Positions 1 to 64,000 of a stretch of DNA of 64,000 nucleotides are shown in pieces. Origin of the DNA: Stictocephala bisonia (Eukaryota; Arthropoda; Insecta; Hemiptera; Membracidae). The notes beneath the pieces were generated by a model. The model was given only the letters and a program-made list of their open reading frames with translations, was not told the DNA's origin and did not search any database. Position 1 is the first letter of the stretch. Each line of letters opens with the position of its first letter. Made by a program: the position numbers and the translations under genes. The stretch spans positions 248,001 through 312,000 of the forward strand of contig JAQJVL010000290.1 in the NCBI GenBank assembly GCA_035578905.1, read 5' to 3'.

Positions 1-644
1 TTTAATGTTCAGAAGGATGGCCCGTAAGGAGTCGAATGGGAGTCGAATAGTACATGAAATTAAAGGACTTTATTAGTAGGGAGTACAACGCCGCAAATCC
101 CATTTATATGGAGTCACCTATCAGCAATTAGATTAATTTGCTTGTTTAATTTGCTTGAGCAATTTAAATGTTTAGTATTCAAATTGCTCTATTTTCTGAT
201 AGAGTGGTCTCTCAGTAATGCAGTTTGTGGCATTCGAATCAGTAACATATGACATTTAAAGAGATGTAGCATTAAGTATAAAATTCAATGTAAAAAAAGT
301 CATTCTACCTTCAGCTCTGGAAACCATCAATATTTCTTTAATAATCCTAAGTCTATTAATAAATTATTTAAAAAAAATAATAAACCGTAAAAGGAACTAT
401 ATCGTTTATTAAAAAAGATTATTTCAATTTACAGTTCTAATTGGATTTATAGGAATAAGGTATTGTACACACTGCCATTAATAAAATATTTCCTATTTGT
501 TGTATTGAATTTTAACTAATAATTGACATGTTAAACTAATATACTATTTTATGACTGAGCAAGACCTCTTGATGAATAAAACAAACATATTGTTATAAAC
601 TTCAACCGTCTGTGCGTTAATGAATTATATTCAACTAATGAAAA
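1..644. other. AT-rich non-coding stretch
   Basis: I see no open frame, RNA gene or clear repeat here. Confidence 0.6.
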
Positions 645-740
645 ACCGACCGTTACCTACCTCAATTGGGATTCGAACCTTGTAAAATACTCTCCACAGT
701 CCTTGACATTAGCCACTGAGCTACCGTGCCATTTAAGGCT
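645..740 (-). mobile_element. tRNA-derived SINE head
   Basis: On the minus strand a pol III A box (TAGCTCAGTGG, 713-723) is followed by a B box (GGTTCGAATCC, 669-679), at roughly the spacing found in a tRNA. The flanks do not close into an acceptor stem, so this is read as the head of a tRNA-derived SINE, not a functional tRNA. Similar heads occur near 20.2, 48.5 and 52.7 kb. Confidence 0.65.
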
Positions 741-1839
741 TTATTGCTTATTTATTTATGAAAAAACGCAGAAGTGAGAAGCTCACCGTCTACGTCTTCA
801 CTGAACAAACAACTCACTATTCACTCTATGGTGGTTTTGACTCATGGAAACAAGCTGGAATGTCTTAAAAGCAATGCTAGCGTTTCTCTATTTTAAATTA
901 TTCAAAATTAGTAAGATATATCCATTATTTATCTACTAAAATCTGTAGTAATAACCCTCCTAGTTTATCCTTGAAGATCTATAAGGGATGATGGAGGGAC
1001 TAACATCGATGGCTATTCCATCTGCATGGTGAACTTGGGATAACTACTTTACACCTATATTCAACCTAATTGGATGTGACTCCTTTAATCTCTGTAGAGT
1101 TGTAGTTTTAATTTTTATGCACTTTGGCTTATTACTCTAGACATTGTTTTGTCAATTAGGCCTACTAGCGGTGGATACTCTTTCTTGTTGGGAATTAAAC
1201 TCATATATGGTTAAAGCTAATCATTTATTTTAATAAGATCTCAAATAGCAGCTGAATCAATTTCAAAGTTAAGTATAATTTATATAAATACTAAAATGCT
1301 ACTTTATGTTCATTTTTTTATTTATCTTGTAATTTGATTTAAAATTGTTTAATTTATGTACACCGTAAATTGTAAATTTATGTAAATATACGCACATGGA
1401 TGATTAGTTAATATTGTTAATTGTCTATCTCGAAGAAGCACTAAACAAACAACCACGTTATTGGTTTCATTAATTACATGCCAGTAATCCTCTCCTGGTT
1501 CCATTGTGTTTCATTATGGATAATGCGCTAATTAATAGAAGTGGTCATCTAATGCATTATTAGTGAGTTTGTGGCTTACCCCACGCCCCACCAAGCAATA
1601 CATAGACTATGTATTTCTATTTTGGAGGTTGCATTTGCTACTTATACGATAATGTCATCAATTTTTTCAATAATATCAAGCATTAAAAATACAATGTAAA
1701 TTAAATACACATATAACCACATACAGCTATGAACTAAAATACGCACACATATACATAATATTACATAAAAGTACATGATAACAATACCACAGAGAACCTT
1801 ACGTTATCACAGAGAACAATAGCCACACTAATGCAACTT
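741..1839. other. AT-rich non-coding stretch
   Basis: No convincing gene. The part next to 1840 may be the decayed 3' continuation of the LINE ORF1 remnant, but I cannot align it by eye. Confidence 0.5.
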
Positions 1840-2645
1840 ACATAATTAAAAATATTGGGGAAAAACAACAAATTAGTACCTTCAATTTATATATGATATT
1901 AAAATAATCACAAATAAACTCTAAATAAAATGTCCTCAATATCATCCTTAGAAAAAAGCCATTTTTAAAGAAATCTAAAAAAAGTGTTCGTCTTTGGATA
2001 TAATCAGCGTCCATTATTATCACAAATTTAACAATGATGCCTGGAGGTTCTTTGGTCCTCTCCCCAATGTATGGCAGGCATCTATCATTGAGTCTTGAAT
2101 GTTCATACCCAATGCTTTACCTACATCCTTCACAGTCTGGATAACATAATTATTTTAAACTGGCACTCCTTGCATTTGTACACAATTTATTTTAGAATAT
2201 TGTTCTGACTCGTCTAGCCTTTCCTCTAACTGTTGGATTTTGTCTTTTAACATTTTATATTGTTATTAATTCGTTCAATAATTTCAAAATACTGTTTAAC
2301 CTTCTCAGTGTGTTCTTTTAAGGTAGTTGTGTTTTCAATAAACTTTTCATTCGTGGCCTCATAAGATTTATTAAATTCTCTAATAGAATTCTTATTTTCA
2401 ATTGACAGGTCTTGAATGGCCTTCGTAACATCTTGTAAAGTCAACTTACATTCAGTGGCCTCGGTGACAAAATACATACTACGCCGCCTCTCCTCACCAC
2501 TCGGATCAGATCTCCAAACCACTCTGGCAGACGATATGTATTCAATGTCAGCTTTACTGAACTTAACACAGGTTCCATGGCAGATCTTTTCACAATCACA
2601 ACAGTATGTTTTAAGTTGTTTAGCCGTAATTCCACACAAAGACAT
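1840..2645 (-). pseudogene. Decayed LINE ORF1 (gag-like) with zinc-finger N terminus
   Basis: The minus-strand frame starts at an ATG at 2645 and stays open for 132 codons. Its N terminus has a cysteine/histidine cluster (CCDCEKICHGTC) resembling the PHD-type finger of many insect LINE ORF1 proteins, followed by a Lys/Glu-rich stretch likely to form a coiled coil. After the stop at 2247, homology continues in shifted frames: LEERLDESEQYSKINC, then KDVGKALGMNIQDSMIDACH, then MDADYIQRR at about 2020. This order (coiled coil, RNA-binding core, C-terminal domain) is that of LINE ORF1p, which binds the element RNA in the cytoplasm. Several frameshifts and stops make it dead. No matching ORF2 lies beside it, so the clade is uncertain. 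Confidence 0.65.
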
Positions 2646-2845
2646 TTTGTAGGTTATGTTTACGTGGACAACTCAGTACAGTATGAATAACACTACCAAT
2701 ATATTTATACACTGTAATTATCGAACTCAAACGCATATAAGAGCTTATAATAACTTCCAAACTCAAAAAAAATCACCAATTCGTATTTAAACCACTTAAT
2801 ATCAAGTTCATAAGAGAGCTCACTAATATCAGTTGTGAAGCGCTG

Positions 2846-2854
2846 CGCCATCTT
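2846..2854 (-). promoter_or_regulatory. YY1/Pho-type site upstream of LINE ORF1
   Basis: The minus strand reads AAGATGGCG about 200 bp upstream of the ORF1 start. This fits the YY1/Pho core, in the position expected for a LINE 5' UTR promoter. A single short motif is weak evidence. Confidence 0.35.
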
Positions 2855-2915
2855 GGATCTCTCTCAATCTACATACATTAGTTTTAACATAATTGCCTTA
2901 CAAATTTTAACAATT

Positions 2916-2959
2916 CACGTGACTCTTATTGGCGAATTATGCCAAATAAGAGTCACATG
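2916..2959. repeat. Hairpin-forming inverted repeat
   Basis: Left arm 2916-2933 pairs with 2941-2959 around a 7-nt loop. The 18-bp stem has one mismatch and one extra A. It may be a small MITE-like fold-back; no target duplication was identified. Confidence 0.6.
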
Positions 2960-3099
2960 AGCTAGTTGGTCATCTTGAAGTTAAAACTAAAAGTTAAAGA
3001 ACTTACAAACTATAAAAATAAAAAGTACAGTAATATTTATGTTGCATAATACAATAAAATCCTTTCTATTTGAAATAGAATTCTTTTTGCTCACTTCGT

Positions 3100-3165
3100 T
3101 GTTCAGTAGCTGATGCTTTGACTGAAGAGTTCAAGCTCTAAGATTCGAATCTCCAACAGAGCTAA
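3100..3165 (+). mobile_element. tRNA-like SINE head (weak)
   Basis: TAGCTGATGC and a B-box-like GATTCGAATC occur in order on the plus strand. There is no acceptor stem. It is probably an old SINE head. Confidence 0.35.
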
Positions 3166-3339
3166 TGGTGCATGATACATTATCCGTTTAATAAAGTTCA
3201 TGAACCAGCCTGCAGGCTGACGTATTGATATAAAAATTAATATTTATTATTGAATCACACTAACAGTGTTTGTAGACATAAGTTTTCTTTATATAACTAA
3301 ATTTCCACTAAGCCCGTGGTTGATTTATATAGGTGTTTA

Positions 3340-3560
3340 CTTTCCAGAGTGATAATACTGTGTCTGACAATACTGGAGAGTTCGTGTTGAGCTTCCAGGC
3401 TTTGGATTTTATCTAGGAGACAGAAAGCCAGACCAATTCTATGTGGTTCGGAATCTACGATAATCTGTAGGTGTATTCCTGCCTTACACTTCGGCTGTTC
3501 ATAGCAGCCCTTTTCTAGGCGTAGTCAACTCAGGTCGAGTATATCTATTCAACAAAGACA
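3340..3560 (+). mobile_element. Possible degraded copy of the GTGGTTCGAAT SINE family
   Basis: Contains TGTGGTTCGGAATC in a context loosely like the copies at 21.5 and 31.6 kb. Similarity is low and judged by eye. Confidence 0.3.
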
Positions 3561-3620
3561 TCTCTCTAATTTTGCAACCCGTATTCATTCACACCTTGAT
3601 AGTCAAATAATAGTTTTCTC

Positions 3621-3800
3621 TGGTGAATAATTTTGTCACAGCCGAGCCTCCAACCCTCTACCTGGTGTTGACCTTGGAACTACTTGTAACTCCTTCAATT
3701 GTCAGAAGAACGGTTGTCGTTCATCCCGTCCGTCCTTAAACCATTGTGTGATTTGAACAGTCGTGGTAGTTGACTCTTTCTTCCTCGCTTGGAATTTGTC
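3621..3800 (+). repeat. Dispersed repeat, copy 1 of an inverted pair
   Basis: The block starting AATAATTTTGTCACAG, with CCCTCTACCTGGTGTT further in, recurs in inverted orientation at 5060-5215. Family unknown. No coding capacity was recognised. Confidence 0.55.
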
Positions 3801-3860
3801 AGTAGCTGATACTCGTGTTAGTCAGTTGAACATTACTTCACTTGAAAACGTTTTACGCTT

Positions 3861-4600
3861 ACATTGTGTAGCATATGTAATTTAAATTTTAATACGCTTT
3901 ACAATAAAAGTGTAATCCACTGGGATTAGATTTTGTCCACCTTGTTTGGGTTTATTAAACAGAAATATTAAAATATAACAACAGCTATGTGTGTCTAACA
4001 AATAAATTAAGGGATACAATTAAAATCTTATCTCAGGGGTCCCTAGACAATTGTGTTCTCTCTAAAAAAGGCCAAGTTTAAAATTGCACGTTCATAAATA
4101 AAGCTGTAATCTTTTTACAAAAATATTTGCCTTATGAGGTCAAATAAATATGGCGGCACATGTAGCAGACTATTGATAATGAGTAACTACATCCATTTTT
4201 TACAGAACTAAGCAACTTCAACCTTAAAATGGTGATTAATTTTTTTAAGTGAAAAGAACTATGTATATTTTACAGTTTTTATGAACACTAGACTTTTTAA
4301 AAAGGGTAAAAATAAAAAAAATAAAACTGTTACTATTATACATTATAATGTTTATTGCTTTAAACATTTATTACAGTATTTGATTTATATTTAGTTTTTG
4401 AATTTAACAGTATTTATTCAAGTCACATTTTCTACGATCATTGGAATAGAGCTGTGAAATATTATCAGTGGTGCAACTGAACTGAACGATGCCACTAGAC
4501 TTGAGTCCCTGGACATGGTCCACTAGAGTTAGTTAGTGTCTTGCACTAGTCATCTGCAATGATAGATAACCAACTCTAACAGCTCAGATAGTTACTAACT
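3861..4600. other. AT-rich non-coding stretch
   Basis: No gene or clear repeat seen. Confidence 0.5.
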
Positions 4601-4601
4601 A

Positions 4602-4629
4602 TATCATCTATCTTATATGATAGATGATA
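4602..4629. repeat. Perfect hairpin
   Basis: TATCATCTATC (4602-4612) pairs perfectly with 4619-4629 across a 6-nt loop. It is AT-rich and of unknown meaning. Confidence 0.6.
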
Positions 4630-5059
4630 GAAAAAAGAAATATTGATTTTTCAAAGTGGGGTACCACAGGTGTACGTTGACGTAGTCTACTGAAGAGTCT
4701 AACACACCTGCCACCATATTGCATTTCATTCTTCATAAGGTATATTTAAATTTTGAAAAAAAAAATTATAACTGTGTTTTTAAAGTAACATTTGAAACCT
4801 GAATTTTTAAAAGGAAACAGTAATATCTCTTTTCTAGAGATTTAAATTTAATTTAATATCATGATATTTTATAAATAATACCATTATAATTTAACATTTT
4901 GTTTAAATTAACCAAAACCAAGTTGGAAAATATCTGATCTCATTGGGCTCTACTCAAATGTATCCTATAAAGGAATTAAACATTTGAATTATAGCAAACG
5001 CAGGCTTTAGGGACTGATAAATACGCTGCCTGGTGGTCAAACAGGGAAGAGAGAGTAAA

Positions 5060-5215
5060 TTTCCAACGTTGTTCAGCTCAAACAATGATTTGAGGACGAA
5101 CGGACACACGACAACAGGTCTTCTGTTGGTTGACCGAGTTGCTATTAGCTCCAAAACAAACACCAGGTAGAGGGTCGGAAAGTCAACTGTTACAAAATTA
5201 TTTACTGGACAAGAC
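5060..5215 (-). repeat. Dispersed repeat, copy 2 of an inverted pair
   Basis: On the minus strand it shares CCCTCTACCTGGTGTT and the surrounding order with 3621-3800. The open frame across it is not recognisable as a protein. Confidence 0.55.
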
Positions 5216-5399
5216 TGTTTAGTATGTTTAGTAAATATAAAATCCATAGTTTTGTATATTGATTTGGACTATTAAAACTAGGGATGCCAACACAGCTTGT
5301 ACACATTTTAAGATTAATATGAATGATCACATAAGTGTGAGTGTAGTCTGGTCACTAACTGCGTTTAGCATGCTATTTATTAATAGCAAAGAGTAATGA

Positions 5400-5640
5400 A
5401 GGGACACATTTTTTAAAGTGGTACCCAACCAACGTGGTATTGGTCTGATATTCAGATAACAGACAAGCATAATACTAGGTTCTCTTTCTTACAAACCATC
5501 GGAACTTTAACTACAATCCAACATGGACACTCCAAACTTCTCTAATAGTATCCACGATGGCAATCATTGAGTGGTACTCAAGTATGTGTTAAGAGATGGA
5601 GAACAGAACCTATCGCCTACAATCTCCAAAAAACATCACT
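5400..5640 (-). mobile_element. SINE copy (GTGGTTCGAAT family)
   Basis: Reverse-complemented, it carries GGATACTATTAGAGAAGTTT, the GTGTCCATGTTG block and TACCACGTTGG in the same order as the copies at 31.6 kb (+) and 51.7-51.96 kb (-). It is degraded. Confidence 0.55.
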
Positions 5641-6955
5641 TATCACTGCTAAACCTGGATAACATTTTATTACTATCAAGATCATGGATTTTATCTTTAC
5701 TATACCAGTTTGAAGCTATGTAAAACAATGAACCAGTAATGATAAGATGGAAAAAAGAGGTAAACGATGAGATATATAGTTAACAAAACTAATTTTCAAA
5801 AGTTCGAAATCAAAGGAATTACCAAGAAAAGAAGTTAACCTAATGAGCTTAAACATTTCTAATCAAGGTGAAGTAATAGAAAGATAATATATGCTAACAA
5901 AATAACCGTTATATGCCTACAGTTTAATTCAATAAAAATAAGGCCTCTTTCAGCTTGCTTGGAAGTGAAAAAAAGTTTAAAATCCTATTTCAAAGCTCCC
6001 ATTCGACCTTCAATTTATTTTAATGTCAGAAGATTCGTAGGTTGACATCAGATTAAATTGTACCAAGTATTTATTTGGACCTTTTCCGTTAATTCACTAC
6101 CACTACTTTTCCGTTACTTCACTACCTCAACTTTTTTATCGCAATTACGATTAGGTCAGGTTATATTAGGTTATTTGGCTACTAAAGTTAATTACAAACT
6201 GGTAAATCCAATGATTGACTTACCACCAAATGCGCTCTCCGTGTGTACGTTCTTAGAAAGCTATAAGATAAGGCAAGTGATATTGGAATCCTAACGGATA
6301 ATTAATACCACAGTGGATGTAAAAATGATTGGGGAACAGTTTTTAGAGCAATAGAATAATAATAAAACGGTAGAGGATCAACGGAAACAAAAAAAAGTAG
6401 TGCTAGTGAATTAATGGAAAAGATCCAATTGTTTTCCTTTTGTAGTCAAGGATAATTGTGAAAAGATTATCCTATAATCCGTGCAAGAAATTCGGTAGTT
6501 TGTGAGATTAATTCACTATAATTTCCTGAAAAAATATGTTACGTTTTACTAATTGAAGAATATTTAGCACAGTAACCTTTCTCTTTTAAGTGATTTTTTT
6601 TACTTATAGAAACGTACGAAATAAAGCCTACAAATAAACCCAATCTAGAAGCCCTAACTTACCCTATGGAAACGGCTCGGTTGAACTCACCATGCCGTTT
6701 GACTCTTCAACAAAAGATATTACACATACCACCTTCATAGGACTCTCCCCAACATCCAACAGATAAATGACATACCTTTGAAAATGAAAATAAATAAGTT
6801 TCCTTTTCATAGTAGGTTGCTTGCTTATGCAATAGTTACTATTTATATTTTGAACAATCACTCATAGCACAAACCAAATTAGAAGTTATTCCTCTACGGT
6901 CACCTTGAACTCGAGACTGTATTTTTTTTTATTTTTAATAAATATTATTTTCTTT
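5641..6955. other. Non-coding stretch
   Basis: Only short, unrecognisable open frames occur. No RNA gene was seen. Confidence 0.5.
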
Positions 6956-7050
6956 TCCATCTCCCCCTCTCTCTCACTGTCCCCCTCTCCCTCACTCTCC
7001 TCCCTATATCTCTCCCACCCCTTCTCTCTATCTATCTCTATCTCTCAACA
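6956..7050. repeat. Pyrimidine (CT-rich) low-complexity tract
   Basis: Interrupted (CT)n/(CCCT)n sequence ending in (TATC)n-like units. The serine/proline-rich reading frame over it is a by-product of the composition. Confidence 0.8.
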
Positions 7051-7429
7051 ATACACATTGGTATTACAGTTTTTTAATGGTCCCAAATATTAATTCACTA
7101 ATTCTAGTTTCATTATAATCCTTACAAACACAGATATGAATGTTTTAATAAACTGAGAAATTTGCTTGATGGGTTTGGACCGTTGTCCCTTAAAAACGCA
7201 TGTATATACAGTAAAAGGTGCTACTGGCTTAGATAGAATAAAATTAAACAAATGAACGGTACAAAACAGAATTACCATAACGGTATTTGTAGGCCCTGTG
7301 TACATAAGATACTACGTAAATATAGTATTTTAGTTGATGCTTGTTAGTTTCGGTTTGCTTTGTTTCAACGGGATGTAAACAAATAATTCTTTTAGAGACA
7401 ATGATTGTTAGGTATAACGAACTGTGTTG

Positions 7430-9165
7430 CCAATCAAAGTGAGATGTGTGATATTTCATCTTTTATCACGCTTCGCGTTATCAGTTATCAAAGTGAGATG
7501 TGTGATATTCCATCTTTTATCACGCTTCGCGTTATCAGTTATCAAAGTGAGATGTGTGATATTCCATCTTTTATCACGCTTCTCGTTATCAGTTATCAAA
7601 GTTAGATGTGTGATATTCCATCTTTTATCACGCTTCTCGTTATCAGTTATCAAAGTGAGATGTGTGATATTCCATCTTTTATCACGCTTCTCGTTATCAG
7701 TTATCAAAGTGAGATGTGCGATATTCCATCTTTTATCACGCTTCTCGTTATCAGTTATCAAAGTGAGATGTGCGATATTCCATCTTTTATCACGCTTCTC
7801 GTTATCAGTTATCAAAGTGAGATGTGCGATATTCCATCTTTTATCACGCTTCTCGTTATCAGATATCAAAGTGAGATGTGCGATATTCCATCTTTTATCA
7901 CGTTTCTCGTTATCAGTTATCAAAATGAGATGTGCGATATTCCATCTTTTATCACGCTTCTCGTTATCAGTTATCAAAGTGAGATGTGCGATATTCCATC
8001 TTTTATCACGCTTCTCGTTATCAGTTATCAAAGTGAGATGTGCGATATTCCATCTTTTATCACGCTTCTCGTTATCAGTTATCAAAGTGAGATGTGCGAT
8101 ATTCCATCTTTTATCACGCTTCTCGTTATCAGTTATCAAAGTGAGATGTGCGATATTCCATCTTTTATCACGCTTCTCGTTATCAGTTATCAAAGTGAGA
8201 TGTGCGATATTCCATCTTTTATCACGCTTCTCGTTATCAGTTATCAAAGTGAGATGTGCGATATTCCATCTTTTATCACGCTTCTCGTTATCAGTTATCA
8301 AAGTGAGATGTGCGATATTCCATCTTTTATCACGCTTCTCGTTATCAGTTATCAAAGTGAGATGTGCGATATTCCATCTTTTATCACGCTTCTCGTTATC
8401 AGTTATCAAAGTAAGATGTGCGATATTCCATCTTTTATCACGCTTCTGGTTATCAGTTATCAAAGTGAGATGTGTGATATTCCATCTTTTATCACGCTTC
8501 TCGTTATCAGTTATCAAAGTGAGATGTGCGATATTCCATCTTTTATCACGCTTCTCGTTATCAGTTATCAAAGTGAGATGTGCGATATTCCATCTTTTAT
8601 CACGCTTCTCGTTATCAGTTATCAAAGTGAGATGTGCGATATTCCATCTTTTATCACGCTTCTCGTTATCAGTTATCAAAGTGAGATGTGTGATATTCCA
8701 TCTTTTATCACGCTTCTCGTTATCAGTTATCAAAGTGAGATGTGTGATATTCCATCTTTTATCACGCTTCTCGTTATCAGTTATCAAAGTGAGATGTGTG
8801 ATATTCCATCTTTTATCACGCTTCTCGTTATCAGTTATCAAAGTGAGATGTGTGATATTCCATCTTTTATCACGCTTCTCGTTATCAGTTATCAAAGTGA
8901 GATGTGTGATATTCCATCTTTTATCACGCTTCTCGTTATCAGTTATCAATGTGAGATGTGTGATATTCCATCTTTTATCACGCTTCTCGTTATCAGTTAT
9001 CAAAGTGAGATGTGTGATATTCCATCTTTTATCACGCTTCTCGTTATCAGTTATCAAAGTGAGATGTGTGATATTCCATCTTTTATCACGCTTCTCGTTA
9101 TCAGTTATCAAAGTGAGATGTGTGATATTCCATCTTTTATCACGTTTCTCGTTATCAGTTATAAA
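7430..9165. repeat. 54-bp satellite array, 32 units
   Basis: Direct tandem repeat of a 54-bp unit, about 32 copies and nearly identical. Because 54 is divisible by 3 and the unit lacks stops in several frames, frames of over 500 codons stay open on both strands. These are not taken as genes: they have no start context or codon bias, and they decay at the array edges. Units differ mainly at one site, GTGTGAT or GTGCGAT. The order is 5 T-type, 14 C-type, 1 T, 3 C, 9 T, so the C variant spread inside the array. Each unit carries three TTATCA (TGATAA on the minus strand), which are GATA-factor-type motifs. Confidence 0.95.
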
Positions 9166-10360
9166 AATAACGTTGAAAGAACCAGACAGTTTTTTTATTA
9201 ATGCAATTAATTTGTTATCATTTAATGTTTGGATTGGAGATAAGTAAATAACGATAATTCAGTTTATCGATAATTTAAATCAAGCAGTATTTGGATTATC
9301 TCATATTTTGACGTTCCTCTATGAATATATAATTAATTTACTATCAACATCCGTTGTTTAATGATTTGTCAGTATCGTTTCATTTATTTACCTCTTTATT
9401 CAGCATCATTCAGTGATGAGTTCAAACGATGAGTTTACAACTCATTTCATTGAGTTGTAATGTTTAAGGAACTGCACTCGACACTAACAAATTACACTTA
9501 AGCTAAAGGTAGTCAGTAAGATGCTTGATCTTACCTATGTGAAAATTATTTATATTAATTTGATACTGTCTTACAAATTTCTTTAAATATGATTGATTAC
9601 ATAACTTGCATCATTTCGTAATTGCGACTCATAAAATGTATATTTTATTGAATACTGAGTAAAACCTACTGAAGAACTGTCTTAACATTAAAACTAAGAC
9701 TGAATTTCAGAAATGTAAAAGTATTCTTTGTTGGTACAATATGCTCGCCTAAAAATTATTTTCGTTCATTTATACTAAATGATCTCAAGTTAGGTTCATT
9801 TTGGTGAAAATAAAAGAAGGTTATTAAAAAGGAAAGAAAGCACAGTAAATTATATTTCTATTTAATCATTATTTTTATAATAAGATTTTATTAAGTAGAT
9901 GAGAATGTTGTTGTATGTTGAATAAGTTTAAGGATTTAATAATTTTAGAGGTAAGATGGTTGTTAAAAAATATTTAGTACTACTATTATATACTTCAAGT
10001 TTTGTAAACTTCAATCTAGCCAGACAGTTTTATGTTTATTTGATAGTATACAATTAAAATATATATCTGTCTGATTAAAAACCTAAGTAAAGCAAACAGA
10101 TATATTCGTCTTTTAAATTGTCTAAATAATTCATTTTAAGTTTAAATTTGTAGCTATCGTTGTATTTTCTCTAAATAGCTTATAATATTTTGTTTCATAT
10201 TTATATTGTTTCAAAGACTATAAAAAATGAGTTGAGATGAACATGAACAAAAAATGTATCATCCAGATTAGATTAGTGTTTAAAAGGGTTTTATTGTTTT
10301 ATTTTAAGAAATGTAAACATACTATTACAATTGAGAACGAGTTGATATTGGTTACTTAAA
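9166..10360. other. AT-rich non-coding stretch
   Basis: No gene or structured repeat seen. Confidence 0.5.
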
Positions 10361-10472
10361 TATATTCAAATAATTAAATTTTCAATAAAAACCAATAAAT
10401 TTTAATTTCAACTAGGCCTTTCGCCAGCAACAGGCAACACTACTTTATTTATTTGTAAACAAACAAGACAAC
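10361..10472 (-). repeat. Penelope terminal segment, inverted copy (left)
   Basis: Reverse complement of 11858-11966 with few differences. Shared blocks include GGCGAAA, CCTAGTTGAAATTAAAATTT and ATTGGTTTTTA. Together the two bracket the Penelope-like coding remnants. Confidence 0.75.
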
Positions 10473-10479
10473 TGACTTT

Positions 10480-11740
10480 ATTATTTTTTAATTTTCTTTG
10501 CTGATATTATAATTTTTTTGTTAAAAAATGTCTATCAACAGCTGACTTTTCTTCTCTGTTAAATTTAATATGCGAAAAATGTTCTTTGAATCTTATTTTC
10601 TAATTTATTTTGGTATATCCTATATATTTTTCTTCGCAGTTATTACAGTTAATTTAAAAGATTCCTGATAGACTTTCATTTTAAATTTTTTTCTTTAGGG
10701 TTATTCAGTTTGGTTTTTAATTTGTTTGTAGTTTTGAATTAAGGTTTCATATATAAATTTTTCTTGAATGAGTGTTGAATAGTTCTTGATAATTATTTGT
10801 TAAATGTAAAAGTTGCCCAATAGTTGTCTTGGTTCTTGATTTTTAAATTTATTTCTTAACACGCTTTTAAAAATATATTATAAATTAATGTAGGATCATA
10901 TCCATTGTTAACAGAAATATCTTTGATATAGGAAAGTCCTTCTTCAACATTTTCTTCATTTAAAGGTGTGTTTTATTCTTTAAATGAACAGCATGTTGTT
11001 GAATGCTGCTGTTTTTTAAATTGGCGGATGATATGAATCATTGGTGATGAATCAGTTGGTGTGAGTTAGTTTTATATATATATATATATATTAAAATCAA
11101 GAATTGGAGCATTTGGATTTCTTGAAACTAAAATATCTAAACATGGTAATTTTGAACTGGAACTATTTTTGTGTAAAAAAAGTTCAATTGACCAAGAACA
11201 TTATTTAAAGTTTATTAGTGTTAAATATTGCAAATATATTATCCACGTATCTAAATCAATATTGGGTAAAATATGGTACAGTTTCTTTGGTATTTATTTC
11301 AAAATTACTCTTAAATAGGTTAGCCACAAAACGGGACAATGTATTTCCCATAGCAGTACCTTCTGTTTGTTGATAACATTTGTTGTTAAATTGAAATATA
11401 TTTTGATTCATACAAGTGTTAATTAATATAAAATATTCTTCTTTTGTTCTTTGCATACATTTATTGAAGTGAACCATTTTCAAAATAATTTCACTGTTTC
11501 TTTTAAAGGAACATTTGGATAAAGATAAGTAACATCAAAAGAAATCATTATTTCATCTTCTTGTATTTGTAATTGTTTGACACAGTTTATGAACTCACAA
11601 CGATTTTTTATTGCTAAACATGGGAAAGGATCTAGTTGTTGTAGTTTTTGTGTTAACCATATTCATAAGTTATAGTTTGGAGCAGTTATTGAATTTACAA
11701 TAGGACAATGAAAATTGGCCTATTCAAAATTCTCGTTTAT
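10480..11740 (-). pseudogene. Penelope-like element: decayed RT and GIY-YIG endonuclease
   Basis: Reading the minus strand across frameshifts gives the protein order of a Penelope-like retroelement. LDPFPCLAIKNRCEFI (about 11.6 kb) is followed by MISFDVTYLYPNVPLKETV, an RT motif. The best open piece (11256-11483) then contains QQTEGTAMGNTLSRFVANLF, the GTAMGSPLSP-type RT motif. RYVDNIFAIF, the counterpart of the catalytic YVDD box, and VSRNPNAP follow. Near 10.56-10.68 kb, NCEEKYIGYTK, IRFKEHFSHI and SAVDRHF match the GIY-YIG endonuclease C-terminal domain. In live elements the RT and endonuclease act together in target-primed insertion. Many stops make this copy inactive. Clade within Penelope not resolved. 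Confidence 0.8.
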
Positions 11741-11857
11741 TATCAACTTATTTTACTAAAAATTATACACTCTAATATATATGTATACTATACATTATTT
11801 ACAATATATTTATACTAATATTCTTTAAATTATTTACATCTGCTTTCCCAACTAATT

Positions 11858-11966
11858 ATTGTCTTGTTTGTTTACATATAAATAAAGTTGTGTTGCCTGC
11901 TGGCGAAAGCCCTAGTTGAAATTAAAATTTATTGGTTTTTAATGAAAATTAAATAATTTGAATATA
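11858..11966 (+). repeat. Penelope terminal segment, right copy
   Basis: Inverted partner of 10361-10472. Confidence 0.75.
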
Positions 11967-12480
11967 CCTGTAAAAATTAATAGTAAATAGTAAATCAACC
12001 AACACTATTTCAATGTAAAATCTTCAGTTTCATGGTGGTATTATCAGTGCTAATAATTAATTTTTCCATATGATAATATTAATTATTTCTGGGGAATGGC
12101 TTTCCATTTTATCAAGTCTCAGACTGATAAATAATTAAAAATGAGAATGTTCAATAACATGATGCCATCAGTCTGTGGCTGACATGTTTGATTGATGGCC
12201 CTGCAGACACGCGTTTTTTGGTTGATGATATATTTTCTGCATCAACCGACACTTCACGTCATTAGAAAACTGATTATTGCATGTGTTTGCAGAACAATGT
12301 AATCGAATTATTTACAATGAGAATAATCGATTAGTTCAATGTATATATATTTTAATGCAATGTTAAAACAAAAAAAAGGCTACAAATAAAACTTTAAAGC
12401 AACGTAATTGTTTGAACAATGGTTTGGTTACCAAATGACTACTGAGCATTACAGACTTTTGAAGAAACATAGAATTTTTT
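11967..12480. other. Non-coding stretch
   Basis: Nothing recognised between the Penelope element and the next inverted repeat. Confidence 0.5.
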
Positions 12481-13125
12481 TTATTATAGATCCCTGACTT
12501 TGCGGCGCTAAGTATTTGTACATTACAAAACAAATGCTAAAAAATATCTAAACACATATTCATGTTAACTGTTTAATATACTTTATAACAGTACCAACAT
12601 ATTTTAGTTTTATTTTACGTGTTAAATGTTATGTGAGCTACAACTAAAAAAAATACGGTTTTCACGCAACTTTTTGAAACTAGTGACTTTGAATTGCCAC
12701 TCGAAAAAAGTATTGAAGAGTTTTTTCTTGTTCTTCAATTGTAACTAGTACTATTATGTGTACAATGCTGAAATTTCATGATGAAATAATTAACCATTAC
12801 TACGATATTAATTGTTTTCGTAGGTGTTGTTATTTTTGCACTGAAAAGGTCTTTCTAAATCTGGTTTGTTTCTATTTATTCTATTTCTCACAAGTGAATT
12901 GGATAACACGTTGTCAATGCTAATAGAACTTAAAAGAATATTAAATAAGGAAAATAATTTAAAAATGTTTTGGATGTGTTGCGGGCTGCGTGTTATCAGG
13001 CAATGTTACAGACAACAATGGAGCACTGCGCTGCATTGTTGCTATAATGGGAAATTTAAACTATTCTGAGTCAGAGATTACAAGTTAACATCAGATGCAT
13101 AACTGATTATATGTATTTACTGTAC
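12481..13125 (+). repeat. Large inverted repeat, left arm
   Basis: Pairs with 14205-14870, reversed, over its whole length with scattered substitutions and small indels. The outer edge is GATCCCTGACTTTGCGGCGC and the inner edge runs straight into the (TG)n tract. Short frames inside are not conserved between the arms, so it is not taken as coding. Confidence 0.85.
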
Positions 13126-13538
<413 letters not shown>

Positions 13539-14204
13539 ATCACATCAAGTTTGCAATCAAGTGACGGGTAACCAAATTAATTTAATATTCTTCCCAGAAT
13601 CATTTATTATTTGTTTCAAGCAAACAACACTTTAATTTGAAATGCACATTTGAAGGAAAACTATTAAAAACAAAAATAATTGTAAGTGGGAGCGATAAAC
13701 TCAAACAACTGCTTAGTTCAATATTGAACTGCAAGTATAAAGGCTATCTGGTAATACAAGTTTAATTATTAATGACGAAAGTTATAAAAATGGATATCTG
13801 CAATCGATAAGATAAGAAGCAACGATGGTTTTTTGTACCTAAAACAATACAAAACAGGTTTGACGCTATACAAAAATGGATCCACTACAAACAGACTGTA
13901 CAACCTCCTCCACTAATCACGCTAGTCGGCGAGCCTTAACATTTTTAACTTAACTGTACATAAAAATACTTCTAAGGTTTATTATGACCATTCTTATAGT
14001 GTATTGATTTTAGTCAGTAGTTATCTTTATTTCAGTGAACAAATTATTTATGTATTCGAACATATTAAAGAAATACAAGGCGCTTAAAAAAATGTATAAA
14101 AGTTAATTATTTCAACGTGAAGTTTCAGTATACAGTATTACACCTAATAGCACTAGGCAAACTAAAGTAAGCCTTCATGCAATTTAAGTTGTATATGTAC
14201 ACAC
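13539..14204. other. Spacer of the large inverted repeat
   Basis: AT-rich. The inner part near 14195-14210 has a short (CA)5, the counterpart of the expanded (TG)n on the left. No gene seen. Confidence 0.6.
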
Positions 14205-14870
14205 ACACAGTGCAGTAAATACATAAAATCAGTTATGCATCTGATTTAAACTTGTAATCTCTGACTCAAAATAGTTTAAATTTCCCATTATAGCAACAAT
14301 GAAGCGCAGTGCTCCATTGCTGTCGGTAACAGACTGTCCATCACCCGATAACACGCAACCCGCACCACATCCAAAACATTTTTAATTATTTTCGTCATTT
14401 AATATTCTTTTAAGTTCTATTAGCATTGACAAAGTGTTATCCAATTCGCTAGTGAGAAATAGAATAAATAGAAACAAACCAGATTTAGAAATACCTTTTC
14501 AGTGCAAAAATAAACAACACCTACGAAAACAATTAATAACGTGGTAACGATTAATTATTTCATTATTAAATGTCAGTATACTACACCTAATAGTACTAGT
14601 TTCAATTGGTGAACAAGAAAAAAAAGTCCAATACTTTTTTTTTAAATGACAATTCAAAGTCACTAGTTCCAAAAAGTTGCACGGTAAACCATGTTTTTTT
14701 AGTTGTAATTGACATAACATTTAACACGTAAAATAAAAACTAAAACCTGGTGATACTGTTATAACGTAGATTATACATTTAACATGAATATGTGTCTAGA
14801 TATATTTTACCAATTGTTTTGTAATGTACAGTAGCGCCGCAAAGTCAGGGGTCTACAATAAAAAATCCGA
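14205..14870 (-). repeat. Large inverted repeat, right arm
   Basis: Reverse-complement partner of 12481-13125. The outer edge reads GCGCCGCAAAGTCAGGGGTC. The whole may be a fold-back or long-terminal-inverted-repeat DNA element; no target duplication was seen. Confidence 0.85.
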
Positions 14871-15085
14871 TAGTAGAATATACTCTATTAGTATCTCGCA
14901 GGCATTTTAATGATTTTCCCTGATTACATAAAGAATGTCAATATCTCATTCTGCGACCAAACAAATTATAGTATTTTAAATAATCTGTTACAAAAAGTTA
15001 TAAAATAAATAACTAGCAATGTAGTATTTAATTTAGAGCTCACCGTTTTGTAACAAACAACATTAAACTAAAGTTTTATAAAAAC

Positions 15086-15123
15086 TTTTAATGTTGTTTA
15101 ATATTTATTAAACAACATTAAAA
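15086..15123. repeat. Perfect 16-bp-stem hairpin
   Basis: TTTTAATGTTGTTTAA (15086-15101) pairs with 15108-15123 around a 6-nt loop. Confidence 0.75.
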
Positions 15124-15230
15124 TTATTTTTATATAGTACTTAATTATTTACATGGTCATTAACGAAATCACTATACATTAAAAAATTGTATGGTTCCAT
15201 ATAACATTAAACAGAAGAATTTTGTGAACA

Positions 15231-15309
15231 GAAAAAATGACAGAATAAAACATAAAATAGTTTCATAGAATTTCTAAGACTAGTTTATGTTTTGTTCTGT
15301 CATTTTTTC
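15231..15309. repeat. Inverted repeat with 26-bp arms
   Basis: 15231-15256 pairs with 15284-15309 with a single mismatch, separated by 27 nt. It has a MITE-like shape; no target duplication was confirmed. Confidence 0.75.
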
Positions 15310-16956
15310 CATGTAAAAAATATTTATCGATCAAAATAAATAAAATTAATAAATATTTTGGATAAATCTTCCCTGCATATAATATGCTAAGCTACAAATT
15401 TATTTAATGGGTTAAAACACATATTTAGGTTTACTTTTTTACTAAATGTCCTACACAAAACATGAATCGTTCTAAAGTTATGAAAGGTAGAACATAAGAC
15501 TTCGGTTACGTAGTTTTCGTGGAAAAAGAAGTAAGGAAAATGTCAAGAGTTGTTACATTTTCTTTGACCAGGAAAACCTTTCAACTGGTATTGATGTGAA
15601 CTATTTATGCTTATCTTCCCAACATTTTACACCACTTTCACCATTTGCTTTTTTGCGAGACATTTACACTAGTTAAACTTTATACAAACACACTTTATTA
15701 ATAGCATAATAAAGCAACATTTCAAAACCACACACAGACATTATTTTCTCATTACTTAAATCAGGTAGAGTGTAGAAAATGAAAATAATAAAAATAATAC
15801 ATAAAATCTTCATAAAGAATTTTTTTACAAAAAATACAACCACAATTCCTGACTGTCAATATAATATTTTAAACTGTATCATTATGCTGTCTTTAACAAC
15901 ATTATATGCTTAGGAAAATTCAATCAAGCTACATTTCAAACATATTAGAAATGTAAACCTAATTTGATGGTTACTTTTAAAAACAGGAAAATGAAAGATA
16001 AAATGTAGAAAAATGAATTTGATAAGTTACCTTAGTTTAGGTCCAATACGAATACAAAGTCTACGAGGAAATTGAATGAAACTAAGAATAAAATTTATTT
16101 AGAAATGTTTATTACTTTTCTATGTATATATAAAAATATGAAAATGTTTACGATTGAACAACTATTAACTGAGAAATTACAATTGTTATCAAATAAAAAT
16201 ACGCTTGATATTAATAAAATTGGAAACTCTAGTAAAGTGACATTTATTTACTAAAAACTAAATAAAGTAGGAGTAGGTTAAAAGTGACGTTTATTACATC
16301 ACAAAAACAACAGTAAAGAGAAATAAAAGAAAAAAATACTTTTGATCCTACAACATTATTTTTATACAATTATTATGTAGAAATAAATTCTTACACTTTT
16401 TTGTAACCTACAGGGTTTTTGGAAAATTTAAGTTCATTAAGATATTTGGCTTTAAAATTTTAAAATAGCCTCAATTTTTAAAAGGATTATTGTAAAAAAT
16501 GAAATTTAAATAGTACATGAACACTATGAAGGTCAACATTCATACAAATGTTCATGATTTTATCTTAAATAACTTTAGAGATATTAAGTTTGTAGCAAAA
16601 AACATATACAGACAGATAGGTGGATAATAGCGGAACCAGATAGCTGGAGTGAGATAGACGATTTGTACATAAGACATTTGTTGTTTGTTTTAATCCAAGG
16701 AATGACCTTCTGTTACTTACAGTTTGGCTGGTTACTTACGGGACACCATGTATAGCCAAAATTCACTGATACATACCTTGAAAGTAGCTTGAGATAGTGC
16801 TGGTTGTGAGACGTTCATCATACAAATTAAAAATAGGTAAAAAAGCAAAGTCAATCGATTTACTTTTGTGTAAAGTGATAAATGATACATTCTTCACTGT
16901 GTGTTTGTTTTATAAACGATAAATGGGGAGGAAATTGGCAAACCAGTGAGATAATT

Positions 16957-16970
16957 GGGGGGGGGGGGGG
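16957..16970. repeat. G14 homopolymer
   Basis: Uninterrupted run of 14 G. Confidence 0.9.
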
Positions 16971-17814
16971 TAAATATTGGTGATAACACCACTGTTAATA
17001 TTCAAAATATATCTTTGTTACATGTTAAAATATCTAGTTTTTACTTGATTGAACACGTTATGCAGTTTACAATGACATATCTAGTAGCAAAAACCAGGGC
17101 TGTAATTTAAATAAAAAGCGATATTTATCTGTGTATTTCCTCTCTCTCTCTGGTTCCATTCTTGTTTGCGTACAGTTCGTTATCTGCTTTATTCTGCTTC
17201 AATAAAATCACGCTAATTTAGTTCATTACACAGATAAATTATATCCAATTAAATCACTGATCATTTAAAAATATTTAACTATTACGATTAGACCAGTGAA
17301 TAGAGTTACAGCGTATGAGTTTATTTTATTATCATCATTTAAAATGGACAAATTTAGTACGACAGTAAAATATATTGCATTACGTTTTAGGTATAACACC
17401 AAATTGTTTTAACATTTGTTATTTAATTAAAGTCACTCCTAATTTGAAAACACATCCAGGCTATTTTAGGCAGACAATTGAAACAAAGTGATAACAACAT
17501 TTATAGAAAAATTCGATTCAACAAGTTGATTACTATTGATAAAAAATGTATTGTGGACCAAGCTCCGTGTCAGCTACATTGATGGATATGGTTCCTGGGA
17601 GCCTGCTGATTAGTATTATGGTGTTAGATCTACTTCAAGATGTTTCGACGAGATTCTTCCTGTAAGCGACCCACGTACTGTATAGGCTCTTAGCAATAGC
17701 CTGTTGTTATTGAGCAACTCCACTTGCGGCTCCTCACGCATCATTCTATCCTCAGTTTTTTAAATAACAAGACATTTTAAGGGCTGCTACTCTTTTTGGC
17801 TTTGTTTATTTCAA

Positions 17815-17870
17815 TCAAGAGGCTTTACTGACGTTACACTTTTCGAATAGATCGTCATCAGGATAACTAG
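17815..17870 (-). ncRNA. Hammerhead-ribozyme-like motif
   Basis: The minus strand has CTGATGA (complement of 17855-17861) followed by a short potential stem and GAAA (complement of 17841-17844). GTTA before and TAAC after could form stem I. This is the order of the hammerhead core carried by many Penelope-type retroelements. Stem II is poor and activity is unproven. Confidence 0.35.
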
Positions 17871-19400
17871 ATAAACTGATAATGTAGCATTCTGTTTTTT
17901 GACATACTGAGTTATGGCCGCTGAAGTAACATTGCCACAAAGTTTGCCAAAAACTGACAATCAACCCACATTAAGAAAAGAAAAAAAACAAATGATAAAA
18001 ATGCTACTTAAAACTTTCAATATAAAAATGTTATATTTACCATTTTATTTATTTATTTATTTTTTTTTTATTTTTTTTAGACATTCTATCACACTTTGAA
18101 CCCAACTAGTTTGTTGTGAATATGACCAGTCGCCCCCAATTTTAACAAGTTTTTATCACTATAATGTCTTTAAAATTAAGTTATAGGTATTGTTTTTACA
18201 GAGGGATTACAATCATTATTTTGTATAAATAACTAACATCTAACATGTAATGTTTGTTCGTTAAGGTAAGGCAGTAAGTGTGTAAGGTTGGCTGTGAGTC
18301 GTTAAGACCGAAGTAACTGCTCCGTTCCTATTGTACCTTAGACTTCGCTCTTACATTATGTTTACACTGGGAGACAATATCCTGTCCTCGTGTTGGTCTT
18401 TGAAATAAAACATGAAAAGGTCTTTTTCGTTGAACTTGGTAAACAGACTTTGTTTTAAGTCCATGTTCTCTCCTTTTGTGTATTCATTTCTTGCTCGCTA
18501 TCAAAATATTGTTACAAAAAATTCATATACTCAAAATTAATACTTATGTTACTTACACAGTTTATTGTACAAGCAGTTTACTATTTATAAAGGATATAAT
18601 TGATTGATTTATAAATAATAAAGAAGGAAGAAAGTTTAGTAATAATAATGTTATATAACCTTTCCACTTTTCATGTTATATTCAACTATCCCAAGAATCA
18701 TTTTCGGGTGCAAAGTTGGCTTCTTTTATTATGGAATGTATTGTAGCCTTAATTAAAGCTACTATTTATTTTTGATATGTTGAACAACTTAAATGAGAGA
18801 TTAAAATGAAAAATCTTCAATGATAAAAATTTTTCTTTATTTATCTTCCTATAAATTACTTCAAAACATAAAATTGGTTTCTTCTTAAAATAATAATAAA
18901 AACGAAAATAAAAATCTCTTCTTTTATTGATTCAATGGAACATAAATAAATTAAAACAACTCTTACAAAATAATAAATTAAATATCTTCAGACCAGAACC
19001 TTTTTTATTTATTTGACTTTTTTAATAAATTTCTTCAAAATTCTAAATCAAAATTCAAAATTGTAATAAATTTTCTAAATTCTTTAAAATTGTATAAATT
19101 GCTTTAAAATTCTTTAAAAATTAAAATTGTTTAAAATTGTTTAATATTGTTTAAAATTCTTTATATTGCCTCCGGGAGATCTGGAACGAAAAGAAATAAC
19201 CAGCTTTTAGTGACTTGAAACATTTTTCCTTTTACTTACAAAGTTTTAAAAACAAAACCAAGAAAATCAAAACACTCTAAAAATTTGTCACTAGAAGAGT
19301 GACTTCAAACCAGAAACAAGTTTAACCGCGCATGCTTGGTGGATCTTACCCTATCTACTAAAACCCTACTGAAAAACCTAACTAAAGAAAACTTGTAAAA
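17871..19400. other. AT-rich non-coding stretch
   Basis: At 19050-19160 TTTAAAATT-type words repeat irregularly. No gene seen. Confidence 0.5.
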
Positions 19401-19403
19401 ATT

Positions 19404-19740
19404 ACTTACGTAGCTGTCCTGGAGGTTTCAAATCCAAAAGTGACCACAACAAAGCTCGACCGGCATTCAATAACTCACTCACGCGCGAACAAAGAAAAAT
19501 TGCCGCTACGGTAAAAGTAACACCGAAACGGTAAAGTCGCCGTGTACTCGAAAGAGGATCGAACGTGGTCATACTCAGGAAGATATCGTCAAAACTGCTC
19601 GAACGCCCGCAAGCTTCGACCCACGGACACCCCCTCTTTAACTCTAGAAGCTAAACCAACCAATTAGAACCCTCTAAACCAGGACATCAGAACAGGTAAG
19701 GCTCACCAAACATGTTGCCTTCAGAAAACATGTCGCATGA
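19404..19740 (-). other. CpG-containing island with a consensus splice donor; possible first exon
   Basis: Unlike its surroundings, this stretch has normal GC and many CpGs (CGCGCG, CGGCGAC, ACCGTTTCGG). Reading the minus strand it ends in GTAAGT (complement of 19404-19409), a consensus 5' splice site. It could be the 5' exon of a host transcript or of an LTR element. No long open frame runs through it. Confidence 0.35.
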
Positions 19741-20180
19741 AATTGACAGGAAATTAATATACGTGAAAATACTGGTTATTTAGCTAATTTATATGGGAAA
19801 AAACTACTTTTATATTTGAAAGGGGAAGATTCTGAATTTTTCTCAAAACTTGGAGAATTGATATCGAAAACTTTTGGAAAACAAACCAAACTCCTAAACC
19901 TCTCAGTTCTTACAATATTTAACATTTTCTAAATACAATTTTCTAATTTAATTATAATGAAACGATTAACAATTGTTACAGTACGGAGAAATAATAAAAT
20001 AGTCTACACGGAAAACTTCATGGGTAATATTAGTTTTTTTATTGTTATTTTTATGCTATTGTTGATAGTTTTACATAAATAGCTAGATACTGTTTGTATA
20101 TTAGCCCATTACGAAGGACTTTTGAGAGTTTGATGTATAAATAAATTAAAATAAAATGATATATATACACACATATGTTA
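19741..20180. other. AT-rich non-coding stretch
   Basis: Nothing recognised. Confidence 0.5.
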
Positions 20181-20184
20181 ACAG

Positions 20185-20290
20185 TTGGCTTGGTGGTTCA
20201 GTGGTTAATGCTTCCACTATGTAGGTAAGGTTTAAGGTTAAAATTCGGAACCTAGCTGGCGGTCGGTACTTGCATCGATGAATAAAATTT
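20185..20290 (+). mobile_element. tRNA-derived SINE head
   Basis: TGGTTCAGTGGTTAATGC (A box) is followed by a diverged B box around AAAATTCGGAACC. It has the same head type as at 645-740 and 48500. Confidence 0.55.
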
Positions 20291-21479
20291 ATGCACAGGC
20301 CTACGTCCTACGTTAACTGACGATTAAAGTACAAAGATAAAAAAACACAAAAAATTATATAGTTTAGTAGTTGGTCGTAATGCTTAACCATGTGTGTGTA
20401 ATGCTGGTCAGAAAGTCAACGTGGGGACCAGAAATACACTGTCAGTTGAAAAAAGTGCAGAAGTGATTTATGCCTAAAATTTAATTAAATCGAATTAATA
20501 AATCTTATCAGTGTTCGCAAAATTTACATATTTTGATTTGATGTCACAAGTAATAAAAGATCACCTTGATAGTAGATTACTAGACAATAGTTTATTTATA
20601 TCTAAATAAAAATAACGAAACGTTTCAAAATGAAGTTTTAGCTCTCTAAAGTAGCAGGCTCTTACGTTTTATATTTATAGCTCCAGCCAGATCCCCCAGT
20701 AAATACGACTTTATGGGTTCACTCTCAATAAAACGGCTTAGACGTGATCCGGTGTAAACTCCCTCCATCTCATCTAGAATTTTATATTATAACAGTTTAA
20801 AAAGCAAAGAAAATCTTTTACAATCCCCCAAGTACAATTATTTGCTATATGAAACTTGGAATTTATGTAAGGGAAAAGCAAATTATATGGTTAAAAACTA
20901 TATGTAAATTACCTAATTATATGAAGGAAAGTGCCTCGACAGTGTATAAAACCCTTTCGTCGTGTGAAAGGACAAACCACACACAATTACACATTACCAT
21001 TTTAACTAATGTACTTACTACTTTGTAATATATTGTTATTAAATAAATAAATTATGTTTACTTGTTCATAAAATATATAATAAGATTTGACAGTATAGAA
21101 TTGTTCGCAAAAAATAATTTTTACTACTGTAAATTTTAGCGTGACACAAAAAAAAAGAACGTAAATAATGATCGTTAAAATACACTGTTTATTTGTAAAA
21201 TTTGCTTATTTCACAACACACTAGCCACGTATAGGCCTACGTTAATACATACGACTAAAGCATTTTGTATCGAAGAAGGATGGATAGTTAAATCAGTAAG
21301 ATCTAAATAAATATATTTCCTACTTTTTTCAATACACAGTTTCCAATATCAAATATTAAGATCAAATCTGTAAATATGTTTATTGTAAAACGTTTTTATT
21401 GTAAAATAATTGGTCTTGTAATGTTTCTATCCATATAAAGCAATACTATTAAGTAAACTTTGACGACATCATGTGTAAT
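20291..21479. other. AT-rich non-coding stretch
   Basis: Nothing recognised. Confidence 0.5.
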
Positions 21480-21890
21480 TTTGTAGGTAGGCGATAAGTC
21501 CTATGCTCGGTCCTCTTAATACCTATACGTCCGCTCATTAGTTTCCATCGACGTATATACTCATAGAGAAGTCTCAGGTGTCAGTTTTTTCAGTGTCCGG
21601 ATAGGGGAGAGAACTGAGCATCAGGCTTGTCAATCAGCTGAAAATCAGATCAGTATTACGTGGTTCGAATTACACTTATAACTTTAGACCCCTTAGTTGC
21701 CCTGGCTAGTGGATAATTAACTTTGTTTTGGATAATTGGCCTTTCTGAACTTTGTCGAAATCAGTTAGTAGCAGACTGCACAAGTTAACCGTACATTCTA
21801 CGCTCAAGTAATCGTTCATATTTGCCTTAAAGTACACACAAGCTGCGTGGGCGTCTCATGTCTGAATATTGAACAAGAATTCTTTGTGAT
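21480..21890 (+). mobile_element. SINE copy (GTGGTTCGAAT family)
   Basis: Shares with 31600-31990, in order, TATGCTCGGTCCTCTTAATA, GAGAGAACTGAG, ATCAGGCTTGTCAAT, AGTATTACGTGGTTCGAATT and a CCTGGCTA block. The GGTTCGAAT is B-box-like, which suggests a pol III-derived repeat. Confidence 0.7.
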
Positions 21891-22814
21891 GTTGGAATGT
21901 CACACGAGCATGTAGGACATGCTTATAGTTTGTATCTAACGTGTAGATTATAAGTGTATGTTTTTAACTGATAATTTTAAACCTTGATACGTATTGACTT
22001 GACACAAATAAAAAAGAACTATATATAATTTAAACGAATCACTAACTCATTACTTCTATAGTTGTATATAAATATACAAAACAATAATTCATAAGTAATA
22101 ATTTACTCCATCGAAACTGTGAAAAGGAAAATTTTGGTATTCAATAAAAATAAACAAATAAATCAATGAAAGAAAAGAAAACAAAAGAAATACTAAAAAA
22201 GTAAATACATACTAACACACGTATATTAGTGTTATTTACTTCAATATATTAGTATCAATACCATTGTACGTGTATACACAAACTTACAAAAAAATCTGAA
22301 TACACAAACTTACCCGATAACACTTCTTGAAATTAAATCGATTTAAATATTTTAAAATTATTATATTGATTTCCAATCATGTTTTTCCCTAAATTACCTA
22401 AACATGCCGTGTTGTAAACTGAACCCCCCACTGCATTAAGCAAAAATATAACCCCCAAAATTAAAATGCTGTCAGTATTATTAAAAGTTCTTTTTAAATG
22501 ATCTTAAAAAGAATACTTTCGGGTTAAATAACTGTTTTTAACTATTGTTATGCGATACGTAAGCTTTACCATTTTACAATACAATATCTTTAAATTAAAA
22601 AAAATAAAATATATATAAATAATTTTATATTCCTAAAATAATAGATTAGTAAGGGTTTAATGTAGATGGTTGGATCCTAATCTAATCATTGGAACTTGAT
22701 AAACATAAAAAGAAGTCACAGTAAAAAAATATTCCTTATTCATAGTAGATTCACGAGGCCTCTAAAAATTACAATAAATAAAAAATATCCTTAAACTTAT
22801 ACAGATGTTAGCCA
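21891..22814. other. AT-rich non-coding stretch
   Basis: Nothing recognised. Confidence 0.5.
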
Positions 22815-23165
22815 AACTTAACAAATTTATACGGCTAGCCACCAAAGACGTCGATGTTTGCTGGACGAAATCAGGTTGTTTATGATCCATCAATACCTGT
22901 AGGTGGTATGAACCTCCATTATAGGGAGTGGACACTGTTGAATCGGTTACGAACAGGCGTGGGTAGATGTAACTACTGGAATGGGGACTGACACTAGATC
23001 AGTCATGTTATTGAGGGGAGTCTATTCAAACAATGGATCACATAGTTACAGATTTTCTCTGTGCTCTTTTACGGAGGGATTAGCCAGCAAATATATAATC
23101 AGGGAGGCAGGTCTTAAATGGCTCGATGGATTGGACTTAGCTTTGTAACAGGCAATCACTTTAAA
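22815..23165 (+). pseudogene. Jockey-type LINE ORF2 C-terminal tail, decayed
   Basis: Across frameshifts the plus strand encodes the cysteine/histidine tail typical of insect Jockey-group ORF2: NRLRTGVG, then EWGLT, then ESIQTMDHIVTDF (the GEvQTMeHI motif), and finally LKWLDGLDLAL before a stop. This tail follows the reverse transcriptase in intact elements. Only this 3' end is present, consistent with 5' truncation during insertion. Confidence 0.7.
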
Positions 23166-24839
23166 TTTTTTATCTTATAATTGAAACTATGCTATTATCA
23201 TGACTTTTGTATCTTGATCCAAATATACATAACAGCTTTTTAAAATTAAGAAATGGCAGCTGATAACAAACCATACGATATATATATATATATATGTATA
23301 AAAGATGGGCTGATAAAACTGATCTTTGTGTTTGTGAAGAGTTTCTTGTAGATTTATTGAGAACATATATTAGTAATCTCCAGAAAAACTGAGCTGGACA
23401 TTTTAGTAGAAGAACAGTGGATAATGTAAGGGCCAAGATATCTAGTACTGAAAATAGTGCGAAACGTATTACCCTAAACAAACAAGTTTGTAATAAAATA
23501 AGGGATTTTAGTTCGTGATTGAAAAAGTCTTTTTACTAATAAAGATATTTGTAAGTGTTTTGTATAATAAGTTTGTTATTTTAAAATGAAGATATCCTAA
23601 TTTAATGATAGTTAAGAGAATATGTTTTTTTTTTAAAGTATCTGCTTAACGTTTTCAGAATTTTTCATGACTTATTTTTAACACAAGAAATATTTTAAAA
23701 TAACAATTTAGAAGTACAGGTTATATGCACTACATCATTGATATATTTTTTTATTAGCATATAATGTATTTTTACAGCAACAAAAAATATCAGATGGTGG
23801 TTTACTCACACTAAACATCCCATGAACGTCACACTAAACAATAAGTTAATGCAATATAGAAAAATTAATAGATAATATATTAAGGAGATAGTTTCCAAAA
23901 AAAACTACTATTACTATCCTCGTACTAAACGAATGTGTAAGAATAGCTTTAATGGAAAATCAGTTCCATTCTAATTGAATCCATAGGTCTGAAGGTAGTA
24001 AACATTGCTTACGGAATCAAACATTAGATTTGTACTATCTTGTTCATACTTTGTTCTAAACGGCAGTTTTACTATGTTTCCTTTGTTTCTGATAATTTTA
24101 AATAATTGTTATTTGTTTGTAGTTATTGTTAAAGTTGGATTATTAAACAGTATTAAGTTAAAGGTTATGACATTTTATGCACAGAAGATAATCCATACAT
24201 TTTATTGAAATATCTTACGTATTCAGTACTTAAACAGATTATATCTCTTTATTACTCAGAAGAATTTATTTATCATTAATTTTACTTTCCACGTTTTAGC
24301 AGAAGATCCATAAAAAGGCTTAATATTCCGCCAATTAGATGTTGCAAGTAACCATTTCCTTCAAAGCATTTATAAAATTTCTAATTCATTGTGATGGACG
24401 GCTGTTGAAATATAAATTGGTACCACATTCAACTTACATACATTCTATGTTTCTGAACGTATTTAACTGTAATTGTGTCTGAGTAACGAAGGCCTTCCTC
24501 GATGGAATGACGTGTAAGCCTGGCATAGAGGGTGGAACAGTCCCTTGTAAGCGCCTTACACCAACGTATCTGATCGGACCCCCCTCTCCCTCTCTTAGAA
24601 CCCACAACACAGACCTTAAGTAGACCTAAGTATCTTAGGCTGTTCACTATGGTCCACGGTTACTGTTAAATATATTTATACTGTACGTTCTTTAAACAAA
24701 CAAGTTCAGTTGTTATGGATGTTTGAATGGAGTATAACAAACCTAACTACGTTGTTTGTTGGATCATTATTTAAATTTCGTATGTATTTTAGTGGGATGA
24801 GGCGCCTAATTAAGACAAAGTTTCCTTACCTGCTTAGTC
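23166..24839. other. Non-coding stretch with short (TA)n
   Basis: A (TA)n run lies at about 23279-23297. A moderately GC-rich block at 24480-24660 has no recognisable coding content. Confidence 0.5.
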
Positions 24840-25015
24840 AAGACACTTTTTGTTTTTAGGCTCGTTGGACCACCGGCTTAACGTTACTTCCAAACCACGG
24901 GAGCGGCACAAGGGTAGAAATCTGTTATGGCCACATCGGAAATCGAACCTAGACCGACTGCGTGGCAAGCCACACCGCCTTAGCCTCTTAGCTACGTCCA
25001 CTCCATTATTAAAAT
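24840..25015 (-). mobile_element. tRNA-derived SINE with shared core
   Basis: The minus strand carries a pol III A box (GTAGCTAAGAGGC), a B box (GGTTCGATTTCC) and then GTGGTTTGGAAGTAACGTTA. The last block matches GTGGTTCGGAAGTCACCCTT in the 5S-type SINE at 39.1 kb, so two different pol III heads share a body. Confidence 0.65.
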
Positions 25016-26980
25016 GCTGTATACATATAAATATTTAGAAGGTATCATATTTAGAAAAGATTTACAAAACCTTCACATGACGATAACATTTATAAGGCAT
25101 TTCTCACTAAATCTTCTTTAGGGTCTACTATTTTATATTCAATTTTTATTTTTGCCTTGTTATAAAAAATGTAAATATTCAACTAAAGAATCCACCGTAT
25201 TTTTATCATAATAGTGTTCTGTACAAACTATATTTAGTTTTTTAGAATGCCATTATCACAGTGATATTTGAAGGTTTAATTTATTACATTGTACTATAGG
25301 AATTTCAAGAAGAAGTTTGGACATTTATTTTGTGAAATATCTAAAAATATTTGAACTTTTTTACTCAATTATTTTTGTTTGGTTTTGGCTTATAATGTAA
25401 TAAAATACTACTTTATAATTATAAAAAAATACCAATAATTACATAAAAATGTTAAATCTATCTGTAATATAGAAGTGCACGCATATGAAATGTTTATATA
25501 CTTTTTATTATACTCTGTTGGCCTGAAGAATTTTAAACGTTTTATCTGGCAGTTTAAATTGAACAAATTTTACCCAAACAAAGCTCAAATGTATTCTAGT
25601 AGTCATGTCTAATTTTAAGATCGATAAAAAAATTTAGTTTTTTTAATTAAGTGTACTGTTTTTATTTTAACATCAAATACCTAGCTAGTTGATAACGTTT
25701 ACTAAAATATCAACATTTTTCACGTATATAAATGAATTCACAATTGTACCAACATTATTTCCTTAATTTAAGGTTTCAGAACTAGAAATATACGATATTT
25801 TTACTAATAAATCTGATACATAAAAATAAATAAACATTTAGTATCTTAACATCAGACGAACAGAAAAGTCACCTAGAAGATATTACGGGATACCGTCAAC
25901 TAAATATAGCTAAATTGTATTGTCAGCAATTATAATTGAACAATAATGAATTGCATCTTTCTAAAAGGAATCTATCATTAATTTTAAATCAGTAATATTT
26001 CTCACTTATAGTTCTAGCCTAAGCATGTATAAAAAATGTATTTAAACATAATGGCCTTCATTGTACTATTCTGATACTAATATTGTACATCTGTGAAACT
26101 AAGTAAACAGTGAAAATATGATAATACTAATTACTCTATTATTTAATAAAAATTTTTATGACTTTTAAAGAGTAAAAAATGTTTTATGTTAGTAATCTTG
26201 AAATAGCAACTTTCCTGTTATGAAAATTAGGGTGCATCGGTTTTAAAGGCAAACTGCAGTTAATTTTTTAGCATTTGTTTTGGAAGGCTTGTGTAGAAAA
26301 CTCGTCAACATATTAAAAGTAAACAATCATCAAAGATACTTCAGAACCAGCCTAACCAGACTTAATTCAGTCATCTATTATATATTTTTGTCTCGTTTCT
26401 AAACTGAGTACAATTAATATTAAAATCAAACATTCTTTATTCTTATTGACTATTTAAACTAACCAAATAGGTGACGAATTCTCTATGAAAGCGAAGATAG
26501 AATTTTATTACACTTGCATTATTGCACTTTACAATCATTATTAAAATTGATTGTTATTCAAAGAGTACCACAACATATATAGGCCTACGTATATGTTTTT
26601 AACTCTGCTTAAGCGTAAAATGAGATTTCAGGAATCTAATAAGGAAGACGAAAATTAACTTTATTTCACAAGAACAATTTACAGTACACTATACCTATAT
26701 GGCATAAAAAAGATGCAATAATCAAGTTGTTGTAACATATAAAAAAATACTTAACAGTAAATTAGACCAAATAACTAAAATTTAATATGGCACTGGGAAA
26801 TGACTTGCATGGCGGAAGCCTATGCGCAGGTATTTTACGGCCTAGCGCTTTTATCAAATTAACTCACTTTCAGTAATATGTTTTTTTTCTATCCTTGCCT
26901 GCCTTGCCTGTAATACATAAGGCATTACGACTATGCTGTTAGTTAGCACTTCTAAACCTGACTTCTCTCTCTTCTTATTG
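25016..26980. other. AT-rich non-coding stretch
   Basis: Nothing recognised. Confidence 0.5.
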
Positions 26981-27222
26981 TTTTTGTAGACATGTCCAAG
27001 TGTTATATAGGACACCGTATATTATGAATACGGGTGCTACTTTAATCTATATAATGCCCGTAATATAGTAATAACCCATCAACAGTTGTTCTTACCGATG
27101 GTTTTTGTAGATATGTCCAAAGGGTATCGAACACTGTATATTATGAATACGGGTGCTACTTTAATCTATGTAAAGCCCGTAACATAGTAATAATCCACCA
27201 ACAGTTGTTCTTACCAATGGTT
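26981..27222. repeat. 121-bp tandem duplication
   Basis: Two adjacent 121-bp units (from 26981 and 27102) share ATTATGAATACGGGTGCTAC and CAACAGTTGTTCTTACC with a few substitutions. Confidence 0.85.
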
Positions 27223-27436
27223 TTTAAATCTTAGGAAACAGTAAATCTTGAACCAGCCAACAGTAGCTCAAGTAGTGGGGACCCTATACGTACATTGGTA
27301 TTCTATTCTAATAATATTCCAAGTAGGCCCTAAGTTCCACACTCACTTCTTCTAGCAACTAACCAATTTTCCATATTGAATATATTCGACTATCTTAATT
27401 ATAATTATTCAAATTAAAATTCTGATATTAGTCAAC

Positions 27437-28020
27437 ACCACTGAACGTGTAAGGGTGGGGGAGGGCCAACACCACTGAACGTGTATGGGAGGGTACAATA
27501 CCACTGTACGTCTATGGGAGGGTGGGTGGGTACAATACCACTGTACGTCTATGGGAGGGTGGGTGAGCCAACACCACTGAACGTGTATGAGAGGGCGGGG
27601 TGGCCAACACCACTGAACGTGTATGGGAGGGTGGGGTGGGCCAACACCACTGAACGTGTATGGGAGGGTGGGTGGGCCAACACCAGTGAACGTGTATAGG
27701 AAGGTGGGTGGGCCAACACCACTGAACGTGTATGGGAGGGCGGGATGGGCCAATACCACTGTACGTCTATGGGAGGTTGGGTGGGCCAACACCACTGAAC
27801 GTGTATGGGAGGGTGGGTGGGCCAATACCACTGAACGTGTATGAGAGGGCGGGGTGGGCCAACACCACTGAACGTGTATGGGAGGGCGGGGTGGGCCAAC
27901 ACCACTGAACGTGTATGGGAGGGCGGGGTGAGCCAACACCACTGAACATGTATGGGAGGGTGGGTTGGCCAATACCATTGAACGTGTATGGGAGGGTGAG
28001 GTGGCCAATACCACTGAACG
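27437..28020. repeat. 36-37 bp G-rich minisatellite
   Basis: About 16 units of CCAACACCACTGAACGTGTA plus TGGGAGGGTGGGTGGG. Most units contain four close G-triplets with one-base loops, a strong G-quadruplex motif on the plus strand. Reading frames over it are composition artefacts. Related arrays lie at 44.76 kb (+) and 47.31 kb (opposite strand). Confidence 0.95.
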
Positions 28021-30090
28021 AATCTTTTGAAAGTCTTTTATTTAGAAAAAATAAAATTTGTGGGGAGTCTTCTTATGAGTGAGTCGATGAACAAATCTAT
28101 ATGGAGATATGTGTACCTAAAGTGGCTAATTTAGCCTTTCTACTTTCACCTTGTACCTTATATGAAAAAAAAGTTTTTTTGAAAAGACAATCAATATTGA
28201 CTCATATAGATAATGCTCTTATGTAGATCGCTGGTTCAAAATAGCGGTACCAAGATAGAAAAATTAGAAAAAGAGTAGTCTGACATTAGCTTTTCGCTTC
28301 TTATAGATGTGTTTTCATTGGTATAACACCGCGATGGCCTATATAGCCCGCCGGTGTATTGTTATGACCACCCTGAAGAGGGAAACCAAATCTGACCATC
28401 TATATGGTGATTCTTTAGAGGGAGATCGGTGATTGCTTGTATTATCCGGTACGCGTTAAATGGACGAAAGTGTATTTGTGAAGTTTTCTTAGAGAACTTT
28501 ATACTGACCTAACCTATTCTCACTTTCCATGGCTCCACCAATAATCCAAGAATTGGTTTGTATTATAGTAAGGTGAGAAGTATGTTTTGTTTTGCAATAA
28601 ATAATGGAACTTCTCAAAAGAATCAAATTAAATCGTTTAATTGAATGTTAAATCTAAGAAAGTAATAGTTCCAACCTTTACAGTACAGTGTTATTTTAAT
28701 ACTCTTGTTGTGTAGTTGTACAATTTTATTTTTTTAAATAATGTACTAAATATTCTCCACACATTTACTAGGCTTTGATTTTTTATTTTTTAAAATTTTA
28801 TTTATTTATTCAAAAAAAAACATATTTTAGCTATCTTAAAGAGCTTTTTTGTAAAATTGTTATCAACTAGCTGTCTTTGGGCATATTTAAAATGACGTTT
28901 CTCCATCTTTAGTAACATTGTTACTAAAGAGCGATGTATGATGTAATTTTAGTAGGCCTATGTATCTGGATACAGCAATATCCACGTACCGTGACCGTTA
29001 TTGTATCACGTTGGACAACACTTACGACTAAAGAACGTGCTGTGTGTTGCCATCCGGTACAACATTGGACTGGAATTAGTATTCGTACATGTTATGAGTC
29101 AGTTTAGTGCCTAAAACTATCAAAAATAGTCTTGATTCAAAAAACTAATTAAAGTTTACTATCATAATTACTTCTATCTATTATATACTGTAAAATATTT
29201 CAACTTAAGGTTGATATTAGATAATTTTTGGTTTTTGAGTTATTTAAGATTAAATAACCTAAATAGCCGGATTTACAAATTTGTTGTTAAACGAAGAACG
29301 ATTACTTTTATAAAAAAAGAGTCTTGATGTAGTAAAGGAGTATATAAAATGTCATCTTAATACAACTTTTTGTTCTTAAGATATAAATTTTTATGTACAA
29401 AAATAAAAACAAAAACAATTATTCAACTAATCTCATGATGTTTAAGTATAATCACGTTGTTTTTGCACAATACTTGGCGGTGAAACCATCCAATCGGTCA
29501 TAAGGTATAAGAGATATGTTGAATAAATAACCGCAATTCGGGTAACAATGGTCAATAAAAGTGATAAACGGCCCTGTAAATCGCGAGAAGATCCTTCGGG
29601 AGAAAGATGAGACCAGACAAGGGCCAGAAAACATAACGGTAATCCTTGCAGAGCATCTCACATTGAGGGGGTTATCTCTCGGAATCATTGAAAACCATTC
29701 CCCGAGAATAATTCACAACTCCAGTTAAAACTCGTCATTAGTGTTTTATTACAAAACTGAACACTTTTCTTGTTTAGTTTATTACATTTAGTACAAATTG
29801 TTTTGGCATATAAAAGGTATTACTAAATTATAGGAATCGTTGTTGATGGAATGTACCATTCTCCTAAATATATGCACTATTGGTCACTTTCATTGAAAAA
29901 ATACACATTTACCTGAGTAATTTGTAATGTCAGTGGTAATGAAGTAATAATAGGTATATCTAATTATACAATAGTTATAATAATGAAGTATAATATGCCG
30001 ATTCAACATGGCCCTAAATTAATAAGGCAATTCAACTTCTTGATACTAATTGTTCTTTTATTTACACGTTCTAAATCACTCAATTACCCA
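28021..30090. other. Non-coding stretch
   Basis: No gene recognised. 28240-28560 and 29440-29720 have more balanced GC; a 78-codon minus-strand frame at 29452-29688 has no recognisable family. Confidence 0.5.
28906..28930. repeat. Perfect 11-bp-stem hairpin
   Basis: TCTTTAGTAAC pairs with GTTACTAAAGA around a 3-nt loop. Confidence 0.65.
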
Positions 30091-30092
30091 CT

Positions 30093-30250
30093 ATTAAATA
30101 TTTATGAACATAAGTTATTACTTATGTTCATAAATATTTAATAATATAACACATAAGTTATTATATTATTAAATATTTATGAACATAATATGAACACGAA
30201 CATAATAATATGAACATAAGTTATTACTTATGTTCATAAATATTTGATAA
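30093..30250. repeat. Nested AT-rich palindromes
   Basis: A perfect 23-bp stem (30093-30115 with 30120-30142, loop TATT) is followed by further direct and inverted copies of TTTATGAACATAA up to 30250. This should extrude as a cruciform readily. Confidence 0.85.
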
Positions 30251-30600
30251 TAAAGAAATACATATTACTTAAATTAATCACAAATATTTTCAATAATTCA
30301 AATTACTTATCACACTGTTCACCTAATCTCCAACATTGTTTGGCATACTGTCACTGCACTGTCATTAGACTCTCACTCACTGACTGTCACTGTTACCTCT
30401 ACTAGGGCTGACTCTGCTACTCTACAGACTATCACTCACTGATTGACTAACTGACTGACTCTTCACTATCTGTCAGGTCGACCGATGGAAGTCTTTATAT
30501 AACCCAGAGGTCTAGGCTCAAAAGATTCTGGAAGTGGCGATGGTGATCTTGGAAGGGGAATCTAAAACGTCTGGACTATAATTCAGGAAGGGCCTACAGG

Positions 30601-30609
30601 CGAATGGTC
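30601..30609 (+). repeat. Target-site duplication, left
   Basis: CGAATGGTC, identical to 31075-31083. Confidence 0.75.
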
Positions 30610-31074
30610 GTTGTCGTAACATTTCGTCCCGGTAACATTTCGTCCCGGTAACATCTCGTCCCTATTCCACGGGCGTGGGGCTAGGTGTGAACTCTCTACC
30701 TGTCTACTAGTAACATCTTGTCCCGTCACATATGCTATTGTATGTTTGACAGGTCTACAAAAACTGTTTGTAGGACCCTCATACGTTTTATACTTGTGAT
30801 TGTCTACCGCCCTCCTCTTAATCGGCAAACACTATCAATTCCTCAATTAAGTTGGCAGTCTATATAATAAAAAATTGGTTAGGTTAGGTTAGGTTAGTTT
30901 AGACCTTCGTTTACCTGAGTTGCGTTCCTCAACCCTTGTCAAACTTTCGTCGGGACGAGATGTTACTTTATTAGCTGGCTTAGTAATTTGTAAAACTGAG
31001 CGGCACGAAATGTTCATTTTTTCTAGGAAATTGGCAGTGGGACGAAATGTTACCGGGACGAAATGTTACTGAAC
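30610..31074. mobile_element. Non-autonomous DNA transposon (MITE) with 9-bp TSD
   Basis: The element is bounded by CGAATGGTC on both sides. Its ends are inverted copies of each other, each carrying two tandem TAACATTTCGTCCC motifs near the tip (GTTGTCGTAACA at the left, GTTCAGTAACA at the right, reversed). Two more inner copies (30710 forward, 30952 reverse) give a layered terminal structure. A 9-bp duplication is typical of the Mutator superfamily, which is the tentative assignment. There is no transposase. The 81-codon frame inside is not recognisable. Confidence 0.75.
30877..30897 (+). repeat. Short interstitial telomere-type repeat
   Basis: Four GGTTA units, i.e. (TTAGG)4, the insect telomere repeat, inside the MITE. 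Confidence 0.8.
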
Positions 31075-31083
31075 CGAATGGTC
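31075..31083 (+). repeat. Target-site duplication, right
   Basis: CGAATGGTC, matching 30601-30609. Confidence 0.75.
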
Positions 31084-31599
31084 TGCCATTCTAGTCCTTT
31101 CTGGAAGACCTGGATTGTCTTCAGGGGGGGGCGCAGGGAGGGGGTGCAATGACCTACTAGTAGGCGGTGCCGATGGTGATTGCCATGATCCGTAACAATA
31201 CTGATAAAAAAATAAAAAAAAAACAACATATACCAACTGATAAGAATACTTTATAATGGTCGATTAGTCAGCAAAAGTATTATTTATCAACGAAAAATCA
31301 TTTGAAAGTATTCGATGTTCAGTTAGTTACGTTTACCGCTGAATAAACGTACACTTCTTAGTCGAGGATTATCGGTTATAGGCTATGGAAGTTAAGTTTA
31401 TTACTAAATTAATCCTAACAGGAATTTTCAATCTTGTACTAAAATTATTTCTTTTACTAGTTTGATATAGCTAAATGTGTGCTAAGGGGTATGTATATAC
31501 TGTTAGCATTATTTAGGGAGCTGTCAATAATGTACAGAGAATGTATAATATGTTTCTTTTATAAAAAATTGTTGCTACTTAGCTGGCAAAAAATGTGTT
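31084..31599. other. Non-coding stretch
   Basis: A G-rich spot at about 31121-31145. Nothing else seen. Confidence 0.5.
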
Positions 31600-31990
31600 G
31601 TAAAGATTGTAGGCAAAAAGTTCTATGCTCGGTTCTCTTAATACCGATATGACGTACGAACAACGGTTGCTGTCAGCGTGGACACTACTAGAGAAGTTTG
31701 GGGTGTCCATGTTGTATGGTAGTAAGTGTACGTATGTTGTATAGTGGAGAGAACTGAGTATCAGGCTTGTCAATTACCTGAAAATTATTCCAGTATTACG
31801 TGGTTCGAATTCCAAAAAAAGCTGGTGGTTCCTTACATGCCCTGGCTATTGAGTTATTCATAAATGGTCTTTTCTGAGCATGAGAGGAGCTCGTTAGTAA
31901 CTAGACTACACAGGTCATGCTTACTCATCTTAACCTCATATACTCATTCATGTTGGTCTTAAAATACGCATAAAAATATGTTGGCGTTTC
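31600..31990 (+). mobile_element. SINE copy (GTGGTTCGAAT family)
   Basis: Best-preserved member: TATGCTCGGTTCTCTTAATA, GGACACTACTAGAGAAGTTT, ATCAGGCTTGTCAAT, TATTACGTGGTTCGAATTCC, CCTGGCTATTGAG and a 3' CTTGTCTAAGAATA. Order and spacing match 21480-21890. Confidence 0.75.
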
Positions 31991-33329
31991 TTGTCTAAGA
32001 ATAGTATTAATGTGATAAAATTAAATTGCCGTAAAAAGTGCAGACAACTGTTATACTATATATTATTATTATTATTCTATACATAGTGAATAGAGAATAT
32101 GTGAAGTGTCTGTTATTATCCTGCTGTAGTTAGTGTAAACAGGAAGTATACACTGTATATTATCATACCATATATATATATATACTTATACAAACAGAAT
32201 GTATGTACTGTCGATATTTTTATAACGCTGTATAAAATGCAACCACAATTTAATCAAACAATTAATTGCAAACAACGACTAGACTGAAGCTGCTAAATAG
32301 ATCTGAGGTAACACTGAATTATATATACAGGAATTTATATATACTTATTGGTATTGATGTATTTCAATGGAGGAACTAAACTCCTTGGACATAGTATTGG
32401 GACCATTCTTCAAATAGTAACTTTAACCAAGCTTTTTAGTAAATATTTTGATTAGAGATTTTATTTATTTTAATCTTTCTTCGGTAATAAATGAAATAAA
32501 TTATTAAGATAACATTGTAGTAATATTGCTAGATTTTATTTTAACAATATCCTTGGTGAACACTTTTGATTTTTTCCAATCTGAAATATTTTCTCGTTCG
32601 GTTCTGTTTTAATTATATGTACTATCAGAGCGTTCATTATACGTGTTGAACTACCTATAACCACGGGGTGACATATCACCAGACTTCACCTCTCAGTGAC
32701 ATACAATTTACACCCGCTAAAGTAGTAATAACGCTGGTAAACGCCAAAGGGCGCTGTTCACCCAGATCCAAAAACAATGACCGCCCATTGGTCCAGTTCT
32801 CGGCATGGTTTCGTCATGTCTGAACGGTTGTGACAAGTGGCGAATTGTGAAAGCATGGATCAATCAGGACTGAAAGGTGTTATTGGTACACGGTGTAGGG
32901 CTCCACTACCTTCGGAATAAGCGTTGACACGCTCCAATCATACACATTCACATCACACGTGAGATAGTGGGTTTTACAAAGAAAACACTTCATTATAAAG
33001 TACATTTACATATAAATCATGAACTTTCAATACCAGCTACCAATATAGAAGGAAGTGTAAATAACAATTGGAAATCAGATAAAAGCTAAACTACAAAGTA
33101 CTTGTGTCTTATTCTTTAAATATTGATCTCCCGTCACAACGCTAAGTCAAGGTTTTATAACGATTAAACACCTGCTTCTAAGATTGGTATTATATATTTA
33201 TATATATTTTTCTCGCATGAACAAATAAAATATCTTATATTGCAGTATTTTAATATTTGTAGCAGAAAGGATTTTTGAAAAATAATCTTAATTTTAACAC
33301 GTTATTAAATAAATTATGGATTATTAATA
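31991..33329. other. Non-coding stretch
   Basis: Contains (TTA)n and (TA)n runs near 32065 and 32171. 32640-32950 has balanced GC but no recognisable coding content. Confidence 0.5.
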
Positions 33330-33640
33330 TATAGGGTGTCCCAAAAGTAAAGTGCCAAACTTCGGGAAACGGTTAAATGGGTCAAAATAAAGAAAAAAAA
33401 TCAAGATTACATTATTTTTTCAAAAAAGAATTAGTTTACCAGATATCCGCCATTTTGTTTTGTTTTCACAAGCGACTTTTTATCTCTGAGTTGGTTGAAC
33501 TGATCTTTATGAAACTCGCTACGCATGCTAAGATAGATGGAGACCTATTCTAGAAAAAAATTCAACTTGTTCTAGTTTAAAATTTAAAAATAGCGAATTT
33601 TTTAAATTTTTAAACAGGAATTGCAGGAAATGGCAAAAAA
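33330..33640 (+). mobile_element. Possible transposon end (TAGGGTGTCCC start)
   Basis: TAGGGTGTCCCAAAAG followed by a mixed-composition body resembles the start of a repeat common in insect genomes. The partner end was not located, so the class is unknown. Confidence 0.3.
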
Positions 33641-33689
33641 ATAAAAAAATATACTAATAAAACGTTTTTTAAACAGTTTCAGTCCTACT

Positions 33690-33880
33690 GATACCATTGA
33701 GACTTCCACTCAATGCTTGCAATCGGCATTGATACCTGAGAAGTATGGGTGATGGCCAAGGCTTTGACTCAGTCTATAGGACAAAATGGGGTATCAGGCA
33801 TAGATAAATACCACGTGGTTCTGATTCTTCTACAACCTAAAGGTTTTTTAGTTTTTCTTTCTGTTATGCTATTTAAAAAT
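33690..33880 (+). mobile_element. Degraded SINE copy (GTGGTTCGAAT family)
   Basis: Keeps GGTATCAGGCATAGATAAAT, ACCACGTGGTTCTGATTC and ATGGCTCTTTCT in family order. Weaker than the 31.6-kb copy. Confidence 0.4.
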
Positions 33881-34333
33881 GGCTCTTTCTAGGATTCAGA
33901 TGACATGAGTAATTAAAAAAGACTACATGAACTCATATACGGCTAGCATAATCATTATCAACGCATATTTCCTCATGTATAGTTACAAACAAAAACTCAA
34001 TTACTATTACACAAATATTCTCAAAAACATAAAAATAATAATGTTATTTATTAACATGTTAGTAAATAAATTATTATGATAGCTTGCTTTAAAGGAAAAT
34101 GTATTTTCCATAATTTAATTTCGCTAGTTATGATTGGTGATATTATAATTTATTTTATATTTTTATTATATTTACATTTTGTTAATTCCCAATATTTTAT
34201 TATTGTCAATTATTCAGTTCTTAACGTTCATGAATACAATTACTATTATTATAAAATAGGTACTTAGATTGAAGATAACACGTAAAATTACGTAGATAAA
34301 GTCTCTCTCTGTAGATATTTGACCATCCCTTGC

Positions 34334-35536
<1,203 letters not shown>

Positions 35537-35566
35537 TGACAATTCTTTATTTTACCTGCCCTGATT

Positions 35567-35581
35567 TGGACCGAAGGTCCA
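35567..35581 (-). promoter_or_regulatory. LINE 3'-end stem-loop
   Basis: TGGACC-GAA-GGTCCA, about 33 nt from the element 3' end. The other LINE has AGGACC-ATTA-GGTCCT at nearly the same distance. RT recognition of a 3' stem-loop is known for several LINE clades. Confidence 0.5.
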
Positions 35582-35896
35582 CTCTTCCACCAGGACAGGG
35601 CCAAAACAATTACAAACACATTACAATGGTGAGTTGTGACTTTTTACAGTATTGTTATTTAAATCTAATTCATATATAATTTCTATATTATAACATATTA
35701 AATCAATTAAATCCTATTTATCTAATTTTAGTACTAGTGTTATTAATCCTAAACAAAGTTATTATGAAAATCTTAAACAAATACAATTTCTATATTATAT
35801 CATGTAAATTAATCAAATAAACTTGTTATAATTTTTATATACACTTTTTTTTACTAATTTAACTAATTTCTATTTTATACACGAATTGAAGGCTGT

Positions 35897-36992
<1,096 letters not shown>

Positions 36993-37404
36993 GAACACTT
37001 TCCGTTCAGATGTCATGGTTCTCAGTAATCCATTATTTAATGAAATCTAATGAAAATAAAATATAGTTATCACCATACTTTATTGCTTGGCACCAAAACA
37101 AATATCTTGTCAATACAAATTTACACATGTTATGAACATTAAAAATAACGACTCAGACTCCAAACAACTTTATCAAATCATACAATATATACATTAAACC
37201 AAGAGCCTCTACATTTTTAGGAAAATGAATCAATCTTTTAAGTATCTAATACTGTATATTAATATATTTTAAAATTTCTTCCTCATATTACCAAAAAACT
37301 GAAGACAGTGTCTTATTTTCATTTAAATAATTGCTTCACTCTTACAACGAACTTTCCCGTATTTCTTGTCGATATTTATGTAAGGAATTGCATTTTACAG
37401 TTGC

Positions 37405-38070
37405 ATGGATTGAGATGAAGCCATTAATTGACTCTTCGTCAGCACAATGAACACGGTTGACACTTGGAAGGTGAGACATGTCCTAGTTGTTAGCGACAAG
37501 GTGATGTACGAGTCATAGAACGGCGGGGAAGCACATATTGATGGTGACATGTCAATACCACGAGTTTGTTACATAGATTCAGATGAAGCCATTAACTGAC
37601 TCTCTGTCATCACAACGAACACGGTTGACACTTGGAAGGTGAGACATGTCCTAGTTGTGAGTGACAAGGAGATGTAGGAGGTCGTAGAATGGTGGGGTGG
37701 TACATATTGATTGTGACATGTCAACACCACAAGTATGTTATATATATACAGATGAAGTCATTAACTGACTCCATCATCACAACGAACACGGTTGACAATT
37801 GGAAGGTGAGACATGTCCTAGTTGTGAGTAACAAGGAGATCTATGAGGTCCTATAACGGTGGGGTGGTACATATTGATGGTGATATGTCAACACCATATG
37901 TTACATAGATACAGATGAAGTCATTAACTGAATCTCCGTTATCACAACGAACACGGTTGACACTTGGAAGGTGAGACATGTCCTAGTTGTTAGCGACAAG
38001 GAGATGTACGAGGTCATAGAACGGTGGGGAAGCACATATTGATGGCGAAATGTCACCACCACAAGTCACA
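37405..38070. repeat. About 165-bp tandem repeat, four units
   Basis: Units begin GATGAAG(C/T)CATTAA near 37414, 37582, 37751 and 37913 and share CGAACACGGTTGACA and GGTGAGACATGTCCTAG. The period is 162-169 bp, close to a nucleosome repeat. Confidence 0.85.
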
Positions 38071-39067
38071 TTGTTGTGACATCGACCTCCATCCCCTCAC
38101 CGACTCCAAGTGACAGACGGTTGTAGTGCGCTCGATTACCTGAATTGAACGTACGCTCCGAGTATCTTGTTAAGAGATGTACGTTCTTAAACATTCTAAA
38201 GTAAGACACATTCTGAATTCAGAAGAATTCTGAATTCATTCGTAGAAACATTCTGAATGCAATATAGAGGAAACATAGCAACACTTCACAACACGTTTTA
38301 TACAATTATATCTCGAAACATATTTTATAGTTTTTTTACATAGACAGTATATAATGTTAGAAAATAAGTCATGATACATGATGATAAAGTAAGGTTATTT
38401 CCTTTTTAAGGTTTTACTGGCAAATTGTCATTTATTAGCCCGCTAATGAGGAATTTCCAAAGATAATAGGTAAACCAAAATGTGACCACGTATCAAGGCC
38501 CATGTACTTTCTTTACACTGATTTGGTAGGGAATGATTAAAAAACCTGCCTGAAAACTCAATATTTAATAATCCTAAGCCTATCATTATAGAAATGAAGT
38601 ATGATGTTAATGTAATTTCCATCAAATCTTGACGTTTTTTATCAAACGATATTATAACCTAATTCGAAATATAAATTTCATCTACATTTTTAAATATGAA
38701 CAGTTGAATCTAGCTTTGTAATATAAGATCCACGGAACAACACATTTTTTTGCTAAAAATATTCTTATAATAAGAGGAGGAAGACAAATTTTCTTTTAAT
38801 TTTAAAAGGACAGTTTAAAATAAGGAATGACATTTTGAAGGAACATTTAATTAGCAAATAATAACTAATACAAGAATTGATTTGGAAATATAATAGGGAT
38901 AAGAATAAAATATTAATTCATAAAAATAAAATCACAAAGAAAAAGAGCCCTTGCTTAAATGTTCCCTTTGGGCGTATTTATTATATTAACCTTTAGTCAC
39001 TAGTAGAAAGTGTCACTTTCTACACTTTATACGCCAATTACAGTTACACAAAGTTAAAGATCGGTTC
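38071..39067. other. Non-coding stretch
   Basis: Nothing recognised. Confidence 0.5.
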
Positions 39068-39300
39068 ATTTTACTAGGCAAAGTTAAGGCTGAGAAGGCC
39101 TTTCTACACCACTTAATCTGGGGACAAAAGGCTTAAGGGTGACTTCCGAACCACAAACCAGTGACTGGGCAGCCAGGTTGAGTGCAAGGACGGGATCGTT
39201 CAGACGGTCACCCATCCAAGGGACAGCCACGCTCGATGATGCTTGATTCCATCTTGCGATTACGTCGGAACCCTCCGGTTAAGACCACTGGCCAATTTAT
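39068..39300 (-). mobile_element. 5S rRNA-derived SINE
   Basis: The minus strand contains AAGCATCATCGAGCG and then CTTGGATGGGTGACCG, matching the internal control region of 5S rRNA (AAGCAACGTCGGGC ... TTGGATGGGTGACCGCC). Downstream is the GTGGTTCGGAAGTCACCCTT core shared with the tRNA-type SINE at 24.9 kb. The 5S portion is too diverged to be a functional gene. Confidence 0.7.
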
Positions 39301-40004
39301 ACGCCAATTCCTTCATTACTCGTGAATTAAATAACATGGAAGGAAGAGTTTAACAATAAATCAATAACATTTGTATTTATGCTTTATTCAATGAGAAATA
39401 TTGGAAGTTTTAAACACTTTTTGAATGTAGACTAATACTACCATAAATTGAATAAACACTTTATAAAATGATTATATAATTCAATTGTTATCGTTTATTT
39501 ACACGTACACAATACGTTCAGCTGTACGGTGTCAAACTGGCGCTCCTAATCACAATACAACATTGTTGTAATCAGTATGTACTGTAAAAGTAAGTGAACA
39601 ATGTGTGTGCCGCTAAAACTCAAAAACCAATGTCGGTACGATCAATGAAGTTCCATGGAGTGTTAGCACTCTACTCAGTATCCATAAAATAGTCCCCGTT
39701 TTGACTGCTGTTGAATACATAAGTGCTGAAAGTATAAGTGCTGAAAGCCTTACTCTCCAGAAATTTTGAGAATATTAGAGAGTTTCCGAAAGCATTCCAC
39801 AAATTCCTGAACATTACGGAATCATGAGGAACAAATTGGACGATTGTTAAGGTTTACAAAGCAAGATCCGCCGTGCGTTTTGAACGTCAGTTTCTTGTAA
39901 GTGACGAGGGGAAGAACCGAAAAATAAGAGAACATTCCGTTATTTTCAATTCATATTGTTCAAACAACCGTAGTGTACAATATAAGTAGGTAAATAAGTA
40001 TACT
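39301..40004. other. Non-coding stretch
   Basis: Nothing recognised. Confidence 0.5.
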
Positions 40005-42655
40005 ACTATAGTGAACATTCTGTAGTTACTGTAGTGAGTGTATAAAAACAAGTGAACAATCCGTAGTTGTTGTATAAAAACAAGTGAACAATCCGTAGTT
40101 AGTGTAGAAAAACAAGTGAACATTCCGTAGTTAGGGTAGTGAGTGTATAAAAACAAGTGAACATTCCGTATTTAATGTAGTTAGTGTATAAAAACAAGTG
40201 AACAATCCGTAGTTGTTGTATAAAAACAAGTGAACAATCCGTAGTTAGTATAGAAAAACAAGTGAACATTCCGTAGTTAGTGTAGTGAGTGTATAAAAAC
40301 AAGTGAACATTCCGTAGTTAATGTAGTGAGTGTATAAAAACAAGTGAACATTCCGTAGTTAGTGTAGTTAGTGTATGAAAACAAGTGAACAATCCGTAGT
40401 TGTTGTATAAAAACAAGTGAACAATCCGTAGTTAGTGTAGAAAAACAAGTGAACATTCCGTAGTAGTGTAGTGAGTGTATAAATACAAGTGAACATTCCG
40501 TAGTTAGTGTAGTGAGTGTATAAAAACAAGTGAACATTCCGTAGTTAGTGTAGTGAGTGTATAAAAACAAGTGAACATTCCGTAGTTAGTGTACAAAAAC
40601 AATTGAACAATCTGTAGTTAGTGTAGTGAGTGTATAAAAACAAGTGAACATTCCGTAGTTAGTGTAGTGAGTGTATAAAAACAAGTAAACATTCCGTAGT
40701 TAGTGTAGTGAGTGTATAAAAACAAGTGAACAATCCGTAGTTGTTGTATAAAAACAAGTGAACAATCCGTAGTTAGTGTAGAAAAACAAGTGAACATTCC
40801 GTAGTCAGTGTAGTGAATGTATAAAAACAAGTGAACAATCCGTAGTTGTTGTATAAAAACAAGTGAACAATCCGTAGTTAGTGTAGAAAAACAAGTGAAC
40901 ATTCCGTAGTTAGTGTAGTGAGTGTATAAAAACAAGTGAACATTCCGTAGTTAATGTAGTGAGTGTATAAAAACAAGTGAACATTCCGTAGTTAGTGTAG
41001 TTAGTGTATGAAAACAAGTGAACATTCCGTAGTTAGTGTAGTGAGTGTATAAAAACAAGTGAACATTCCGTAGTTAATGTAGTGAGTGTATAAAAACAAG
41101 TAAACAATCCGTAGTTAGTGTATAAATACAAATGAACATTCCGTAGTTAGTGTAGTGAGTGTATAAAAACAAGTGAACATTCCGTAGTTAATGTAGTGAG
41201 TGTATAAAAACAAGTGAACATTCCGTAGTTAGTGTAGTTAGTGTATGAAAACAAGTGAACAATCCGTAGTTGTTGTATAAAAACAAGTGAACAATCCGTA
41301 GTTAGTGTAGAAAAACAAGTGAACATTCCGTAGTAGTGTAGTGAGTGTATAAATACAAGTGAACATTCCGTAGTTAGTGTAGTGAGTGTATGAAAACAAG
41401 TGAACAATCCGTAGTTGTTGTATAAAAACAAGTGAACAATCCGTAGTTAGTGTAGAAAAACAAGTGAACATTCCGTAGTAGTGTAGTGAGTGTATACAAA
41501 CAAGTGAACATTCCGTAGTTAGTGTAGTGAGTGTATGAAAACAAGTGAACAATCCGTAGTTGTTGTATAAAAACAAGTGAACAATCCATAGTTAGTGTAG
41601 AAAAACAAGTGAACATTCCGTAGTAGTGTAGTGAGTGTATAAATACAAGTGAACATTCCGTAGTTAGTGTAGTGAGTGTATAAAAACAAGTGAACATTCC
41701 GTAGTTAGTGTAGTGAGTGTATAAAAACAAGTGAACATTCCGTAGTTAGTGTACAAAAAACAATTGAACATTCTGTAGTTAGTGTAGTGAGTGTATAAAA
41801 ACAAGTGAACATTCCGTAGTTAGTGTAGTGAGTGTATAAAAACAAGTGAACATTCCGTAGTTAGTGTAGTGAGTGTATAAAAACAAGTGAACATTCCGTA
41901 GTTAGTGTAGTGAGTGTATAAAAACAAGTGAACATTCCGTAGTTAGTGTAGTGAGTGTATAAAAACAAGTGAACATTCCGTAGTTAGTGTACAAAAACAA
42001 TTGAACATTCTGTAGTTAGTGTAGTGAGTGTATAAAAACAAGTGAACATTCCGTAGTTAGTGTACAAAAACAAGTGAACATTCCGTAGTAGTGTAGTGAG
42101 TGTATAAAAACAAGTGAACATTCCGTAGTAGTGTAGTGAGTGTATAAAAACAAGTGAACATTCCGTAGTTAGTGTAGTGAGTGTATAAAAACAAGTGAAC
42201 ATTCCGTAGTTAGTGTACAAAAACAAGTGAATATTCCGTAGTTAGTGTACAAAAACAAGTGAACATTCCGTAGTAGTGTAGTGAGTGTATAAAAACAAGT
42301 GAACATTCCGTAGTTAGTGTACAAAAACAAGTGAACATTCCGTAGTAGTGTAGTGAGTGTATAAAAACAAGTGAACATTCCGTAGTTAGTATAGTGAGTG
42401 TATAAAAACAAGTGAACAATCCGTAGTTAGTGTAGTGAGTGTATAAAAACAAGTGAACATTCCGTAGTAGTGTAGTGAGTGTATAAAAACAAGTGAACAT
42501 TCCGTAGTTAGTGTAGTGAGTGTATAAAAACAAGTGAACATTCCGTAGTAGTGTAGTGAGTGTATAAAAACAAGTGAACATTCCGTAGTTAGTGTAGTGA
42601 GTGTATAAAAACAAATGAATATTCCGTAGTTAGTGTAGTGAGTGTATGAACACAA
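40005..42655. repeat. 2.65-kb composite minisatellite
   Basis: Built from a 41-bp module (ACAAGTGAACATTCCGTAGT plus TAGTGTAGTGAGTGTATAAAA) and shorter versions that lack the TAGTGAG part or carry GTTGTTGTATAAAA and CAATCC. Modules alternate in blocks, giving a higher-order pattern. Minus-strand frames rich in Tyr/Thr/Phe are by-products. Confidence 0.95.
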
Positions 42656-42821
42656 AGAGACAAAGGGTGAGGTGAGTGGTCAAAGTGAAATGACGGAAAA
42701 TAATTTGAAAATAAAGTAAGTAAAAATAATTAGTATATTTCTTTACATAAAAGCATTGTTACTTTGTATTTTATCGAGAGGAGTAGACCTTGCCAGTATT
42801 TATTAGGCTAAACAATGAAAA

Positions 42822-42855
<34 letters not shown>

Positions 42856-43229
42856 AAAAGAAAAGAAAAACAAACACAAACGAAAAAATTAAACAAAACA
42901 TATTAAGGGCACGAGGTACGTTTTAAATAAATTTTGTTTTTAATACAAATTTGTTTCATCTTTTATTCCAAATTTTATCCTTTTGTTCCAAATACCACAC
43001 CAATTATCTGAGTGAGGCTGGATACTCCAGATTTGGCTTGTTAATTTATATAAGAAGAGCCTAGAATCCTACTTATCATTGTTTTAAAATGCATGCTGAA
43101 TTTATACCTACAAATATGACCATAACTAATAAATTTAACCATTTGAAAGTTGTAAAATTACTGTCTTTTGTTTGGTAAAATATATTACCTCCTCATTTCT
43201 TGATGTATTGCCAATATAGGGGATGGCTT
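42656..43229. other. Non-coding stretch with A-rich tract
   Basis: Poly(A) of about 30 at 42823-42853. No gene. Confidence 0.5.
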
Positions 43230-43239
43230 ATTGAATATG

Positions 43240-43462
43240 CGGGACCAAAACCCGAGAGGCAAAGTGTATTTTGTAGCGGGGGGGGGGGGTGGAAACGCTA
43301 ACATAAAGTCCCGGTCGATGGCCTGGGGCCCAGCCAGGCGCTGCCAGCAAGATTGGATGGAACCTTTTGGCCAAATTGACAGGGCTGCCTTTTATTGGCA
43401 CACAGGAAAGAAAGGGGTTGTATTAGGGATGCAGTATACTCTATGTAGTATTTACCGTTAAT
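43240..43462 (+). pseudogene. Possible LINE ORF2 C-terminal tail
   Basis: The plus frame reads MAWGPARRCQQDWMEPF, then DRAAFYWHTGKKG and GMQYTL. This resembles the GRPxRRWxDDL ... A.DR..W...GEAFVQQW tail of insect LINE polyproteins. A G-run (about 43279-43288) interrupts the upstream part. The match is by pattern only. Confidence 0.4.
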
Positions 43463-44754
43463 ACTATACACTAATAAACAAAATAGTATAAATAAAAATA
43501 TTATATATTTTGGTAAATAAAATAATTTATTAGCTTAAATATAATACAGTTTTATGTAACATTTAGAGAAGTAATTGCATGTCCAGTATGGTCCTTAATT
43601 AATCATTTTATGAAATATATTATATATTTTCCAAGAATAAAAAAATGAAATACTGTAGTATATCAATACAGATTAAAAGAATTCTTTTCAAAAATTCCTA
43701 TAAACAAAAATAACTTAAAATTATTTACAATTAATCTTAATCTAAATAATAAGCAAGACTTTATATAAAATTTATTGTAATAATGTTCATATACACATCC
43801 ATATTCACATAACATAAAACATGCGCACACAAACGTATACGCACATATACCTAGTTAAACAACACACACAAACACATGAATGGTTATAAATACAATGAAA
43901 AAAATAATAATATATCATAATTCCAAAAACAAACAACAAAGTAAATGTACAAACATAGACATACATTCACATATACATCTTACAATACTTAAATGAAATT
44001 GCTATCTTGGGAGAGGGGGGATGTACCCTTCAAGTAAAATCCTGTGTGGAGGTACTTTACAGTCTTGGTCTATAACTTAAATGGCTAATAAAGTTTACAC
44101 TATGATATTAAATGCATAAAAATAGTCATTCTAATCTTTATACAAAAATCAAATATATATATATATACATTTACAAATAAACTTTCAGAAAATATATTCA
44201 CTTAGAAGCTTAATACACACTTTTAATTAGATATATTAGTTTATGATCAATTTTAGAAAACTATAGACAAAATAAAAAGAAAAATCTCAAAAAAATAGTA
44301 AGAATAATAATAATAAAATAAAATATCACAGAAATAAATATTCAGTAATATACAAACAATACTCACGTATTCAAATAATACTATTTTCCAACATTTATTA
44401 CAACATACACACACACATTTACACACAGATCTATAGTCACAATGCAATACGCACTGTAACAATTTAAGGGAAAAAATAATAATTTCTTCAAGAAAACTTA
44501 TGAGATTATATAAAAATGTTAAATACTTTTAACGTGAAATGCAAATTTATTCGAATATATAAAATTGTATATTTTACCCCATTTCTTATATACATAGCTG
44601 ATGATACGAATACAGTTAAAACTTTAGAAGAAAATTAAATATGATTGAATGTGGTTAAAATTATTAAATGTTTTAGATTATCTAAAACACAAACATCTTC
44701 CCCTTTACAGTGTTTATTTCACATACAATGAGTTCGAAGTCAAAACTATTTCAC
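43463..44754. other. AT-rich non-coding stretch
   Basis: A (TA)n run at about 44154-44166. No gene. Confidence 0.5.
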
Positions 44755-44875
44755 GTGTATGGGTGGGTCAATACTACTATATGTGTAAGGATGGGTGGGT
44801 GGGTCAATACCACTGTGCGTGTATGGGTGGGGTGGGTGGGTCAATACTACTATATGTGTAAGAATGGGTGGGTCA
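44755..44875. repeat. G-rich minisatellite, second locus
   Basis: About four units of CAATACCACTGTGCGTGTA plus TGGGTGGGGTGGGTGGG, the same family as 27437-28020 and on the same strand. Confidence 0.85.
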
Positions 44876-45269
44876 AATGATTTGTTATTTTCTTTAGTAA
44901 ATATATATTAAACGAATTAGAATAAAATATTTATGATATGCTCTTCAATGTACTATTTGAACTTAATATTCTAACCCAGACAACAACAGTTGCCACAAAA
45001 AATTATGAACCAATTTAATTGTTACCATTTAAAATCATAAAACTTGAATCTCATTTGTAGTTTCTCAAGTAAACACTAGGCCTATGACGTGCAAGGTTAG
45101 TACATTTATATTGTACAACCACATCTTAAGTATGTCTTGGCCTCGGATCACAAATTGCATGTTTATAAAAAACAGCTCATGATTATATTGTAAACAAACA
45201 ACCTAGGCTGGTCCACCTCATAGAGTACACTGTAATTCCTCTAGGGTCTTGTAGTGGGTAATGTACAAA
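44876..45269. other. Non-coding stretch
   Basis: Nothing recognised. Confidence 0.5.
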
Positions 45270-45715
45270 AACGGGCACGAGGTTGCTGGGGCAAGGCTCA
45301 CACCTATTGAATAAGCACTCTTATTTCAGGTGGTCTGGTTGCTGAGGATAAGGCTCGATTACTGGATCGGCACTATCCTCTAAGATGGTCTGGTTTCTGA
45401 GGGCAAGGCTCGCTTATTGGATCGGCACTCTCCTCTCAGGTGGTCTGGTTGCTGATGGCAAGACTCGCTTATTGGATCGGCACTTTCCTCTCAGGTGGTC
45501 TGGTTGCTGATGGCAAGACTCGCTTAATGGATCTGTACTCTCCTCTCAGGTGGTCTGGTTTCTGAGGGCAAGACTCGCTTATTGGATCTGTACTCTCCTC
45601 TCAGCTGGTCTGGTTTCTGAGGGCAAGACTCGCTTATTGGATCTGTACTCTCCTCTCAGCTGGTCTGGTTTCTGAGGGAAAGGCTCGCTTATTGGATTCG
45701 CACTCTCCTCTCAGG
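45270..45715. repeat. 55-bp tandem repeat, about eight units
   Basis: Units share GGTGGTCTGGTTGCTGAGGG, CAAGACTCGCTTATTGGATC and CACTCTCCTCTCA, with local variants. Confidence 0.9.
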
Positions 45716-46239
45716 ACCATCTCAATACCTCCATTGAACAAGGGTTTACTTGTAAACAAATCAGCCACATACCATTTAATGTAATCGGCTAATTATTTAG
45801 TATGTTTAGTCTGATAAGATTTGTTAGTAAGTTGTTATCTGGCTAGCTCATTAAATTCAGTAAAACAATAATGATACCATCCCATTATCCTCAGAAACAA
45901 TCTTTTTAACAGGAATTAACGTTAAAGACCACATAAAAACAAAATAATCGAAAAACTGAAATAGTAAAATAAGTAAAATAGTGATCATCATAAGATCACT
46001 TTAGTCTCCTGAGTTCGGTTTTGTTGTTATAGTATGACTATCTATTCTCAGTGATTCTATGTATTTACATATTCTTTCCCCGTTGTAGCTCTGCTTCTGA
46101 AATTATCATTGCTGCTGTTCATTTGATCTATCTTGAGTGTGAATCTCATTTGTTTGTCTTTCAGTATATTATGTATTTTTGTTTGTTTTATTGATTTATC
46201 AGGTCTTTCATTAGTTAAGTTATTTCTTTCATGTATCTC
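45716..46239. other. Non-coding stretch
   Basis: No gene recognised. The 66-codon minus frame at 46057 may belong to the LINE tail described next. Confidence 0.4.
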
Positions 46240-46580
46240 TGTATTTATTTCAGCCATTTTTATGCTGTCTTAAATTCAATCAGTTTTGTTATGTTTTGTT
46301 TAGTTAGTCTATTGTCAAACATCCTCATTATATGTCCATATCATGATATCCTTTTCTTTCTTGCCTAATCTGTGATCAATTCTAATTCCTTTCATAATTC
46401 AGCGTTGGATGTTTATGGTGGTTTTTGTATACGCAATTTCTTATTATTCATCTTTAAATTTTCAATATCCTCTCCGTTCTTTTACTTTGGTGTAGTTTAA
46501 ATAGAATTTCCATACAGAAAGTGACTTCTGTTGGCATATACTTTTGTAGTGTTTTAGTTCCTTCATTTAAGTTCTAGAGT
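46240..46580 (-). pseudogene. Decayed LINE tail (weak)
   Basis: Across several stops the minus strand gives YGHIMRMFDNRLTKQ, resembling the WFGHVxRMxxNRLxKQ block near the end of RTE/L1-type polyproteins. It is too decayed to assign further. Confidence 0.35.
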
Positions 46581-47308
46581 TTATTTGTATTCATTGGTAT
46601 TAATTAAAATTGTTTACTATTTTAATTTGACTCTTAACAGGCAGATAAATAGTGAATACAATATATATTACTAGGAACACAACCAATATTCGATCACGTT
46701 TGTTTCCTCTAATATTGTGCTGTTCTACCGTCGGTCGGATTCCTCTACAATTTCCGTTGAAGATTACCTAACAGATTCATAAATTGTAGTTTTTCCCAAG
46801 GTAATAATATTATTTGACAAGGAAAATTAATACTTCAGAACTATGTGTTGATCAGGACTACAAAACTAATGTAAGAAAAGATAGTATATAACCTTTCATT
46901 TCAATTAAAGCAATCATTGGTGAAAACGCTTCTACACTATTGAGCCCTAGTGAATCTGAAGCCCTATAGCAATCAGTGAATCTCTGAACACATATGCATT
47001 ATTTAACAAAAATATCATAACCATGAAAATATACATATATGCAGGAAATAAAGGTGCAAAAATACTTACCAACGTTATTAATGTTTTTATTGATTAATTA
47101 GGCCAGAACTATAATTACTGTACATTTATTAGTGCTGTCCAATATTTAATTACTGTTTAGTGGTTATTTATATATTTCCATCATACAGTTACTAAAATAT
47201 ACATACATGGTTGGGTAAAACTCTGGAATAATAATATTTTAAAAATAATAAATATAAGAATAAATATTTAGAATATAAGTATAATAATTATAAGAAAAAT
47301 AAAGAAAA
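46581..47308. other. Non-coding stretch
   Basis: Nothing recognised. Confidence 0.5.
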
Positions 47309-47705
47309 TAACCCACCCGCCCACCCATACACGTGCAGTGGTGATGGCCTGCCCGCCCACCCATACACGTGCAGTGGTGATAACCCACCCACCCACCAAT
47401 ACACGTACATTGGTGATGACCCACCCGCCCACCAATACACGTACAGTGATGATGACCCACCCGCCCACCCATACAAGTGCAGTGATGATGACCCACCCGT
47501 CCACTCATACACGTACAGTGGTGTTGACCCACCCGCCCACCCATACACGTGCAGTGGTGATGGCCTGCTCGCCCACCCATACACGTGCAGTGGTGATGAC
47601 CCACCCGCCCACCAATACACGTACATTGGTGATGACCCACCCACCCACTCATACACGTACAGTGGTGTTGACCCCACCCGCCCACCCATACACGTGCAGT
47701 GGTGA
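47309..47705. repeat. C-rich minisatellite, third locus (inverted)
   Basis: About 11 units of 36 bp: CCCACCCGCCCACCCATACA plus CGTGCAGTGGTGATGA. It is the reverse-complement orientation of the 27.4- and 44.8-kb arrays, so G-quadruplex potential lies on the minus strand. Confidence 0.95.
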
Positions 47706-48499
47706 TGTGATTCATTTGTCCCTATGCCAAACACTTAGACATATAGTTTTTCACATAGCTAATATGAAGGAAGTCTTACAACTTTTAAATGTAAGCCTAA
47801 AGTAGATCACCTTATACCTCATTTTGAAGGTATTTCATTTTACAACACAAAAGTGCAAACTTGAAGTCAAAAGGATAGTCTAGTTAGAAAATATAGTTTT
47901 CCAAAGAAATTAATGTTGTATAAATGATACTGCTTAGCAACAAGGAAAGTATACCTATTATCTATGGCTGCGAACAGCTATAATTTAACTGACAGAATTA
48001 GAGAAATTAATTCATTTTCACAAAACAAATGTGACAAATTATTATAATTTCTCAAACCTATTTTTAGGGTATTCCTATTGTCAACAATTTTAAATAATAT
48101 TTCTTATTTAAATTTTTGTTTTGATGTTTTTGTTCTTATTTGATTGGATTTTTCATAGTTATTTTTATAATGCAATTTTGCATTACAATTGTTTACAATC
48201 AACAACACACTCAACAGCAGGCACCTCAAATGGGTATAAATAAAAAGCTGTAAAACTAAATATATAATTACAAAGTTTTATTACGTTTTTTCGAATAGAA
48301 TTAATAGATATATTCGATATTTTTGCCAACCCTGTATATACAGTGTACATTTTAGCTAACGTGGTTGAAATATGTCATTTTCAACAACACTAGCAGGACT
48401 AAATATTGAAGTGCAACAGGCTGAAATACTTATAGGTTTGTCCTTTCAATCCTAAAATATTCGATCCCTTTATATCAACGATTGAAATAATAGTAAAGA
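47706..48499. other. Non-coding stretch
   Basis: Nothing recognised. Confidence 0.5.
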
Positions 48500-48757
48500 A
48501 TGGTCGTTAGCATAGTTGGTTAATGCTCAGCTTTACGTGCAAAGTGTTGTAATTTTTCTACCAACCAGAGACCTAAAAATTCTGAAAAGAGATCAGCTGA
48601 TGGACAAGTTCATTTGTCGCTATAATTTAATTATAATTTCTAATGTTGTAAAAATAACTACATTCGCTCATCTACACTCAATATACTCATTCGATTCCAT
48701 ATTCACCCATATCTTGACGATCAGTGTTTAAGAATAAATAATAAACAAATAAATAAT
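48500..48757 (+). mobile_element. tRNA-derived SINE
   Basis: An exact A box (TAGCATAGTTGG) lies near 48510. The 3' part has ATTCGCTCATCTACACTCAA, CCATATCTTGACGATCAGTG and an (AATA)n tail. The same 3' blocks occur in the SINE interrupted by the LINE at 49.3-51.7 kb. Confidence 0.7.
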
Positions 48758-49239
48758 GCTGGTGGATACAAGGTTAAAGGTCTTGTATTAATACTGTAAT
48801 GAAATATTAGCCGAAAATTGTGGACAGGACTGGTTGCCTAATCACCACTCTACTATGTAATGCCTTACTCTCCACCCAGCCACTCCTCCCCCAGCCACCT
48901 CAATCTAATCTCCCCAGCCTCCCTCGTGAGATTACATCTTGACTGATCTTAGATTCGATTCTCAGCTAATCGAATCTCCATTGAATGACTTCAATAGCCT
49001 GTAGCCAAATGTCAGATTGGCAAACCAGTGCGAAGAAATTATATGTCACCATATCAAAGGGGTTTTGTAAAATTTATGATTTTTTGCACGGGCAATATTA
49101 CAGTCAATCTACGGGACGAATTTAGTGTCCCCGTTAAACTAAACAGACCATATGAGGTGAGTGCATTATCTGAGACTTCCCAATGCAAAAATGCACAGTT
49201 TTTATCAAATAAAAATGTTCATAATTACAATAAAACAGT
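48758..49239. other. Non-coding stretch
   Basis: Nothing recognised. Confidence 0.5.
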
Positions 49240-49274
49240 TTGAATTAATATACTACGATTTTACTATAACCACT

Positions 49275-49335
49275 ATTGATACATTTTATTCATTATTTAT
49301 CGTTAAGACACCGATCGTCAAGATATGGGCGAATA
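49275..49335 (-). mobile_element. SINE, 3' part (interrupted by LINE)
   Basis: Minus strand: TATTCGCCCATATCTTGACG, ATCGGTGTCTTAA and an (AATA)n-like tail, matching the 3' end of the SINE at 48500-48757. Confidence 0.7.
49327..49335. repeat. LINE target-site duplication, 3' side
   Basis: GGGCGAATA (plus strand), identical to 51695-51703. Confidence 0.75.
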
Positions 49336-49381
49336 TGAAATGAAATGAAATGAAAAACGTTTTATTTTCTGAGGCAAAGTT

Positions 49382-49397
49382 AGGACCATTAGGTCCT
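49382..49397 (-). promoter_or_regulatory. LINE 3'-end stem-loop
   Basis: AGGACC-ATTA-GGTCCT, some 25 nt from the terminal pentamer repeats; counterpart of the stem-loop at 35567-35581. Confidence 0.5.
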
Positions 49398-49756
49398 CTC
49401 TTACACTTAACCTCATAAAGAAAAATTAATACTTAACTAAAATGAGTATATCTAAAGAGTTCTTACGTGTTAACTGCTGCTGAGTACATTATTTATAAGT
49501 TAAACAACAATTTTAAAAAATCAGAGTTTCAAGATAATTAAAACTAAACAAATTAAGCATAAAGTATGAAAGAACATAAAACAAAGAAGAAAACAAAACT
49601 AATTACTTACATGAAAAAATAAATAAATAAACAAATAAATAATAAATAAAAAACATATATAATGAATAAAATAATAATAAATAAAAAGTATTCCAAGTTC
49701 ACAACAAACATACATCACACATACACTCAGTCCAGCATCGACAGCACGGCCAAGGC

Positions 49757-51664
49757 CTACAACCCCCATGAATCCGCCGACAACCACTCCCTTAGTGCCG
49801 CAACAAACCGAGCTCGACTATCAATATTTCGAGTTGAAGGATCAAGTTTATTCCACAGTCTGCAGGCAGTGACAGTAAAAGATCTATTGTAATGTGCTGT
49901 TCGATGAGCTGGAATAGTTAACATTGAAGAACCCTGACGCGTGTCCCGATTACTTATGCTGAAGTTAAACACAAAATTTGAAGCTAAATAAGAAGGATTT
50001 TTGGATTGAAGAACATTGTACAGTAAAGATAAAATTTTGACCTTTCTGTACTCAAGTAACTTTAGTAAATTTAGCCGTCTGAAGTAAGGAGTGATATGTT
50101 CATCTCGACGAAGATTGAAAATATAACGTAGACAATAGTTCTGCGCTCGTTGAAGTTTATCAGAAAGATGGGTAGGCATGTCATTGATGACAATGTCGCA
50201 GTAGTCAAAGTGGGGAAATACAAGAGTTTTTACTAGCATAATCTTAATATCTAAAGGTAAACAGTTATAATATCTCTTAAGAGTGTGAATACCAGCAAAA
50301 ACCCTATTACATGTTAAAGATACATGATCAGACCATGTAAGTGTAGTATTCATAAGGAGTCCCAAGTTCTTAATTTTGTCACAGTAGTTAAGTGAATTAT
50401 TATCAATAGAGATACGGGGTACTGTATCAAGACCAATCTGTGCCATCAGTCTGTTATGTCCAATAATAATAGGTTGAGTCTTGTTGTTGTTTAGTCTTAA
50501 GCTGTGCCTGAACGCCCAGTCACCAATAGATTTAATGTCAGAATTCATTCTATTAACCCCTTCATTTAAGTCTGATACATCAACGTGAGAGTATATTTGT
50601 AAATCGTCAGCATAAAGGTGATATTTACAGTGGGAAATGCTGTTGGACAAGTCATTGATGTACAAAGTAAACAGTAGAGGTCCAAGTACAGAGCCCTGAG
50701 GGACACCTTTGGTTACACTTCCCCAATTAGAGTATTCGTTATTCACATGTACACGCTGACGCCTGCCAGTCAGATAGGACTCAAACCAGGAAATACTGTC
50801 AGACGAGAAACCAAGATGAGAAAGTTTGACTTTGAGCAGTGGATGATAGACACAATCAAACGCTTTAGAAAAATCAAACAGAGTGAGCAATGTCACTTGT
50901 CTGATGTCCATAGCTTTTCGAATATCCTCAGTGATATATAGAAGTGCAGTGGTGGTACTGTGATTTCTCCGAAAACCTGACTGAAACTTACCAAGAAGAT
51001 CATTACTAGAAAGATAATTACATACTTGTTGGTGAACAATCCTCTCAAGACATTTAGAGAGCGCAGGTAAGATACTGATTGGACGATAATCAGATGGAGA
51101 AGATGGAGAGGACGTCTTGGCGATTGGCCGAACAATCGCTGATTTCCAGGCAGATGGGAATATTGAGGTTGCAAGTGATTTGTTCAGGATTGTCGTGATA
51201 ACAGGTAAAACTGCGGGGATTATAACTTTTAATAACTTCATAGAAATGTTGTCTGTCCCAACCGCATTACTTTTAATCATCATAATGGATATATAGACCT
51301 CATTCTCATTTGTCATAGTTAAAGTAAAATATGAATCACGAGGAGTTGGAAGCTGAGATCTTAGATGATCTGAAAATCCAACAGCCCCAGTGTTATCAAC
51401 AGGGAGATTAATATAGTAAATATTAAGCTCATTAAGATTTACTGAGATGGGACTATCAGGTTTAATCCTGGACACCCCCAACTTCTTGATCATACGCCAG
51501 CGTTCAGTAGATGATTTATTTTCAGTGAAATATGTATATATGTACCTAGCTCTTGAATTTCGCATTTCTTGTTTAACTCTATTTCGTAGATGTTTATAGA
51601 CATTTCTATCAATGAGGTCCTTAGTCCTCTTAAATTTCCTATGGATAGAGTCACGCTGGGCCAT
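49757..51664 (-). CDS. LINE reverse transcriptase (ORF2, partial)
   Basis: A 635-codon open frame of a non-LTR retrotransposon polyprotein that copies element RNA at a nicked target. RT blocks in order: SDYRPISILPALSKCLE (191-207), FRRNHSTTTAL (231-241), the first catalytic Asp in TLFDFSKAFD (about 261-270), GVPQGSVLGPLLF (320-332) and catalytic YADD (351-354). Thumb and C-terminal parts follow (FDYCDIVIND, RAQNYCLRYIFNL, and CRLWNKLDPSTR near the end). The frame is open upstream of the first ATG as far as the insertion point at 51694, so that ATG is only the first available Met. The endonuclease is missing, so the protein is incomplete. The lack of stops indicates a fairly young insertion. 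Confidence 0.9.
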   Translation of the reverse strand: MAQRDSIHRKFKRTKDLIDRNVYKHLRNRVKQEMRNSRARYIYTYFTENKSSTERWRMIKKLGVSRIKPDSPISVNLNELNIYYINLPVDNTGAVGFSDHLRSQLPTPRDSYFTLTMTNENEVYISIMMIKSNAVGTDNISMKLLKVIIPAVLPVITTILNKSLATSIFPSAWKSAIVRPIAKTSSPSSPSDYRPISILPALSKCLERIVHQQVCNYLSSNDLLGKFQSGFRRNHSTTTALLYITEDIRKAMDIRQVTLLTLFDFSKAFDCVYHPLLKVKLSHLGFSSDSISWFESYLTGRRQRVHVNNEYSNWGSVTKGVPQGSVLGPLLFTLYINDLSNSISHCKYHLYADDLQIYSHVDVSDLNEGVNRMNSDIKSIGDWAFRHSLRLNNNKTQPIIIGHNRLMAQIGLDTVPRISIDNNSLNYCDKIKNLGLLMNTTLTWSDHVSLTCNRVFAGIHTLKRYYNCLPLDIKIMLVKTLVFPHFDYCDIVINDMPTHLSDKLQRAQNYCLRYIFNLRRDEHITPYFRRLNLLKLLEYRKVKILSLLYNVLQSKNPSYLASNFVFNFSISNRDTRQGSSMLTIPAHRTAHYNRSFTVTACRLWNKLDPSTRNIDSRARFVAALREWLSADSWGL

Positions 51665-51694
51665 TAAATGACGTATGGCAGGAGTGATCCTGAG

Positions 51695-51703
51695 GGGCGA
51701 ATA
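51695..51703. repeat. LINE target-site duplication, 5' side
   Basis: GGGCGAATA, matching 49327-49335. Confidence 0.75.
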
Positions 51704-51985
51704 AGTGTTGTGAGTGTAGATGAACGAATGTAATCATTACTAATTGAGGTCAACCGTTCCTCAGAAAGAGTTATTTATTAATGGCCCAATAGCTAGGGAA
51801 ACTAAGGAACCTACAGCTTTACATAGAATCCAAACCACGTAACAATTTTCCGAACAATCCTTCTTCCCTAAACAACATCTGAACCTTGACTACCACCCAA
51901 CGTAGACACCCCAGACTTCTCTAGTAGTGTCCAATTCGATGGCTAGCAACCAACAAACTAGCAATGAACAAATCAACTGATAGTC
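51695..51985 (-). mobile_element. SINE, 5' part (interrupted by LINE)
   Basis: Minus strand: GGACACTACTAGAGAAGTCT, GGGGTGTCTACGTTG, TTACGTGGTTTGGATTC, the CCTAGCTATTGGG block and CATTCGTTCATCTACACTCA, in the order of the copies at 21.5 and 31.6 kb. It ends at the LINE insertion and continues at 49335. Confidence 0.7.
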
Positions 51986-52584
51986 AATGAAAATGTAGTA
52001 TAGTTGTAATATTAAGCTATAGACATAATGAAATGAAACGCTTAGTTTAAAAAAAAAAGCATTATACAATTACCTCATGAAAATAGTAATTTAACTGGAC
52101 CACGCGGCAGTGTATGCATTTCTGAAATTCTTGGTTATTCCACTTATTCCAAAAATGCGTAACAACAATGGGTCTTTGTTTCCTATAAAATGTCGTATCT
52201 CGTAATTTTTACGTAACTACATCAAACAAAGCCTAACCATCAAAATATAATTGTATAAGATTTTAACACGGTAGACCCAATTGGAACTACAATTTGATTA
52301 CATTTAAGAACTTACATACACATTATTTTTGTAGTGTAAAAATAACATTTTGCCCAATTGCAAGAGTAAAGTAGTGTAAACAGCTTTCAAATGTATTATT
52401 GAAGTTTTTTTTTAATAATTAACTGTACTTTGAAATCAATGAATCTAAATAAAATCTATTTCTACTTAATGTAAATAGTTTAAATTTAAATTGGTATCTT
52501 ATTGCCTAAAAGGGAAACAGTATGTAAAATTAAGCCAATTTTACTTTGTGCTAGGTAATAGAAACTGCTGTAGACCACATAATA
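51986..52584. other. AT-rich non-coding stretch
   Basis: Nothing recognised. Confidence 0.5.
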
Positions 52585-52710
52585 TTGCCTGATCACATGG
52601 GCTTGCAAGCCTGTGCGTGAACTTTGTGCAACGAGTGAAATACCCACCGTTGGCTCAGTGGGGATTCGATCCTTGGTAATTGACCACTGAGTCACCACGC
52701 TGGCAATATT
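52585..52710 (-). mobile_element. tRNA-derived SINE head
   Basis: Minus strand: TGGTGACTCAGTGGTCAATT (A box) and GGATCGAATCCCC (B box), closer together than in a real tRNA. It is a SINE head with a shortened anticodon region. Confidence 0.6.
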
Positions 52711-52738
52711 CCGTAAGTATAAGGAAGACGAAGCTTAA

Positions 52739-53120
52739 ATTGGTTTTGATATACTATATCATTTAATCAAACACAATTCTAAACCAATATTTATTTCTAA
52801 ACTTTATTTTGCAGGCTTTCAATAGCTTTAATTAATCAACTTCTTTTACTGTAAAAGGTACAAGAACGGCCTGTTTTGAATTAAATTAATTTGTTGTTTG
52901 TTAAATCTATACAAAATTAATATAGAAAAGAACTGATAAACTTAGAGATATAAGAAATGTTATTTTAATATATTTGATTATAATTTCAAACTAATTTTTG
53001 TATTTAGTATTTAAGACGTGTCTAATGATGATAGCATTGCCATCGAAAGGCCTCACAAAATTAAGTTTTAACTATTGGTTTAGAATTGAATTTGATTAAA
53101 TGATACAGTATGAGTAGATA
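52739..53120 (+). mobile_element. Penelope-type terminal remnant with inverted ends
   Basis: 52739-52792 and 53068-53120 are inverted copies (CATTTAATCAAAC, ATTCTAAACCAATA). Next to the right copy are GAAAGGCCT and TATTGGTTTAGA, words also seen in the 10.4/11.9-kb Penelope termini. It lies immediately upstream of the polymerase element. Confidence 0.5.
53015..53060 (+). ncRNA. Hammerhead-ribozyme-like motif
   Basis: CTAATGA (53022-53028; consensus CTGATGA, one change), a GC-ATT-GCC stem II, and GAAA (53045-53048). GTG before and CAC after may form stem I. The arrangement fits Penelope-associated hammerheads; the G-to-A change would probably kill catalysis. Confidence 0.45.
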
Positions 53121-53161
53121 AAAAGCTCAGGAGCCAGACCCACTTTTACCTTTGGACTTTC

Positions 53162-53225
53162 AAGATGGCGGCGGTCACGTGACCGGATCCAAGATGGCGG
53201 CCGGAACCGGATCCAAGATGGCGGC
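53162..53225 (+). promoter_or_regulatory. Three YY1/Pho sites and a palindromic E-box
   Basis: AAGATGGCGGC occurs at 53162, 53191 and 53215, an exact match to the YY1 consensus AANATGGCGNC. Between the first two lies GGTCACGTGACC (53173-53184), a perfect 12-bp palindrome with the CACGTG E-box core. About 1.3 kb upstream of the polymerase start. Confidence 0.6.
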
Positions 53226-53230
53226 GCCCA

Positions 53231-53290
53231 TTTCCCGCCAAATTTTCTAACCTCACTTTTCCTAACCTCAAATTCCCATTTCCCGCCAAA
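53231..53290 (-). promoter_or_regulatory. Two perfect E2F-type sites
   Basis: TTTCCCGCCAAA at 53231-53242 and 53279-53290, i.e. TTTGGCGGGAAA on the minus strand, the textbook E2F consensus. They sit in a 48-bp direct repeat with CTAACCTCA blocks. E2F sites drive S-phase replication genes, which fits a DNA polymerase downstream. Confidence 0.6.
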
Positions 53291-53360
53291 TTTCCTAACC
53301 TCACTTTTCCTAACCTCAAATTTCCCTCAAATTCCCAAATTTCCCTCCAAATTCCCACAT

Positions 53361-53795
53361 CATACTATATGAAATTCACTGTTAACCTTGTTATTCTATA
53401 TAAAATGCACTTTTTTGTCCAATATGGCGTCTTTTTCCATATTATACTATATAAAATGCACTTTTTTGTCCAATATGGCGTCTTTTTCCATATTATACTA
53501 TATAAAATGCACTTTTTTTGTCCAATATGGCGTCTTTTTCCATGTTATACTATATAAAATGCACTTTTTTTGTCCAATATGGCGTCTTTTTCCATGTTAT
53601 ACTATATAAAATTCACTTTTTTGTCCAATATGGCGTCTTTTTCCATGTTATACTATATAAAATTCACTTTTTTGTCCAATATGGCGTCTTTTTCCATGAT
53701 AAACTATATAAACTTCACTTTTTTGTCCAATATGATGCCTTTTTCCATGTTAGACTATATAAAATGAACTTTTTTGTCCAATATGACGTCTTTCC
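53361..53795 (+). repeat. 51-bp tandem array in the polymerase promoter region
   Basis: About eight units of 51-52 bp, each with a TATA-like CTATATAAAATG and, 22-24 bp on, CCAATATGGCGTC, which fits the YY1 consensus. Six units keep AATATGGCG exactly and the last two vary. The TATA-like word recurs singly at 54056, 54084 and 54124. Reading frames across it are spurious. Confidence 0.85.
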
Positions 53796-54339
53796 CTCCT
53801 CAAAATTCCCTCCCAAAATTCCTCATCCAATATGGCGACCTTTCCCTTCGGGTACTTCCGGCGACCGTCGACTACCTTCGTACACGTCGTCTGCTGGTCG
53901 GGCGCGCATGCGCCCCTTGTTACTCTACTCTATGTGCTCGATTCGATCGTAGCGCACCTGGTGGCAAAACTTAGCACATCCTTTCGGAAACATGGCGCCT
54001 TCGGAAGGGAAGTCCCAGGTGGGAAAATTCCCTCCCTCAAATTCCCTCGGTATACTATACAAAATGCACTCTTCCCATCTCATACTATATAAAATGCAAA
54101 AGATGGTGGCCATTTACATATGTACTATATAAAATGCTTTCGTGTACTTCCGACGACTACCTTCGTACGCTCTTCACCCCTCGGCTACAGGTCTGGCGCG
54201 CATGCGCACCCATATGCTACGCTCTGATTGGATAGTCCCTTCTTCTCATTTTGAAAAACAGTACTACACAGGATGACGTAATCGGAGTTTCAAGTCTGGA
54301 CAGGCGCGTGACCTAATTGACCCCTACCTCATCCATCCC

Positions 54340-54404
54340 TATATAAACGACCAACACATTCAATCCGTCTCACTTCTGCTCTTGCGCTCGTACTGATCAG
54401 ACGT
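54340..54404 (+). promoter_or_regulatory. TATA-Inr-DPE core promoter of the polymerase gene
   Basis: TATATAAA lies at 54340-54347 and an initiator-like TCACTT at 54370-54375. Taking its A (54372) as +1, TATAAA falls at -30 and AGACGT (54399-54404), a full match to the DPE consensus RGWYVT, falls at +28 to +33. The Inr has one mismatch to TCAKTY. The leader to the ATG at 54531 would be 159 nt. Confidence 0.7.
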
Positions 54405-54530
54405 GTCTTCACTTTGCTCCTACTCACGTAATTCTTGTAATTTTGGACGTCGTTCTCTGTACGGTATTTCAAAGTAATAATCAATATTTACCACCCTTTG
54501 TTTTTCTTCCGATTTAATTTTGTTTAAAAG

Positions 54531-57500
54531 ATGGAATCCTTTTCCATATACGACAACCTCGTCACCATTTCCCGTAGGTTCGATACATCCGATCCTGATC
54601 TCCTTACCGTTCTAACGGAACATAAAAACAAAATTATGTCTGAAATAAATAACCACCTAAACAGGCTCGGGGGAGTTAAATGGTATATCGCAGTCCAGAT
54701 TAAATTTTCCAAAACAATAAACAACGAAGAAATCACAACAACACCCTTCTTTCACGGCAAAACCCGTCCTTTGCTACCTTCTGATTCTCTAGATATTCAG
54801 TATTCCGAGGCTACAGACAAAATTTTAGAAAGCGTGGCTAAGTGGGTAAGTCAAGGTAGTGGGTGGGTAATAGAAAACGTTTTACGCCTAGATCTGTTCA
54901 TTGTTAAATATCAACCTTTGTACGCCTCTTCCTATATACCTACCCCAAAACAAATTTCTCACCCCACTAAAGGAATTATAAATATTAAGAACGACAATCA
55001 AAAATGTTTCCTGTACTCTGTACTTGCCCATTTGTACCCGGACCGACATAGGCGAATAAGCTATTACAAAAAACTCGAAAACAAATTAAACATGTCCGGA
55101 ATTGAGTATCCTGTCAAAATTTCCGATCTTGATAAATTTGAAAAATTGAACCCTGCTTTATCTGTAAATGTCTTTGGATTTGAAAAAGACGAAATTTATC
55201 CTTTACGTATAACAAAAGAAAAATTTAGAGTTCATCACATCAACTTGTTACTGTTGACTACTGACACGACCACTCACTACTGCCTAATTACCAACTTATC
55301 CCGACTTTTAGCTCACTTGACTAAATATAATAAAGCATATTACTACTGTGACTACTGCCTACACAGATTTTGGACTAAAGACTTACTTACTAACCACTTA
55401 CCTTTGTGTTCACCACACGGTGCACAAAAGACCAGACTTCCTACTGATGATGAAAAATACATGTCTTTCAAAAATTACACACTAACTCACAAAGTCCCAT
55501 TCACAATATACTGTGACTTTGAGTCCTTTGTTGTACCTATCCCTACTACACTCAATAATCCATCTACTTCACATACTACCAACACTGCCCATCACGTACC
55601 TTCTGGCTTTTGCTACGTAATTATTGACAGTGACGGTAAACCCATAAAGCAACCTAAAGTCTATAGCGGCCCCGACGTTGTAGATACTTTTCTAAATTGT
55701 TTGATTGATGAGTCTAAAGAGCTCTTACCCATTATCAAAAAGAATATTCCGATTAAAATGTCTCCACAAGACAAAATCATTTTCCAAAACGCTACCACCT
55801 GTCACCTTTGTCAAAAACCTTTGGACGAAGACAAAGTGGCCAACCATAATCACCTAACGGGGCAGTTCTTGGGACCCACCCACAATTCATGCAATCTAAA
55901 TTATAAAGTCCCCGACCACATCCCAGTCTTTTTCCATAACCTCAGAGGTTATGACTGCCATCATCTTATTCAAGGACTCGGCAAATTCAAAAAAGAAAAA
56001 CTGGCATGTATCGCTACTACTAGCGAACGGTACATTTCAGTCACCCTTGAATCTTTAAGATTTTTGGACTCGCTTCAATTCTTAAACGCTTCTTTGGACA
56101 CACTCGTGTCCAACTTAGTTTCTGACGACGGGGCATCAAAATTCAAAATTTTAGGGCAGTGTATGACCAACACAGACTTACTACTACGAAAAGGTGTCTT
56201 TCCCTACACTTACATGACAGACGAATCAAAATTTAACGATACTGAACTGCCTCCCAAGGAGACGTTCTACAACGACTTAACCAAAACACATATTTCAGAC
56301 GACGACTACACACACGCACAGACTGTGTGGTCAACCTTTGGTATGACCACTTTGAAACAATATCACGACCTTTACTTACTCACAGACGTACTATTACTTG
56401 CCGACGTGTTTGAAAATTTTAGAACTACCAGTATGACTTACTACGGTATTGACCCGTGTAACGACTACTCTGCCCCCGGACTAGCATGGAATTCCATGCT
56501 GAAAATGACAGACGTAAAACTCGAACTACTCACTGACATTGACCAGCACCTCTTTGTCGAGTCTGGGATCCGGGGTGGTGTCTCCATGATACCCAACCGG
56601 TACGCCCAGGCCAACAACCCTTACTTACCCAACTTTGACAACACAAAACCAACTAATTACCTACTTTATCTAGATTGTAATAATTTATATGGTGCCAGTC
56701 TATCTGATAGACTCCCAGAGTCTGGCTTTAACTGGATCGACCCGCAAGACATTGACATTACAAAAGTACCCGACGACTCCGACACCGGTTACATTTTAGA
56801 AGTTGACCTACACTACCCTGACCACTTACATGACTTACATTCCGACTTTCCACTAGCCCCCGAACATAAAGTAGTTACAGACGATATGCTCTCCCCCTAC
56901 TGTAAGGACCTACTTCATGAACTCAACTATAAACCTCCAAAGACTGAAAAACTACTAACTACCCTGTGTGACAAAACAAAATACGTTGTACACTACAGGA
57001 CTCTAAAACTATACCTACAACTGGGACTTGTACTGACCAAAATTCACAGAGCTCTAAGTTTTAAACAGTCTGCCTGGTTAGCCCCATTTATTAATTTTAA
57101 TACAGAGAAAAGAAAATGTGCCAAAAATAACTTTGAAAAAGATTTTTTTAAATTAATGAATAATGCGACATATGGAAAGAGTTTGGAAAATGTAAGATCT
57201 AGGATAGACTTTAAACTTGTAAATAACGAAAAACAATTGGTCAAATGGACAGCTAGTCCCAGGCTTAAAACATTTTTCGCATACAATAAAGATATCGCGG
57301 GATTGGCTTTAAAAAAACAAACAATTTTCCTAAACAGACCCATTTATGTTGGATTTACAGTATTGGAAATTTCAAAATCAATAATGTACAACTTTCACTA
57401 CAACTGGGCAATTGCAAAGTATGGGAAAAACATAAAACTTTGTATGACTGACACAGACTCACTATTCTACAACGTATATACTCCCGACGTTTACACAGAT

Positions 57501-57992
57501 ATGAAAAAAGAATTACACCTTTTTGACACGTCCGACTATCCACCTAGCCACCCATGCTACAGTGTAGAAAACAAAAAAGCGTTAGGAAAATTTAAAGACG
57601 AACTAAACTCAAATCCGGCTAGGGAAATAATTGGCTTGAGAGCGAAATGCTACTCCGTTCTAAATTCTAATCTAGAGGAAAAGAAGGTAGCCAAAGGCGT
57701 CCCCCGAGTCGCGATAAAAAAACAATTAAAACACGAAATGTACAAAGATTGTCTTTTAAATCATTCGTTAAAAACAACATCCACTCTAAACATTCGTAGT
57801 GAAAAACATAAAATTTACACACAAAATATTTCAAAATTATCACTTTCCCCTTTTGACGATAAAAGATACATCTTGGATAATGGAATTGATACACTAGCAT
57901 ACGGACACCATTTAATTAGTAAAAAACGAACTTTAGAACACGATCATGATTCCATTAATAAAAAACTAAAACTCACTGGAATGAGATTGTAA
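54531..57992 (+). CDS. polB: Family B protein-primed-type DNA polymerase (Polinton/adintovirus-like)
   Basis: An intact 1153-residue single-exon replicative DNA polymerase with 3'-5' exonuclease. Exo I is YCDFES (D329, E331), Exo II is HNLRGYD (N470, D475) and Exo III is YLLTD (Y615, D619). Polymerase motif A is DCNNLYG (D715), motif B is KLMNNATYG (874-882), motif C is TDTDS (D974, D976) and the KxY motif is KCY (1039-1041). Before Exo I is a CxxC...HxxxC finger (C273, C276, H289, C293). Between Exo I and II is a second metal-type cluster, C424/C427 ... NHNHLTG ... C454. The N-terminal ~300 residues include KNDNQKCF (C159) and H249/N255, which could be a cysteine-protease-like triad. Length and motifs fit protein-primed polymerases of Polintons, adintoviruses and bidnaviruses. 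The start is the first in-frame ATG after a good promoter. All catalytic residues are present. No partner genes are visible, so self-transfer is unproven. Confidence 0.95.
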   Translation: MESFSIYDNLVTISRRFDTSDPDLLTVLTEHKNKIMSEINNHLNRLGGVKWYIAVQIKFSKTINNEEITTTPFFHGKTRPLLPSDSLDIQYSEATDKILESVAKWVSQGSGWVIENVLRLDLFIVKYQPLYASSYIPTPKQISHPTKGIINIKNDNQKCFLYSVLAHLYPDRHRRISYYKKLENKLNMSGIEYPVKISDLDKFEKLNPALSVNVFGFEKDEIYPLRITKEKFRVHHINLLLLTTDTTTHYCLITNLSRLLAHLTKYNKAYYYCDYCLHRFWTKDLLTNHLPLCSPHGAQKTRLPTDDEKYMSFKNYTLTHKVPFTIYCDFESFVVPIPTTLNNPSTSHTTNTAHHVPSGFCYVIIDSDGKPIKQPKVYSGPDVVDTFLNCLIDESKELLPIIKKNIPIKMSPQDKIIFQNATTCHLCQKPLDEDKVANHNHLTGQFLGPTHNSCNLNYKVPDHIPVFFHNLRGYDCHHLIQGLGKFKKEKLACIATTSERYISVTLESLRFLDSLQFLNASLDTLVSNLVSDDGASKFKILGQCMTNTDLLLRKGVFPYTYMTDESKFNDTELPPKETFYNDLTKTHISDDDYTHAQTVWSTFGMTTLKQYHDLYLLTDVLLLADVFENFRTTSMTYYGIDPCNDYSAPGLAWNSMLKMTDVKLELLTDIDQHLFVESGIRGGVSMIPNRYAQANNPYLPNFDNTKPTNYLLYLDCNNLYGASLSDRLPESGFNWIDPQDIDITKVPDDSDTGYILEVDLHYPDHLHDLHSDFPLAPEHKVVTDDMLSPYCKDLLHELNYKPPKTEKLLTTLCDKTKYVVHYRTLKLYLQLGLVLTKIHRALSFKQSAWLAPFINFNTEKRKCAKNNFEKDFFKLMNNATYGKSLENVRSRIDFKLVNNEKQLVKWTASPRLKTFFAYNKDIAGLALKKQTIFLNRPIYVGFTVLEISKSIMYNFHYNWAIAKYGKNIKLCMTDTDSLFYNVYTPDVYTDMKKELHLFDTSDYPPSHPCYSVENKKALGKFKDELNSNPAREIIGLRAKCYSVLNSNLEEKKVAKGVPRVAIKKQLKHEMYKDCLLNHSLKTTSTLNIRSEKHKIYTQNISKLSLSPFDDKRYILDNGIDTLAYGHHLISKKRTLEHDHDSINKKLKLTGMRL

Positions 57993-58114
57993 CCCATGGT
58001 TACTAACATGTCCGTAGAAACCCAATTTACGGCATTGGATGGGCTCAACCCGACCGTAGTGCAATGTAAAAGCCTCGTACTGGGCGGACCTTCTTCTTGA
58101 TTACGGTAACTCCT

Positions 58115-58130
58115 ACGCCAGGTAAGTAAT
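58115..58130 (+). promoter_or_regulatory. Consensus splice donor after the polymerase stop
   Basis: CAG|GTAAGT at about 58119-58127; a possible acceptor TTTCTATAG lies near 58271. Either a 3'-UTR intron or part of an alternative transcript; inference only. Confidence 0.3.
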
Positions 58131-58561
58131 GTTAAGTTAGTTTTAAGTAAACTCTTTTACCGTCAACCTTTAAAAAACAATCTGTAAAGTAAATTCTGTT
58201 ATAATATGAACACTTTTGTGAGTTTACATAACTACAATTTATTAACGGATATCTCCAGCTCTGTGTGAATTTCTATAGAATACCGTACCATCGAGGTGAG
58301 GGCGGCCCAAATTTAATAAAAAATCGCCCGACTGTTCTCTAAGGCAGTTTTAAAACGTGTAAGACCTGAGGCGGTCCTGCAACTTGGGGCTGGGCTAATC
58401 CCCGTAAGACCTTGAGTCGCAGTCCGGGCCCTCGTAAGGTACGTGTATGATTGAATGTTACACTCTATGGCTGGACAGTATCCGTAGGTCCCGTGTGTGA
58501 GGGAGAGTAACCTACAAAAAAGAAAAAAACACAAAAACCTACTGTAAAAAAACAGAATCAA

Positions 58562-58590
58562 AAAATAAAACAAATTTATAAATAAAAACC
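58562..58590 (+). terminator. Poly(A) signals of the polymerase transcript
   Basis: AATAAA occurs twice (about 58564 and 58581) some 580 nt after the stop codon; the same pair is mirrored in the other arm. Confidence 0.4.
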
Positions 58591-58661
58591 CCTTTGTAAG
58601 TCTGTACGTCACATTGAAAGGCTTCTCTAAGTAAAGTGATGTCTTTACTTACAGAGGGACC

Positions 58662-58668
<7 letters not shown>

Positions 58669-58706
<38 letters not shown>
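58669..58706 (+). repeat. Poly(A) tract in arm 1
   Basis: About 38 A. The mirror tract (poly-T at about 60779-60795) is much shorter, accounting for most of the length difference between the arms. Confidence 0.85.
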
Positions 58707-58712
<6 letters not shown>

Positions 58713-59358
58713 AAAAAATAAAAAAATTATAAAAAAACAATAACTAAATAATACTGAGAGGTAGCATTTTGTTGGTTGGCTACCACCGTAGTGAGCGAGG
58801 TTGGGGCTCATTACACTAAAATACCCGTGGGGGATACTAGTCCTATATCGGGCGCGTCCCATGGGAATTGGGCAATGCCCTTCAGTTTTGCCTTCAGCTT
58901 ACTTGAGGGTAGTGAGGAATTAAATACTCACCGTGAAAAAAAAACTGGTTAAATCAAAAACATTAATAAAATCTGCGAGAAAGATCATGGTATAGTACTG
59001 AATCAGGAAGTGATCTTAGTAACATATGGTAAAACTTTCTATAAAAAGAGTAAATTCCATCCAAAAGTAAGAAAAAAATCAAAGATACATACAAATTTCA
59101 GAAAAAGAGTCATTTTACATAAAAAATGTGTTGAAAAATTTTTCAAATCAAGGAAGAACTACCAACATAGTACTCTCCAAACCCCTTAAAATTTAGTTAA
59201 AATGTCAATAAATAGGGTTATTTGTGTACAAAATATGTTATAATTCCCTAAAAGCATTAAAATTCAGTGTCATAACAATGATGTTTGTTCTAAACATTTA
59301 AAAACCTTTAAAATTATCTAATAGACTCTTTATAAACTTAGTTTGTGCTCAAAACAAC

Positions 59359-59790
59359 ACACAAAAGACCAAACACAAACTCTACATATAAGACTCTTGG
59401 TTGACCACCCACCTACTCAACATACAACAACTCTGATAGATCATCCACCTAACCATTACATAAAACCTTTGATAGACCACCAACACACATGAACAACCTA
59501 CCTACGTAACATATAACACTCTTGACTTACCACACACCTACTCAACACACAAAAGACCAACCACACACTCTACATATAAGACTCTTGGTTGGTCGCCCAC
59601 CTACTCAACATACAACACCTCTGATACACCATTCCCTTGAACATTAAATAAAACCTGTGATATTCCACTCAATCACCAAACACACATGACTCTTAATAGA
59701 CCAATCCACCTACCTCTGCACACACGATTCCTTAGGACACACCCTACACCCACCACTCATCCTACAGACAAAACTCCTAGAGAACTACCC
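59359..59790 (+). repeat. Imperfect ~94-bp tandem repeat in the palindrome centre
   Basis: ACACAAAAGACC is followed by CTCTACATATAAGACTCTTG and CCCACCTACTCAACATACAA. The whole block recurs 188 bp later (59547), with half-unit copies between. It is present on one side of the centre only. Confidence 0.75.
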
Positions 59791-60121
59791 ATCCACCATA
59801 AAAACACTATTTCTTCATATAATCATGTTTTAAAAAAAAACATTATTACACTGTAAGATAGGTTTAATATAGCTAAAGACCAAAAGTGTTACCTAAAATT
59901 CTGTTTTCTCTAGAAATATGAGAAAAAGTTAGGTTAAAAACAATGAACATAGAAAAAGTTAGGTTAGTAAACATCAGAAAAGTAAGTCTAGCAATCAACC
60001 GAAAGGTTGATTGCTATCCTTACTTTTCCGAAAAGTTGTTAAAATAAACATACACAAAAAATGTCCCATTTTTTGAGTTTGTTAATTTTAAATGAACTTT
60101 TCGGATGTTTGCTAACCTAAC
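59366..60121. other. Palindrome centre (756 bp between arms)
   Basis: Holds the one-sided tandem repeats, the hairpin at 59977 and a continuation of the symmetry. AGTTAGGTTAGTAAACATC near 59957 is the inverted match of 60104-60122 with one change. The original symmetry point is therefore near 60.0 kb, and about 590 bp were inserted or expanded on the left. Confidence 0.75.
59977..60028. repeat. 24-bp-stem hairpin with GAAA loop at the palindrome centre
   Basis: 59977-60000 pairs with 60005-60028 with two adjacent mismatches; loop GAAA (60001-60004). It sits close to the true symmetry point of the palindrome, the place expected for a hairpin telomere or a dimer junction. Confidence 0.8.
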
Positions 60122-63100
60122 TTTGTGTGTTGTTTTGAGCACAAACTAAGTTTATAAAGAGTCTATTAGATAATTTTAAAGGTTTTTAAATGTTTAGAAC
60201 AAACATCATTGTTATGACACTGAATTTTAATGCTTTTAGGGAATTATAACATATTTTGTACACAAATAACCCTATTTATTGACATTTTAACTAAATTTTA
60301 AGGGGTTTGGAGAGTACTATGTTGGTAGTTCTTCCTTGATTTGAAAAATTTTTCAACACATTTTTTATGTAAAATGACTCTTTTTCTGAAATTTGTATGT
60401 ATCTTTGATTTTTTTCTTACTTTTGGATGGAATTTACTCTTTTTATAGAAAGTTTTACCATATGTTACTAAGATCACTTCCTGATTCAGTACTATACCAT
60501 GATCTTTCTCGCAGATTTTATTAATGTTTTTGATTTAACCAGTTTTTTTTCACGGTGAGTATTTAATTCCTCACTACCCTCAAGTAAGCTGAAGGCAAAA
60601 CTGAAGGGCATTGCCCAATTCCCATGGGACGCGCCCGATAGAGGACTGGTATCCCCCACGGGTATTTTAGTGTAATGAGCCCCAACCTCGCTCACTACGG
60701 TGGTAGCCAACCAACAAAATGCTACCTCTCAGTATTATTTAGTTATTCTTTTTTTATAATTTTTTTATTTTTTTTTGTATTTTTTTTTTTTTTTTGGGTC
60801 CCTCTGTAAGTAAAGACATCACTTTACTTAGAGAAGTCTTTCAATGTGACGTACAGACTTACAAAGGGGTTTTTATTTATAAATTTGTTTTTATTTTTTG
60901 ATTCTGTTTTTTTACAGTAGGTTTTTGTGTTTATTTCTTTTTTGTAGGTTACTCTCCCTCACACACGGGACCTACGGATACTGTCCAGCCATAGAGTGTA
61001 ACATTCAATCATACACGTACCTTACGAGGGCCCGGACTGCGACTCAAGGTCTTACGGGGATTAGCCCAGCCCCAAGTTGCAGGACCGCCTCAGGTCTTAC
61101 ACGTTTTAAAGCTGCCTTAGAGAACAGTCGGGCGATTTTTTATTAAATTTGGGCCGCCCTCACCTCGATGGTACGGTATTCTATAGAAATTCACACAGAG
61201 CTGGAGATATCCGTTAATAAATGGTAGTTATGTAAACTCACAAAAGTGTTCATATTATAACAGAATTTACTTTACAGATTGTTTTTTAAAGGTTGACGGT
61301 AAAAGAGTTTACTTAAAACTAACTTAACATTACTTACCTGGCGTAGGAGTTACCGTAATCAAGAAGAAGGTCCGCCCAGTACGAGGCTTTTACATTGCAC
61401 TACGGTCGGGTTGAGCCCATCCAATGCCGTAAATTGGGTTTCTACGGACATGTTAGTAACCATGGGTTACAATCTCATTCCAGTGAGTTTTAGTTTTTTA
61501 TTAATGGAATCATGATCGTGTTCTAAAGTTCGTTTTTTACTAATTAAATGGTGTCCGTATGCTAGTGTATCAATTCCATTATCCAAGATGTATCTTTTAT
61601 CGTCAAAAGGGGAAAGTGATAATTTTGAAATATTTTGTGTGTAAATTTTATGTTTTTCACTACGAATGTTTAGAGTGGATGTTGTTTTTAACGAATGATT
61701 TAAAAGACAATCTTTGTACATTTCGTGTTTTAATTGTTTTTTTATCGCGACTCGGGGGACGCCTTTGGCTACCTTCTTTTCCTCTAGATTAGAATTTAGA
61801 ACGGAGTAGCATTTCGCTCTCAAGCCAATTATTTCCCTAGCCGGATTTGAGTTTAGTTCGTCTTTAAATTTTCCTAACGCTTTTTTGTTTTCTACACTGT
61901 AGCATGGGTGGCTAGGTGGATAGTCGGACGTGTCAAAAAGGTGTAATTCTTTTTTCATATCTGTGTAAACGTCGGGAGTATATACGTTGTAGAATAGTGA
62001 GTCTGTGTCAGTCATACAAAGTTTTATGTTTTTCCCATACTTTGCAATTGCCCAGTTGTAGTGAAAGTTGTACATTATTGATTTTGAAATTTCCAATACT
62101 GTAAATCCAACATAAATGGGTCTGTTTAGGAAAATTGTTTGTTTTTTTAAAGCCAATCCCGCGATATCTTTATTGTATGCGAAAAATGTTTTAAGCCTGG
62201 GACTAGCTGTCCATTTGACCAATTGTTTTTCGTTATTTACAAGTTTAAAGTCTATCCTAGATCTTACATTTTCCAAACTCTTTCCATATGTCGCATTATT
62301 CATTAATTTAAAAAATCTTTTTCAAAGTTATTTTTGGCACATTTTCTTTTCTCTGTATTAAAATTAATAAATGGGGCTAACCAGGCAGACTGTTTAAAAC
62401 TTAGAGCTCTGTGAATTTTGGTCAGTACAAGTCCCAGTTGTAGGTATAGTTTTAGAGTCCTGTAGTGTACAACGTATTTTGTTTTGTCACACAGGGTAGT
62501 TAGTAATTTTTCAGTCTTTGGAGGTTTATAGTTGAGTTCATGAAGTAGGTCCTTACAGTAGGGGGAGAGCATATCGTCTGTAACTACTTTATGTTCGGGG
62601 GCAAGTGGAAAGTCGGAATGTAAGTCATGTAAGTGGTCAGGGTAGTGTAGGTCAACTTCTAAAATGTAACCGGTGTCGGAGTCGTCGGGTACTTTTGTAA
62701 TGTCAATGTCTTGCGGGTCGATCCAGTTAAAGCCAGACTCTGGGAGTCTATCAGATAGACTGGCACCATATAAATTATTACAATCTAGATAAAGTAGGTA
62801 ATTAGTTGGTTTTGTGTTGTCAAAGTTGGGTAAGTAAGGGTTGTTGGCCTGGGCGTACCGGTTGGGTATCATGGAGACACCACCCCGGATCCCAGACTCG
62901 ACAAAGAGGTGCTGGTCAATGTCAGTGAGTAGTTCGAGTTTTACGTCTGTCATTTTCAGCATGGAATTCCATGCTAGTCCGGGGGCAGAGTAGACGTTAC
63001 ACGGGTCAATACCGTAGTAAGTAATACTGGTAGTTCTAAAATTTTCAAACACGTCGGCAAGTAATAGTACGTCTGTGAGTAAGTAAAGGTCGTGATATTG

Positions 63101-64000
63101 TTTCAAAGTGGTCATACCAAAGGTTGACCACACAGTCTGTGCGTGTGTGTAGTCGTCGTCTGAAATATGTGTTTTGGTTAAGTCGTTGTAGAACGTCTCC
63201 TTGGGAGGCAGTTCAGTATCGTTAAATTTTGATTCGTCTGTCATGTAAGTGTAGGGAAAGACACCTTTTCGTAGTAGTAAGTCTGTGTTGGTCATACACT
63301 GCCCTAAAATTTTGAATTTTGATGCCCCGTCGTCAGAAACTAAGTTGGACACGAGTGTGTCCAAAGAAGCGTTTAAGAATTGAAGCGAGTCCAAAAATCT
63401 TAAAGATTCAAGGGTGACTGAAATGTACCGTTCGCTAGTAGTAGCGATACATGCCAGTTTTTCTTTTTTGAATTTGCCGAGTCCTTGAATAAGATGATGG
63501 CAGTCATAACCTCTGAGGTTATGGAAAAAGACTGGGATGTGGTCGGGGACTTTATAATTTAGATTGCATGAATTGTGGGTGGGTCCCAAGAACTGCCCCG
63601 TTAGGTGATTATGGTTGGCCACTTTGTCTTCGTCCAAAGGTTTTTGACAAAGGTGACAGGTGGTAGCGTTTTGGAAAATGATTTTGTCTTGTGGAGACAT
63701 TTTAATCGGAATATTCTTTTTGATAATGGGTAAGAGCTCTTTAGACTCATCAATCAAACAATTTAGAAAAGTATCTACAACGTCGGGGCCGCTATAGACT
63801 TTAGGTTGCTTTATGGGTTTACCGTCACTGTCAATAATTACGTAGCAAAAGCCAGAAGGTACGTGATGGGCAGTGTTGGTAGTATGTGAAGTAGATGGAT
63901 TATTGAGTGTAGTAGGGATAGGTACAACAAAGGACTCAAAGTCACAGTATATTGTGAATGGGACTTTGTGAGTTAGTGTGTAATTTTTGAAAGACATGTA
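60122..64000 (-). repeat. Giant palindrome, arm 2 (runs off the window)
   Basis: Near-identical inverted copy of 55458-59365. Differences seen include the shorter T tract, a one-base deletion at 62310-62315 and scattered substitutions (for example near 61224, 61111 and 60645). Confidence 0.95.
61467..64000 (-). pseudogene. polB: Second polymerase copy, frameshifted and partial
   Basis: Inverted duplicate of the gene at 54531, covering codon 310 to the stop; the N-terminal part lies beyond the window. An A run at 62310-62315 is one base shorter than its counterpart in arm 1. This shifts the frame just before polymerase motif B and separates Exo I-III and motif A (62303-63997) from motifs B, C and KxY (61467-62303). 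Two amino-acid changes were noticed near Exo III (Met to Ile, Asp to Val). If the deletion is real this copy cannot make a full polymerase; homopolymer miscalling is an alternative. Confidence 0.9.

What the first reader, a model, noticed from the sequence alone, without database searches (positions are those of the whole stretch)
53120..64000. DNA polymerase gene carried in a >3.9-kb-armed palindrome: candidate undescribed replicon
A complete protein-primed-type PolB gene, its 3' flank and an A-rich tract are mirrored almost perfectly around about 60.0 kb, and the partner arm continues past the window. Polinton terminal inverted repeats are normally far shorter and do not contain polB. A tail-to-tail dimer is what replication through a hairpin or protein-capped linear end would leave. 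Substitutions between the arms argue against a simple fold-back read artefact but do not exclude one. No integrase, capsid or ATPase gene is visible, so this may be a minimal or derived element.
Basis: partly seen in the sequence, partly recalled or inferred. Interest (0 to 1): 0.9.

Follow-up and report, generated by a model that had tools for sequence, protein, structure and literature searches.

The report
Inverted duplication of a Polinton polymerase
An insect-like genome segment carries two near-identical, mirror-image copies of a virus-type DNA polymerase gene joined through a DNA stretch that can fold into a three-armed hairpin; the simplest reading is a repair or assembly accident beside a known kind of mobile-element gene, not a new self-replicating element.

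Summary
The palindrome is in the sequence: 55458-59365 and 60122-64000 (window end) are inverted copies with 11 substitutions in 3878 aligned bases and four homopolymer-length differences. An asymmetric 756-bp spacer interrupts it; the centre is near 59.74 kb. The left polB is intact (1153 aa); the right copy shows residues 310-1153 and is frameshifted. The protein has the TP-vOTU-EXO-PALM layout reported for Polinton polymerases, and some relatives sit beside Polinton-type genes. So the polymerase is not new. The locus is not shown to be a replicon: no integrase, capsid, ATPase or protease gene and no terminal repeats were found. The spacer ends, at the right arm, in a 170-nt three-way hairpin (-58 kcal/mol, z -16, lowest of 4256 windows). 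A diverged tandem duplication starts inside the arm and continues into the spacer, which suggests that the left side is ancestral. Best reading: a break at the hairpin base, fold-back and copying, as in known inverted duplications. A haplotype misjoin and a hairpin-ended replicon dimer remain open. None of 22 requests to search the host genome was answered, so symmetry past 64000 is untested.

The parts
54531..57992 (+). intact polB ORF, 1153 aa: TP (about 6-129), vOTU-like (about 136-258, Cys159/His249), Cys/His cluster 273-293, exonuclease with a weak EndoVII match at 414-456, palm to about 1106
   Evidence: (EndoVII E 0.0058, below the curated cut-off)
55458..59365 (+). left arm of the inverted repeat (visible part)
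60122..64000 (-). right arm, running off the window
61467..64000 (-). right polB copy, residues 310-1153 visible, two ORFs separated by a homopolymer frameshift
58663..58737 (+). A-rich tract, 28 nt shorter in the right arm
59366..60121 (.). asymmetric spacer between the arms
59355..59730 (+). tandem duplication of about 188 bp (end of the second unit uncertain), units 85% identical over 173 ungapped columns, first 11 bp inside the left arm
59955..60124 (.). three-way (T/Y-shaped) hairpin: outer stem 59955-59983 with 60096-60124, two inner hairpins
53389..53793 (+). array of 51-bp units with TATATAAA and ANATGGCG words
53112..54530 (+). putative promoter region: 11 of the window's 14 ANATGGCG words, 2 of 2 E2F-like, 2 of 2 NRF1-like, 1 of 1 CRE-like
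   Evidence: factor names recalled
52751..53111 (.). MITE-like inverted repeat left of the polB unit

Best explanation
A Polinton/Maverick/adintovirus-type protein-primed DNA polymerase gene with a promoter-like region upstream lies in an insect (probably hemipteran) chromosome without the other genes of such elements. Recently, a break at the base of a hairpin-forming sequence about 750 bp downstream of the later arm end was repaired by fold-back: the free 3' end (..CCTAACTTT) paired with a short complement (AAA at 59363-59365) and copied the polB unit backwards. That gives an inverted duplication with an unduplicated spacer that ends in the hairpin. Shown: the arms, the spacer, the hairpin ending at the junction, the predicted domain layout of the polymerase. 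Inferred: the break, the fold-back step, the 3-nt microhomology (it assumes that the three bases which extend the hairpin's stem into the right arm were there before), the direction (left ancestral, right derived), the recency and the host.
Confidence: 0.5

Rival explanations
1. Assembly artefact: the second haplotype (or another copy) of one polB locus was joined in reverse at the hairpin, which assemblers handle badly.
For: 0.28% divergence and homopolymer-only indels fit two haplotypes plus sequencing error; a strong hairpin lies at the join.
Against: A plain read fold-back would give no 756-bp asymmetric spacer. No reads are at hand to test a misjoin.
Confidence: 0.2
2. Two separate tail-to-tail insertions of the same element, or of truncated copies, 756 bp apart.
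For: Both arms end at the same base; the tip reads TTTGTGTGTTG, and GTGTGTGT tips are reported for a Polinton and a bidnavirus (PMC4061559, passage).
Against: Tandem unit 2, outside the arm, repeats the arm's last 11 bp and what follows, so 59365 is unlikely to be a free terminus; no terminal inverted repeats were found.
Confidence: 0.12
3. Tail-to-tail replication dimer of a PolB replicon whose telomere is the three-way hairpin; the right arm then lost about 592 bp next to the hairpin.
For: The hairpin has the A-B-C layout of parvovirus telomeres (recalled) and sits between the arms; deletions that make palindromes asymmetric are plausible (recalled); a TTT microhomology fits such a deletion.
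Against: Needs a second event; no three-way hairpin was found at the other end or in the 3' flanks (111-1500 nt) of the 14 of 18 related loci examined; the polymerase appears to carry a terminal-protein domain, i.e. priming at protein-capped ends; MITE-like inverted repeats occur elsewhere in this window.
Confidence: 0.08
4. A Polinton-like element whose terminal inverted repeats have expanded to contain polB.
For: polB lies inside both arms.
Against: Only a 756-bp spacer lies between the arms; it holds no ORF of 80 aa or more and no hit to other element genes.
Confidence: 0.04

Closest known systems
Polinton/Maverick/adintovirus pPolB
   Same: TP-vOTU-EXO-PALM layout with vOTU Cys/His kept; weak EndoVII match at E 0.0058, as reported for insect Maverick polB at 0.02 and 0.32; 1215 homologues, 120 listed; in 4 of 9 examined loci a related polB lies beside an integrase, PLA2, C5 protease or DJR capsid gene
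   Different: Here no other element gene and no terminal repeat was found, and polB lies in an inverted duplication
Bidnavirus PolB
   Same: The top three BFVD fold matches are proteins of viruses named densovirus (19-23% identity), followed by adintovirus PolB (18-19%); PolB-bearing viruses labelled densovirus are grouped with bidnaviruses (PMC8363768, passage)
   Different: Bidnavirus vOTU is reported inactivated (PMC11071308, passage); here Cys159/His249 are kept; five small ORFs of the polB region gave no Pfam match
Fold-back inverted duplication
   Same: unduplicated spacer and inverted copy of one side; short inverted homology possible at the junction
   Different: Extent and ancestral state unknown; a strong hairpin lies at the junction
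AAV-type terminal hairpin
   Same: outer stem plus two inner arms, 170 nt; comparison recalled
   Different: About 70% AT, found once in the window, next to the right arm only, and the polymerase is of the protein-primed kind

Membership tests
[quoted passage not shown]
Polinton/Maverick element (the locus) | RVE integrase, DJR capsid, ATPase and protease genes nearby | tested here: not met
   0 of 79 hits outside polB; queries are divergent and the right flank is cut off
Polinton/Maverick element (the locus) | terminal inverted repeats bounding the element | tested here: not met
   best inverted match between 52601-54530 and 57993-60121 is 22 bp, E 0.11
Polinton/Maverick element (the locus) | target site duplication | not tested
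   no element ends could be fixed, so no flanks could be compared
Bidnaviridae | inactivated vOTU in PolB | tested here: not met
   Cys159/His249 kept; the defining state is from PMC11071308, passage
Bidnaviridae | parvovirus-type capsid and SF3 helicase genes | tested here: inconclusive
   five small ORFs of the polB region gave no Pfam match; no dedicated search made
Fold-back inverted duplication | unduplicated spacer between inverted copies | tested here: met
   756-bp spacer without symmetry to the arms
Fold-back inverted duplication | short inverted homology at the junction | tested here: inconclusive
   AAA/TTT only, inferred from the hairpin stem reaching 3 nt into the right arm
Fold-back inverted duplication | un-rearranged allele or relative without the inverted copy | not testable with these tools
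   host genome search did not complete (22 tries)
Hairpin-ended (parvovirus-like) replicon | terminal hairpins at both ends | tested here: not met
   one three-way hairpin only; the left side has a MITE-like inverted repeat, z -6.9
MITE (the three-way hairpin) | many dispersed copies with target duplication | not testable with these tools
   single copy in 64 kb; the genome could not be searched

The most novel reading that the evidence does not exclude
A PolB-encoding replicon with a parvovirus-like three-way terminal hairpin, caught as an integrated tail-to-tail dimer: the sort of parvovirus-polinton intermediate that the proposed origin of bidnaviruses calls for.
Probability: 0.06. Interest if true: 0.9.

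Novelty: new member of a known kind. Interest (0 to 1): 0.35.

Why it matters
It shows how a solitary Polinton-type polymerase gene can look like a new replicon once it is caught in an inverted duplication, and it offers a junction with little arm divergence (0.28%) and a strong hairpin at the breakpoint, useful for studying how insect genomes make inverted duplications. If the hairpin proved to be an element terminus, it would bear directly on how bidnaviruses arose.

Tried and rejected
Host genome: the genome search 'own' with one unchanged query was tried 22 times and did not complete, so copy number, monomers and the continuation past 64000 are unknown.

IMG/VR with the single protein: no relative; with the alignment: one locus. 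Hairpin stem pattern in IMG/VR, exact: none. PDB by sequence: none at E up to 1. Pfam DNA_pol_B_2 did not match the window protein at E up to 1 but matched 7 of 25 alignment members. PHROGs: three weak hits, two of them endonuclease VII.

Tree of 134 polymerase rows (quick method): the window pairs with P0001 (SH-aLRT 93, under the 95 mark); no starred set holds it, and none of the 14 rows from the fetched loci lies in its eight-row group. So 'Polinton type' rests on domain layout and family, not on a close relative with known neighbours.

Neighbour genes were looked for in 28 ORFs (one of them L001's polB itself) from 9 of 18 loci. Polinton-type genes above the curated cut-off in 4 loci: L001 PLA2; L005 integrase and PLA2 (one ORF); L014 C5 protease; L016 DJR capsid. 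PLA2 is not a universal Polinton gene; it is reported for insect Mavericks (PMC5803895, passages). Below the cut-off: A32-type ATPase in L014 and L018, C5 protease in L005. None in L003 (a BRO-N protein instead), L006, L012, L017. The other 9 loci were not examined this way.

Hairpins: of the 14 of 18 loci whose 3' flank (111-1500 nt, many cut by the contig end) was folded in 170-nt windows, the best z was -4.2 (L017). That scan would miss longer structures: L004 has a 76-bp perfect inverted repeat after polB, which folds as a long stem over 380 nt.

Literature: searches listed 8 to 25 papers each; in those listings I saw no title or abstract start that describes a Polinton polB inside a long palindrome. 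One hit for 'tail-to-tail' (PMC12721341, passage) concerns gene orientation. Only open PMC papers were searched, and the adintovirus, nematode polinton and original Polinton papers were not held. Searches were on fold-back and on hairpins.

Full report
What is there. The window is eukaryotic DNA with LINE-type reverse transcriptase ORFs (49757-51664 and 35897-36823, minus strand) and long satellites. Of the 120 listed homologues of the first ORF, the four that name an organism are hemipteran (Graphocephala twice, Diaphorina) or thrips (Megalurothrips). Named polB relatives are animal-wide (corals, molluscs, a spider); the best-scoring named ones are of the planthopper Lycorma. The host is therefore probably a hemipteran insect; this is inference. 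Two copies of a polB unit face each other. The arms, 55458-59365 and 60122-64000, align over 3878 bases with 11 substitutions (4 transitions, 7 transversions) and 31 gap columns, 28 of them in the A-rich tract and the other three single bases in homopolymers. Four substitutions lie in 2535 coding bases and 7 in 1373 non-coding bases (Fisher p 0.06); of the four coding ones two change an amino acid. The repeat is far beyond chance (blastn E 0.0). It is not centred at 60.0 kb and is not gapless: a 756-bp spacer with no symmetry to the arms separates them.

What surrounds it. Upstream, 53112-54530 holds 11 of the window's 14 ANATGGCG words (expected 0.2 in shuffles of the segment), both E2F-like, both NRF1-like and the only CRE-like word, and 11 of the window's 21 forward-strand TATATAAA words. 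Factor names are recalled. Much of the count comes from the 51-bp array and is not independent. The region looks like a strong promoter. No other Polinton gene was found, and no terminal inverted repeat.

The junction. The spacer's first part is C-rich (156 C, 33 G in 465 bases) and holds a tandem duplication of about 188 bp whose two units are 85% identical over 173 ungapped columns. Unit 1 begins at 59355, 11 bp inside the arm, so arm and spacer appear to have been joined when that duplication arose, long before the arms split. The left side is then the older arrangement, and 59365 is unlikely to be an element end. The spacer's last part, 59955-60124, folds as one outer stem with two inner hairpins: -58.1 kcal/mol against -13.2 +/- 2.8 for shuffles, and the lowest of 4256 windows of that length in 64 kb. 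Its outer stem shares its last three bases with the right arm. MITE-like inverted repeats occur elsewhere in the window, so the hairpin may itself be such an element; a single copy in the window leaves this open.

How it most likely arose. A break at the base of the hairpin, fold-back with AAA/TTT pairing, and copying of the left unit would give this order: arm, unduplicated spacer ending in the hairpin, inverted arm. Human fold-back duplications have spacers of 766 bp and more, slightly longer than this one, and 2-8 bp microhomology in 13 of 21 sequenced junctions (PMC3907307, passages read); a yeast study shows the pathway (PMC10622511, passages read). The break, the microhomology and the fold-back are inferred. 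A misjoin of two haplotypes is the strongest rival, because arm divergence is in the range that allelic variation could give. A hairpin-ended replicon dimer needs an extra 592-bp deletion, has no matching hairpin at the other end, and sits badly with a protein-primed polymerase, but the evidence does not exclude it.

Verdict. Observation partly confirmed; polymerase ordinary for its kind; 'new replicon' not supported; the three-way hairpin at the junction is the part worth a second look once the host genome can be searched.

Noticed in passing
53112-54530: Dense cluster of ANATGGCG, E2F-like, NRF1-like, CRE-like and TATA words plus a 51-bp repeat array directly upstream of polB: looks like a virus-style promoter.
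   Followed up: partly
59955-60124: Most stable 170-nt fold of the window, a three-way hairpin; its stem sequence occurs nowhere else in the window with up to 3 mismatches.
   Followed up: partly
L002-L018: 17 contigs in bacterial MAG records encode Polinton-type polymerases, probably mis-binned viral or eukaryotic DNA.
   Followed up: partly
P0001 (alignment): Nearest homologue (63-64%) carries an extra block that looks like a repeat of its own vOTU segment, as if that domain were duplicated in frame.
   Followed up: no
L004:4288-4654: A 76-bp perfect inverted repeat plus a 21-bp one downstream of polB; may be a terminus, a hairpin or a chimera.
   Followed up: no
7433-9166, 34334-35533, 40010-42655: Long satellites: 54 bp x 32 (98% matches), 1.2 kb of GA, and 41 bp x 70.
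   Followed up: no
52610-52700: Short stretch with a tRNA B-box-like word (recalled), possibly a SINE, beside a MITE-like inverted repeat 52751-53111.
   Followed up: no
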